In this document: in pieces, positions 1 through 46,667 of the stretch
How positions within the stretch are numbered: position 1 is the first letter of the stretch
How the letters are laid out: the number at the start of each line of letters is the position of its first letter
Origin: Clostridiales bacterium GWD2_32_19
GTDB lineage: Bacteria > Bacillota > Clostridia > Lachnospirales > UBA12420
Reading direction: 5' to 3'
NCBI GenBank assembly: GCA_001795385.1
Contig: MGOU01000021.1
Coordinates: 142,149-188,815, forward strand
Length of the DNA stretch: 46,667 nucleotides
The notes under the pieces: model-generated
The model's input: the letters and a program-made list of their open reading frames with translations, nothing else
What the model was told of the DNA's origin: nothing
Database searches by the model: none
Translations under genes and position numbers: made by a program

Positions 1-60
1 AAATTTCTCCCTTAAATAAAATTTGATGATTTAATATAGCAATTGTTCATATATATTAGC

Positions 61-110
61 ATAAAGTCAAAAAAATTACAATACAAATATTGTAATTTTT
101 TTGACTTTAT
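61..110. terminator. Bidirectional hairpin terminator downstream of aspS
   Basis: A perfect 23-bp inverted repeat (61-83 pairs with 88-110) surrounds a four-base CAAA loop. The stem contains an A-run on one side and a T-run on the other, so it can act as a rho-independent terminator in both directions. It lies about 50 bp past the aspS stop. Confidence 0.7.
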
Positions 111-115
111 AGGCT

Positions 116-150
116 TTCAGGGACGGCTCCTGAAAAGAAAGAACCGCCTC
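116..150. repeat. GGGAC-type hairpin repeat, copy 1
   Basis: An imperfect inverted repeat with GGGACGG on one arm and a GAACCGCC-like partner arm. Related copies lie at 20080-20117 and 43983-44022. All three sit 8-10 bp past the stop codon of a minus-strand gene, here aspS. This copy is the most degenerate. Confidence 0.6.
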
Positions 151-157
151 TACAAGC

Positions 158-1945
158 TTACTTCAAATCTAATTTTACTGATAATTCTTTTAATTGCTTA
201 TTTTCTACCACATTTGGTGCCTCTGTCATTAGACAACTAGCATCTTTAGTTTTCGGGAATGCTATTACATCCCTTATGTTATCGCATCCAGTCATTATCA
301 TAACAAGACGATCGAGCCCATAGGCGAGCCCTGCATGTGGTGGAACTCCATATTTAAATGCATTAAGTAAAAATCCAAATCTCTCATATGATTGTTCCTC
401 GGTAAATCCAAGGAGTTTGAACATCTTTTCTTGTATTTCTTTTTGGTGAATTCTTACACTTCCTCCACCAATCTCATATCCATTTAATACTATATCGTAA
501 GCGTTAGATCTTACTTTTATTGGATCTTCATCGAGTAGTTTTATATCTTCTTCCATAGGAGCAGTAAATGGATGGTGTATTGCCACATATCTCTTATCTT
601 CTTCCGAATACTCAAGAAGTGGGAATTCTGTTATCCACACAAAATTATATTCATCTTTATTAATAAGTCCCAACCTTTTTGCTAATTCTTGTCTTAATGC
701 TCCCAAAGAATCGAATACTACTTTGTTTTTATCTGCACAGAATAATAATAAATCTCCTGGTTTTCCGTCCATAGCTTTTACTATATCTGCAGCTTCTTCA
801 TCAGTCAAAAATTTTGTTATTGCAGATTTATAAGTCCCATCAGCTTCAATACCTATCCAAGCCATACCTTTTGCCTTAAATATTTTAACATGCTCTGTCA
901 GGCTATCAAGCTGCCTACGTGGCATCTCTACTTGTCCTTTCACATTTATAGCTCTTACACTACCACCATCGACTACAGCGTCAGCAAACACCTTAAATCC
1001 ACAGTTTTTAACTATATCTGATAAATCCACTATCTCAAGCCCATATCTTAAATCTGGTTTGTCGCTACCATATTTATTCATTGCATGTTCATATGTCATC
1101 CTCTTTATTGGCAACTCGATATCTAAATTCATACAATCTTTAAATACTTTTTTAAGCATTCTTTCATTTATACGAATAACATCATCAACATCAACAAATG
1201 ACATCTCTGTGTCTATTTGAGTAAATTCTGGTTGCCTGTCTGCTCTTAGATCCTCATCTCTATAACATTTTGTAATTTGCATATATCTATCAAATCCTGA
1301 TACCATAAGAAGCTGCTTAAACAACTGTGGAGATTGAGGCAGGGCATAGAACATACCAGGATGTACTCTGCTAGGAACTAGATAATCTCTTGCTCCTTCT
1401 GGAGTGCTTTTTGTAAGAACTGGCGTTTCTATCTCTAAAAATCTTTCAGATGCAAAATATTCTCTAACTGACTTATAGACATTGTGTCTTAAAATAAAAT
1501 TTCTTTGTATATCCGGACGTCTCAAATCAAGATACCTGTATGTTAATCTCAATTCTTCGTTCACATTTGCGTTTTCTTCTATTTGAAATGGTGGAGTTTG
1601 AGCTTCTGACAATATCCTAAAATCAGTAGCCATCATTTCAATAGTACCTGTTTCCATTCTAGAGTTTATAGTTTCAGGTGCTCTCTTTTGAACAATTCCT
1701 TCAACCATTACTACATATTCACTTCTTAGTTTCTCTGCTTTTTCAAAACCTTCTTTATGTATATAACCTGCATTAAACACAACTTGGATTTTACCACTTA
1801 TATCTCTAAGGTCTATAAAAATAAGCCCTCCTAGGTCACGTCTTACATCCACCCAACCTGCTACTACTACCTTTTCATCTATAAATTTCTCTGTTACATC
1901 TGTACATCTATGTGTACGGTGCATCCCTTTCATATTTTCACTCAT
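158..1945 (-). CDS. aspS: Aspartyl-tRNA synthetase
   Basis: Attaches aspartate to tRNA-Asp in the cytoplasm. The protein has the bacterial class IIb layout: an N-terminal OB-fold anticodon-binding domain (GWVDVRRDLGGLIFIDLRD), the class II catalytic core, a bacterial GAD insertion and a C-terminal motif 3 (GLAYGLDRL). The length of about 595 residues is normal for bacterial AspRS. I chose the ATG at 1945 because a GAGGAGG ribosome site lies six bases before it; an in-frame TTG at 1969 would put that site inside the gene. It follows the HD-domain gene by 42 bp and both lie behind a T-box leader, so uncharged tRNA should control them. The residue after RRD is Leu, as in discriminating AspRS; Pseudomonas-type non-discriminating enzymes have His there. 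Confidence 0.96.
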   Translation of the reverse strand: MSENMKGMHRTHRCTDVTEKFIDEKVVVAGWVDVRRDLGGLIFIDLRDISGKIQVVFNAGYIHKEGFEKAEKLRSEYVVMVEGIVQKRAPETINSRMETGTIEMMATDFRILSEAQTPPFQIEENANVNEELRLTYRYLDLRRPDIQRNFILRHNVYKSVREYFASERFLEIETPVLTKSTPEGARDYLVPSRVHPGMFYALPQSPQLFKQLLMVSGFDRYMQITKCYRDEDLRADRQPEFTQIDTEMSFVDVDDVIRINERMLKKVFKDCMNLDIELPIKRMTYEHAMNKYGSDKPDLRYGLEIVDLSDIVKNCGFKVFADAVVDGGSVRAINVKGQVEMPRRQLDSLTEHVKIFKAKGMAWIGIEADGTYKSAITKFLTDEEAADIVKAMDGKPGDLLLFCADKNKVVFDSLGALRQELAKRLGLINKDEYNFVWITEFPLLEYSEEDKRYVAIHHPFTAPMEEDIKLLDEDPIKVRSNAYDIVLNGYEIGGGSVRIHQKEIQEKMFKLLGFTEEQSYERFGFLLNAFKYGVPPHAGLAYGLDRLVMIMTGCDNIRDVIAFPKTKDASCLMTEAPNVVENKQLKELSVKLDLK

Positions 1946-1987
1946 GTTGTTTCCTCCTCGTAAATTCAATGTATAAGTTATCTTTCA

Positions 1988-2788
1988 CTAATTTAAAGTA
2001 ACTTTTGAAATATAATCCTCTATTTTTTCATAAACATCTTTTGCCATTTTATATGTTACATCATCTTCATAATTTATAGTATCAAATAAGATTTTTAAAT
2101 AATGCTTATCTTTTACTATTTCTATACTTTTTTTGAAATTCAAATCATAAATCCACTGCATTATAAATAACTTATAATCATTAACCGTTTGCATATCTGT
2201 TTTGTCAACAAATCGATTATTTATAATGTTAGCATATATTTTTTCAGAAATATAGGGATCGTCTGGCAAATTTTGTGCAATAGCTTTATTTAACGGAATA
2301 GTTTGAAAAGTTTCTGCTACAATCCTGTATATATCTACCTTATCAGCATCTCTAATCATTTTTGAAAATTTCAATATCCTATCATCATTCACATCTTCAG
2401 GTATTGTTTTCATATTGTGATACTCTATTGGTTTAATAATAACCTCTTTAACATCATTTGAAACATCATTAAGCAAATTATTTTTATTTATCACTTCAAT
2501 GCTTAACAACGCATGATTTACTGAAACCTTATCGTCAAATGTTTTATATTCATAAAACTGTGGAAACCTTCCAATGTCATGAAATAATGCTATTACTTTT
2601 AAAATTTGTTTTTCATCCTCTAATAAATCCATTGATTCCGAAATATTATTTATAACTTCAATTACATTTTTAGTGTGAATATACTTTAAACCCATATTAT
2701 GCTCACATTCTAAATCTTTCATTTTAAAACCCTTAACATAATTTTCAAACCAATCAACCAGACTATCAAACTTATCTTTACTTAAAAT
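1988..2788 (-). CDS. HD-domain phosphohydrolase, probable ATT start
   Basis: HD-superfamily metal-dependent phosphohydrolase of unknown substrate. The motif ALFHDIGRFPQF carries the HD pair, RDADKVDI supplies a downstream metal-ligand Asp, and VNHALLSIEV and IEYHN supply further His residues. The first ATG is at 2722 (244 residues), but the frame stays open to 2803. The extra 22 codons read as a plausible amphipathic N-terminus (LSKDKFDSLVDWFENYVKGF), which I recall as usual in clostridial relatives. An AAAGGGTG ribosome site precedes an ATT codon at 2788, so I infer a rare ATT start. A weaker AAGGG precedes the 2722 ATG. It is the first gene of the T-box/aspS transcript; why an HD protein is co-regulated with AspRS is unknown. 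Confidence 0.8.
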   Translation of the reverse strand: MLSKDKFDSLVDWFENYVKGFKMKDLECEHNMGLKYIHTKNVIEVINNISESMDLLEDEKQILKVIALFHDIGRFPQFYEYKTFDDKVSVNHALLSIEVINKNNLLNDVSNDVKEVIIKPIEYHNMKTIPEDVNDDRILKFSKMIRDADKVDIYRIVAETFQTIPLNKAIAQNLPDDPYISEKIYANIINNRFVDKTDMQTVNDYKLFIMQWIYDLNFKKSIEIVKDKHYLKILFDTINYEDDVTYKMAKDVYEKIEDYISKVTLN

Positions 2789-2828
2789 AAAATCACACCC
2801 TTTCTATTCTCTTTAAAAAAATTAAAAA

Positions 2829-3106
2829 ACTCGTCTCATGTATTATCTAATATCCGACTATTACATCTGATATCTATAATTCATGGGACGAGTCTTCTAC
2901 TCGTGGTGCCACCCTGCTTTAATTCACAGTTTACAGTGCACAACGCACAATTACTATGAATTCTTTTTCTCTTAACGCGAGTTACGTTTGTTTTTACCAA
3001 CTCTCCGAGGTGTTTTTTGGTAATTATTGCTCAAAGAAGCTTACAGCCTAGGCTCCTCTCTCTGTATGAGTTAATCACTTACTTCTTCTCATCATAGATT
3101 TAATAT
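2829..3106 (-). promoter_or_regulatory. T-box leader controlling the HD-protein/aspS operon
   Basis: Read on the minus strand, the leader has the conserved T-box sequence GGGTGGCACCACG (2902-2914). After it comes a long hairpin (arms 2829-2840 and 2882-2893) ending in a T-run, the attenuator terminator. The upstream half carries stem-I hallmarks: a GATGAGAAG start, an AGAGAG purine stretch and a GGCTGTAAGC distal loop. Uncharged tRNA should favour the antiterminator and allow expression. My hand-fold puts AAC followed by A at 3014-3011 in the specifier loop, which would be an Asn codon; this is uncertain. The call of a T-box is firm. Confidence 0.93.
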
Positions 3107-3112
3107 TTATAT

Positions 3113-3141
3113 ATTATAGATAATTTTTAATTTTTTGTCAA
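3113..3141 (-). promoter_or_regulatory. Sigma-A promoter of the T-box/aspS transcript
   Basis: On the minus strand TTGACA (3141-3136) is followed after exactly 17 bp by TATAAT (3118-3113). Both hexamers are perfect, placing the RNA start near 3106, just ahead of T-box stem I. Confidence 0.9.
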
Positions 3142-3223
3142 GTATTTTTTGTATACATGTAATTATTTTGTAATATTTTAGCATTTCATATTGTATTTTT
3201 TATGTTTTTATTGTATAATTACT

Positions 3224-3229
3224 TTAGAA
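3224..3229 (+). promoter_or_regulatory. Candidate -10 box for the 3257 membrane protein
   Basis: A perfect TATAAT lies 28 bp before the ATG of the 3257 gene, but no good -35 hexamer is found 16-18 bp upstream. It is offered only because the gene needs its own promoter. Confidence 0.4.
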
Positions 3230-3256
3230 AAGTTCTGACCTAAAAGGAGGATATTT

Positions 3257-3820
3257 ATGGATATACAAAATTTAACAAACCTTGTCGGATCGAATATGTT
3301 CTTGATCGTATCTTATTCTTTAATTTTTATACTACTTAGTTCCTTTGCGCTTAAGTTCATTGCTAAGATTTTCATGTTTTTCATATATATAGGTGTCTTC
3401 GTATTTGCCATGTCTTTCATGTTTTCATCTTCACCAGATATAAGTGTGAACGATCTTTCGATTGGTAAAATTGCTAAAAATATATCTAGAACTTTAAATG
3501 ATGTTAAAAAAACCTTTAACAATGGCAAAAATTTCATAACTAATGTTAAAAGTACCTTTGATATTAGTAAAGCTAAAAAGATTCTGAATGATTCAAATAA
3601 TACTTTAAGACAAATAAGTGACTATACGAAAGCACAGACGCAGACACAGACACAAACACAGACAACATTACCAAATATCTTTTCAGAACAGTCATCTGTA
3701 ACTGATGAAGATCAATCAGTTACAATTATAGTTAATCCAGATATGAAAGAAACTGATACAGATAAAAGTTTAGATAAATTCAACTCTATATTTGATAAAT
3801 TGTTAAATACAGTAGAATAA
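3257..3820 (+). CDS. Unknown membrane-anchored protein with a Gln-Thr repeat
   Basis: I do not recognise this family. The 187-residue product has two adjacent hydrophobic segments (about 12-33 and 35-56), then a polar, partly helical tail rich in Lys, Asn and Ser. The tail is probably exposed on one face of the membrane. Residues about 126-135 are an alternating Gln-Thr run coded by an imperfect CACAGA hexamer repeat (3633-3664). Slippage there would change length by two residues without shifting frame. A strong AAAGGAGG ribosome site precedes the ATG. It stands alone, diverging from the T-box operon and converging on fakA, and ends in its own terminator. Confidence 0.8.
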   Translation: MDIQNLTNLVGSNMFLIVSYSLIFILLSSFALKFIAKIFMFFIYIGVFVFAMSFMFSSSPDISVNDLSIGKIAKNISRTLNDVKKTFNNGKNFITNVKSTFDISKAKKILNDSNNTLRQISDYTKAQTQTQTQTQTTLPNIFSEQSSVTDEDQSVTIIVNPDMKETDTDKSLDKFNSIFDKLLNTVE

Positions 3821-3860
3821 AAACACCCCTTTATAATTTAAAATTATAAAGGGGTGTTTT
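3820..3860. terminator. Bidirectional terminator between the 3257 gene and fakA
   Basis: A near-perfect 20-bp stem (3820-3839 pairs with 3841-3860) contains ACACCCC/GGGGTGT and is flanked by A- and T-runs. It serves the two convergent genes. Confidence 0.9.
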
Positions 3861-3877
3861 TTACTTATCATATATTT

Positions 3878-5518
3878 TCACTCTACTGATATTATATAGT
3901 AATAAACTGGTTGCCCTCCAAATTGCAAATCTACATCACAATCAGGATATTTATTCATTATATATTCCTTTATCTTAGTTGCATCATTTTCTTTTACACC
4001 TTCACCATAGTATATAGATATTAGTTCACTATCTTCATCTACCATTGCATCTATAGTATCTACTACTGTTTCAAAAACCTTTTTTCCTACCTTTTTTATT
4101 TCTCCTTGTATTATCCCAAGAATATCATTCTTATTTATTTTTTTATCACCAATTACAGTATTTCTAACAGCATATGTAATCTCTGCTGATTTTAAATCTT
4201 TGTATGATTTTTGAGCATTTTCAAGATTCTTTTCTATCAATTCTGACGGATTATATGAAAGTAATGCTGATATACCTTGTGGTATATTAGTAGTATCTAT
4301 TACATAAATATTTTTATCCTTTACAACATCTATAACTTGTTTAGCTGATAATATAATGTTTTTATTATTTGGAAGAATAATTATATTTTTTGCATTTATA
4401 TTATTAACTGCGTTAAGTAAATCATCTGTACTAGGATTCATGCTTTGACCACCGTTAACTACATAATCTGCTCCCAAATCTTTCATTATATTTTCAAGTC
4501 CACTTCCAGAAACAACCGAAACGAATCCTATTTCTTTTGTTGGCTCATTTTTCTTAGTTTCTTCTTGTTTTGCAATAATGTCTTGATGTTGTTCTTTCAT
4601 ATTTTCTATCTTTATATGTATTAATCTTCCCATCTTCAATGCTTCTTCTAAAACCTTGCCTGGATTATTTGTATGGATATGTACTTTTATCACTTCATCA
4701 TCTTCAACTAGAACAATAGAATCACCCGATTTATTTAGAAACGTATTTAGATTTTTTATATTACTACTTTGTTTTAGCTCTCTTTCTAGCATAAACTCAG
4801 TACAATATTCAAACAATATATCACTTGTATCAATTTTCTTTATATTATCTGGTACAATGCATATATCGGAATCATTGCACAATTCTGGTTCTTCAGTTAC
4901 CATACCATTTATAAATCCTTCTATAATATATAAAAAGCCTTTGCCACCTGCATCTACTACACCTGCTTGTTTTAACTCTTCAAGCATTTCTGGTGTTTTA
5001 AGTAAAACTTCTTGTGCATAATCATACGCCTCTTTTAGAAATTCATTTACATCTTCATGATTATCTGCTATTTCTGTTGTTTTTTCTGCAAATTCTCTGA
5101 CTATAGTTAGTATAGTGCCCTCTTTAGGTTTCATAACCGCTTTATATGCTGCAATAGATGCCTCAGAAAAAGCTATCGCTAAATCTTGTGTAGTAGCTTC
5201 TGTTTTATCTGTAAGTCCACTCGCAAATCCTCTGAATATTTGTGATAATATTACTCCTGAGTTACCTCTTGCACCTCTCAGTGCACCATTTGAAGCAACT
5301 TTAGCAACCTCAGCAATAGTTGTTGCGCTACCCAGTTTCTTAACTTCTCTAGCAACTGATAATATAGTCAAAGTCATATTAGTACCCGTATCCCCATCAG
5401 GAACAGGAAATACATTCAGGTCATTAATAGCATTTTTATTTTTCTGTAAAATATTAGCTCCTGTAATAATCATATTTTTTAATGTTTGGCCATTTATTTT
5501 TTCCATAAGTTTTTTCAT
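3878..5518 (-). CDS. fakA: Fatty acid kinase ATP-binding subunit FakA (YloV/DAK2 family)
   Basis: FakA uses ATP to phosphorylate fatty acids held by a separate DegV-family FakB protein, feeding exogenous or recycled fatty acids into phospholipid synthesis. The N-terminal third is a DAK2-type kinase domain with NVFPVPDGDTGTNM, the nucleotide/metal motif, and RGARGNSGVILSQ. The middle and C-terminal parts match the YloV layout. At 546 residues the length is normal. The ribosome site AAAGGG abuts the first ATG (5518), so the ATG at 5506, which fits the family's N-terminus better, may be the true start. It follows yloU by 23 bp and shares its promoter, the same yloU-yloV pairing as in Bacillus subtilis. 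Confidence 0.93.
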   Translation of the reverse strand: MKKLMEKINGQTLKNMIITGANILQKNKNAINDLNVFPVPDGDTGTNMTLTILSVAREVKKLGSATTIAEVAKVASNGALRGARGNSGVILSQIFRGFASGLTDKTEATTQDLAIAFSEASIAAYKAVMKPKEGTILTIVREFAEKTTEIADNHEDVNEFLKEAYDYAQEVLLKTPEMLEELKQAGVVDAGGKGFLYIIEGFINGMVTEEPELCNDSDICIVPDNIKKIDTSDILFEYCTEFMLERELKQSSNIKNLNTFLNKSGDSIVLVEDDEVIKVHIHTNNPGKVLEEALKMGRLIHIKIENMKEQHQDIIAKQEETKKNEPTKEIGFVSVVSGSGLENIMKDLGADYVVNGGQSMNPSTDDLLNAVNNINAKNIIILPNNKNIILSAKQVIDVVKDKNIYVIDTTNIPQGISALLSYNPSELIEKNLENAQKSYKDLKSAEITYAVRNTVIGDKKINKNDILGIIQGEIKKVGKKVFETVVDTIDAMVDEDSELISIYYGEGVKENDATKIKEYIMNKYPDCDVDLQFGGQPVYYYIISVE

Positions 5519-5541
5519 CCCTTTCGTCGATTAAGTTTTAA

Positions 5542-5895
5542 TTATTCTACTCTTAACCCTTCAACTAGCAGATTTATGTTTTCAACTTCCAAGCCAATAA
5601 GTTGTTCCAATTTATACTTTACAGTACTTATAAGGCTCTCTCCAATAGCTGAAATATTAGTACCGTATTCAACTATAATGTGTAATTTTATATTAATCTT
5701 ATTATCATTTATTTCAACCTCAATACCCCTCGTAAGATTTTCGAACCCTAACAGTTTTACAAACCCATCTTTAATGTTCCTAGAAGCCATTCCTACAACA
5801 CCATAGCACCCCATAGCTATTACTCCTGCAATTTTCGCAATAACTTCTTTATCAATTATAATTTTCCCTGCTTCATTTTCAAATATCGCAAACAT
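5542..5895 (-). CDS. yloU: Asp23/Gls24-family envelope stress protein (YloU)
   Basis: A 117-residue Asp23/Gls24 (DUF322) protein. The family is linked to cell-envelope homeostasis in Firmicutes but has no known enzyme activity. The conserved core is visible: an N-terminal GKIIIDKEVIAKIAG, then the glycine-rich MGCYGVVGMASRN, then an alternating beta/alpha stretch ending in NINLLVEGLRV. There is no signal peptide or membrane segment, so it is cytoplasmic or peripheral. A GGAGGTG ribosome site lies six bases before the ATG. It is the first gene of the yloU-fakA operon. Confidence 0.92.
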   Translation of the reverse strand: MFAIFENEAGKIIIDKEVIAKIAGVIAMGCYGVVGMASRNIKDGFVKLLGFENLTRGIEVEINDNKINIKLHIIVEYGTNISAIGESLISTVKYKLEQLIGLEVENINLLVEGLRVE

Positions 5896-6011
5896 CTAAA
5901 CACCTCCGTTTTTAAGTACAAAGTTCAAAGCTTAAAGAAAACTATATATAAGCTTTCCTATACTATTTATCATTTGTTACTCACTCTTTATATTTGTACT
6001 TTGTTATTTGC

Positions 6012-6040
6012 ATTATACTATATATTAGAAAATTTTTCAA
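6012..6040 (-). promoter_or_regulatory. Promoter of the yloU-fakA operon
   Basis: On the minus strand TTGAAA (6040-6035) and TATAAT (6017-6012) are separated by 17 bp. This is a good sigma-A promoter diverging from the rpmB promoter. Confidence 0.8.
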
Positions 6041-6066
6041 CTCTTTTTCTTTTTTTATTTTATGTA

Positions 6067-6095
6067 TTGCATTTTTTCATAAAATATGTTACAAT
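6067..6095 (+). promoter_or_regulatory. Promoter of rpmB
   Basis: TTGCAT (6067-6072), a 17-bp spacer and TACAAT (6090-6095) lie about 50 bp before the rpmB start. Confidence 0.8.
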
Positions 6096-6144
6096 GTGTG
6101 ACAGTGTTTGATTTTTAAAATAATATTTAAGGAGGTTATCATAA

Positions 6145-6330
6145 ATGGCAAAATGTTCAGTTTGTGAAAAGGGTTCTCATTTCGGAAATAAAGTAAGTCA
6201 TTCTCATAGAAGATCTAATAAAGAATGGAAAGCTAACGTTAAAAAGGTAAGAGTAAGCTCAAATGGAACAAACGAGAGTGTTCACGTATGTACTAAATGC
6301 TTAAAATCAGGTCTAGTTGACAGAGTTTAA
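6145..6330 (+). CDS. rpmB: 50S ribosomal protein L28
   Basis: Structural protein of the large ribosomal subunit. The 61-residue product is basic with the L28 landmarks: MAKCSVC start, GNKVSHSHRRSNKEW and a second CxxC (CTKC) near the C-terminus. The two cysteine pairs mark the zinc-binding (C+) form. TAAGGAGG precedes the ATG. It is transcribed alone on the plus strand between spoVM and yloU, exactly the inverted position it has in Bacillus subtilis. A hairpin terminator follows. Confidence 0.97.
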   Translation: MAKCSVCEKGSHFGNKVSHSHRRSNKEWKANVKKVRVSSNGTNESVHVCTKCLKSGLVDRV

Positions 6331-6340
6331 GAAATACAAT

Positions 6341-6371
6341 AAAAAAGTAGCTATAATTTAGCTACTTTTTT
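6341..6371. terminator. Bidirectional terminator between rpmB and spoVM
   Basis: The stem AAAAAAGTAGCT / AGCTACTTTTTT has a seven-base loop and T-runs on both strands. It ends rpmB on the plus strand. The TAG stop of spoVM lies inside the stem, so it also ends that transcript. Confidence 0.9.
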
Positions 6372-6427
6372 TTCATTCTAAATAATTTCCTTAAAAATTT
6401 TGGCATACTAAAAACAAAGATTTTCAT
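6362..6427 (-). CDS. spoVM: Stage V sporulation protein SpoVM
   Basis: A 21-codon gene whose product begins MKIFVFSMPKFLRKLF. SpoVM of Bacillus is a 26-residue amphipathic peptide that binds the convex forespore membrane and anchors SpoIVA to start spore-coat assembly; it begins MKFYTIKLPKFL. Both share Met-Lys at 1-2 and Pro-Lys-Phe-Leu at 9-12, and Pro9 matters for its shallow membrane insertion. The ribosome site AAGGGTGA overlaps the stop codon of the 52-residue upstream gene, with spacing suited to the ATG at 6427. Synteny is decisive: spoVM, an inverted rpmB, then yloU-yloV is the Bacillus subtilis order. The C-terminus is shorter and more basic than in Bacillus. Confidence 0.85.
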   Translation of the reverse strand: MKIFVFSMPKFLRKLFRMKKK

Positions 6428-6439
6428 ACAATCACCCTT

Positions 6440-6598
6440 TCAACATTTTTTGTTTTCAGGATTCATCAAAATAAATCCTATTGTTATAAAGACCATTCCC
6501 ATTATAAAACACCAAAAATTTTGGGGTATAATAAGGTTTATAAGTATTCCACATCCAACAGATATGAAGATTATTCCTATTGTTTTTTTATATTTCAT
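6440..6598 (-). CDS. Small two-TM membrane protein upstream of spoVM
   Basis: A 52-residue ORF of unrecognised family. Two hydrophobic segments (about residues 6-24 and 28-45) are joined by a short Pro-Gln-Asn-Phe-Trp turn. The N-terminus is KYKK and the C-terminus is polar (NPENKKC). GGTGA lies six bases before the ATG. Its stop overlaps the spoVM ribosome site with a 12-bp gap between genes, implying translational coupling. I infer a membrane protein co-made with SpoVM, possibly in the mother cell. I see no clear promoter in 6600-6650. The plus-strand ORF over the same bases is a shadow. Confidence 0.7.
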   Translation of the reverse strand: MKYKKTIGIIFISVGCGILINLIIPQNFWCFIMGMVFITIGFILMNPENKKC

Positions 6599-6653
6599 AA
6601 ATTCACCATCTTTTTTTATATATTTGATTATTACTATATATATTTAAATATAT

Positions 6654-6692
6654 AAAAAAAAGAACAATTCTTATAGCAATTGTTCTTTTTTT
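6654..6692 (-). terminator. Terminator after rpoD
   Basis: The arms AGAACAATT (6661-6669) and AATTGTTCT (6678-6686) are flanked by an A-run and a T-run, so the hairpin can act in both directions. It lies about 20 bp past the rpoD stop. Confidence 0.88.
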
Positions 6693-6713
6693 GCTGACCT
6701 TTACACTATCGTT

Positions 6714-7931
6714 TTATATTTGTCCACCTAGATAATCTTTTAATTTTTTACTTCTGCTTGGGTGCCTGAGCTTTCTAAGTGCTTTTGCCTCTATTTGTCT
6801 TATTCTTTCGCGTGTAACATCAAATTCTTTTCCTACTTCTTCGAGTGTTCTTGCTTTACCATCATCTAATCCGAATCTTAGTCTGAGAACTTTTTCTTCT
6901 CTTTCTGTAAGAGTATTCAGTACATCACCTAGTTGTTCTTTTAGCATTGAAAAAGATGCCGAATTTGCTGGAAGTGGTATGTTCTCATCTTGTATAAAAT
7001 CTCCTAAATGACTATCCTCTTCCTCACCAATTGGAGTTTCAAGAGATACAGGTTCTTGAGACATTTTCATTATCTCAAGTACTTTGTCAACTGACATTCC
7101 CATCTCTTTTGCTATTTCATCAGTACGCGGTTCTCTACCTAATTCTTGCATCAACCTTCTAGAAATACGAATTAGCTTATTTATAGTCTCTACCATATGT
7201 ACTGGTATCCTTATTGTCCTAGCTTGATCCGCAATTGCACGAGTTATTGATTGTCTTATCCACCATGTAGCATAGGTACTAAACTTGTAACCTTTCCTAT
7301 AATCAAATTTTTCAACTGCCTTAATAAGACCTAGATTACCTTCTTGAATTAAATCTAAGAACAACATACCTCTTCCTACATATTTTTTTGCTATGCTGAC
7401 AACAAGTCTAAGGTTACATTCAATAAGCTTTCTTTTTGCATATACATCTTCAAATTCTATCTTTTTAGCAAGATCCATTTCTTCTTCTAATGTAAGCAAT
7501 GCAACTTTACCTATTTCTTTTAGATACATTCTAACTGGATCATCCGTTTTTATACCCTCGAAAGTGTATTCTATTTCTACTATTTCTTCTTCTGCAATAA
7601 TATCATCATCATCAATTATAATTTCTTCTCCGATTTCTGGAGTAGTCTCAAGCACTATTATGCCACTTTTTTCAAGTTGATCATATACTTTTTCTATTTG
7701 TTCAACTCCTAAATCAAATTTACTAAGCTTATCCATCAAGTCAGTATATTCTAGAATAGAATTATTTTTTTTACCGCCATCAATTAATTCTGAAACCTTA
7801 GCCATTAATTCATCTTCGGGCATTGTTACATCTTCATTAGTACTTTTTAATTCCTCTACTAATTCAATTATATCATCTCCGGCAATCAAATCTTCGTCCA
7901 TCAAATCTTCTTCATTTTCCAACTCTCTCAT
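6714..7931 (-). CDS. rpoD: Primary sigma factor (sigma-70/sigma-A)
   Basis: Housekeeping sigma subunit that directs RNA polymerase to TTGACA/TATAAT promoters such as those marked here. An acidic N-terminal region 1.1 is followed by region 1.2 ([12 protein letters not shown]), region 2 ([20 protein letters not shown], then [14 protein letters not shown]), region 3 and region 4 ([20 protein letters not shown]). There is no long non-conserved insert, as usual in Firmicutes. I place the start at the second ATG (7931) because GGAGG is well spaced from it, whereas it touches the ATG at 7937. dnaG lies upstream, the classic Firmicute dnaG-rpoD pairing, with an 87-bp gap. Confidence 0.97.
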
Positions 7932-8018
7932 ATGCATACCTCCAGGTTTTTTAGCTCACAATACACAATTTTTAGTGCACAATTATGTAGTAATTTGAAA
8001 AGACATCTATCTTCCTTG

Positions 8019-9797
8019 TTATAAGATTTTTTTTATTTTCGTTTTTCTAACCAACCATATTGTTAATCTTACTTCTAGTTCCTTCTTTTCATCATTTTCA
8101 GTTGTTTTAAGTTTATTTGATATATCATTTATCTCAAAATCTATAATTTTATTTGCAATAATTTTTAATTGCTCATTTAAAATCTTTTCATATTCTTTCT
8201 CATCAAAATTCTGAATCTCATTAATTATAGTATTTACCTTTTTCTGCTCTTCTAAATCTGGAAAATAGTTTATAAATTGAGCAACATCAACATTTTTTAA
8301 TATATAATACATATTTTTGGTTTTTTCAAAGATATTTTTATGTAAATCTACTATAAAAATATTATCTCCTAATAGTTCTATAACTTTATCGAAAACATCT
8401 TTACTATTAATCATTAATGATAGTAAAATTCGTTCTCTTTTTTCATATATTTTAGTCACTATTCTAACTTCAGCTATTTCGGACTTTGGTTCTAATTTTC
8501 TTGTCGGTTTTAAATTTATATTGCCAATTTGAGCTTGTCCATTAATTACCTTTTCATCTATCCCAAATTCACCAGAAATCTTTTTCATATACATTTGTTT
8601 TTCTAGTTCATTTTCTAGTTCATTCGCATACTCTATAATCTTTTTCACAGCTTTTAGCTTGTCTTCTTGCTTATTCATATTAAACTGACTTTTTATCGTT
8701 TTTATTTGAAAATCCGCATAGTCCATAGCATTTGATAGTAAACCTTCAAAAGCATCCTTACCAAACTTATTTATATATTCATCCGGATCTTTTGCATCAG
8801 TAACCTGTAGCACTTTTGTTGTCATATTTACTGATTTTAGTATTGGTATGGCTCTAAGTATTGCAGCAGTACCTGCATTATCACTATCATATATCAAAAT
8901 ACACTCAGACGCATACCTCCTGAGAAGTAATGCCTGTTCCCTAGTCAAAGCTGTACCTAGCGAAGCAACTGCGTTTGTAAAGCCTGCTTGATGCAATGAT
9001 ATTACATCCATATATCCTTCTACAATCAAAAGCACTGGTTTTCTCGACTTTCGTGCAATATTTAACCCATATAAGTTAAGCCTTTTATTAAATACATCTG
9101 TTTCAGGTGAATTCAAGTATTTTGGCTCACCCTTATCAATAATTCTCCCACCGAAGCCTATCACCTTATCATGCACATCAAATATAGGAAAAATTACTCT
9201 ATCCCAGAACCTATCATGGTATCCGCTTGAATCTTTTATAATTAAACCAGCCTTTTCGGCAAGTTTTTCATCTAAATGCTTATCTTTTATATATTTAGAT
9301 AAAGAATTTCTGTTATTTAGTGCATATCCCAAACCAAAGCTTTTCGAAGTAGATTCATCTATCTTCCTTCGGTCTAGATAATCTTTTGCACCTTTACCAT
9401 AACTAGATTTCAACATTTTATAAAAGTATTTTGCAGCTTCAACATTTATTTGTATCAAAAGCTCTTTCTGCTTTATTTTCTCACGAAGTGCCGATGAAAT
9501 CTCCGCCTCAGGAAGTTTTATACCTGATTTTTGCGCTAGGTATTTTATAGCCTCTACAAAAGAAAGATTTTCAATCTGCATTATAAATGATACTACATTA
9601 CCCCCTGCTCCACATCCAAAACAATGATATATCTGCTTGTCTCTGTTTACATAAAAAGAAGATGTCTTCTCATTATGAAAAGGACACAAACCAGAATACG
9701 AATTTCCTTTTTGAATAAGTCTAACGTATTCACCCACTATATCGACAACGTCATTACTACTTCTAACTTCTTCTATAACTTCGTCAGGAAAAAACAT
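8019..9797 (-). CDS. dnaG: DNA primase
   Basis: Makes the RNA primers for DNA replication. The order is an N-terminal zinc-binding domain (CPFHNEKTSSF and HCFGCGAGGNV giving the CHCC ligands), then the RNA-polymerase core with TOPRIM motifs (VEGYMDVISL and the Asp pair in LIYDSDNAG), then a C-terminal helicase-interaction domain. The length of 592 residues is normal. GGAGGTG precedes the ATG. It starts the dnaG-rpoD operon. Confidence 0.97.
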   Translation of the reverse strand: MFFPDEVIEEVRSSNDVVDIVGEYVRLIQKGNSYSGLCPFHNEKTSSFYVNRDKQIYHCFGCGAGGNVVSFIMQIENLSFVEAIKYLAQKSGIKLPEAEISSALREKIKQKELLIQINVEAAKYFYKMLKSSYGKGAKDYLDRRKIDESTSKSFGLGYALNNRNSLSKYIKDKHLDEKLAEKAGLIIKDSSGYHDRFWDRVIFPIFDVHDKVIGFGGRIIDKGEPKYLNSPETDVFNKRLNLYGLNIARKSRKPVLLIVEGYMDVISLHQAGFTNAVASLGTALTREQALLLRRYASECILIYDSDNAGTAAILRAIPILKSVNMTTKVLQVTDAKDPDEYINKFGKDAFEGLLSNAMDYADFQIKTIKSQFNMNKQEDKLKAVKKIIEYANELENELEKQMYMKKISGEFGIDEKVINGQAQIGNINLKPTRKLEPKSEIAEVRIVTKIYEKRERILLSLMINSKDVFDKVIELLGDNIFIVDLHKNIFEKTKNMYYILKNVDVAQFINYFPDLEEQKKVNTIINEIQNFDEKEYEKILNEQLKIIANKIIDFEINDISNKLKTTENDEKKELEVRLTIWLVRKTKIKKIL

Positions 9798-9990
9798 GGG
9801 ACACCTCCGATGTAGCGGTTTGTGCTAGCGGTTAATAAAAGATTTATAGGCTCCTTTGATAAGAAAGCTATCTAATACTTAATGTATTTTTGAGTACCAG
9901 ACTGAGGGATCTCGTTTACGCACCACTGTCCGATTTCTATTCTATATTTATCTTATTCGACAATAGTCTGTGAAACCCTTTTTTACAACA
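9798..9990 (-). other. dnaG leader region, no gene seen
   Basis: This stretch carries the dnaG ribosome site and presumably its promoter, but no clean -35/-10 pair is visible. It holds several short dyads and a repeated AGCGGTT. No ORF with a ribosome site was found on either strand. Confidence 0.4.
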
Positions 9991-10022
9991 AAAAAAATTA
10001 CAAAATAAATTTTGTAATTTTT
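9991..10022. terminator. Terminator after the 10043 gene
   Basis: The stem AAAATTACAAAAT / ATTTTGTAATTTT is flanked by an A-run and a T-run. It lies about 20 bp past the stop of the minus-strand gene at 10043. Confidence 0.85.
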
Positions 10023-10042
10023 AGCTTAATTCACAACATGGC

Positions 10043-10564
10043 TTACATAAGTTGACTATAATTGTCTTCGTATAAAAGCGATTGAGTATTGTTTTCTTCA
10101 TTATCATATGTATTTTCTATACTTGCATTATTATTTATATATTCTTTTTCAAGGTCTGTAAAACTATTATTATCTGCAATATCTAGTAAAAGTTCTTTAT
10201 ATAATTTTTGTGATTTCTGCCATTCTTCATCTTGGTGATCAAAATCATTAATATTTGGCGTTTCATCAACATCAGTTATTATTCCATCCAATATAAAGTC
10301 TCCATTTATATCCATTAATATCATTGATGTAGAATTTTTCCCTCTTTCTTTCTCTTCAATCATCATACCTTTATTTCCTAATTTTTCAATCTCATATACA
10401 TTATTCTTTTTAACATCTATTAACTTGTCTACAATTTTCCCTCTCATATCATTTTTATTTCCACTTTTTTGAATGCTATCAGCAAAAAAAAGATATGCAG
10501 AATTCAATAAAATTGTGCTTGCAGCTAAAACATAAAACATAGTAGTTATAAAACGATTTTTCAT
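10043..10564 (-). CDS. Unknown anchored or secreted protein
   Basis: I do not recognise this family. The 173-residue product has a Lys-Asn-Arg start followed by one hydrophobic stretch (about residues 6-28), so it is a signal anchor or an uncleaved signal peptide. The remainder is hydrophilic and acidic, with many Asn, Asp and Glu, and probably faces outward. A segment near residues 83-97 (LMDINGDFILDGIITD) resembles a calcium-binding Asp/Asn loop, but this is only a suggestion. AAGGAGG precedes the ATG. It has its own strong promoter and terminator, so it is a single-gene unit following dnaJ. Confidence 0.8.
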   Translation of the reverse strand: MKNRFITTMFYVLAASTILLNSAYLFFADSIQKSGNKNDMRGKIVDKLIDVKKNNVYEIEKLGNKGMMIEEKERGKNSTSMILMDINGDFILDGIITDVDETPNINDFDHQDEEWQKSQKLYKELLLDIADNNSFTDLEKEYINNNASIENTYDNEENNTQSLLYEDNYSQLM

Positions 10565-10607
10565 TTAATTAAACCTCCTTGATTAAAAATTATATATAAC
10601 ATTGTAT

Positions 10608-10636
10608 ATAATACACCATATTTTTACATTTGTCAA
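10608..10636 (-). promoter_or_regulatory. Promoter of the 10043 gene
   Basis: On the minus strand TTGACA (10636-10631) is followed after 17 bp by TATTAT (10613-10608). Its spacer shares 14 bases (TGTAAAAATATGGT) with the promoter of the SLH surface protein at 36767-36795. Confidence 0.85.
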
Positions 10637-10663
10637 CTATTTCCAACAAAAAAATATATCTGG

Positions 10664-11818
10664 TTACCCAAATATATTTTTCAATTTATCAAAAAATCCA
10701 TTATGTTCTTTATATGTATCGTCAGTAGCTGTGTCTGCAAATTCTGTTAGGAGTTTTCTTTGCTTTTCTGTAAGCTTTGTAGGCACTTCCACTTTTACTA
10801 TAACATATTGATCTCCACGTACATTTTTATTTCTCAGACTCGGAACTCCTTTACCTTTTAGTCTGAACTTAGTTCCTGATTGTGTACCTTCTTTTATTGT
10901 GTATTTTACCTTTCCATCTACTGTCGGTACTATTATTTCATCACCTAGTGCCGCTTGTGTGAATGTTATAGGTATCTCACAGTATATATCCATCTCTTGT
11001 CTTTCAAAGATTTCATGTTCTTTCACATATATAGTTATAAGTAGATCACCCTTAGGAGCACCTTTATCTCCTGCTTCACCGTTACCTGTTACCCTTATAG
11101 TTTGTTCATTATCTATTCCTGCAGGTATCTCTATTTTTATCTTCTTTGGCACACGAACCTTACCTGCTCCTGCACATTTGTGACATTTGTTTTTGATTAT
11201 TTCACCTTTACCACCACATGTAGAGCATGTTATCACATTTGCTATCGTTCCAAAAATAGTTTGTTGCGTCTGCTTTAATTGTCCAGATCCACCACAAGTA
11301 GGACACTTGTCAGCCTTTGTTCCTGGTTCAGAACCAGAACCATTACAAACATTACATTCTTCACTTAAATTGAGTGTTATCTCTTTTTCTTTGCCAAATA
11401 CAGCTTCATCAAAATCTATATTAAGTGACATGTGTACATCTTGCCCTTTTTGTGGACCTCGTCGTTTTGAACGACCTCCACCACCTCCGAAGAAATCACC
11501 AAAAATATCACCTAAATCAAATTCCATTCCACCAAATCCGCCATTGAACCCACTAAACCCTCCATAGCCTCCAGCACCACCACCACCGTTTTCAAACGCA
11601 GAATGCCCAAATTGATCATACTGTGTTTTCTTTGTAGGGTCACTTAGTACTTCATATGCCTCATTTAGTTCCTTAAACTTAGTCTCCGCTTCTTTACTAC
11701 TTTGATTACTATCTGGATGATGCTCTTTAGCTAGTTTCCTAAATGCTTTTTTAATCTCTTGCTCAGATGCGCCTTTTGCGACACCTAGAACATCATAATA
11801 GTCTTTTTTTACAGCCAT
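10664..11818 (-). CDS. dnaJ: Chaperone DnaJ (Hsp40)
   Basis: Co-chaperone that delivers unfolded clients to DnaK and stimulates its ATPase. The order is an N-terminal J domain with HPD (EHHPDSN), a Gly/Phe-rich linker (about residues 75-115), four CxxCxGxG zinc-finger repeats ([32 protein letters not shown]), and two C-terminal beta domains. The length of 384 residues is normal. It is the last gene of the hrcA transcript direction but is separated from dnaK by two pepF genes, which is unusual. Confidence 0.97.
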
Positions 11819-11850
11819 ATACTTATGCTCCTTCCCTTTTTGTCACTATT

Positions 11851-13656
11851 TTATTTTTCATTCATCAATCTTTCAAATTCATCTACCAATTCTCCAAAGA
11901 AGTCTAATGCTTTTTGTACTGGTTCTGGTGTAGACATATCAACTCCAGCCTTTTTTAATAATTCAATAGGATAATCCGAACCACCACTTTTTAAAAACTC
12001 TAAGTATTTATCAAGAGCTTCCTTATCTCCACTCGATATCCTTTCAGCTATCGCTATTGCAGCAGAAAAACCAGTAGCATATTTATATACATAAAAACTT
12101 CTATAAAAATGAGGTATCCTTGCCCATTCTATTTTTATTTGATCATCGCTTATTACATTTTCACCATAATATAATTTATTTAAATCATAATATATTTCAC
12201 ACAACTTATCTGCAGATAATGCTTCACCATTTTGTATTTTATCATGAGTTATTTTTTCAAACTCAGCAAATTGGACCTGTCTATACACTGTACCTTTAAA
12301 CTGATCCATGAAATGGTTTAATAAATACATCTTTTCTTCTTTACTCTCAGCATTTTTTACCAATTGTTTCATCAATAATACTTCATTTACAGTAGAAGCT
12401 ACTTCAGCAACAAATATTGTATACCCACCATACAAATACGGTTGATTTTTATTTGAATAATAAGTATGCATTGAATGTCCCATTTCATGTGCTATGGTGA
12501 ATAAGCTGTTCAAATTATTTTGGTGATTAAGTAATATATATGGATTAGTATCATAAGTGATTGAACTATAGGCCCCTCCTCTCTTTCCTTCATTTTCATA
12601 TACATCTATCCAATTACTTTCAAATCCTATATTCATATTCTTATTATAATCTTCCCCAAGTACCTGTAAAGCGGATTTAACCATATCAACTGCATCTACA
12701 TATGGTATTTCTTTATCAATATCTTTTAACATAGGTACATATATATCATACAAATGAAGTTCTTGCAAATTTAAATATTTCTTCCTTATTTCAAAATATC
12801 TATGGAGTTTTTCCAGATTTTTATGGATTGTCTCAATTAAATTTTCATAGACAGAAACCTCTACATTATCTCCGTATAGAGCTAATTCGATAGGAGATTC
12901 ATATTTTCTAATCTTCGAAAAAAATACATCAGTTTTGATTTTTGAATTTAATGTTGAAGCAAATGTATTCTTATATGACATATATACCGAGTTAAACTTT
13001 TCAAAAGCTTCCTTTCTTATATTTCTATCTCCACTTTGTATAAATTTACTATAATTTCCTTTTGTTAGTTCTACTTCGTTACCTTTATCATCTATTAAGA
13101 CAGGGAATTTTATATCTGCATCATTTAACATACTAAAAGTATTTCTTGGACTACCTAATATTTCACTTGACATTGCAAGCAACTTTTCTTCATCATCACT
13201 TAATACATGTTTCTTTAATCTAAAAATCTCATCCATATAAAACTTATACAACTCAAGACTACTATTCTCTTTAACAAATTTATTAAATTCTTCTTGGGTT
13301 AACTTTGTCAACTCAGTTTTCACAAAAACAACTTCACTAGATATGTCAGCAAACAACGAATCTAATCTATCATTCATTTCTTGATATTTTGCAACATTTA
13401 AATCTTCATTTTTTTTATTACTTGAATATATACTAGCTTTTGAAAGTATTCTATCAATATCGAAATATATTTCTAAACCTTTTTGGAGGTTTGTAGCATT
13501 ACTTGTCAATTTACCTTTGAATTCTTTCATGACTTCTGTCTTAATCTTAATCTCCGCAAAATCCTTTTCCCATAAATCATCACTAGCATATATATCCTCG
13601 AGTCTCCACTTATACTTATCCTCTATCTCACTTCTTTTCTTTTGCTTCTCAGCCAT
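11851..13656 (-). CDS. pepF: Oligoendopeptidase F, copy A (M3 family)
   Basis: Cytoplasmic zinc metallopeptidase that cleaves short peptides. The zinc motif HEMGHSMH is present with the downstream Glu of M3 enzymes (ASTVNEVL). At 601 residues the length is usual for PepF. An AGGAGG ribosome site precedes ATATATATG. It is a tandem paralogue of the gene at 13705 and highly similar along its whole length; the first 25 residues are nearly identical. The two copies are 48 bp apart and lie between dnaK and dnaJ. Confidence 0.95.
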   Translation of the reverse strand: MAEKQKKRSEIEDKYKWRLEDIYASDDLWEKDFAEIKIKTEVMKEFKGKLTSNATNLQKGLEIYFDIDRILSKASIYSSNKKNEDLNVAKYQEMNDRLDSLFADISSEVVFVKTELTKLTQEEFNKFVKENSSLELYKFYMDEIFRLKKHVLSDDEEKLLAMSSEILGSPRNTFSMLNDADIKFPVLIDDKGNEVELTKGNYSKFIQSGDRNIRKEAFEKFNSVYMSYKNTFASTLNSKIKTDVFFSKIRKYESPIELALYGDNVEVSVYENLIETIHKNLEKLHRYFEIRKKYLNLQELHLYDIYVPMLKDIDKEIPYVDAVDMVKSALQVLGEDYNKNMNIGFESNWIDVYENEGKRGGAYSSITYDTNPYILLNHQNNLNSLFTIAHEMGHSMHTYYSNKNQPYLYGGYTIFVAEVASTVNEVLLMKQLVKNAESKEEKMYLLNHFMDQFKGTVYRQVQFAEFEKITHDKIQNGEALSADKLCEIYYDLNKLYYGENVISDDQIKIEWARIPHFYRSFYVYKYATGFSAAIAIAERISSGDKEALDKYLEFLKSGGSDYPIELLKKAGVDMSTPEPVQKALDFFGELVDEFERLMNEK

Positions 13657-13704
13657 ATATACCTCCTATAAAAATAGTTATTATCACCTTAAAGTTTCAG
13701 TATT

Positions 13705-15510
13705 TTACTTTTCATTCGCCAATTTCTCAAATTCATCTACCAATTTTCCAAAAACATTCAGTGCTGCTTGTACTGGTTCTGGTGTAGACATATCTACTCC
13801 AGCCTTTTTTAACAGCTCAATCGGATAATCTGAACCACCGCTCTTTAAAAATAGTAAGTAATTATCAAGTGCTTCTTTATCTCCACTCGATATCTTTTCC
13901 GCTATCGCTACAGCAGCAGAGAAACCAGTTGCATATTTATATACATAAAAATCATAATAAAAATGAGGAATTCTAGCCCATTCAACTTTTATCAGATCAT
14001 CACTTATAACATTTTCTCCATAATATAATTTATTCAAATCATGATATAGTTCACATAACTTATCAGCGGATATTGCCTCTCCACTCTCAGTCTTTTCATG
14101 CAACATTTTCTCAAACTCAGCAAATTGTACTTGCCTAAATACAGTTCCTTTAAATTGATCCATAAAATGATTAAGTAAATACATTTTTTCTTCTTTTGTT
14201 TTAGTATTTTTTAATAAATGTTTTATAACTAGTATTTCATTTACTGTTGAAGCTACTTCTGCCACAAACATTGTATAATCTGCGTATATATACGGTTGAT
14301 TCTTGTTAGAATAGTAACTATGCATTGAATGCCCCATCTCATGAGCTATGGTAAATAAACTATTTAAATTATTTTCATGATTTAGCAATATATATGGTTT
14401 TGATTCATAAGAACCCGAACTATATGCTCCACTTCGTTTTCCTTCATTTTCATATATATCTATCCAACCATCATTAAAACCTTTATTCATATTTTCATTA
14501 TAATCTTCTCCAAGTATCTTCAAAGCCTCTTTTATAATTATAACTGCTTCATCATAAGATATTTCTTTATCAATATCTTTCAACATAGGCACATAAATAT
14601 CGTACATATGCTGTTCATCAAGTTTCATATATTCTTTTCTTACTTTGTAGTATTTATGAAATTTATCAAAATTGTTATGAATTGTATTTATTAAGTTTTG
14701 ATAAAGTGACTCTTCTATATTGTCTTGATATAAAGACTGTACAAGAGTTGATTTATATTTTCTTGTTTTTGCAGAAAATATATGTGCTTTGATGTCCGAG
14801 TTTAGCATTGAAGCAAATGTATTTTTATATGCTAAATAAGTCTCATAAAACTTTTCAAACACATCTCTTCTTACATTTCTGTCTCCACTTTGTACATTTT
14901 TTATATAATTTCCTTGTGTTAGCTCTATTTCATTACCCAGATCGTTTTTAAATATGGGAAACTTTATGTCTGCATCATTAAGCATGCTATAAATATTTTC
15001 GGGGGCACCCATTATCTCAGTAGCATGAGCTAATATTTTCTCTTCTTCATCGCTTAAACGATACGATTTCAATCTAAGAATTTCATCCATATAAAACCTA
15101 TATAAAACAAGATTATTATTCTCTTTAACAAAGTTTTCAAACTCACTTCCAGACATTTTAGTTAACTCTGTCCTTACAAAAACAAGCTCCGCACTTATAT
15201 TCGATTCTAAAGAATTAAATCTATCCACCATTTCTTGATACTTAGCAACGTTAAGATCTTCATCTTTTTTTCTACATGCATAATTTCTAGCTTTATCTAA
15301 TAACCTGTATATATCGAAATACAATTCCAAACCTTTTTGGAGATTGGTAGCATCAGTTGTCAACTTTCCCTTAAAATCTTTCATAACTTCTGTTTTACTC
15401 TTAAGTTCAGAAAAATCCTTTTCCCATAAATCATCGCTAGCATATATATCCTCAAGTCTCCACTTATACTTATCCTCAATTTCACTTCTTTTCTTTTGTT
15501 TTTCAGACAT
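13705..15510 (-). CDS. pepF: Oligoendopeptidase F, copy B (M3 family)
   Basis: Second copy of the M3 oligoendopeptidase, with the intact HEMGHSMH zinc site and VASTVNEIL glutamate motif, so both copies look active. The start is taken at the ATG at 15510 because TGGAGG lies just before it; the upstream in-frame ATG at 15522 overlaps that site. This gives 601 residues, identical in length to copy A. Substitutions are spread through the protein, so the duplication is not very recent. It has its own promoter and a 28-bp palindrome upstream, suggesting that this pair can be transcribed independently of the heat-shock promoter. Confidence 0.95.
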   Translation of the reverse strand: MSEKQKKRSEIEDKYKWRLEDIYASDDLWEKDFSELKSKTEVMKDFKGKLTTDATNLQKGLELYFDIYRLLDKARNYACRKKDEDLNVAKYQEMVDRFNSLESNISAELVFVRTELTKMSGSEFENFVKENNNLVLYRFYMDEILRLKSYRLSDEEEKILAHATEIMGAPENIYSMLNDADIKFPIFKNDLGNEIELTQGNYIKNVQSGDRNVRRDVFEKFYETYLAYKNTFASMLNSDIKAHIFSAKTRKYKSTLVQSLYQDNIEESLYQNLINTIHNNFDKFHKYYKVRKEYMKLDEQHMYDIYVPMLKDIDKEISYDEAVIIIKEALKILGEDYNENMNKGFNDGWIDIYENEGKRSGAYSSGSYESKPYILLNHENNLNSLFTIAHEMGHSMHSYYSNKNQPYIYADYTMFVAEVASTVNEILVIKHLLKNTKTKEEKMYLLNHFMDQFKGTVFRQVQFAEFEKMLHEKTESGEAISADKLCELYHDLNKLYYGENVISDDLIKVEWARIPHFYYDFYVYKYATGFSAAVAIAEKISSGDKEALDNYLLFLKSGGSDYPIELLKKAGVDMSTPEPVQAALNVFGKLVDEFEKLANEK

Positions 15511-15543
15511 ATATACCTCCATAAAAATAGTTTATATATATTT

Positions 15544-15571
15544 GATAGGATGAGATTAATCTCATCCTATC
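15544..15571. promoter_or_regulatory. Perfect 28-bp palindrome at the pepF transcript start
   Basis: GATAGGATGAGATT and its exact reverse complement abut with no gap. It starts a few bases downstream of the expected RNA start and is not followed by a T-run on the minus strand. A repressor operator or a 5' RNA-stabilising hairpin therefore fits better than a terminator. Confidence 0.65.
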
Positions 15572-15580
15572 ACTTTCCTT

Positions 15581-15608
15581 ATTTTACACCTTTTTCTAAA
15601 AAAGTCAA
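15581..15608 (-). promoter_or_regulatory. Promoter of the pepF pair
   Basis: On the minus strand TTGACT (15608-15603), a 16-bp spacer and TAAAAT (15586-15581) lie between dnaK and the first pepF gene. The RNA would start near 15574. Confidence 0.7.
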
Positions 15609-15702
15609 TTATTTTTTAAACTAGAGGCAAAACACCCCATCTAACTCCCTCTTCATAAGAGGGATAAACTCATATCTAAGTTTTATTAGGTCATATTTAA
15701 GT

Positions 15703-17634
<1,932 letters not shown>

Positions 17635-17670
17635 CTATATCTATTTATTTTAAAATTTTTACAAATGTAT

Positions 17671-17979
17671 TTATATATCTTTATTTATAATTCTTAATTT
17701 CTTAAATTTTTCAACTTCTGATGGATTATTTATAAACTTGTTCATATGCATTACTGCCCCTAAAAATGATGTTGGTAGCTTATTCATTATATATTGAATG
17801 TTAACTCCATTAATCATATAATCACAAATTTTCCCACATTCAATCCATTCATCCATTACTTGCTGAAGAGATTCGTCTAAATCTTTAGCATAATTTTTTA
17901 TTCGATTTGCTTCGTCCTCTAGGCACTTGTATTCTCTTACTATTGCCTTAATAAGATCATTTTCATTATATGTTACCAT
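17671..17979 (-). CDS. Unknown 102-residue protein inside the heat-shock operon
   Basis: I do not recognise this family. It is a soluble, helix-rich protein without signal peptide or membrane segment. Residues 1-45 look like amphipathic helices (NENDLIKAIVREYKCLEDE) and the centre carries WIECGKICDYMINGVN with two cysteines. AAGGGGTG precedes the ATG. It lies between grpE and dnaK, with 63 bp and 93 bp gaps, a position that is empty in most Firmicute hrcA operons. I infer heat-shock co-expression, and possibly a chaperone accessory role, from position alone. Confidence 0.75.
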   Translation of the reverse strand: MVTYNENDLIKAIVREYKCLEDEANRIKNYAKDLDESLQQVMDEWIECGKICDYMINGVNIQYIMNKLPTSFLGAVMHMNKFINNPSEVEKFKKLRIINKDI

Positions 17980-18042
17980 TTTTACACCCCTTTTTATCTT
18001 CTGAATTTTTAGTCATTGTTATATTTTATACTTTTCATCTTT

Positions 18043-18588
18043 TTAGTTTGCTACCTTCACCATTGCATGTCTCATTACTTTTTCCCCATAAGTATATCCC
18101 TTTTGAAATACTTCTATGACTTCATTTTCTCCATAATTTTCATCTTCAACATGCATAACTGCATTGTGTATGCTAGTATCAAACGGTTTATTTAATGCCT
18201 CAATTTCCTGAACGCCTATACCTTTTATAGTATCATTAAATTGCTCATAAATCATCTTTATACCTTTAAGTATAGAATAATTTTTTGTTTCTTCCTCATT
18301 AATATCCTTACTTATTTGTTCTATTGCTCTTTCGAAATTGTCTATCATGGGTAATATTTTCCCAACAGTCTCCATGACTCCAATATCATACATCTCTGAT
18401 TTTTCTTTCATGGTCCGTTTTCTAAAATTGTCAAACTCAGCCATATTTCTTTGATATTTATCTAGATTGCCAATGCACTCTAGCTCTTTTTCTTCTAATT
18501 TTCTCTGTAATTCTATTATTTCTATTGTATCAATTATACCTTCTTCTTCGAATTTTACATCTTCGTTGTCCATTTTCTTTTCTTTCAT
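18043..18588 (-). CDS. grpE: Nucleotide exchange factor GrpE
   Basis: Releases ADP from DnaK. The 181-residue protein has a long N-terminal coiled coil (about residues 20-75, including NLDKYQRNMAEFDNFRKRT) and a C-terminal beta domain. The family signature is visible near the end (GYTYGEKVMRHAMVKVA). AGGAAGGAG precedes the ATG. It follows hrcA by 97 bp in the CIRCE-controlled operon. Confidence 0.96.
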   Translation of the reverse strand: MKEKKMDNEDVKFEEEGIIDTIEIIELQRKLEEKELECIGNLDKYQRNMAEFDNFRKRTMKEKSEMYDIGVMETVGKILPMIDNFERAIEQISKDINEEETKNYSILKGIKMIYEQFNDTIKGIGVQEIEALNKPFDTSIHNAVMHVEDENYGENEVIEVFQKGYTYGEKVMRHAMVKVAN

Positions 18589-18685
18589 CTTACGCTCCTT
18601 CCTATGTTTTGATTTATTTCCCTCTATCCTCGGCTATATGGAGAGGAGACCAACTTTTTACATATCATAATAAATTTTTGGTGAG

Positions 18686-19705
18686 TTACAATCCATTCAC
18701 TTGTTTTATCAAACCATTTAGTAATGTTACAGTGTTTAAGTAATCCATTCTTGTTGGACCAATGATAGCTATTGTTCCATACATACTGTCATTTATATTA
18801 TACTTAACACTTATGATACTACATTTATCAACTTGTGAAAAGCCATTTTCTGATCCTATCCGGACCATTATCTTATCACTATCTGACTGATACATATTTA
18901 ATATTTTTAATATGCCCTCTGATTCTTCTAAAAACTTCATCATATCTCTAGCTTTTTCTAAATCGTTAAACTCAGGAAAATCAAGAATATTTTTCATTCC
19001 AGCTACATAGCAATCTTGTTTATCAATACCTTTTATGGTATTTGCGATAACATCTAGAATAGGTGCAAGTATATTTCTATAATCTACAAGTTCTACTCCA
19101 ACTCTATGAATAAGTTCTATGTTTATATCTTTTAAAGAATGGTTTATAAAGTTTTTATTAAGTACTTTTGAGATTTGATCAAGCTTTTCTTGAGTGATAA
19201 CTATATTAGCTTTGAAAATGTGATTTTTCACTATATCCTTATTTATAACCAACACCAAAAGCACACTATTCTCATCGATATTTATGAGTTGTATATACTT
19301 AATAGTTGATTTTTCAGAATGGGGTTTAGTAACTATCGCAGCATAAAGAGTATTTTTTGAAACAATCCTTGCGATTTCTCTAATTAGTTCATCAGGATTG
19401 TCAATTTTTGCTCTCAAAATATCTTGTATATTTGATATTGGCGCCTTGCCTACTTGTTTCTTCTTCATCAACTCATTTACATATAGTCTGTAGGCCTTCT
19501 CTGAAGGAACTCTTCCCGCTGAAGTATGTGGTTGCAAAAGTAACCCTAACTCCTCTAAATTTGCCATCTCATTCCTGATTGTAGCTGGGCTTACTCCTAT
19601 ATCATACCTTTTCACAATAGTACCTGAACCAACCGGCTCGGCATTTTTGATGTAATCATCAATAATTGCCATCAGAATCTTTACTTTCCTGTCATCTAGA
19701 ACCAT
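18686..19705 (-). CDS. hrcA: Heat-inducible transcription repressor HrcA
   Basis: Represses the dnaK operon by binding CIRCE. It has an N-terminal winged helix (KILMAIIDDYIKNAEPVGS, then GVSPATIRNEMANLEELG), a GAF-like middle domain and a C-terminal dimer region (GTIAIIGPTRMDY). I choose the ATG at 19705 because AGAGGAT lies upstream at proper spacing. The longer reading from 19738 would start inside the CIRCE operator. This gives about 340 residues, normal for HrcA. It is the first gene of the operon and represses itself. Confidence 0.96.
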   Translation of the reverse strand: MVLDDRKVKILMAIIDDYIKNAEPVGSGTIVKRYDIGVSPATIRNEMANLEELGLLLQPHTSAGRVPSEKAYRLYVNELMKKKQVGKAPISNIQDILRAKIDNPDELIREIARIVSKNTLYAAIVTKPHSEKSTIKYIQLINIDENSVLLVLVINKDIVKNHIFKANIVITQEKLDQISKVLNKNFINHSLKDINIELIHRVGVELVDYRNILAPILDVIANTIKGIDKQDCYVAGMKNILDFPEFNDLEKARDMMKFLEESEGILKILNMYQSDSDKIMVRIGSENGFSQVDKCSIISVKYNINDSMYGTIAIIGPTRMDYLNTVTLLNGLIKQVNGL

Positions 19706-19722
19706 AGTATCACATCCTCTAG

Positions 19723-19749
19723 TTAGCACTCTACTCATTTGAGTGCTAA
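19723..19749. promoter_or_regulatory. CIRCE operator
   Basis: TTAGCACTC (19723-19731), a nine-base spacer and GAGTGCTAA (19741-19749) form a perfect CIRCE element. It overlaps the expected transcription start of hrcA, the standard position for HrcA repression. Confidence 0.98.
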
Positions 19750-19753
19750 CTAT

Positions 19754-19782
19754 TTTATACCACGATTTGGAGCTTTTGTCAA
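19754..19782 (-). promoter_or_regulatory. Promoter of the hrcA operon
   Basis: On the minus strand TTGACA (19782-19777), 17 bp and TATAAA (19759-19754) lie immediately upstream of CIRCE. Confidence 0.92.
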
Positions 19783-19810
19783 TAGCTAATTTTAAAAAAT
19801 ACCTAAAATT

Positions 19811-19870
19811 AGGATAAATAAAAAGAAGTACATCTTCAAGATTGAATTTGTACTCCTTTTTATTTATCCT
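19811..19870. repeat. 60-bp inverted repeat upstream of hrcA
   Basis: AGGATAAATAAAAAG (19811-19825) pairs exactly with 19856-19870, and an inner AGTACA/TGTACT extends the stem. It is not next to a gene end, so it is probably a small mobile palindrome or decayed terminator. Confidence 0.6.
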
Positions 19871-19901
19871 TTTAAATTAATATTAATTAATAAATGTACA
19901 T

Positions 19902-20043
19902 GAATTCTCCCCGCAACAAAGCTGCGGGGTATCTATTTGTCATTGCGAGCATCTTTTTGCGAAGCAATCTCTCCTTTAGCTTAAATACAAGATTGCTTCG
20001 TACCTCGCAATGACAGGACGCACGCGGCAAGCCACGGGGAATT
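19902..20043. repeat. Composite palindromic repeat, complete copy
   Basis: Nested inverted repeats: outer ends GAATTC-CCCG and CGGGGAATT, and inner GTCATTGCGAGC ... GAAGCAATCT mirrored by AGATTGCTTCG ... CTCGCAATGAC. The left end also forms a CCCCGC/GCGGGG hairpin. A nearly identical left portion recurs at 46474-46583, and decayed fragments lie near 28907, 38170-38390 and 45034. This is REP- or MITE-like DNA with no coding capacity. Together with 19811-19870 and 20080-20117 it fills the gene-free stretch between hrcA and the cyclophilin gene. Confidence 0.8.
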
Positions 20044-20079
20044 AAACCCAAAGAGATTAAAAAATAATTAGTGATATTA

Positions 20080-20117
20080 AAGGGACAGTTCCTAGAAATA
20101 AGGAACCGTCCCTTGAT
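20080..20117. repeat. GGGAC-type hairpin repeat, copy 2
   Basis: AAGGGACAGTTCCT and AGGAACCGTCCCTT form a strong hairpin with a short loop. It ends nine bases past the stop of the cyclophilin gene. Related copies are at 116 and 43983. Confidence 0.8.
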
Positions 20118-20125
20118 ACATACAT

Positions 20126-20881
20126 TTACTCTGCATACTCCTCAATCAATATGCTTTTAATAATTACATCATTCACTGGCTTATCGAAATCATCTACTTT
20201 CACTTGTGCTATTTTATCTACTATATCTAATCCTTCAAATACTTGCCCAAACACTGTGTGTTTTCCGTCAAGCCATGGAGTTCCTCCATGTTCTTTGTAT
20301 AGATTAACAATTTCTACTGGAACACCTTGCTTTGTATATGCATTAACTAAATCTTGTGATACTGTCGTAGCTTGTACTATAAAGAATTGACTTCCATTAG
20401 TGTTAGCTCCTGAGTTTGCCATCGATAAGGCTCCTCTAAAGTTCAAAGTATTTTGTGAGAATTCATCCTCAAATGGTTTTCCCCATATACTTTCACCACC
20501 TGTTCCATCACCTTTTGGATCTCCACCTTGTATCATAAACTCTTCCATAACACGGTGAAATTTAAGATTGTCATAATATCCTTCTTTAGAATGTGTAATA
20601 AAATTTTCTACTGCTTTAGGTGCTGATTGTGGAAATAATCTTAGTTTAATATCCCCCATACTTGTTTTTAATGTTGCTATTTCTTCTCCTACTGCTGGTT
20701 TTTCAAATTGTGCAAATGTCATATTCGTCTTTTCCCCCTCTTTACTTTCTTGTTTAGTATTTTGTTGTTCTACCTGAGTAGTTTTTGTGGTATCTTGAGT
20801 ATTTAATTGTTGTTTTACATTTGCATCTGTACATCCTGCAAGTAAAGTTGATAGTGCTACTACAAAAATTAATTTTTTCAT
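20126..20881 (-). CDS. Cyclophilin-type peptidyl-prolyl isomerase lipoprotein
   Basis: Predicted extracytoplasmic foldase that isomerises X-Pro bonds. The N-terminus is a lipoprotein signal with lipobox LLAGC (Cys at about residue 16), then a Gln/Thr/Lys-rich linker to about residue 55, then the cyclophilin domain. Active-site features are visible: [15 protein letters not shown], the ALSMAN segment and SQFFI. AAGGAG precedes the ATG. It is the last gene of a run with the HAD and coiled-coil genes, 26 bp behind the HAD gene. Confidence 0.94.
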
Positions 20882-20907
20882 AATTTTTCTCCTTTTCTTT
20901 ATATATT

Positions 20908-21534
20908 CTAAGTAATTATATCATATAATTCTTTCATAGAATCAATTACATATCTTGGTGAGCAATCTAGTTTTTCTGAAAAAGGCTTATACAAACAGGT
21001 ATCTATGCCAACCTTAGTACTGGGTACAAAATCAAGATTTCTATCCCCAATTGATAAAACTTCTTCTTTATTCATATTATGTTTTTCTATAATATAGACA
21101 AACATCTCCTCACTTGGCTTCTTTTTAAATTCTTCTGCATATATGATGTCATCAAAGTACTGTAGTATTTCATGATTTTCTAGAAGCCTTAATATACTTC
21201 TATCTCTATTACTAACTATATAATTTTTGTACCCTTTTTCCTTAATATATTTACAAACATCTATAACACCTTCTTGAGGCTCAGATAATTTTTCATACTC
21301 GGCCTCATGGTCTTTATCAAAATATTTTTTTCTAAACATTTCATGAGTTATATTATATTTCTTATTATAATATTCTAAAACTTCTTTTGACGATTTTTCT
21401 TTTATAACCTTAAGTATCATATTCATATCTTCATTTATGCCATACTCTAAAAGTATTTGTCTATGAATTTCTATTATCATAGGATATGTGTTAAACAATG
21501 TACCATCAAAATCCCATATAAAATGTTTATACAT
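20908..21534 (-). CDS. HAD-superfamily phosphatase
   Basis: Haloacid-dehalogenase phosphatase, phosphoglycolate-phosphatase-like. Motif I is DFDGTLFNT, motif II is IVSNRD, motif III is the Lys in KKKPSEEMF, and motif IV is [10 protein letters not shown] helical cap lies between motifs I and II. The substrate cannot be told from sequence. I take the ATG at 21534 (208 residues), preceded by GGGGG; an in-frame TTG 18 bp upstream would overlap that site. It lies between the coiled-coil gene and the cyclophilin gene with short gaps. Confidence 0.9.
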
Positions 21535-21564
21535 AAACAACCCCCAGTTCAATTTAAAAACGAT

Positions 21565-22722
21565 TTATTGTGTTAACTCATCCAATTCTTTAAAATATGA
21601 ACTAATAATGGTTCTAATTAGCTTTTGATCAGTTTTATCTTCTCTTTCCATTTGATTTAAAGATTCTTTTATTTTTAATTGTTCTATATCCATTATTTTA
21701 ATTTCATCCTTTATTGCATTTATCTTGTGTTGCAATTCATATTTTAAAGTTATCTTTTCTTTTATATTTGAAATTAATTCTATCATGCTAATATCTTCAT
21801 CAAATATTATATCCTTGCTTGTTAACACCTCTTGTAGCTGCTCTTCTATATCAAAAAATTCGTGAAACACTTTATTGTATTGATATTTTTTATCCAATGT
21901 TTCTTGATACTTATCCCAATCATATTTGAGTGTTTCTGCAGAATGAGTATTAAATTTTTTATATTTATAATCTAATAGTGTAGTTATTTCTACATACTTC
22001 AATTTAATTTTATTAGATAATTGTATCTCTCTTGCTTGAAGTTTTCTATATTTTACTAAATCGTTTTCAAGTTTATTATTAAATATATACAACCATGTGC
22101 TCCAAAAAATTACTACTACTGTCGTTATTGAAGCTGGCATTATTATGTTTTCTTTCATTGTTGAAAATAGAATAACAAAAATAATAGCTACCAATGATAC
22201 AGCAAATATTGTAAAGTGAAATAAGGCTCTAACTATTTTATATGCTTGTTCTGCGTTTTCAGAACTTTGAAGTATTTCTTCTTTTTCACTTCGTAAACTT
22301 TCCATATCTTTTTTTATTATTATTTGTTCTTTTTCTAGTTTTTTTATTTGAACTATTTCATTATCAATATCTAGATATGAATAATGTGATAAATGTTCAT
22401 ACTTTTTTCCGTATTCTAGTAAATGATTTTTCAAGTTATCTTTATTTTGTTTTAACTTAGCATATTCATGCATTAGTTTATCTATCTTTTTAATCGTATT
22501 ATCATCAACCTTTTCATATATATCAATACTCTTTAAAGTTTCCTTATAATGGTCTAATGTATGGTTCTTTTTGATTTGCATTTTTGAAATTTGTATAGAT
22601 TTTTGACATAATTTTTCCACATAAGATAGTTCATCAAAAACGGTAGACTCTTCAACTTTTTCTTCTACTTCTTTTGTATTATCATTCTTAAGTTTATTTT
22701 TTATTGTGTCCAATATACTCAT
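21565..22722 (-). CDS. Coiled-coil membrane protein, unknown function
   Basis: I do not recognise a named family. The product of about 385 residues is Lys/Glu/Leu-rich with long heptad-like helices (about residues 70-150 and 235-370) on either side of two adjacent membrane segments (about 160-205, ending near TVVVIFWSTWLYIF). Both coiled coils would lie on the same, probably cytoplasmic, side. The ATG at 22722 is preceded by GGGAG at proper spacing; a GTG 21 bp upstream is less likely. It may organise or tether something at the membrane, but nothing specific can be claimed. Confidence 0.8.
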   Translation of the reverse strand: MSILDTIKNKLKNDNTKEVEEKVEESTVFDELSYVEKLCQKSIQISKMQIKKNHTLDHYKETLKSIDIYEKVDDNTIKKIDKLMHEYAKLKQNKDNLKNHLLEYGKKYEHLSHYSYLDIDNEIVQIKKLEKEQIIIKKDMESLRSEKEEILQSSENAEQAYKIVRALFHFTIFAVSLVAIIFVILFSTMKENIIMPASITTVVVIFWSTWLYIFNNKLENDLVKYRKLQAREIQLSNKIKLKYVEITTLLDYKYKKFNTHSAETLKYDWDKYQETLDKKYQYNKVFHEFFDIEEQLQEVLTSKDIIFDEDISMIELISNIKEKITLKYELQHKINAIKDEIKIMDIEQLKIKESLNQMEREDKTDQKLIRTIISSYFKELDELTQ

Positions 22723-22819
22723 AAAATCAACTCCCTGCAACACTTCGTGGGTGGTATATACTTTTTATGTGGTAGACTTAGTTGAGAGCATCGCTTCTGC
22801 ATGTATTTTTTGTTTGTCT

Positions 22820-23515
22820 CTATATTTTTATTCGCTTCGGCTTAAAATCCAAATAATCTGAGGATGCTAGAATATACTCAACCCCATTGTAAACCCCTTG
22901 CAATCCATCTTTATAATAATTTTTGCCATGTAAATGACCATATATTACCTTTTTCACATTATATTTGTTTATTAATTGTATAAATTCTGATTGTTCTAGT
23001 TTATCATTTGTTGGTGGATAATGCAATAGTAGAATTATATATTCTGAATTTTTTTTACTAGCTGATGATAAAGCTAATTTCAAACGAGCTAACTCCCGCT
23101 TGTATATTTTTTCATCAGCATTACTAAATTTATAATCGTTGGGGCTTGTATATCCTTTTGTTGCGCATATTGTTATATTGTCTATCTCACATATGTTTTC
23201 ATTTTGTATAAACACTATGTTTTCATATAAATTATTTAAGGTATATAGTGATTTCCACCAATAATCGTGATTACCCCTTGATATTATTTTCCTACCTGGG
23301 AGATTTGATATGGTATTAAGATCAGCCTTTGCATCCTCTAAACTTGTTGCCCAAGAAGTATCACCTGACATAAGTACTATATCATCATCACTCACCATGG
23401 TTTCCCAGTTGTTTATTATTTTTTCTTTATGTTTCACCCATTTCTCACCAAATAAATCCATACCTTTGCCTGTGGCCTCACCAAAGTGCAAATCTGATAT
23501 AGCATATATATTCAC
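22820..23515 (-). CDS. Calcineurin-like metallophosphoesterase
   Basis: Binuclear-metal phosphoesterase. The five family motifs are visible: DLHFG near the start, GDTSW, GNHDYWW, LLHYPP and GHLHGKNY. The product is a small soluble protein without signal peptide and its substrate is unknown. I choose GTG at 23515 as start because GGAGGTGA lies just upstream; the in-frame GTG at 23524 is part of that ribosome site. It follows the radical SAM gene by about 40 bp. Confidence 0.92.
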   Translation of the reverse strand: MNIYAISDLHFGEATGKGMDLFGEKWVKHKEKIINNWETMVSDDDIVLMSGDTSWATSLEDAKADLNTISNLPGRKIISRGNHDYWWKSLYTLNNLYENIVFIQNENICEIDNITICATKGYTSPNDYKFSNADEKIYKRELARLKLALSSASKKNSEYIILLLHYPPTNDKLEQSEFIQLINKYNVKKVIYGHLHGKNYYKDGLQGVYNGVEYILASSDYLDFKPKRIKI

Positions 23516-23554
23516 GCTAGTCACCTCCGGTGTTATTTACATTCTTTCCCTAGA

Positions 23555-24505
23555 TTATTTCACCTTCATTTCCCTTATCGCTCGTCCACCTAAGTAATCA
23601 AACATCCGCCCCTGATACCTGCCGTTTCTTTCCATCTCTGCTTCTATTTCGTCTCTTATTTTCCACCAGCTTGTATGCCAATTTACAAATGTTGTGTTTT
23701 GTTTTGGTGCCCTACTTATAAGCCTTTGTATAACAATTTTTGGCGACAAATACTCGAGGAACATGATTACTCGCTTTTTATAATCATCAGCACTTATCAT
23801 TTCAAATTCTTTTCTATTATACATTTCTGAGAGTACAGTATTTTTTACCAAATATAAAGAATGTAGCTTAATATAGTCGATTTCAAGTGCTGATATTATT
23901 TTGGCTCCTTCTATAGCATCTTCTTCGTCATCCCACGGCAAATTGAGTATCATATGTGTACATACTTTAAATCCGTATTTCTTAATATTAAGTACAGCAT
24001 CTATATATTCTACCAGAGTGTGTCCCCTATTTATCTTTTTTAGTGTTTTATAGTTTACAGTTTGTAAACCTAACTCAATAGTTATGTTCACCTTATGTTT
24101 ATCTGCCGTTTTTCTCAGAAAAACTAGATATTCTTCATTTATGCAATCAGGCCTTGTAGATATAGCTATTTCTACTATGTTTTCTACTATCGCTTCTTCT
24201 ATATACTCTTTAAACTTTTCTATAGGCAAATATGTATTTGAAAAGTTTTGAAAATATGCTATATATTTCTTCGCAGCATACTTTGCAGCAATGTGCTCTA
24301 TATTTTTTGTAATCTGGTCTTTAACTGACATATCATTTGATAAACTCTCAAAACCTGTCCCTTCTTCTCCACAAAAAATGCAGCCACCAGTTCCTACGCA
24401 GCCATCCCTGTTTGGACATGTAACAGGAATGTTTATGGGTATTTTATAAACTTTCTCACCATATGTACTCTTTAAGTCATCTGAATATTTATTATATTTT
24501 TCCAT
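23555..24505 (-). CDS. Radical SAM protein, TIGR01212/YhcC family
   Basis: Iron-sulfur radical SAM enzyme of the YhcC type, close to the Elp3-like group; the reaction is not established to my knowledge. The cluster ligands are in CPNRDGCVGTGGCIFC, a family variant of CxxxCxxC with extra spacing. GLQTVNYKTLKKINRGH is another family landmark. The length of 316 residues is usual. GGAGA precedes the ATG. It follows tsaE by 16 bp. Confidence 0.92.
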   Translation of the reverse strand: MEKYNKYSDDLKSTYGEKVYKIPINIPVTCPNRDGCVGTGGCIFCGEEGTGFESLSNDMSVKDQITKNIEHIAAKYAAKKYIAYFQNFSNTYLPIEKFKEYIEEAIVENIVEIAISTRPDCINEEYLVFLRKTADKHKVNITIELGLQTVNYKTLKKINRGHTLVEYIDAVLNIKKYGFKVCTHMILNLPWDDEEDAIEGAKIISALEIDYIKLHSLYLVKNTVLSEMYNRKEFEMISADDYKKRVIMFLEYLSPKIVIQRLISRAPKQNTTFVNWHTSWWKIRDEIEAEMERNGRYQGRMFDYLGGRAIREMKVK

Positions 24506-24521
24506 TTTTGATTCTCCATTT

Positions 24522-24944
24522 TCAATTTTTAATTGTTATCTTCCTATACTCGTCGCCCTTTCTTAAATCTTTTTCTATATATATCCAAGTAGCATTTTTA
24601 GGTATTAGATTTTTTATTGTATCTGCCCATTCTATAACGCAAATTCCCTTTTTATATAAATACTCATCAAAACCTATTTCCCACATCTCGTTTTCATCCA
24701 CTATCCTATATGTATCAAAATGATATAAATTAAGGCCTAATCCTTCATATTCATTCACAATAGTAAATGTAGGACTAGTTATAGTCTCATTTATATTTAA
24801 AGACTCTGCTATTCCTTTAGTTATTACGGTTTTTCCTACTCCAAGATCACCAACAAGACATATAACATCATCTGACTTTGCCTCTTTTCCTATGTTAGTT
24901 CCTATCATTTTAGTTTCTTCTGCACTATATGTTTCATATATCAA
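24522..24944 (-). CDS. tsaE: tRNA threonylcarbamoyladenosine protein TsaE
   Basis: ATPase needed, with TsaB and TsaD, for the t6A37 modification of tRNAs reading ANN codons. The P-loop is GDLGVGKT, with TSPTFTIVNEY and the HFDTYRI motif downstream. The start is probably TTG at 24944, seven bases after AGGAG, rather than GTG at 24953, which touches that site. The product is about 140 residues, normal for TsaE. It is the first gene of a transcript continuing into the radical SAM and phosphoesterase genes. tsaB is not next door. Confidence 0.94.
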   Translation of the reverse strand: MIYETYSAEETKMIGTNIGKEAKSDDVICLVGDLGVGKTVITKGIAESLNINETITSPTFTIVNEYEGLGLNLYHFDTYRIVDENEMWEIGFDEYLYKKGICVIEWADTIKNLIPKNATWIYIEKDLRKGDEYRKITIKN

Positions 24945-24976
24945 ATTACTCACTCCTGTCTATTTTCATATGTGAT

Positions 24977-25005
24977 ATTATACAATTTTTAAAAACATTT
25001 GTCAA
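24977..25005 (-). promoter_or_regulatory. Promoter of tsaE
   Basis: On the minus strand TTGACA (25005-25000) and TATAAT (24982-24977) are separated by 17 bp; both hexamers are perfect. Confidence 0.92.
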
Positions 25006-25030
25006 TTAGACATTTTTAACCATCCAATTG

Positions 25031-25059
25031 TTGACATTTGTCGATTTTTGATATATAAT
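25031..25059 (+). promoter_or_regulatory. Promoter of the mTERF-like gene
   Basis: TTGACA (25031-25036) and TATAAT (25054-25059) are separated by 17 bp; both hexamers are perfect. TTGGAGGGG follows as the ribosome site of the 25085 gene. Confidence 0.92.
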
Positions 25060-25084
25060 ATTAAAAACTAATTGGAGGGGTATT

Positions 25085-25810
25085 ATGACAGATATTATTG
25101 ATACTTTAATTAAACTTGGATATTCAGATATCGATATACATGATATATTAAAAAAATTTCCAAATATAAAACATTATGGTGATAAAATAAATGGATTTCA
25201 TGGTTACCTAAAAAACAAAGGTTTTGAACAAAACAAAATTCTTAATATTATTAAAATTAAACCAAGACTATCTAAGAATTCAAACGAAACATTAGATGAA
25301 TCATTTGAATTATTATTAGAGTATTTCTCCGACCCAGAAACAAAAGAGATTGTAACGAATTTTCCTAATATTTTATCTGCTGATAAAGTTAGAAAAAATA
25401 TTAAATTTCAGTTATTAGAGCTATATGATTTAAAACAACATATTGTTGATAAACCAAAGGATTTGATTTGTGGTCTTGAAACTTTATCTACCAGAGTTAA
25501 TTTTTTTACTTCTCAAAGTCTACCTTTATCGGATAAGACTATGCAATCATACATATTTCATGCTAAAAGCAAGTTTGAAGAAAGATTTCATATTAATTCA
25601 ATGGAATTGTTACATAATTATTCTTATATACCTGACAGATTATTATCCTCAATAATAGAACCCTCTGATTCATGCCAATCTGGTGTAGATAGAGTATTTC
25701 AGACTCATTCTGATATATTTAATGAAGTTCTAACATTAGAGAAGTTTGTACCTCTATATGCCGATACGCTCGAAAATCATGAAGTGCTTGAAGATTATTT
25801 GCCTGCATAA
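25085..25810 (+). CDS. mTERF-like helical repeat protein
   Basis: The 241-residue protein has no signal peptide or membrane segment. Its N-terminal 130 residues show a repeat: Gly or Ser, a short helix ending in Ile-x-x-Ile/Phe, then Pro, a hydrophobic residue and a second helix. The prolines are at 26 (KKFPNI), 60 (KIKPRL), 94 (TNFPNIL) and 124 (VDKPKDL), a spacing of 34, 34 and 30. This matches the two-helix mTERF motif of mitochondrial and chloroplast transcription-termination and RNA-binding proteins. The C-terminal half is helical but less regular. If correct, it should bind nucleic acid. It has a strong promoter and stands alone on the plus strand. The family call is inference from pattern. 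Confidence 0.65.
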   Translation: MTDIIDTLIKLGYSDIDIHDILKKFPNIKHYGDKINGFHGYLKNKGFEQNKILNIIKIKPRLSKNSNETLDESFELLLEYFSDPETKEIVTNFPNILSADKVRKNIKFQLLELYDLKQHIVDKPKDLICGLETLSTRVNFFTSQSLPLSDKTMQSYIFHAKSKFEERFHINSMELLHNYSYIPDRLLSSIIEPSDSCQSGVDRVFQTHSDIFNEVLTLEKFVPLYADTLENHEVLEDYLPA

Positions 25811-25839
25811 AAAAATAGCAGCATAATGCGGTTATTTTG
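25809..25839. terminator. Terminator between the mTERF-like gene and tex
   Basis: The imperfect hairpin AAAATAGCAGCAT / ATGCGGTTATTTT lies between the two convergent stops and has A- and T-rich flanks. Confidence 0.65.
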
Positions 25840-27976
25840 CTTTCTTTATGCTTAAATTAATTCTATTTCTCCCCTCATCTATACCTATAACAACAACCTC
25901 TACAATGTCACCTACTGATAACACTTCCATAGGATGTTTTATACGTCTGTCTGTTATTTCAGATATATGTACTAGTCCATCTTGATGCACTCCTATATCT
26001 ATGAACACCCCAAAGTCGACTAAATTCCTAACTGTACCGTTTAATCTCATGCCTTCTTTTACATCTTTCATATCAAGCACATCACTTCTTAGCAAAGGCT
26101 TAGGCATATCTTCTCTTGGGTCTCTTCCTGGCTTTTGTAGGTCATTTATTATGTCTTGCAATGTTGGTAATCCTATATTTATTTCTTTTGCCATGTTTTC
26201 TTTTTCATCTTCACTCAAATCAACTTTTATTTGAGTGTTTTTTAAATCATTAACCTTATATCCTAGCTTTTTAACAATCTGCTCTGCATTCTTATATGAC
26301 TCTGGATGAATGCCTGTATTATCAAATGCATTTTCACCATTTGATATCCTTAGAAATCCAGCACACTGTTCATATGTTTTCCCACCGAGTTTTTTAACTT
26401 TGAGGAGTTCTTTTCTTGATTTAAATTTTGAGTTTTCCTCTCTATACTCTACTATATTATTTGCTATTTGTTCAGATATCCCTGATACATATCTAAGTAG
26501 CGGCACTGATGCAGTATTTAGGTCTACACCCACATTATTAACCGTATCTTCAACGACTGCGCTCAAATTTTCTTTTAGTTTCTTTTGATTCATATCATGC
26601 TGATATTGTCCCACTCCTATAGATTTTGGGTCTATCTTTACTAACTCAGAAAGTGGATCCTGTAACCTTCTTGCAATAGATACCGCACTTCTTTGTCCTA
26701 CATCAAAATTGGGAAACTCTTTCGTCGCAAGCTCTGATGCAGAGTAAACTGATGCACCTGCTTCATTTACTATCACATAGTATACCGTTTTATCTATCTC
26801 CTTTAGAAGATTTACTATAAATTGCTCTGACTCCCTTGATGCAGTTCCATTTCCTATTGATATTACATCTACATCATGTTTCTTAATGAGTTTTTTTATT
26901 GTTTCTTTAGATTCTTCAACCTTGTTTTGTGGTGGCGTAGGATATATCACTGTAGTATCTAAAACCTTTCCTGTATTATCGACTACCGATATTTTACAAC
27001 CTGTCCTATATGCTGGGTCTAACCCAAGCACATTTTTACCTACAATAGGTGGTTGCATAAGAATTTGTTTTAGATTCTTCGCAAAAACGACTATTGCACC
27101 ATCCTCAGCTTTTTCAGTAAGCTCTGACCTTATTTCACGCTCTACACTCGGGAAAATGAGTCTTTTATATGCATCTTCTATTACCCGCTTCAATATGTCT
27201 TTTGTATATATATTATCTTTCTTTATTACATTCATCTCAAGTATATCGTATATCTTAGTAGTATCAACATCTATTTTAGTTGATAAATGTTTCTCATTTT
27301 CGCCTCTATTTATTGCAAGTATTCTATGACCAGGCAACTTAGTAAATGCTTCACTATAATCAAAATACATTTCATATACCTTATCACTGTCTTCCTTTGT
27401 CGCTTTTGTTGTGAGTACCCCACCTTTAAATATATAACCCCTAATCCATTTCCTATATTCTGGTTTGTCAGCTATTCTCTCTGCTAAAATATCCATAGCA
27501 CCTGATACAGCATCTTCCGCTGTGTTTACACCTTTTTCTTCATTTATAAAATCCTTTGCATATTCTTCTATCGATTTTTCTATTTCCTGCAACCAAACAA
27601 GCTCAGCAAGTGGTTCTAGTCCTCTCTCTATCGCTTTTGTAGCACGTGTTTGCCTCTTTTGTTTATAGGGCCTATACAAGTCTTCCACTTCTACAAGCGT
27701 TTCAACACTCTCTATACTAGCTCTAAGTTCATCTGTTAGCTTTCCTTGTTCATCTATAATCTTAATAACTTGTACCTTTCTATCCTCAAGATTACGTATA
27801 TATTTTAAACGCTCATCGAACTTTCTCAAAACCTCGTCATTTAATGAACCAGTCATTTCTTTTCTATATCTTGATATAAATGGAATGGTATTCCCTTCAT
27901 CAATAAGCTTTATTACACTCTCAACCTGCCATTTATTAATCTCTAACTCTTTTGTAAGTTTCAAAACTATATCCAT
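25832..27976 (-). CDS. tex: Tex-family RNA-binding protein
   Basis: Tex is a conserved bacterial nucleic-acid-binding protein linked to transcription. The order is an N-terminal helical domain, a YqgF/RNase H-like domain (NVLGLDPAYRTGCKISVVD), tandem helix-hairpin-helix motifs (ASVPLLRYVSGISEQIANNI) and a C-terminal S1 domain (GMRLNGTVRNLVDFGVFIDI). The start at 27976 is set by TAGGAGGT; a longer in-frame reading to 28036 lacks a ribosome site. The product of about 714 residues is normal. It converges on the mTERF-like gene. Confidence 0.96.
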   Translation of the reverse strand: MDIVLKLTKELEINKWQVESVIKLIDEGNTIPFISRYRKEMTGSLNDEVLRKFDERLKYIRNLEDRKVQVIKIIDEQGKLTDELRASIESVETLVEVEDLYRPYKQKRQTRATKAIERGLEPLAELVWLQEIEKSIEEYAKDFINEEKGVNTAEDAVSGAMDILAERIADKPEYRKWIRGYIFKGGVLTTKATKEDSDKVYEMYFDYSEAFTKLPGHRILAINRGENEKHLSTKIDVDTTKIYDILEMNVIKKDNIYTKDILKRVIEDAYKRLIFPSVEREIRSELTEKAEDGAIVVFAKNLKQILMQPPIVGKNVLGLDPAYRTGCKISVVDNTGKVLDTTVIYPTPPQNKVEESKETIKKLIKKHDVDVISIGNGTASRESEQFIVNLLKEIDKTVYYVIVNEAGASVYSASELATKEFPNFDVGQRSAVSIARRLQDPLSELVKIDPKSIGVGQYQHDMNQKKLKENLSAVVEDTVNNVGVDLNTASVPLLRYVSGISEQIANNIVEYREENSKFKSRKELLKVKKLGGKTYEQCAGFLRISNGENAFDNTGIHPESYKNAEQIVKKLGYKVNDLKNTQIKVDLSEDEKENMAKEINIGLPTLQDIINDLQKPGRDPREDMPKPLLRSDVLDMKDVKEGMRLNGTVRNLVDFGVFIDIGVHQDGLVHISEITDRRIKHPMEVLSVGDIVEVVVIGIDEGRNRINLSIKKAK

Positions 27977-28096
27977 GTTGTACCTCCTATATATTTCAGT
28001 TTCTACTATTCTAATTAAAAAAAGACTTGTTGTCAAATCTTTTTTTCAATTTTGGGAAAGTACTCCTATATAAAGTACCTTGAAACATTATATTTA

Positions 28097-28804
28097 CTAA
28101 TAATTTTTCACCTTTCTGACTTCTTCCATATTTAATTCTTTATAATTCCCAAGCTTTAAATTATCATCTAATTCTAATAGACCCATAGCTATCCTTTTTA
28201 AATATATAACTTTCATATCTATAGCTTCAAACATACGTTTTACTTGATGAAATTTCCCCTCATATATTATGAGTTTTATCTCTGATATATCAGCGGAACT
28301 TATGATTTCGAGTTCTGAGGGTAAACACTCATATCTATCCTCTAGGACAATTCCTTCTTTAAATTTTTCTATGTGTTGATTGTAAGCTTTGCCATTTATC
28401 TTGGCATAATAAGTTTTAGAAACATGTTTTTTGGGTGACAAAACATTATGAACAAATTCCCCGTCATTCGTTATAATTAAGAGTCCTTCCGTGTCTTTAT
28501 CAAGTCTCCCAACTGGAAAAAAATCTTTTTTGTTTGGTATATCTAGTAAATCCATAACCGTCGAATCAAATTTGTCTTCTGTTGCTGTTATGTAGCCAGC
28601 TGGTTTATTTAGCATATAATATCTATGTTTTCTATACTGTATCATTTTTCCATCAAACTCTATCACTTGATCATTTTCATCCACTTTATATCCATAATCT
28701 TTTATTGTAACACCATCGACTTTTACTCTCATTTGTTTTAGATATTCTTTCACTTGACTTCTGCTACCTAATCCTGCATTTGCAAGAAACTGATCTATTC
28801 TCAT
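28097..28804 (-). CDS. rsuA: 16S rRNA pseudouridine synthase, RsuA family
   Basis: Isomerises a uridine in rRNA, most likely U516 of 16S rRNA. An N-terminal S4 RNA-binding domain (MRIDQFLANAGLGSRSQVKE) is followed by the catalytic domain with the RsuA/RluB motif GRLDKDTEGLL, containing the catalytic Asp, and MLNKPAGY. The length of 235 residues suits RsuA. GGGAGA precedes the ATG. The exact target cannot be proved; RluB or RluF specificity is possible. Confidence 0.9.
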   Translation of the reverse strand: MRIDQFLANAGLGSRSQVKEYLKQMRVKVDGVTIKDYGYKVDENDQVIEFDGKMIQYRKHRYYMLNKPAGYITATEDKFDSTVMDLLDIPNKKDFFPVGRLDKDTEGLLIITNDGEFVHNVLSPKKHVSKTYYAKINGKAYNQHIEKFKEGIVLEDRYECLPSELEIISSADISEIKLIIYEGKFHQVKRMFEAIDMKVIYLKRIAMGLLELDDNLKLGNYKELNMEEVRKVKNY

Positions 28805-28906
28805 AGTTGTCTCCCTATAATTCCCTTGGCAGTGTAAAATATTTATAGTACTAAATACTACACTATCCCTTTTTATTCAATATATTTTATCAGTATTATT
28901 TTCCCC

Positions 28907-28927
28907 CTCGCAATGACAAATTTGAGG
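28907..28927. repeat. Decayed fragment of the composite palindromic repeat
   Basis: CCCTCGCAATGACAAA matches the right inner arm of the element at 19902-20043. It lies between the response-regulator gene and the pseudouridine synthase gene. Confidence 0.5.
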
Positions 28928-29950
28928 TTATTTTTTCTCATTAGTCAATATAATATGCATATCGCCTGCATTATCTGTGATATTTAAATTAATACCAGAA
29001 ATCTTCAAAATATCTTTTGTGAAATCAATATATTTAGGCAGCAGCTTTGTCTCTAACCATATATTTCCGTTTTCATTAATTTCAGGGCCTAACGGCACTA
29101 TAAACTTTATTTCAAAATTATTTTTAAATATTTCAAAAATTACTTTAATTTTCTTCTTTTCCGTTAAAATATACATATACTCAGTCATTTCATTTATTAT
29201 ATATTTTATCAAACCTGGATTACCTATATATTTAGTATTATCTAATTCTCCCAAAGTCTCTAAATCTATCTTTTGACTTTTCAAAAAACTAATTAGATCT
29301 TTATTTGTATAACTTGAAGTTACAGTAGATAAATTTTCTATATATACCTCATATAATTGTTCTAATGTCATGGCCAAATTTAAAAACTTTTTTTCTTTTT
29401 CAATTGAGAGTAAAAAGTTTAGATTTTTAAAAAATTTAGATAGAATTATTTTTCCATTTTGAATATTTTTTATATTGATTTCATCTACAACTTCATTTGT
29501 TTCTTTTGATTTTTTATACATAGAATTTTCTTTTTTCAACTCTTCTAATTCTTTATTTTTTCTTTTATTAAGCTTTATATAATTAGATGCCGCATCTAAT
29601 GTGTTATGCCATTCCCCGTCTTCCCATGGTTTGAGCATAAACTTGTATAAATCTACATTATTAATTGTTGTAATAACTTGACTTAATTGTGCATATCCCG
29701 AAAGTATTATTTTTATTGTATTAGGATAATCTTCTTCTACTTTTTTTATTAATTGAAGACCCGACATAGCAGGCATTTTCATATCAGCAATTATAATATC
29801 TATGTTATTTTCAGCCATTATCTTCAGAGCCTCTAATCCCGAATTTGCAAAATAACATACATATGGTTCTATAATCATTGCTCTTCTTATGGTATTCAAT
29901 ATATTTTCTTCATCATCAACAAATAGAACTTCCATTTTTTCATCTACCAT
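28928..29950 (-). CDS. Response regulator with unrecognised C-terminal domain, paralogue 1
   Basis: An N-terminal receiver domain (about residues 6-125) has the acidic pair in FVDDEEN, phospho-acceptor Asp in IIIADMKMP, the conserved Ser in LSGYA and Lys in LKPWE. No DNA-binding, HD or GGDEF domain follows. Residues about 165-340 hold two long helices and then an alpha/beta region. The segment GNPGLIKYIINEMTEYMYIL resembles an N-box of a histidine-kinase ATPase domain, but the phospho-His and G-boxes are absent. This could be a degenerate kinase-like output or phosphotransfer module. It is paralogous over its full length to the next gene upstream. Confidence 0.85.
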   Translation of the reverse strand: MVDEKMEVLFVDDEENILNTIRRAMIIEPYVCYFANSGLEALKIMAENNIDIIIADMKMPAMSGLQLIKKVEEDYPNTIKIILSGYAQLSQVITTINNVDLYKFMLKPWEDGEWHNTLDAASNYIKLNKRKNKELEELKKENSMYKKSKETNEVVDEINIKNIQNGKIILSKFFKNLNFLLSIEKEKKFLNLAMTLEQLYEVYIENLSTVTSSYTNKDLISFLKSQKIDLETLGELDNTKYIGNPGLIKYIINEMTEYMYILTEKKKIKVIFEIFKNNFEIKFIVPLGPEINENGNIWLETKLLPKYIDFTKDILKISGINLNITDNAGDMHIILTNEKK

Positions 29951-30035
29951 TATTCATACCCCTTATATTTAGTTTTAAAATCATAAAAGCTGATTTTCAA
30001 TTTCTTATTTTAATAGCAAGTAAAATCTTCTTACT

Positions 30036-31061
30036 TTATTTCTTTTCATTAATCAATATAACCTGTATCTCACTTTCACTATTTGTTATATTTAAATCAA
30101 TACCCGAAAATTTTAATAAATCCTTTGTTAAATCAAGATATTTAGGAAGTAACTTTATTTCCAACGATATACTTTCATCATTTCTAAGTATAAGGTCTAA
30201 TGGTACCTTGAATCTTATTTCAAAATCCTTTTCTAATATGTCTAAACTTACTAGAATTTTCTTATCTCCTGTCAACACATATAAATAATCAGTCATTTCA
30301 CTTATTAGACTTTTTATCAGCCCTACATTTCCTATATAGTTTGTATTAGATGATTCACCAAAAGTTTCTAACTGTATTTTATAGTTTTTTAGAAATTCTA
30401 TTAGGTTTTCATTTATGTAATTTGAAGTAATTGTAGGTAGATTTTCTACATATATCTCATATAATTTTTCTAGTTTGATAGCCAAACCCAAAATATTTCC
30501 TTCATTCTTAATGGAGATTAAAAAGTTCATAATTTTAAAAAACTTAGATGAAATTGTTTTTACATTTCCAATATCATCCCTAGTAATACTCTCCCCTGAT
30601 TGCCTTATATTAATTATCTTTTGGTACATAACACTTTTTGTTTCTAATTCTTCAAATTCTCTGTTTTTGGTTTCAAGAAGTCTTACATAATTAGATGCTT
30701 CTTTTAATGTTTCATACAATTCCTCGTTATTCCATGGTTTTAGCAAAAATTTGTACAAATCAACATTGTTGACCGTTGCAATCACTTGAGCAATTTGTGC
30801 ATATCCTGAAAGTATTATCTTGATTGTATCTGGATAGCTTTCTTTTATTTTCTTCATTAATTCAAGACCCGACATATTAGGCATTTTCATATCACTAACT
30901 ACTATATCTATCTTCTTTTCGTCCATTATTGCCAGAGCCTCTATTCCTGACCTTGCATAATAACATATATAGGGTTCTCTCATCATTGCTCTTCTTATAG
31001 CACTCAATATATTTTCTTCGTCATCTACAAATAGCACCTTCATACTTCTTCTTTCCATCAA
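30036..31061 (-). CDS. Response regulator with unrecognised C-terminal domain, paralogue 2
   Basis: The layout matches the gene at 28928: a receiver domain with FVDDEEN, VVSDMKMPNMSG (phospho-Asp), ILSGYAQ and LLKPWN, then the same unrecognised domain with GNVGLIKSLISEMTDYLYVL. Similarity runs end to end, so the pair arose by tandem duplication. A GGGG stretch lies upstream; the ATG at 31058 or 31043 may be used rather than the TTG at 31061. It follows the receiver-kinase gene by 62 bp, so the three probably form one signalling operon. Confidence 0.85.
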   Translation of the reverse strand: MMERRSMKVLFVDDEENILSAIRRAMMREPYICYYARSGIEALAIMDEKKIDIVVSDMKMPNMSGLELMKKIKESYPDTIKIILSGYAQIAQVIATVNNVDLYKFLLKPWNNEELYETLKEASNYVRLLETKNREFEELETKSVMYQKIINIRQSGESITRDDIGNVKTISSKFFKIMNFLISIKNEGNILGLAIKLEKLYEIYVENLPTITSNYINENLIEFLKNYKIQLETFGESSNTNYIGNVGLIKSLISEMTDYLYVLTGDKKILVSLDILEKDFEIRFKVPLDLILRNDESISLEIKLLPKYLDLTKDLLKFSGIDLNITNSESEIQVILINEKK

Positions 31062-31123
31062 TCATCGCCCCTTTTTTTCAATATCAACATCATAAAAAGC
31101 AAGTTTACCTATCTATATTTCTC

Positions 31124-32398
31124 CTAATTATCTGGTTTAACTTTGATTGGCAGTTTGACGATAAAATTAGTACCTTGACCTAATTTAGTATTTAGCACGA
31201 TCTCGCCTTTATGTTTATTTACTATTATATCATATGATATACTAAGTCCAAGTCCCGTTCCTTCACCAACATTTTTTGTCGTGAAAAACGGGTTAAATAT
31301 CTCACTTTTCACTCTATCTTCGATTCCGGGTCCATCATCTTTTATGGAACAAGCGATATTGTCTAGTTCCTTATAGATTTTAATATATAAATTTCCTTTT
31401 TCAGGTTTTCCTTCAGCTTTTATGGCTTGTATAGCGTTTATTATTATATTTAAAAAGACTTGTACAATTTGATTCCTAACACATCCAACTTCTGGCAGAT
31501 TTTCCCCATATTCTTTGTATATATTTACATAGTATTTAGATTCATTTTTAGCTATTATCAAAGTTTCATCCATTATTTTAGTTATATCCTCTAACCTAAT
31601 TAAATCGTTTTTATCTTGCCTCGAAAAATTTTTAAGAGATTGTACTATCTCAGTAACTCTCTCTAATCCATCAAAAGATTCTTTAAATAATCCATCTATA
31701 TCACTTATAATAAAATCGTATTTTGTTTCCTCTTTTTTAACATCTATATTTTGAATCTTTATAATTATCTCTTTTTCTTGTTCGCTTAAAATTCTTAGCA
31801 TCTTCTCTTTTGTAGAATCTGAAAAAAATTCTTTAATTAATATATCGTATTCTTTTGAAATATTTTTCAAGGTCTCTACATATTTCTTTAAAACATGAAT
31901 ATTACTTTGAACATATCCAATAGGATTATTTATTTCATGTGCAATACCTGCTGCAAGTTCTCCTATAGCAACTAACTTTTCTTTTTGCATTGTAAAAAAT
32001 TGTGCATCTTTTATTTTATTTTGATATTTACACTCTCTTATTGCAACCTTTATCCTAGAAATAAATTCAATCTCATCAATTGGTTTATTTATATAATCTG
32101 TTGCCCCACTTTCTAAGCATTCTCTCAAAACTGCCTTATCATTTATAGATGTAAACATAAGAATACGTATATAATCATTATCTTGATTACTTCTTATTTG
32201 CTTTAAAACTTCTATCCCTGTCATTCCTGACATTACAATATCAAGTATAACTATATTTATTTCATTTTGATTAATAGCCTCTAATGCATCAAGACCATTA
32301 CTAACTAATATTAATTCAACATCAAGACTACTTTTATTAATAATACTTTCAGCAAAAGCCAAGTTAAGTTTAGTATCATCTACAACTAATATTTTCAA
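31124..32398 (-). CDS. Receiver/histidine-kinase hybrid
   Basis: An N-terminal receiver domain (VVDDTKLN, phospho-Asp in VILDIVMSGM, Lys in INKPIDE) is fused to a HisKA dimerisation helix with phospho-accepting His in AGIAHEINNPIGYVQ. A HATPase domain follows with N-box, DDGPGIEDR and GTGLGLSIS. There is no membrane segment or sensor domain, so it is cytoplasmic and probably receives its signal through the receiver or a partner. The start is TTG at 32398 behind GGGGATGG. I infer that it phosphorylates the two response regulators encoded downstream. Confidence 0.93.
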   Translation of the reverse strand: MKILVVDDTKLNLAFAESIINKSSLDVELILVSNGLDALEAINQNEINIVILDIVMSGMTGIEVLKQIRSNQDNDYIRILMFTSINDKAVLRECLESGATDYINKPIDEIEFISRIKVAIRECKYQNKIKDAQFFTMQKEKLVAIGELAAGIAHEINNPIGYVQSNIHVLKKYVETLKNISKEYDILIKEFFSDSTKEKMLRILSEQEKEIIIKIQNIDVKKEETKYDFIISDIDGLFKESFDGLERVTEIVQSLKNFSRQDKNDLIRLEDITKIMDETLIIAKNESKYYVNIYKEYGENLPEVGCVRNQIVQVFLNIIINAIQAIKAEGKPEKGNLYIKIYKELDNIACSIKDDGPGIEDRVKSEIFNPFFTTKNVGEGTGLGLSISYDIIVNKHKGEIVLNTKLGQGTNFIVKLPIKVKPDN

Positions 32399-32510
32399 TA
32401 TACCATCCCCTTTATTTAATACACTCAGCTATTTTGATTTCATTTTATCATACTACCATTTTTTCATTATTTTATCATTTTGTCAAGTGTAATTTAAACT
32501 TTTCTTTATA

Positions 32511-32554
32511 AAAATACAAAAAGCAAGCAAACTTTTGCTTACTTTTTGTATTTT
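32511..32554. terminator. Terminator after the SLH surface-protein gene
   Basis: A long hairpin: AAAATACAAAAAG with AAGCAAA on one side, mirrored by TTTGCTT and CTTTTTGTATTTT. It begins about 12 bp past the stop. Confidence 0.9.
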
Positions 32555-32565
32555 ATTATACTATT

Positions 32566-35500
32566 TTATCTCTCTATTTCTTCTCCAGTAATATCTATGC
32601 TATAACTATGACTTACAGATGCTTCCTGTATATCACCACTTGCCCAATAATATGATGTAACATCCCAATATTGATTACTTATAGTTCTAAGCGGTCCTCT
32701 ATAGTTTACCCTATTTAATATTGTAACTACTTCGGCTCTTGTTATTGCTTGGGTGACATTTTTAGTTACTAAATCACTATCAAGTAACAACTTCAATCTA
32801 TATAATTGCTCTATTTCATTTGCTGCCCAATATGTCCTGATTTGTGGAAAGTGAATAGTTAAAGTTTCTTTATTTGCAACTTCAACTCTTCTGGCTATTA
32901 TTGTTAAAAATTCAGCTTTTGTTATAGGTGCTTCTGGTCTAAATGTTCCGTCATTATATCCTGATAATAATCCTAAATTTGTTGCTGTCATTATTTCATT
33001 ATATCCCCAACATGTTTGTGGAGTTACATCTTTATATCTTGATGGTATTGGGCTATAACTATTGTATGAATTCATAGTTCCATAAGAGTATGTGCTACCA
33101 ACTGAACCTAGGTTAAATATTCTAACTACTGCCGCTGCTAATTCTTGTCTTGTTATCTTATTTTCTGGTCTAAATGTGCCATCTGGGTATCCATACATAT
33201 ATAAATCATGTTGTCCCGATGCATTTCTCTCGTAAATAAAATTTTTAACTTGAGAATCATCTTCTTCATCATTATCTTCATATATTTTTGCTACAAGCAC
33301 TACTTCATCAGTTCCGCTTACATCATCATATTTTAATACTACTTCGTATCTTCCTGTATCATCTTCATCTACTGTTCCTACATCCCAAGTTATCTTTGTA
33401 GTAGTTTTTGTTCCACCATCTGAATCTATTACAGTCATCTTTTTAGGAAATGTCAATGTTATTTCAACATCTTCTAAATCTTCATCTGTCCCATTATAGT
33501 AGTCAACATAATAAGTAATTTTTGTTCCTTCTAGATATTTTATACTATTTTCTTTATTACTTAGCTCTACTTTCAATCCTGTTATATCTGAGTTTATGTC
33601 ATCATCTATATCCTCATCATCATCTTCTTCAACGACTTTGACATCTATAGAATCTTTCTTTGTTATTCCATCTTCTTCATATGTTGCAGTTATAGTTACA
33701 GTTCCTTCGTCGTCACCGCTTTTTACTTTATAGCTTGATGTAATATAAGCTACATCTTCATCTTCTGATTCGAATTCAACATCTTCTGTTACATAGTCTG
33801 TAGTATCATCGTTATAATATGCTTTTACTTTTAAAGTGTCTCCATATTCTCCAAAACCTACTATAGTCTCCTTCTCGCCAGGTATAATTTCTATTTTTGT
33901 TAGTTCTACTATACCTTCTGGTATATCTTCGTCATCTATATCCTCATCATCTATAACTTTTACATATATAGACTCATACTTTGTAATACCACCTTCTGTA
34001 TAAGTAACTTCTATATATGTATTACCTTCTTTAACTCCACTCTTTAATCTATAAGTAAGCTCATTGACTGTTGCAATACTTGAATTTACACTGTCATAAA
34101 TTGAAGCATTTGTTACATCTTTTCTACTTCCATTATCATATACAGCTGTTACTGTAACTGGTACTGAAATTGTATTAAGACCATATATTGTTTTTTGTGT
34201 TGGTGTAACTTCTATTCCCTTTAATATCCCTGTATTATTACCTGTTGGACATACAATTACATTAACTGTATCGGTAGAAGTTCTTCCACCTTCTATATAT
34301 GTAACTGTTATTATAGCTGTTCCTGCTATACTACCACTCTTTGCATAGTAAGTTGAGTTTATGGTTGCTATAGAATCATTTGAACTATTATAGCTTGATG
34401 AACTCGTTACCGTTCTTGTAGTTCCGTCTGAATAATTTGCAACTACTGTTAATCTATTTCCTGTAACCCCATATCCTGTTATTGTTTGTGTACTTGGTGT
34501 TGCTGTTATACTTTGGAGGGTTGCATCTTGCTGGCCTTCTTCTACTATTACTCTTACAGTAGTGGATTTTGTTACTCCATCCGTATAATTTATTGTTATA
34601 GTAGCCGTTCCTGCAGTGTTTCCACTCTTTGCATAGTAAGTTGAGTTTATGGTTGCTATAGAATCATTTGAACTATTATAACTTGATGAACTTGTTACAG
34701 TTCTTGTAGTTCCGTCTGAATAGTTTGCTACTACTGTTAATCTATTTCCTGTAACTCCATATCCTGTTATTGTTTGTGTACTTGGTGTTGCTGTTATACT
34801 TTGTAGTGTTGCTGCTTGGGTATTATCAATTACTGTTACACTAGCTGTAGTAGATTTTGTTACACCATCCGTATATCTAACTGTTATAGTGGCTGTTCCT
34901 ACTGTATTTCCACTTATTGCATAACAAATTGAGTTTATAGTTGTTATGCTGTTGTTTGAACTTGTATAGTTTGCCGAACTTGTTACTGTTCTTTTTGTTC
35001 CATCTGAGTAGTTTGCAACTACTGCTAATCTATCTCCCATAACTCCAAATCCTTTTATTGTTTGTGTACTTGGGGTTACTGTTATACTATCTAGGGTTAC
35101 ATCTTGATTTGGTTGATCATCGTCATCATCTCCATCATCTTCTGTTACTATTACTCTAGCTGTAGTAGATCTTGTTACACCATCTGTATATCTCACTGTT
35201 ATAGTAGCTGTTCCTGCTGTACTTCCACTCTTTGGATAACAAATTGAATTTATGGTTGCTATACTGTTATTTGAACTTATATAGCTTGCTGAACTTGTTA
35301 CTGTTCTTTTTGTTCCATCTGAGTAGTTTGCAACTACTTCTAACCTATCCCCCGTAACTCCAAATCCAGTTATTGTTTGTGTGTTTGGCGTTACTATTAT
35401 ACTATCTAGGGTTACATCTTGATTTGGTTGATCATCGTCATCTTCATCATCTTCTTCTTCCACGATTACTTTAGCTGTAGTAGATCTTGTTACACCATCT

Positions 35501-36720
35501 GTATATTGGACAGTTATGGTAGCTGTTCCTACTCTACTACCACTTTTCGCATAACAAATTGAGTTTATTGTTGCTATTGAGCTATCTGAACTTATATATT
35601 TCGCTGAACTTGTTACTGTTGTTTTTGTTCCATCTGAGTAGTTTGCAACTACTGCTAATCTATCTCCCATAATGCCAAATCCTGTTATTGTTTGGTTACT
35701 TGGTGTTACTGTTATACTTAAAAGTGCTTTTGATGTGGTATTATTAACAACATCTACCTTAAGAGAATCAGTTCTTTTAATACCATTCTCAGTATAATTA
35801 GCATCCATTATTATACCACCTGTATTAGCTCCACTATGCAAGTATCCATCACTAGCTGAATAATAAACTACATTTGAAGCAGGTGATATAATTGCTGTAT
35901 TACTATTGTTTGTAACATCAGAAGTTTGACCATTTGTATAATATGCTGTAACTTTAACCTTTTGATTTGTATATGTGCTATTTGTAGTCATATTAACCGC
36001 TTTAGGTGTTACTGCTATATGATCAAGTGTCCTTACTGTTGTTGATGCCCTATATACTGCACTATCTGGAGTTAACATATCATATACTCTCTGTGCGTTA
36101 GGGGTATGAGGCGTACTTGGACCATTTCCATATACAACCCCATCATATTTTGCAGCATCAGCTACCGATTGCAATGTTACTTGCGTAAAGTATCCATTTT
36201 TAGGTAAACCAGCACTTGAAGCATATGTACTACTCCTCACCGATAATAAAGGTCTTACATAAACTTCTATTTGATATGATATACTAAATGTATAAGTATA
36301 TGCATCTTTAGAGGTACCTCCATTATTGATGGAATCTATTACACCTTGAATAAGACTATCTACTGTAGAATTTGTAGATGAGCTTGCCTTCATATTAGAC
36401 AATATACCCGGTATAGATGGATTACCCATTATTGCGAAATTGTCACTTTTAAAAGTTGGAGAAAGTGGCTCTGCAAATAAACTGTTTGTTGTAGTTTTTG
36501 AAAGCATTAGTCCTGAGTTCGCTCCGTCGTTACGTTGTATGTTAAAATACTGTCTTATTGCTATACCACTCCAAGTTGATTCAGTATTAGATCCTCCAGA
36601 TATATTTCCAGGATTATAAGTACCTCCTATTATTAATGCGTAGCTACTTGATATCTGCATTAATAACATAACTGCTATTAATAGTATTGATATTGTAATA
36701 TTTCCTAATTTTCTTTTCAT
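32566..36720 (-). CDS. S-layer-homology surface protein with tandem Ig-like repeats
   Basis: A 1384-residue secreted protein. The signal peptide is residues 1-29 (hydrophobic core, then SSSYA). A unique N-terminal region runs to about residue 235. It is followed by about eight bacterial Ig-like (BIG2-type) repeats, marked by ITVTPSTQTITGFG and VVANYSDGTKRTVTSS. Asp/Glu-rich linkers (such as EEEDDEDDDDQPNQ) separate some repeats. A further beta domain (about 1060-1165) precedes three C-terminal SLH domains (GYPDGTFRPENKITRQE, GYNDGTFRPEAPITKAE, and a degenerate third) that should bind pyruvylated secondary cell-wall polymer. The repeats may hold a binding tip away from the wall. It has its own promoter and terminator. 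Confidence 0.94.
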   Translation of the reverse strand: MKRKLGNITISILLIAVMLLMQISSSYALIIGGTYNPGNISGGSNTESTWSGIAIRQYFNIQRNDGANSGLMLSKTTTNSLFAEPLSPTFKSDNFAIMGNPSIPGILSNMKASSSTNSTVDSLIQGVIDSINNGGTSKDAYTYTFSISYQIEVYVRPLLSVRSSTYASSAGLPKNGYFTQVTLQSVADAAKYDGVVYGNGPSTPHTPNAQRVYDMLTPDSAVYRASTTVRTLDHIAVTPKAVNMTTNSTYTNQKVKVTAYYTNGQTSDVTNNSNTAIISPASNVVYYSASDGYLHSGANTGGIIMDANYTENGIKRTDSLKVDVVNNTTSKALLSITVTPSNQTITGFGIMGDRLAVVANYSDGTKTTVTSSAKYISSDSSIATINSICYAKSGSRVGTATITVQYTDGVTRSTTAKVIVEEEDDEDDDDQPNQDVTLDSIIVTPNTQTITGFGVTGDRLEVVANYSDGTKRTVTSSASYISSNNSIATINSICYPKSGSTAGTATITVRYTDGVTRSTTARVIVTEDDGDDDDDQPNQDVTLDSITVTPSTQTIKGFGVMGDRLAVVANYSDGTKRTVTSSANYTSSNNSITTINSICYAISGNTVGTATITVRYTDGVTKSTTASVTVIDNTQAATLQSITATPSTQTITGYGVTGNRLTVVANYSDGTTRTVTSSSSYNSSNDSIATINSTYYAKSGNTAGTATITINYTDGVTKSTTVRVIVEEGQQDATLQSITATPSTQTITGYGVTGNRLTVVANYSDGTTRTVTSSSSYNSSNDSIATINSTYYAKSGSIAGTAIITVTYIEGGRTSTDTVNVIVCPTGNNTGILKGIEVTPTQKTIYGLNTISVPVTVTAVYDNGSRKDVTNASIYDSVNSSIATVNELTYRLKSGVKEGNTYIEVTYTEGGITKYESIYVKVIDDEDIDDEDIPEGIVELTKIEIIPGEKETIVGFGEYGDTLKVKAYYNDDTTDYVTEDVEFESEDEDVAYITSSYKVKSGDDEGTVTITATYEEDGITKKDSIDVKVVEEDDDEDIDDDINSDITGLKVELSNKENSIKYLEGTKITYYVDYYNGTDEDLEDVEITLTFPKKMTVIDSDGGTKTTTKITWDVGTVDEDDTGRYEVVLKYDDVSGTDEVVLVAKIYEDNDEEDDSQVKNFIYERNASGQHDLYMYGYPDGTFRPENKITRQELAAAVVRIFNLGSVGSTYSYGTMNSYNSYSPIPSRYKDVTPQTCWGYNEIMTATNLGLLSGYNDGTFRPEAPITKAEFLTIIARRVEVANKETLTIHFPQIRTYWAANEIEQLYRLKLLLDSDLVTKNVTQAITRAEVVTILNRVNYRGPLRTISNQYWDVTSYYWASGDIQEASVSHSYSIDITGEEIER
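34240..35720 (-). repeat. Tandem DNA repeats coding the Ig-like units
   Basis: Four to five consecutive units of roughly 285-300 bp. The best pair is offset by exactly 288 bp (96 codons), and its two repeats share 55 consecutive identical residues at the start. Other units differ mainly in linker length and acidity. The near-identity indicates recent duplication or gene conversion. Confidence 0.8.
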
Positions 36721-36766
36721 ATTTACCCTCCTGTTGTGATCTGTAATATAAACAATAACTGTTGAT

Positions 36767-36795
36767 ATATTACCATATTTTTACACTCGTGTCAA
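36767..36795 (-). promoter_or_regulatory. Promoter of the SLH surface-protein gene
   Basis: On the minus strand TTGACA (36795-36790), 17 bp and TAATAT (36772-36767). The spacer shares TGTAAAAATATGGT with the promoter at 10608-10636. Confidence 0.85.
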
Positions 36796-36837
36796 CTATA
36801 TTTTACATTTTTCTTACACATTTGTTATTCTTTATTT

Positions 36838-36867
36838 AAAATAAGCTCCCTGTAGAGAGCTTATTTT
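36838..36867. terminator. Terminator after ackA
   Basis: AAAATAAGCTC and GAGCTTATTTT pair around an eight-base loop, 28 bp past the ackA stop. Confidence 0.9.
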
Positions 36868-36895
36868 GAACGATACATTTTTATGTTTATATTTG

Positions 36896-38092
36896 TTATT
36901 TATTATCTACTACCTCTTTAGTATCTCTTGCTATTGTAAGCTCCTCATTAGTTGGTACCACCATTACCTTTATTTTGCTGTTGGATGTAGATATTTCTCT
37001 TAGTTTTCCTCTGCATGAATTAGCTTCTTTGTCTATTGTTATTCCTAAAAATTGTAGGTATTCACAAATTTTTTCTCTGACTCCTATATCATTTTCCCCT
37101 ACTCCGGCAGTGAATGCTATTACATCTACCCCATTCATAGCGGCAACATATGCTCCTATATATTTTACTACTTCATACTCAAACATATCTATTGAAACCT
37201 TTGCTCTTTCATTTCCCTCTTCTATTGCCTTTTCTATGTCTCTCATATCACTAGATATGCCTGAGACTCCAAGCAAACCAGACTTTTGATTAAGAATAGT
37301 GTCAATTTGTTCTATTGTCAAACCTTCTTTATCATGCAAATACTTGATGATTGCAGGATCTATGTCACCACATCTTGTCCCCATCATTAACCCTTCGAGC
37401 GGGGTAAATCCCATGGAAGTATCCTGAACTTTTCCTTTATTTATAGCACAAACACTTGCACCATTACCTAAGTGACATGATATTATCTTAAGGTCATTTA
37501 TGCTTTTATTAAGCGTTTCTCCTACTTTACTCGCTATATACTTATGAGATGTACCATGAAATCCATATCTTCTAACTCCATATTTTTCGTAATATTCATA
37601 TGGTAATGCATATAAATATGCTACTTTTTCCATAGTTTGATGAAATGCTGTATCAAAAACTGCAACCATAGGAACATTTGAAAGTATTTTCTCGCACTCC
37701 AAAACACCTGTTAAATTAGCTGGATTATGAAGTGGTGCAAGAGGAATAAATTTTTTAATAGCTTCTTTTACATCAGCATCTATAATAACTGATTTATTAA
37801 AACTTTCTCCCCCATGAACAACTCTATGTCCTACTGCATCTATCTCATTTATATCACTTATTACACCATTCTCTTTATCTGTTAATAATTCTATCATGAA
37901 CTGTATCGCTTCTTTATGGTTATTTAACTGTTTATATATTGTTTTCGAATCACCATTCGCTTGATGATTTGTAAATGTACCCTCTATACCAACTTTTTCT
38001 GCATATCCTTTTGCTAGAACTACTTCTGTTTCCATATCTAATAGCTGATATTTTAAGGATGAACTACCACAATTGACAACTAAAACTTTCAT
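36896..38092 (-). CDS. ackA: Acetate kinase
   Basis: Converts acetyl phosphate and ADP to acetate and ATP, a main energy step in fermenting Clostridia. Family motifs are clear: NCGSSSLKYQ at the N-terminus, HRVVHGGE, FDTAFHQTM, GFHGTSHKY, SCHLGNGASV and FTAGVGEND. The length of 398 residues is normal. AAAGGAGAA precedes the ATG. Its partner pta usually lies next to it, but here it is about 4.7 kb upstream with a nucleotide-metabolism cassette between them. Confidence 0.98.
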   Translation of the reverse strand: MKVLVVNCGSSSLKYQLLDMETEVVLAKGYAEKVGIEGTFTNHQANGDSKTIYKQLNNHKEAIQFMIELLTDKENGVISDINEIDAVGHRVVHGGESFNKSVIIDADVKEAIKKFIPLAPLHNPANLTGVLECEKILSNVPMVAVFDTAFHQTMEKVAYLYALPYEYYEKYGVRRYGFHGTSHKYIASKVGETLNKSINDLKIISCHLGNGASVCAINKGKVQDTSMGFTPLEGLMMGTRCGDIDPAIIKYLHDKEGLTIEQIDTILNQKSGLLGVSGISSDMRDIEKAIEEGNERAKVSIDMFEYEVVKYIGAYVAAMNGVDVIAFTAGVGENDIGVREKICEYLQFLGITIDKEANSCRGKLREISTSNSKIKVMVVPTNEELTIARDTKEVVDNK

Positions 38093-38473
38093 ACATTTCT
38101 CCTTTTTTAATTTGAATTGTGTTAAAACCTACGATATACTACTCTTTCCACACTTGTTTTTTATTAACATACTCGCTAAATCGTCTTCGTGAAGCCAATT
38201 AGCATAGGTGTTTTCTAAGCTAGTAATAAAATTTCTTTATATGAGTGTAATGAAGCATTCCCTTGCATTAACATTAATTTACACAAATATAAAGATTTCT
38301 ACTAGTATTTACATTAGCATCAATTAATAAACCCACAAAAACTATGAGTTATTACTTTAATCAAGAGATTGCTTCGTTACACGCAACTATTTTTTTCAAA
38401 TAATCCATTTTACTCCCGTTAGTGGCTTATTATTCTTTAACATTCACTGACTTCTATAATTTAATTTTGGAAT
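38093..38473. other. Gene-free stretch with decayed repeat pieces
   Basis: I see no ORF with a ribosome site on either strand. A CGCTAAATCGTCTTCGTGAAGCC stretch near 38173 and AGAGATTGCTTCGTTACACGCAAC near 38365 resemble the two inner arms of the composite repeat, separated by unrelated sequence. The ackA promoter must lie here but is not obvious. Confidence 0.5.
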
Positions 38474-39061
38474 TTAAATCTTTTTTTGAGTTATAACATT
38501 TATCCACCTTGTATCTCTTCCTGGATATGTATCTCCTGAAATCCATACTTCTTTAACATTATTGCCAGGAATACTATCCAGCAATTTTATTAATGTTTCC
38601 TCTGTATAAAAATTAAAAAATCTACCATCTATAATTTCTTCCTTATTACCGTATTTAAAAGTTAAATAAAATACACCATTACTTTTAAGTGCATCAAAAC
38701 ACTTTTCCAAAATATATTTAATTTCATCTTTTTTTATATGCATCATACCCGCACTAAAGATTGCATCAAATTGTTCTTTATATTTCATATCTCTCATGTC
38801 CATTACTTCAACCTTTAGACCTGTATATATTTCAGTAAGTTTTGCTAAATTTTCACTATAATCCAGTGGTGTAACATTATAACCTTGCTCATTAAAATAT
38901 TTACTATCTCTACCGCTTCCGCAACCTAAATCTAATATACTATCTCCTTGTTTTAGATATTTTTCGAACACACTAGTTATACTACTAAAATCAATACAAT
39001 AAGTATTATCAAAATATTGTTTAGCATTATTTTCATAATATTCTTTAGTTATATCAGTCAT
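38474..39061 (-). CDS. Class I SAM-dependent methyltransferase
   Basis: A 195-residue methyltransferase with motif I ILDLGCGSGRDSKYF, an acidic residue after the second strand (VTPLDYSEN) and a motif IV-like FDAIFSAGMMHI. It is of the small-molecule type; the substrate is unknown. It resembles generic methyltransferases of the tellurite-resistance or ubiquinone-type group and has no DNA-methylase motif. TAAGGAG precedes the ATG. It is the last gene of the nucleotide cassette, 46 bp after the pyrophosphohydrolase gene, and may be functionally unrelated. Confidence 0.88.
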   Translation of the reverse strand: MTDITKEYYENNAKQYFDNTYCIDFSSITSVFEKYLKQGDSILDLGCGSGRDSKYFNEQGYNVTPLDYSENLAKLTEIYTGLKVEVMDMRDMKYKEQFDAIFSAGMMHIKKDEIKYILEKCFDALKSNGVFYLTFKYGNKEEIIDGRFFNFYTEETLIKLLDSIPGNNVKEVWISGDTYPGRDTRWINVITQKKI

Positions 39062-39107
39062 AAACTTTCTCCTTATATGTTATATTAAATATATCATCTA
39101 CTAACAA

Positions 39108-39458
39108 TTAATCTGCTTTATAGTCTTCTCTTCCTTCAACTTTCCCTAATTGTCTTTCTATGTTATGTAATTGTTTTTCATGAATAACATCAAATATATC
39201 ATTTTCAAATCCTAATCTAATGATAAGATCAAGCCATATCAAGAATACATCACCAAGCTCTTCTTTTATCTTAGTTTCATCCTCTTGTTCAGGTCTCTTC
39301 CAATACTTATAGTTTATAGCTCTATTAACTTCATCTGTTTCTCCAACAATATATGCCATGTAACTCATAATCATATCTCTACGATCCCTAAACTCATATC
39401 TATGTTTATCCATATGTTGTTTTACTTCTTTTTGTCTTTCTATTAACTTATTTATCAT
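39108..39458 (-). CDS. MazG-like nucleotide pyrophosphohydrolase
   Basis: All-alpha NTP pyrophosphohydrolase of about 116 residues. The metal-binding pattern is visible as two acidic clusters, ETDEVNRAI and EELGDVFLIWLDLI, the ExxE/ExxD signature of MazG and dCTPase/dUTPase relatives. It should cut a (d)NTP to (d)NMP and pyrophosphate. I start it at the ATG at 39458, with GAGGTGA six bases upstream. Its place in a cassette with a dCMP-type ThyA homologue and dCMP deaminase makes dCTP or dUTP likely substrates; this is inference. Confidence 0.85.
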   Translation of the reverse strand: MINKLIERQKEVKQHMDKHRYEFRDRRDMIMSYMAYIVGETDEVNRAINYKYWKRPEQEDETKIKEELGDVFLIWLDLIIRLGFENDIFDVIHEKQLHNIERQLGKVEGREDYKAD

Positions 39459-39478
39459 TACGCTCACCTCAATTAAAT

Positions 39479-40366
39479 TTATATTATTTTTACTTTATTT
39501 ACCCAGTCTTTTATAGTATCAGTTTTAATATTCATATTTCCCGTTCCGATTCCAATACTATTTCCTTTCCGCACTTCTCCACCGTGATAATCTGTACCAC
39601 CTGAAATATAAAGATTATTTTGGCTACAGAATCGAACTAAAAACTCTGACTCTTCATCAGTAAATGTTGAATGGTAACATTCTATTCCATCCAACTTATG
39701 CTCGAAAAACAATTCTTTTAGAAATATATCCATATCGTATATTTTGTATTCACACGGATGAGCTAAAAACAGTAATCCTCCATCTTCCTTTACTAATTGA
39801 ATAAGCTCACCTAAGCTTGGGAAAATGTTTCTTTCACCTATATACCAAACATCCTCTTCATTACTTCTATATTTTCTATAAAAAACCTCCAAGTTATTCC
39901 ACGCATCTTCAGGAAATTTATCTTTATTCTCTTCATACTTACAGATTTCCATAAGTAATATGTTAGATGATGATCTAACTTCATTAGATTTTAGCAATAC
40001 ATCTTTGTCATATTTAATATTTAAGTCATTACAAACCTTAATTCCCCTCAAAATTTCTTCTAACACTTGTCTTTTCTTAACTTCTATAGAGAATTTTTTC
40101 TCACACCAATTATTTACTTTTTCATACTCTATTCCATAGCATAAAACTTCTATGTTTAACCCCTTAAAGGTAGTTTGCATCTCACAACCAGCTATTATTT
40201 TTCCACTATATATTTTTCTATTTTTTTCTATTTCAAAATACGCCTGACATGTATCATGATCTGTAATAGATATATATTCCAATTTCAAATCTTCTGCCAT
40301 TTTTAAAATCTCACTTGGTGTATTACATCCGTCAGAGCATTTTGTATGTATATGCAAATCTATCAT
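39479..40366 (-). CDS. PHP-domain phosphoesterase
   Basis: Metal-dependent phosphoesterase of the PHP family, of the type that includes 3',5'-nucleoside bisphosphate phosphatase and RNase AM. Metal motifs are in order: DLHIHTKCSDG, ITDHDT, AGCEMQ, LAHPCEY and GGTDYHGG. A helical insert separates the third and fourth motifs. The start is the ATG at 40366 (295 residues), preceded by GAGGTGA; the longer reading to 40417 overlaps dfrA. A nucleotide-phosphatase role would suit the cassette but the substrate is unproved. Confidence 0.9.
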   Translation of the reverse strand: MIDLHIHTKCSDGCNTPSEILKMAEDLKLEYISITDHDTCQAYFEIEKNRKIYSGKIIAGCEMQTTFKGLNIEVLCYGIEYEKVNNWCEKKFSIEVKKRQVLEEILRGIKVCNDLNIKYDKDVLLKSNEVRSSSNILLMEICKYEENKDKFPEDAWNNLEVFYRKYRSNEEDVWYIGERNIFPSLGELIQLVKEDGGLLFLAHPCEYKIYDMDIFLKELFFEHKLDGIECYHSTFTDEESEFLVRFCSQNNLYISGGTDYHGGEVRKGNSIGIGTGNMNIKTDTIKDWVNKVKII

Positions 40367-40376
40367 TACACTCACC

Positions 40377-40862
40377 TCAAATTCTTTTATAAACCACCCA
40401 CACGAATGAATATTCACCTTTTATAGACTCTTTTGTAGCCTGTACATTTTCTATTTCCCATTCATCTCCTATGTCAGGAAAGAAAGTGTCTGCAAGGAAT
40501 TCGTGAAATATATGTGTTATATAAAGTTTATCTGCATAAGGCATGAATTGTTCATAAATAGACTGCCCTCCACATATAAATACATCACTTTTTGTAGTTT
40601 TTCGTGCTAGTTCTAATACATCTTCTATGTTATTATATACTACAGCACCTTCAAAGTTTAAATTTTCTCTTGTGAGTATTATGTTTTCTCTATCTTTCAA
40701 AGGTTTTTGTGGAAGGCTCTCATATGTTTTTCTACCCATTACAACTATATTGTCTTTTGTAATGTTTTTAAAGTATTGTAAATCTTCTTTTATGTATGCT
40801 AATAGTTTATTATCCTTGCCTATTCCATTATGATTGTCTATGGCAACAATAATATTTATCAT
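40377..40862 (-). CDS. folA: Dihydrofolate reductase
   Basis: Reduces dihydrofolate to tetrahydrofolate with NADPH. The start is typical (INIIVAIDNHNGIGKDNKLL), followed by VVMGRKTYESLP, ILTRE and FICGGQSIYEQFMPY, with the substrate-binding acidic residue in the KEDLQYF helix. The length of 161 residues is normal. Its ATG overlaps the thyA-like stop by four bases, so the two are translationally coupled. A DHFR is needed when the folate cofactor is oxidised, as in methylation by ThyA, but not in simple hydroxymethylation. That matters for the activity of the neighbour. Confidence 0.96.
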   Translation of the reverse strand: MINIIVAIDNHNGIGKDNKLLAYIKEDLQYFKNITKDNIVVMGRKTYESLPQKPLKDRENIILTRENLNFEGAVVYNNIEDVLELARKTTKSDVFICGGQSIYEQFMPYADKLYITHIFHEFLADTFFPDIGDEWEIENVQATKESIKGEYSFVWVVYKRI

Positions 40863-41689
40863 ATAGATACCTCAAATTTAGGTATATCTGGTCCTGCTAC
40901 ATAGTCAGTCAATATAAAATCTTCATGTTTAAAATCGTAAAAGTTCTTTATATCTGGATTAAGTGAAAACTTTGGTGCTGGAAATTCTTTAGCCTCCAAT
41001 AATTTTTCAGCCGATGGTACATGTCTATCATATATATGACAATCAGCGATAACATGAAGCAGCTTACCTGGCTTTAATCCTGTTACCTGTGCAATCATAT
41101 GAATTAATACGGCATGTTGCACGACATCCCAATTACCTGCTGCTAACATATCTGCTGATCTTTGATTTAATATAGCATTTAATTTATCTCCTACAACATT
41201 AAATGTCATAGAGTATACACATGGATATATTCCCATTTCGTGTAAGTCTTGATGAACATATGTATTTGTTATTATTCTTCGAGAATATGGATTGTTTTTT
41301 AAATCATATATTACTCTATCAACCTGGTCAAATTCCCCTTCTTTATATTTATGTTTTATGCCTAGTTGATATCCATATGTTTTTCCTATTGATCCTTTTT
41401 CATCAGCCCAGCTATCCCATATTCTTAAATTAAAATCATTTATATTATTAGATTTCTTCTGCCACATCCATAGTAATTCTTCAATTACTGATTTAAGATT
41501 TATAGGCCTTATTGTCAATAGTGGAAATTCTTTAGATAAATCATACTCATTAACTACACCAAAAAGCTTTTTAGTATATGCCCTAGTCCCATCTGGCCAA
41601 TTACCTCTAACATTTTCACCTGTCGTGTCAAAGCCTTCTTCAAGTATTTTCCTACAAGTATCTTTGTATATTTTATCTACCATACTCAT
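40859..41689 (-). CDS. thyA: ThyA-family pyrimidine methylase with Asn-to-Asp at the base-selecting site
   Basis: Thymidylate synthase fold, 276 residues. Catalytic Cys157 (IYPCVYS), phosphate-binding Arg177 and Asp180 (NQRSAD), His218/Tyr220 (CHIYDRH), Glu71 and the folate-binding tryptophans are present. Thymidylate synthases have an Asn after the phosphate loop (Escherichia coli Asn177) that reads dUMP; here it is Asp188 in AAGNWDVVQHA, coded GAT at 41126-41128. Asp at this position is found in phage dCMP hydroxymethylase, and the engineered change shifts thymidylate synthase to dCMP. I infer dCMP as substrate, giving 5-methyl- or 5-hydroxymethyl-dCMP; ordinary dTMP synthesis is the alternative. 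GGAGATG precedes the ATG, which overlaps the upstream stop by four bases. Confidence 0.9.
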   Translation of the reverse strand: MSMVDKIYKDTCRKILEEGFDTTGENVRGNWPDGTRAYTKKLFGVVNEYDLSKEFPLLTIRPINLKSVIEELLWMWQKKSNNINDFNLRIWDSWADEKGSIGKTYGYQLGIKHKYKEGEFDQVDRVIYDLKNNPYSRRIITNTYVHQDLHEMGIYPCVYSMTFNVVGDKLNAILNQRSADMLAAGNWDVVQHAVLIHMIAQVTGLKPGKLLHVIADCHIYDRHVPSAEKLLEAKEFPAPKFSLNPDIKNFYDFKHEDFILTDYVAGPDIPKFEVSI

Positions 41690-42798
41690 AATTCAACATC
41701 TCCTTTAAAGTTTTCTAACAAACTCGGATTATACTTTTCTGCATATTCACACAAAGCTTTAAGTGCAGTTTCATCATTAATATCTGGTATAGTCTCACTC
41801 ATATTATTAACTTCAGTACCAGCACTCTCAAATAAATTTGTCGCAGCCTTTGAAAAATCCAAATCATAATATTTATATGACATTGCACTAACACTTGTAA
41901 TTCCTGATTGAAGAACTACTTGAGCACATTTTTCGCAAGGATAAAGTGTTACATATAACGAATAATCATTTAACATACCTCTGTTATTAACAAGTGCATC
42001 TATACATGCATTTACTTCACCATGAACAACATATGGAGCTTTAGTATCTAAATAAGCACCTTCTCTATTCCAAGTAAAGTCTGATTCATCGCATTGATCA
42101 GGAAACTTATTCCAACCAATTCCTACTATTTCTCCCTTTTTATTAACTATAACCGTTCCTGTTTTAGTACTAGGGTCTTTACTAAAATTTTGTGATACAA
42201 TATACGCCGCATTCATATAAGTTTCTCTACTCATCATTTTCATACACTCCTTTTTATGATTATTTGATTTTGATATATCTATTCCTTTTAACTCATTATA
42301 TATTTGTTCACATATTACATCTCTGTTTTCTTCTGTCAAGGTCAATATTTTGATTCCTTCCATCTCTTTTATCAAATCAACTTTTTCATGTTCATTCTGA
42401 AATATAATCCCAAATATAGTCTTATCACTTTTTATAATATCCCCAACAATACTTAAAAATTGATCTGACATCAGCTCCATTGGACCAATCTCATCAATTA
42501 CAAAAATTTTATCATTATCTATCTCTTTTTTAAAATATGGCACTATAACATTATTAAAGCTTTCAATATCTACACCATATCTACCTACTCTTGAATCTGT
42601 ATCAAATTTAACATCAGACATTCGACATCTAGTATCATCTAAAGTCGTACAATCAAATCCAACTCTCTCTCCATTTTCCCTAATTTCTTCTGTATAAAAC
42701 CCAACGCATTTCTCCCTTCCAATTTTCTCAATTATCTTTAGTAAACAAGTTGTTTTACCAACTCCAGGTTTTCCTGTAATAAATATTTTGAGGGACAT
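41686..42798 (-). CDS. NTPase (THEP1-like) fused to dCMP deaminase
   Basis: Two enzymes in one 370-residue frame. Residues 1 to about 175 form a THEP1/NTPCR-type nucleoside triphosphatase with P-loop GKPGVGKTT and Walker B FVIDEIGPMEL. Residues from about 186 form a dCMP deaminase with zinc and catalytic residues His259/Glu261 (HGEVNAC) and Cys288/Cys291 (YPCEKC). The join, at about residue 175-186, carries a ribosome site (AAAGGAG) followed by in-frame ATGs at 42243 and 42237, so the deaminase may also be made alone. It heads the cassette, 44 bp after pta. The deaminase should convert dCMP, and perhaps 5-methyl-dCMP, to dUMP or dTMP. Confidence 0.92.
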   Translation of the reverse strand: MSLKIFITGKPGVGKTTCLLKIIEKIGREKCVGFYTEEIRENGERVGFDCTTLDDTRCRMSDVKFDTDSRVGRYGVDIESFNNVIVPYFKKEIDNDKIFVIDEIGPMELMSDQFLSIVGDIIKSDKTIFGIIFQNEHEKVDLIKEMEGIKILTLTEENRDVICEQIYNELKGIDISKSNNHKKECMKMMSRETYMNAAYIVSQNFSKDPSTKTGTVIVNKKGEIVGIGWNKFPDQCDESDFTWNREGAYLDTKAPYVVHGEVNACIDALVNNRGMLNDYSLYVTLYPCEKCAQVVLQSGITSVSAMSYKYYDLDFSKAATNLFESAGTEVNNMSETIPDINDETALKALCEYAEKYNPSLLENFKGDVEL

Positions 42799-42842
42799 CT
42801 TCTATACACACCTTCCTAATCCGCATTGTACTTATTGTCGCA

Positions 42843-43832
42843 TCATGCCTGAGCCTGCACAGCCGTTATCGCCACCACTCCTACTACATCCATCGCACTA
42901 CATCCGCGCGACAGGTCATTCACTGGCTTTGCTATTCCTTGCGTTATAGGTCCGTAAGCTTCAGCTTTTGCAAGTCTTTGTACTAACTTGTATCCTATAT
43001 TACCTGAATCTAAGTCAGGGAATACAAGTACATTTGCATTTCCTGCTACTTTACTGTCTGGTGCTTTTGATTTAGCTACACTGGCTACTAGAGCTGCATC
43101 TAACTGTAGTTCCCCATCTAGATTAAGTTCTGGGTATTTTTCGTTTCCAATTTTAGTAGCTTGCACCACTTTATCTACATCAGGATGGCTTGCACTTCCT
43201 TTGGTAGAGAATGATAACATAGCAACATTTGCCTTTTTATCTAATAAATATTCAAAAGACTTTGAAGAACTATAAGCTATCTCTGCAAGTTCATCTGCTG
43301 TTGGGTTTGGATTTAAACCACAATCTGCAAAAATGAATTTTCCATCTGCTCCATATTCTGAGTTGGGCACATCCATCACAAAGAAGGCTGATACTAGCTT
43401 GGTTCCTGGTGCTGTTTTAAGTATCTGTAAAGCTGGCCTTAATGTATCGGCTGTAGAATGTATAGCTCCAGATACCATACCATCTGCTTCCCCTTGTTTT
43501 ACTAGCATTACACCAAAATATACCGGATCTTTTAGTAGGCTTCTTGCTTCATCTTGGGTCATACCTTTATTTTTTCGTATCTCCACGAGTGTATTTACAT
43601 ATTCATCTATATGTTCAAAATTATTATTGTCTATTATCTTTACACTTTCAATGTTTAATCCGTTTGCATTTTTATATACTTCATCTGGATTTCCAATTAA
43701 TATAATATTAGCTATACCTTCTTTTAGCAAAATCTCAGTTGCCTCAAGTATTCGTCTATCATATGATTCAGGCAGTACGATTACTTTTTTGTTTTGCTTT
43801 GCCTTTTCTTTAATTTCTTCCAAAAAACTCAC
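42843..43832 (-). CDS. pta: Phosphate acetyltransferase
   Basis: Makes acetyl phosphate from acetyl-CoA for ackA. PTA/PTB family landmarks are visible: KKVIVLPESYDRRILEA at the N-terminus, DGMVSGAIHSTADTLRPAL and GPITQGIAKPVNDLSRG near the C-terminus. The start is GTG at 43832, eight bases after GGAGG, giving 329 residues, the usual size for the short bacterial Pta. An upstream in-frame TTG at 43865 would include the ribosome site. It has its own promoter, and the nucleotide cassette follows after only 44 bp, so read-through is likely. Confidence 0.97.
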   Translation of the reverse strand: MSFLEEIKEKAKQNKKVIVLPESYDRRILEATEILLKEGIANIILIGNPDEVYKNANGLNIESVKIIDNNNFEHIDEYVNTLVEIRKNKGMTQDEARSLLKDPVYFGVMLVKQGEADGMVSGAIHSTADTLRPALQILKTAPGTKLVSAFFVMDVPNSEYGADGKFIFADCGLNPNPTADELAEIAYSSSKSFEYLLDKKANVAMLSFSTKGSASHPDVDKVVQATKIGNEKYPELNLDGELQLDAALVASVAKSKAPDSKVAGNANVLVFPDLDSGNIGYKLVQRLAKAEAYGPITQGIAKPVNDLSRGCSAMDVVGVVAITAVQAQA

Positions 43833-43894
43833 AAAAACGCCTCCTAAATTATTTTTAGTTCGCAATTTAAAATTAAATTTTCAATCTTTATCAC

Positions 43895-43923
43895 ATTATA
43901 ACCATAATTCTCCAAAAAAACAA
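43895..43923 (-). promoter_or_regulatory. Promoter of pta
   Basis: On the minus strand TTGTTT (43923-43918), 17 bp and TATAAT (43900-43895). The -35 lies inside the terminator hairpin of the upstream gene. Confidence 0.75.
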
Positions 43924-43954
43924 GAGAAAAATCAAACTTTTTTCTTGTTTTTCT
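43913..43954. terminator. Terminator after ylzJ
   Basis: AAAAACAAGA and TCTTGTTTTT arms with A/T-rich inner pairing form a hairpin on the minus strand, ending in a T-run that overlaps the pta -35. Confidence 0.65.
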
Positions 43955-43982
43955 CCTAGGTTTTTAAATTGTTTTTATACTT

Positions 43983-44022
43983 TCGGGGACAATCCCTGAA
44001 TGTAAGGAACCGACCCCTTGAT
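43983..44022. repeat. GGGAC-type hairpin repeat, copy 3
   Basis: GGGGACAATCCCTGAA and AAGGAACCGACCCCTTGA arms, related to copies at 116 and 20080. It ends ten bases past the ylzJ stop. Confidence 0.75.
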
Positions 44023-44031
44023 TATACAATA

Positions 44032-44241
44032 TTATTTATTTTCAAATATCTGCTCTTTGATAACTTTTCCTGGTTGGAACTCTTTTTTTAAATATACTTT
44101 AGGATCTGTAGAAATTACCCTTACAATCTTATTTCCCCCATCATCCATTTTCATATACTGAACTATTTGCCCTTTGTACTCAGCTTCTTCAGTTTTTAAT
44201 ACCGCATCATCCATTGAATTTATACCTATATTTTCGCTCAT
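44032..44241 (-). CDS. ylzJ: YlzJ-like protein
   Basis: A 69-residue protein matching the YlzJ-like family mainly by position and size. In Bacillus subtilis ylzJ also follows tepA. The sequence is soluble, with a short beta-rich centre ([21 protein letters not shown]). Its ATG overlaps the tepA stop by four bases, so the two are coupled. Its function is unknown. In Bacillus the next gene is spoIIIE/ftsK, which is absent here; pta follows instead. Confidence 0.8.
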
Positions 44242-44888
44242 GTGGCATCCCTACTTTCTATATTATTCTTATTCTCATTTATCAGTTCCTTAAGTTTCTC
44301 CATTGCTCTATCTAGTCCTCCAACTTCATTTATTATACCTTCCTTTACTGCTTGCTCACCTATTATTACAGTCCCAACATCTTTTGCTATATTGGCAGTA
44401 TCTAATATAAGTTGCTTAAGTCTCTCTTTAGTTATCTTAGATTTTCTTGTGACGAACTCTATTATTAAATCTTGCATCTTATCAAAGTATTCAAAAGTTT
44501 GCTGAACTCCAATCACTGTGCCATTCATTCTTATAGGATGTAAAGTCATAGTACTGGTTGGTGATATAAATGAATAGTTAGATGCAACGGCAAGCGGTAC
44601 ACCTATTGAGTGTCCTCCTCCAAAAACGATTGACACAACAGGTTTACCTAGACTACTTAACATTTCGGATATGGCAAGTCCAGCTTCCACATCCCCACCC
44701 ACAGTATTTAAAACCACCAAAAGACCTTTTATTTTATCATTTTGATTTATAGCAACCAACTGGGGTATAACATGTTCATATTTTGTAGTTTTGTTTTGAG
44801 GTGGCAACATTACATGTCCCTCTATTTGACCAACTATAGTAAGGCAATGTATTTCACTAGTTTTATCCTCATCCTTTTTATTTTCCAC
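44238..44888 (-). CDS. tepA: ClpP-like serine protease TepA
   Basis: ClpP/crotonase-fold protease called translocation-enhancing protein TepA in Bacillus, where it is tied to protein export and sporulation. The fold signature is [17 protein letters not shown]; the likely nucleophile Ser is in [11 protein letters not shown] and the His in [10 protein letters not shown]. It has no signal peptide. The start is probably GTG at 44888, seven bases after GGAGA; a TTG at 44894 is too close to that site. It is followed by ylzJ with a four-base overlap. Confidence 0.9.
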
Positions 44889-45033
44889 AAGCAACTCTCC
44901 TTTGTATAAACTTTTTTTATAGTATTTACAATAAAAATATTTTTAAACTTTTAAAAATTTTTTATTGTTTTATAATACGAAAAATAAAAATAAAAAGTAA
45001 TTTTATTTTTAACGCATTTATTTCCATGCTCTA

Positions 45034-45066
45034 AAAACGAGATTTCTTCGTGCCTCGCAATGACAA
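45034..45066. repeat. Decayed fragment of the composite palindromic repeat
   Basis: ACGAGATTTCTTCGTGCC followed by TCGCAATGAC matches the right inner arm of the element at 19902, with point changes. Confidence 0.6.
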
Positions 45067-45091
45067 AAACGGAGGAATTTCCTACTAAACA

Positions 45092-45117
45092 AAAGAAGAG
45101 CATCTCTGCTCTTTTCA
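45092..45117 (-). terminator. Terminator after the aspartokinase gene
   Basis: On the minus strand AAAAGAGCA, a GAGA loop and TGCTCTTCTTTT lie about 15 bp past the stop. Confidence 0.8.
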
Positions 45118-45131
45118 TGGTTTACTGACCT

Positions 45132-46328
45132 CTAAATCCCAAATTCTCTATGAAGTTCATTAACTGCAATCTTCAAATCTTCTCTTCTTATCAAAATAGC
45201 TATTGTTGCAAGTGAATCTACTGTTTGTAATATCTCCACTTTATGTCTTTTTAAACTTTTTATAACTTTATTCATTACTCCAGGAACTCCACTGATTTTA
45301 TTTCCTATAATGGTTACTTTGGCACAATCTTCATTAAGAACATAATCTAAGCTGTATTTATCTAAAATTTCTTTCATCTTTTTTACATTTTCTTTATTTA
45401 TTATAAAAGCCTTCTTATCTATATACACATTTATCATATCTATACTTATCATATTCTCTGCCATTTCTTCAAAAATCTCTTCATTATATAAATTGTTTTC
45501 GTTTATTATTACTTGTGCTCTATCAGATAAACTCGCTATTCCAGTAATCAGTTTATCATCCATGTTATCAGCATCTTTTATATGTTTATATGTTATCTTT
45601 GTACCTTCATGATTACTAAAAGTGTTTTTTATCTTCATTTCTATGTTTGCACGCCTTACGATATCTACTGCTTTAGGATGTATAACCTTAGAACCATTGT
45701 CTGCTAATTGAAATACCTCATTGTAACCTATTTCATCTATAATCCTCGCTGTATCACATATTTTAGGATCAGCAGTCATGAGTCCATCCACATCTGTATA
45801 TATTTCTACATAGTTAGCCTCTATCGCTTCCGCAACTATGCTGGCAGTCGTATCACTTCCACCTCTACCTAAAGTAGTTATGTCTCCATCTTGTGTTACA
45901 CCTTGAAAACCAGCTATTACTGGTATGATACCTTGATCGAGTAGTTTAGTAATCCTTTGCGAATAAACCTTTATTGTTTCTGCATTTCCAAAATTATTAT
46001 CCGTTATTATTCCTGCTTGAGTGCCAGTAAGTGCCATTGCTTTATATCCTTTTTTATTAAGTAATGTAGCAAATATTACCGCAGATATAGTCTCACCACA
46101 TGACATAATCAAATCTAAATCTCTTTTATTTATGTTCACATCTATTTCATTAACCAAATTTATAAGCGTATCCGTAGCATAAATATCACCTTTACGTCCT
46201 ATAGCAGACACTACTACAGCAACTCTATTACCTGCATTAAATGTTTCAATTACTTTTTCAGTCGCCTTCTGCCTAGCCTCTCCAGTCTTCAAAGAGGTTC
46301 CACCAAACTTTTGAACAATTATTGACAT
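45132..46328 (-). CDS. dapG: Aspartokinase
   Basis: Phosphorylates aspartate, the first step to lysine, threonine, methionine and diaminopimelate or dipicolinate. The kinase domain starts with IIVQKFGGTSL and includes GFQGVTQDGDITTLGRGGSDTTA. Two C-terminal ACT domains (from about residue 265) bind the feedback inhibitor. The 398 residues suit a monofunctional class. Its neighbour tepA matches the Bacillus dapG-dapA-tepA block, so DapG is the closest match; dapA is missing here, and LysC is the alternative. GGGGG precedes the ATG. Confidence 0.93.
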   Translation of the reverse strand: MSIIVQKFGGTSLKTGEARQKATEKVIETFNAGNRVAVVVSAIGRKGDIYATDTLINLVNEIDVNINKRDLDLIMSCGETISAVIFATLLNKKGYKAMALTGTQAGIITDNNFGNAETIKVYSQRITKLLDQGIIPVIAGFQGVTQDGDITTLGRGGSDTTASIVAEAIEANYVEIYTDVDGLMTADPKICDTARIIDEIGYNEVFQLADNGSKVIHPKAVDIVRRANIEMKIKNTFSNHEGTKITYKHIKDADNMDDKLITGIASLSDRAQVIINENNLYNEEIFEEMAENMISIDMINVYIDKKAFIINKENVKKMKEILDKYSLDYVLNEDCAKVTIIGNKISGVPGVMNKVIKSLKRHKVEILQTVDSLATIAILIRREDLKIAVNELHREFGI

Positions 46329-46360
46329 ACAAAAACCCCCATCATTTAAATCCTATAGTT

Positions 46361-46389
46361 ATTATACCACATATTATAATTTTATGTAA
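46361..46389 (-). promoter_or_regulatory. Promoter of the aspartokinase gene
   Basis: On the minus strand TTACAT (46389-46384), 17 bp and TATAAT (46366-46361). Confidence 0.82.
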
Positions 46390-46473
46390 TAACTAAATTT
46401 TTGTGAGGTTATTATATTTTTGTATTGATGTTAAAATTGTATATCTTCTGGATGATTAGTTCTTTAATGGAAT

Positions 46474-46583
46474 GAATTCTCCCCGTAGCAAAGCTGTGGG
46501 GTATCTATTTGTCATTGCGAGCATCTTTTTGCGAAGCAATCTCTCCTTTAGCTTAAGTACAAGATTGCTTCGTACTTCGCAAT
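46474..46583. repeat. Composite palindromic repeat, interrupted copy
   Basis: Nearly identical to 19902-20011 (a few substitutions), including the CCCCG hairpin and both inner arms. The match stops abruptly after CGCAAT at 46583, and unrelated hairpin-rich sequence follows. Confidence 0.85.
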
Positions 46584-46667
46584 CACCAACCACCACTTCA
46601 AGTGGTGGTTTGACATTGACCCTAACAAGGGTCTTTGTGCTTGCTAGCCTGAAAGGCTGTGTCGAAA
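46584..46667 (-). mobile_element. Probable IS200/IS605-type element end, running off the window
   Basis: Three hairpins follow one another: AACCACCACTT/AAGTGGTGGTT (46588-46610), GACCCT/AGGGTC (46618-46633) and AGCCT/AGGCT (46646-46658). Subterminal imperfect palindromes without inverted-repeat ends are typical of IS200/IS605 elements, and the start coincides with the break in the flanking repeat. If this is the right end, tnpB and its omega-RNA would read on the minus strand from beyond the window. No transposase is visible here. Confidence 0.5.

Follow-up and report, generated by a model that had tools for sequence, protein, structure and literature searches.

A thymidylate synthase homologue with Asp at the base-reading position and a putative methylate-first route to dTMP in a clostridial genome

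The window analyzed here, a stretch of 46,667 nucleotides from Clostridiales bacterium GWD2_32_19 (contig MGOU01000021.1), encodes a ThyA homologue that carries Asp at the position where thymidylate synthases have Asn, next to a dCMP deaminase and a dihydrofolate reductase (DHFR). The accepted view is that cells form dTMP from dUMP, using either ThyA or ThyX. For the present genome, we put at about 0.65 the probability that dTMP is made solely from dCMP by way of 5-methyl-dCMP. In this proposed order of reactions, the Asp-bearing ThyA would transfer a one-carbon unit from methylene-tetrahydrofolate onto C5 of dCMP, with 5-methyl-dCMP and dihydrofolate as products. DHFR would return dihydrofolate to tetrahydrofolate, and the dCMP deaminase half of a fusion protein would remove the amino group of 5-methyl-dCMP to yield dTMP. 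The operon would thus be the only dTMP route of the cell, at the site where a congener has a cassette of thyX and dCTP deaminase. Only slightly less probable, in our estimate, is the stronger statement that the cell is devoid of any dUMP-methylating enzyme and that every thymine of the genome passes through 5-methyl-dCMP, with dCMP deaminase, Asp-ThyA and DHFR at the locus that holds Dcd and ThyX in the congener.

The thyA locus is chromosomal, lies between pta and ackA and is not a prophage. DHFR, deaminase and MazG-like genes had been described beside thyA in an earlier, sequence-only reading of this DNA, and all of them are present (Table 1). According to the coordinates, the DHFR gene and the end of thyA share 4 nt. 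The MazG-like protein, whose top PDB match is YpjD (2gta), could convert dCTP to dCMP or remove 5-methyl-dCTP; any role of this enzyme or of the NTPase part of the fusion protein is one that we infer. A PHP gene is also seen at the equivalent locus of the third genome of the genus (G002), which bears thyX, and was not found there in the sister genome (G001). The SAM-dependent methyltransferase probably lies outside the pathway, since it was not found at the corresponding place in either of these two genomes. As an addition to the earlier description, the deaminase is fused to a THEP1-like NTPase and makes up the C-terminal half of the resulting protein.

Table 1 Features of the pta-ackA interval in the window.
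Feature	Coordinates	Strand	Description
NTPase-deaminase fusion	41686..42798	(-)	THEP1-like NTPase (~residues 1-170) and DCTD-type dCMP deaminase (~187-370)
thyA homologue	40859..41689	(-)	276 aa; Asp188, Val158, His192, Thr104; predicted dCMP C5-methyltransferase
Asp188 codon GAT	41126..41128	(-)	Base-selecting position (E. coli Asn177)
Dihydrofolate reductase (DHFR)	40377..40862	(-)	PF00186, 3.6e-50
PHP-domain phosphoesterase	39479..40417	(-)	Same gene run as thyA and DHFR
MazG-like all-alpha NTP pyrophosphohydrolase	39108..39467	(-)	PF03819, 7.2e-09; PF08761, 1.9e-07
SAM-dependent methyltransferase	38474..39061	(-)	Final gene ahead of ackA

Residues of the ThyA homologue

The window ThyA belongs to the thymidylate synthase fold family, as it matches the PF00303 profile (3.8e-83) and retains Cys157, Arg177, Ser178, Asp180, His218 and Tyr220, the equivalents of E. 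coli Cys146, Arg166, Ser167, Asp169, His207 and Tyr209. All six catalytic residues are therefore intact, in line with the initial description. An AlphaFold2 model (pLDDT 94) found B. subtilis ThyA (1b02) as its top fold match with a TM score of 0.96. Both proteins also share the catalytic residues and the C-terminal tail, whereas the window ThyA differs from the B. subtilis enzyme in the replacement of Asn by Asp at the base-reading position and in Thr104 and His192. Alignment to the E. coli sequence confirmed that Asp188, singled out beforehand as departing from the Asn of thymidylate synthases, falls into the column of E. coli Asn177, which is Asn in B. subtilis ThyA as well. The residue that marks dUMP-specific thymidylate synthases is thus exchanged. 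At E. coli column 147, the window ThyA has Val and its relatives have Ala; as B. subtilis ThyA has Val here too, this residue alone is not diagnostic. Column 93 is occupied by Thr. A phage clade of 29 Asp-bearing sequences shows the same states as the window ThyA at columns 177, 147 and 93.

The one-residue switch from Asn to Asp has been known from mutants since 1992. The literature agrees with the premise that such mutants of thymidylate synthase (TS) act on dCMP: the exchange at position 177 switches the enzyme from dUMP to dCMP, with 5-methyl-dCMP as product, and, of all columns, 177 and 147 rank highest in separating TS on cytosine-modified from TS on unmodified phage contigs (PMC8670742).

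Two features distinguish dCMP hydroxymethylases (PMC6400193): an acidic residue, Asp or Glu, three positions ahead of the catalytic Cys, and the lack of a TS-type C-terminal tail. In the window ThyA, the residue aligned with T4 Asp145 is Ile154 (Leu in the sister-genome homologue), and a TS-type tail is kept, ending in FEVSI. The protein resembles T4 dCMP hydroxymethylase (gp42) in the Asp at the cytosine-reading position and differs from it in both of these other features. The equivalence to T4 Asp179 is taken from the literature, because the automatic gp42 alignment displaces this residue by two columns within the loop concerned. The pairing of Asp in column 177 with a TS-type tail is the one expected of a TS-type dCMP methylase. 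With no hydroxymethylase signature and an intact tail, the enzyme is predicted to methylate rather than hydroxymethylate its substrate, as had been favored from the outset; the adjacent DHFR gene was also counted toward methylation.

Distribution and recurrence of the Asp form

Column 177 is Asn in 79 of the 80 closest ThyA relatives, in 28 further close ThyAs and in 20 more distant ThyAs of the order, and Asn177 is invariant among the Asn-type relatives examined. The sole Asp relative among the 80 comes from the sister genome of the same genus (L002 in G001), and its presence rules out a sequencing error at the Asp188 codon. The two Asp-bearing proteins are 92% identical with a dN/dS of 0.085, and purifying selection on ThyA is strong. 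When sampled genomes (391 of Clostridia, 398 of Bacillota and 392 of the same order) were scanned with a DNA pattern representing the Asp form, true ThyA matches came only from the genome of the window (G000) and from its sister, matches in other genomes being chance matches or other proteins. The equivalent Asn pattern recovered 107 of 109 close loci and 12 of 20 distant ones. Among the sampled genomes, the scan refutes a wide spread of Asp-ThyA in Bacillota, and in bacteria the form is so far confined to one genus.

A ThyA tree built without the trait columns requires, by its supported branches, at least three origins of the Asn-to-Asp exchange, each accompanied by Thr104 and His192. In one phage clade (L112, L172 and L177), a deaminase ORF follows directly after the Asp-ThyA, while a deaminase was found near the Asn-type ThyA at 0 of 79 chromosomal loci. 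Co-occurrence of phage TS domains with dCMP deaminase domains has also been reported in the MetaGPA study (PMC8670742). Those phage enzymes share Asp at 177 and an altered residue at 147 with the window ThyA; they stem from phage contigs with modified cytosine, whereas the window ThyA is chromosomal and the genome has no other thymidylate synthase. A phage origin of the window ThyA is unsupported, as the protein groups among clostridial chromosomal ThyAs, away from the phage Asp clades. It sits there on a long stem, and its exact neighbor is weakly supported.

Thymidylate supply and alternative pathways

Searches of the window's own genome, including the check for a second thyA or thyX that had been proposed, found neither of these genes, nor a thymidine kinase (TK) or dNK; a weak TK match proved to be a PilT-like ATPase. 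Apart from the window ThyA, the genome yielded no thymidylate synthase gene. Likewise, one ThyA was found in the sister genome, and ThyX, TK and dNK were not. These results bear on the idea that the product of the Asp-ThyA, be it 5-methyl-dCMP or 5-hydroxymethyl-dCMP, goes into base-modified DNA, as in phages XP-12 and T4, with dTMP coming from elsewhere. Phage Asp-type TS are indeed associated with modified cytosine DNA (PMC8670742). However, other dTMP routes were found in neither genome, the locus is chromosomal and not a prophage, and the hydroxymethylase signature is missing, so that we give this idea very little credence.

In the third genome, the same pta-ackA interval carries thyX, a dCTP deaminase (TIGR02274 over cut-off), PHP and a MazG-like gene, and neither ThyA nor dCMP deaminase was found in that genome. 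Given this shared position, it appears likely that a deaminate-first cassette of thyX and dCTP deaminase and the cassette of dCMP deaminase, Asp-ThyA and DHFR were exchanged in place; the direction of the exchange is a deduction. A dUTPase (L157) is present, and dUMP is therefore presumably made; under the methylate-first reading it would be a dead end.

The gene context suits the conventional order equally well, in which the deaminase forms dUMP from dCMP and ThyA methylates dUMP to dTMP, Asp being tolerated through compensating Val158, His192 and Thr104. The gene set would then be an ordinary one that replaces Dcd and ThyX function for function, dUMP presumably exists, and the only synthase found must work and is under strong purifying selection. 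Against this order stand the invariance of Asn177 among the Asn-type relatives examined, the reported shift in preference to dCMP upon the Asn-to-Asp exchange (PMC8670742) and the recurrence of the same substitutions in deaminase-adjacent phage enzymes and in the phage Asp clade. We thus consider the conventional order unlikely. The methylate-first proposal of the sequence-only reading holds with regard to the Asp column, the lack of another synthase and of thymidine kinase, the co-occurrence of deaminase and DHFR, and the absent hydroxymethylase signature; the gene neighborhood, in contrast, lends it no preference over the ordinary order.

The proposal is less novel than had been implied, as phage XP-12 already uses this logic with a dCMP methylase and a 5-methyl-dCTP deaminase (Wang and Ehrlich 1982, Kuo et al. 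1982, cited in PMC12088426). As described in the literature, XP-12 lets a TS-type enzyme methylate the cytosine nucleotide before a zinc deaminase acts on it; the proposed route would follow this sequence of steps, and in the window the genes for an Asp-type TS and a deaminase are both present and adjacent. XP-12, as described there, is a virus with 5-methylcytosine in its own DNA and deaminates at the triphosphate, whereas the window genes are chromosomal, apparently form the cell's only route and encode a deaminase resembling monophosphate enzymes. In light of this precedent, a methylate-first order of thymidylate synthesis, previously reported only for this bacterial virus, would have a new, cellular variant in a gut-type bacterium. 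If true, it would represent a third cellular dTMP route beside dUMP-ThyA and dUMP-ThyX, and the order of methylation and deamination would be reversible in essential metabolism, beyond phage. It would further mean that a one-residue switch is used repeatedly in nature and that a dCMP methylase goes under the name 'thymidylate synthase' in genome annotation, and fluoro-dUMP-type drugs might fail on such an organism.

The deaminase half of the fusion protein

The fusion protein matches the Pfam families NTPase_1 (4.5e-45) and dCMP_cyt_deam_1 (PF00383, 5.2e-18) and exceeds the cut-off of NCBIfam NF010248. Human dCMP deaminase (DCTD, 2w4l) is the top PDB sequence match of the deaminase (6e-29), and a fold search returned human DCTD and Aquifex THEP1; the underlying AlphaFold model, whose NTPase half is of low confidence (mean pLDDT 67), served for fold matching only. 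The zinc and catalytic motifs HGE (HxE) and PCEKC (PCxxC) characterize the deaminase as a zinc dCMP deaminase. It shares these motifs and an LDTKxPYV segment ahead of the zinc histidine with human DCTD, and differs from it in the fusion to a THEP1-like NTPase and in the allosteric motif, G(Y/W)N(A/G) in DCTD deaminases (PMC12088426), which reads GWNK. The same site reads GYNQ, GFNH, GYNH and AYNR in the other four deaminases. DCTD-type deaminases accept 5-methyl-dCMP (PMC12088426), as had been assumed; from such sequence comparisons we infer the substrate preference of the deaminase, and likewise that of ThyA.

Alternatively, methylation could be followed by deamination at the triphosphate level, 5-methyl-dCMP being converted to 5-methyl-dCTP and the deaminase yielding dTTP. 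The XP-12 deaminase works on 5-methyl-dCTP according to the account in PMC12088426, the window deaminase has an NTPase domain as its fusion partner, and GWNK is without the Gly/Ala of the allosteric motif. Nonetheless, human dCMP deaminase, which acts on a monophosphate, is the nearest protein in both sequence and fold, and the dNTP pool would be expected to fill with 5-methyl-dCTP, which makes this variant very improbable in our view.

Relatives of the NTPase-deaminase fusion were not found on viral contigs. Between the window's genome and its sister, the deaminases are 45% identical with a dN/dS of ~0.62, compared to 0.085 for ThyA. Such poor conservation is unexpected for an essential enzyme; the HxE and PCxxC motifs are retained in both proteins.

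Aspartate at the dUMP-reading position of ThyA

The sequence-only reading had placed an aspartate where thymidylate synthases read dUMP, and our alignment bore this out: the column of Escherichia coli Asn177 is occupied by Asp188 (codon GAT) in the window ThyA. Among the 80 closest ThyA relatives in GTDB contigs, 79 carry Asn, as do 28 of 28 further close ThyAs and 20 of 20 more distant ones from the same order. The single Asp relative, 92% identical to the window protein (dN/dS 0.085), lies at locus L002 of a sister genome of the same genus (MAG UBA12072). Asp-form pattern scans of three samples of ~390 genomes each gave genuine ThyA matches in these two genomes only. The equivalent Asn pattern picked up 107 of 109 ThyA loci among close relatives and 12 of 20 among distant ones; the scan thus has good sensitivity for ThyAs of the window's type and lower sensitivity for the rest.

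Compared with Asn-type relatives, the window and L002 enzymes carry four substitutions in the active site or close to it. Thr replaces Ala104 (E. coli 93, beside Tyr94), Val replaces Ala158 (147, beside the catalytic Cys), Asp replaces Asn188 (177) and His replaces Tyr192 (181). Positions 177 and 147 best separate thymidylate synthases on cytosine-modified from those on unmodified phage contigs, and Asn177Asp mutants produce 5-methyl-dCMP (PMC8670742). Val158, Asp188 and, in most members, Thr104 are common to the window and a clade of 29 phage ThyAs; column comparison showed that His192 is not shared by this clade. In a tree built with the trait columns removed, the pair of window and L002 (100/100), the clade of phage loci L112/L172/L177 (100/98) and locus L174 fall separately, and supported branches force at least three separate changes to Asp. 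Thr104, Asp188 and His192 are present in all three lineages. In a structure model of ThyA, Asp188 and His192 lie one turn apart on helix 187-202; His192 may support the Asp188 carboxylate.

A large Asp-type clade on IMG/VR phage contigs (L115-L142) has a three-residue insertion ahead of Asp and an (A/G)DxHxY motif with Asn replacing Asp; DHFR and a deaminase ORF are often close by.

dCMP hydroxymethylases carry Asp or Glu three residues ahead of the catalytic Cys and lack the C-terminal tail of thymidylate synthases (PMC6400193). In contrast, the window ThyA has Ile154 at that position (Leu in L002) and retains the tail.

The operon and its deaminase

As had been proposed, DHFR and a dCMP deaminase directly flank thyA. 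The genes are closely packed, and 4-nt overlaps at both the deaminase/thyA and thyA/DHFR junctions suggest translational coupling of the three. A methylating enzyme yields dihydrofolate, which the adjacent DHFR fits; however, DHFR also adjoins nearly all Asn-type thyA genes and by itself is therefore no argument for a new route.

Features of the pta-ackA interval and related loci
Feature	Position	Strand	Remark
pta	window 43865-42843	minus	flanks operon
NTPase-dCMP deaminase fusion	window 42798-41686	minus	Pfam, NCBIfam
Deaminase part	window 41686-42249		compared with L002
thyA	window 41689-40859	minus	Pfam, NCBIfam
DHFR	window 40862-40377	minus	Pfam, NCBIfam
PHP phosphoesterase, MazG-like protein, methyltransferase	after DHFR, before ackA	minus	Pfam, NCBIfam
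Inverted-repeat end	window ~38360-38385		matches L002 element
ackA	window 38092-36896	minus	flanks operon
SLH-like protein	window 32566-36720		1384 aa, adjoins ackA
NTPase and deaminase	L002:4899-6004		separate ORFs
Deaminase	L002:5468-6004		compared with window
MITE-like element	L002:7706-7855		between operon and ackA
Apparent C5 cytosine DNA methyltransferase	L112:249-1694		few kb upstream of Asp-type thyA and deaminase
thyX	L226:5162-6583		473 aa, two tandem Thy1 domains

No deaminase-like ORF was found nearby, by BLAST or motif, at any of 79 Asn-type chromosomal loci. The deaminase lies directly upstream of thyA in the window and L002 and directly downstream in L112, L172 and L177; in the other phage Asp-type clade, a deaminase ORF occurs within a few kb at about half of the loci, often beside DHFR, and none was seen in the stretch read at L174. 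These counts come from related sequences and represent few independent events.

Human DCTD is closest to the window deaminase by sequence and by fold. DCTDs reportedly act on 5-methyl-dCMP, and in phage XP-12 a deaminase produces dTTP from 5-methyl-dCTP (PMC12088426). None of the five deaminases directly beside an Asp-type ThyA has an allosteric motif ending in Gly/Ala (they read GWNK, GYNQ, GFNH, GYNH and AYNR), and their control by dCTP/dTTP may therefore differ. The window and L002 deaminases share 45% identity (dN/dS ~0.62), changing far faster than their operon neighbours, among them the strongly constrained ThyA. The deaminase may have adapted to a new substrate, or it may be under weak constraint. 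The NTPase ORF of L002 stops early near a run of A (~5330), by frameshift or assembly error.

Thymidylate routes in the genus

The suggested search for a second thyA or a thyX revealed a single ThyA and neither ThyX nor dNK in the window's genome (97.6% complete). Likewise, the Asp-type enzyme is the only ThyA of the sister genome (97% complete), where neither ThyX nor dNK was found. A weak thymidine kinase match in the window's genome was rejected as a PilT-like ATPase; that of the sister genome sits in a similar 391-aa frame.

Taken together, methylation of dCMP followed by deamination of 5-methyl-dCMP to dTMP is the best-supported reading (probability roughly 65%), with enzyme specificities predicted. 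The same logic is already known from phage XP-12; the new element, if true, would be its use as a cell's sole thymidylate route. Zinc deaminases of the window's genome comprise TadA, a cytidine deaminase and the operon's own enzyme. A dUTPase is present, and dUMP is thus presumably formed. Given the active-site residues, we consider the conventional order through dUMP, with an unusual yet dUMP-active ThyA, possible but less likely.

In a third member of the genus (genome 91% complete), ThyA is absent and no dCMP deaminase was found. Its pta-ackA interval (L226) reads pta, thyX, PHP, dCTP deaminase, MazG-like, ackA, with a double-domain ThyX (TIGR02170) and a dCTP deaminase scoring 93.3 against the TIGR02274 cut-off of 92.8. 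A single locus thus carries alternative cassettes, either Dcd and ThyX or dCMP deaminase, Asp-type ThyA and DHFR. This swap would be compatible with both reaction orders, between which the ThyA residues alone discriminate.

The small element in L002 is an inverted repeat with TTGCGTGTAACGAAGCAATCC ends, MITE-like in appearance. The secreted-looking SLH-like protein beside ackA contains repeated segments and C-terminal SLH-like repeats, and a 1048-aa counterpart occupies the same position in L002.
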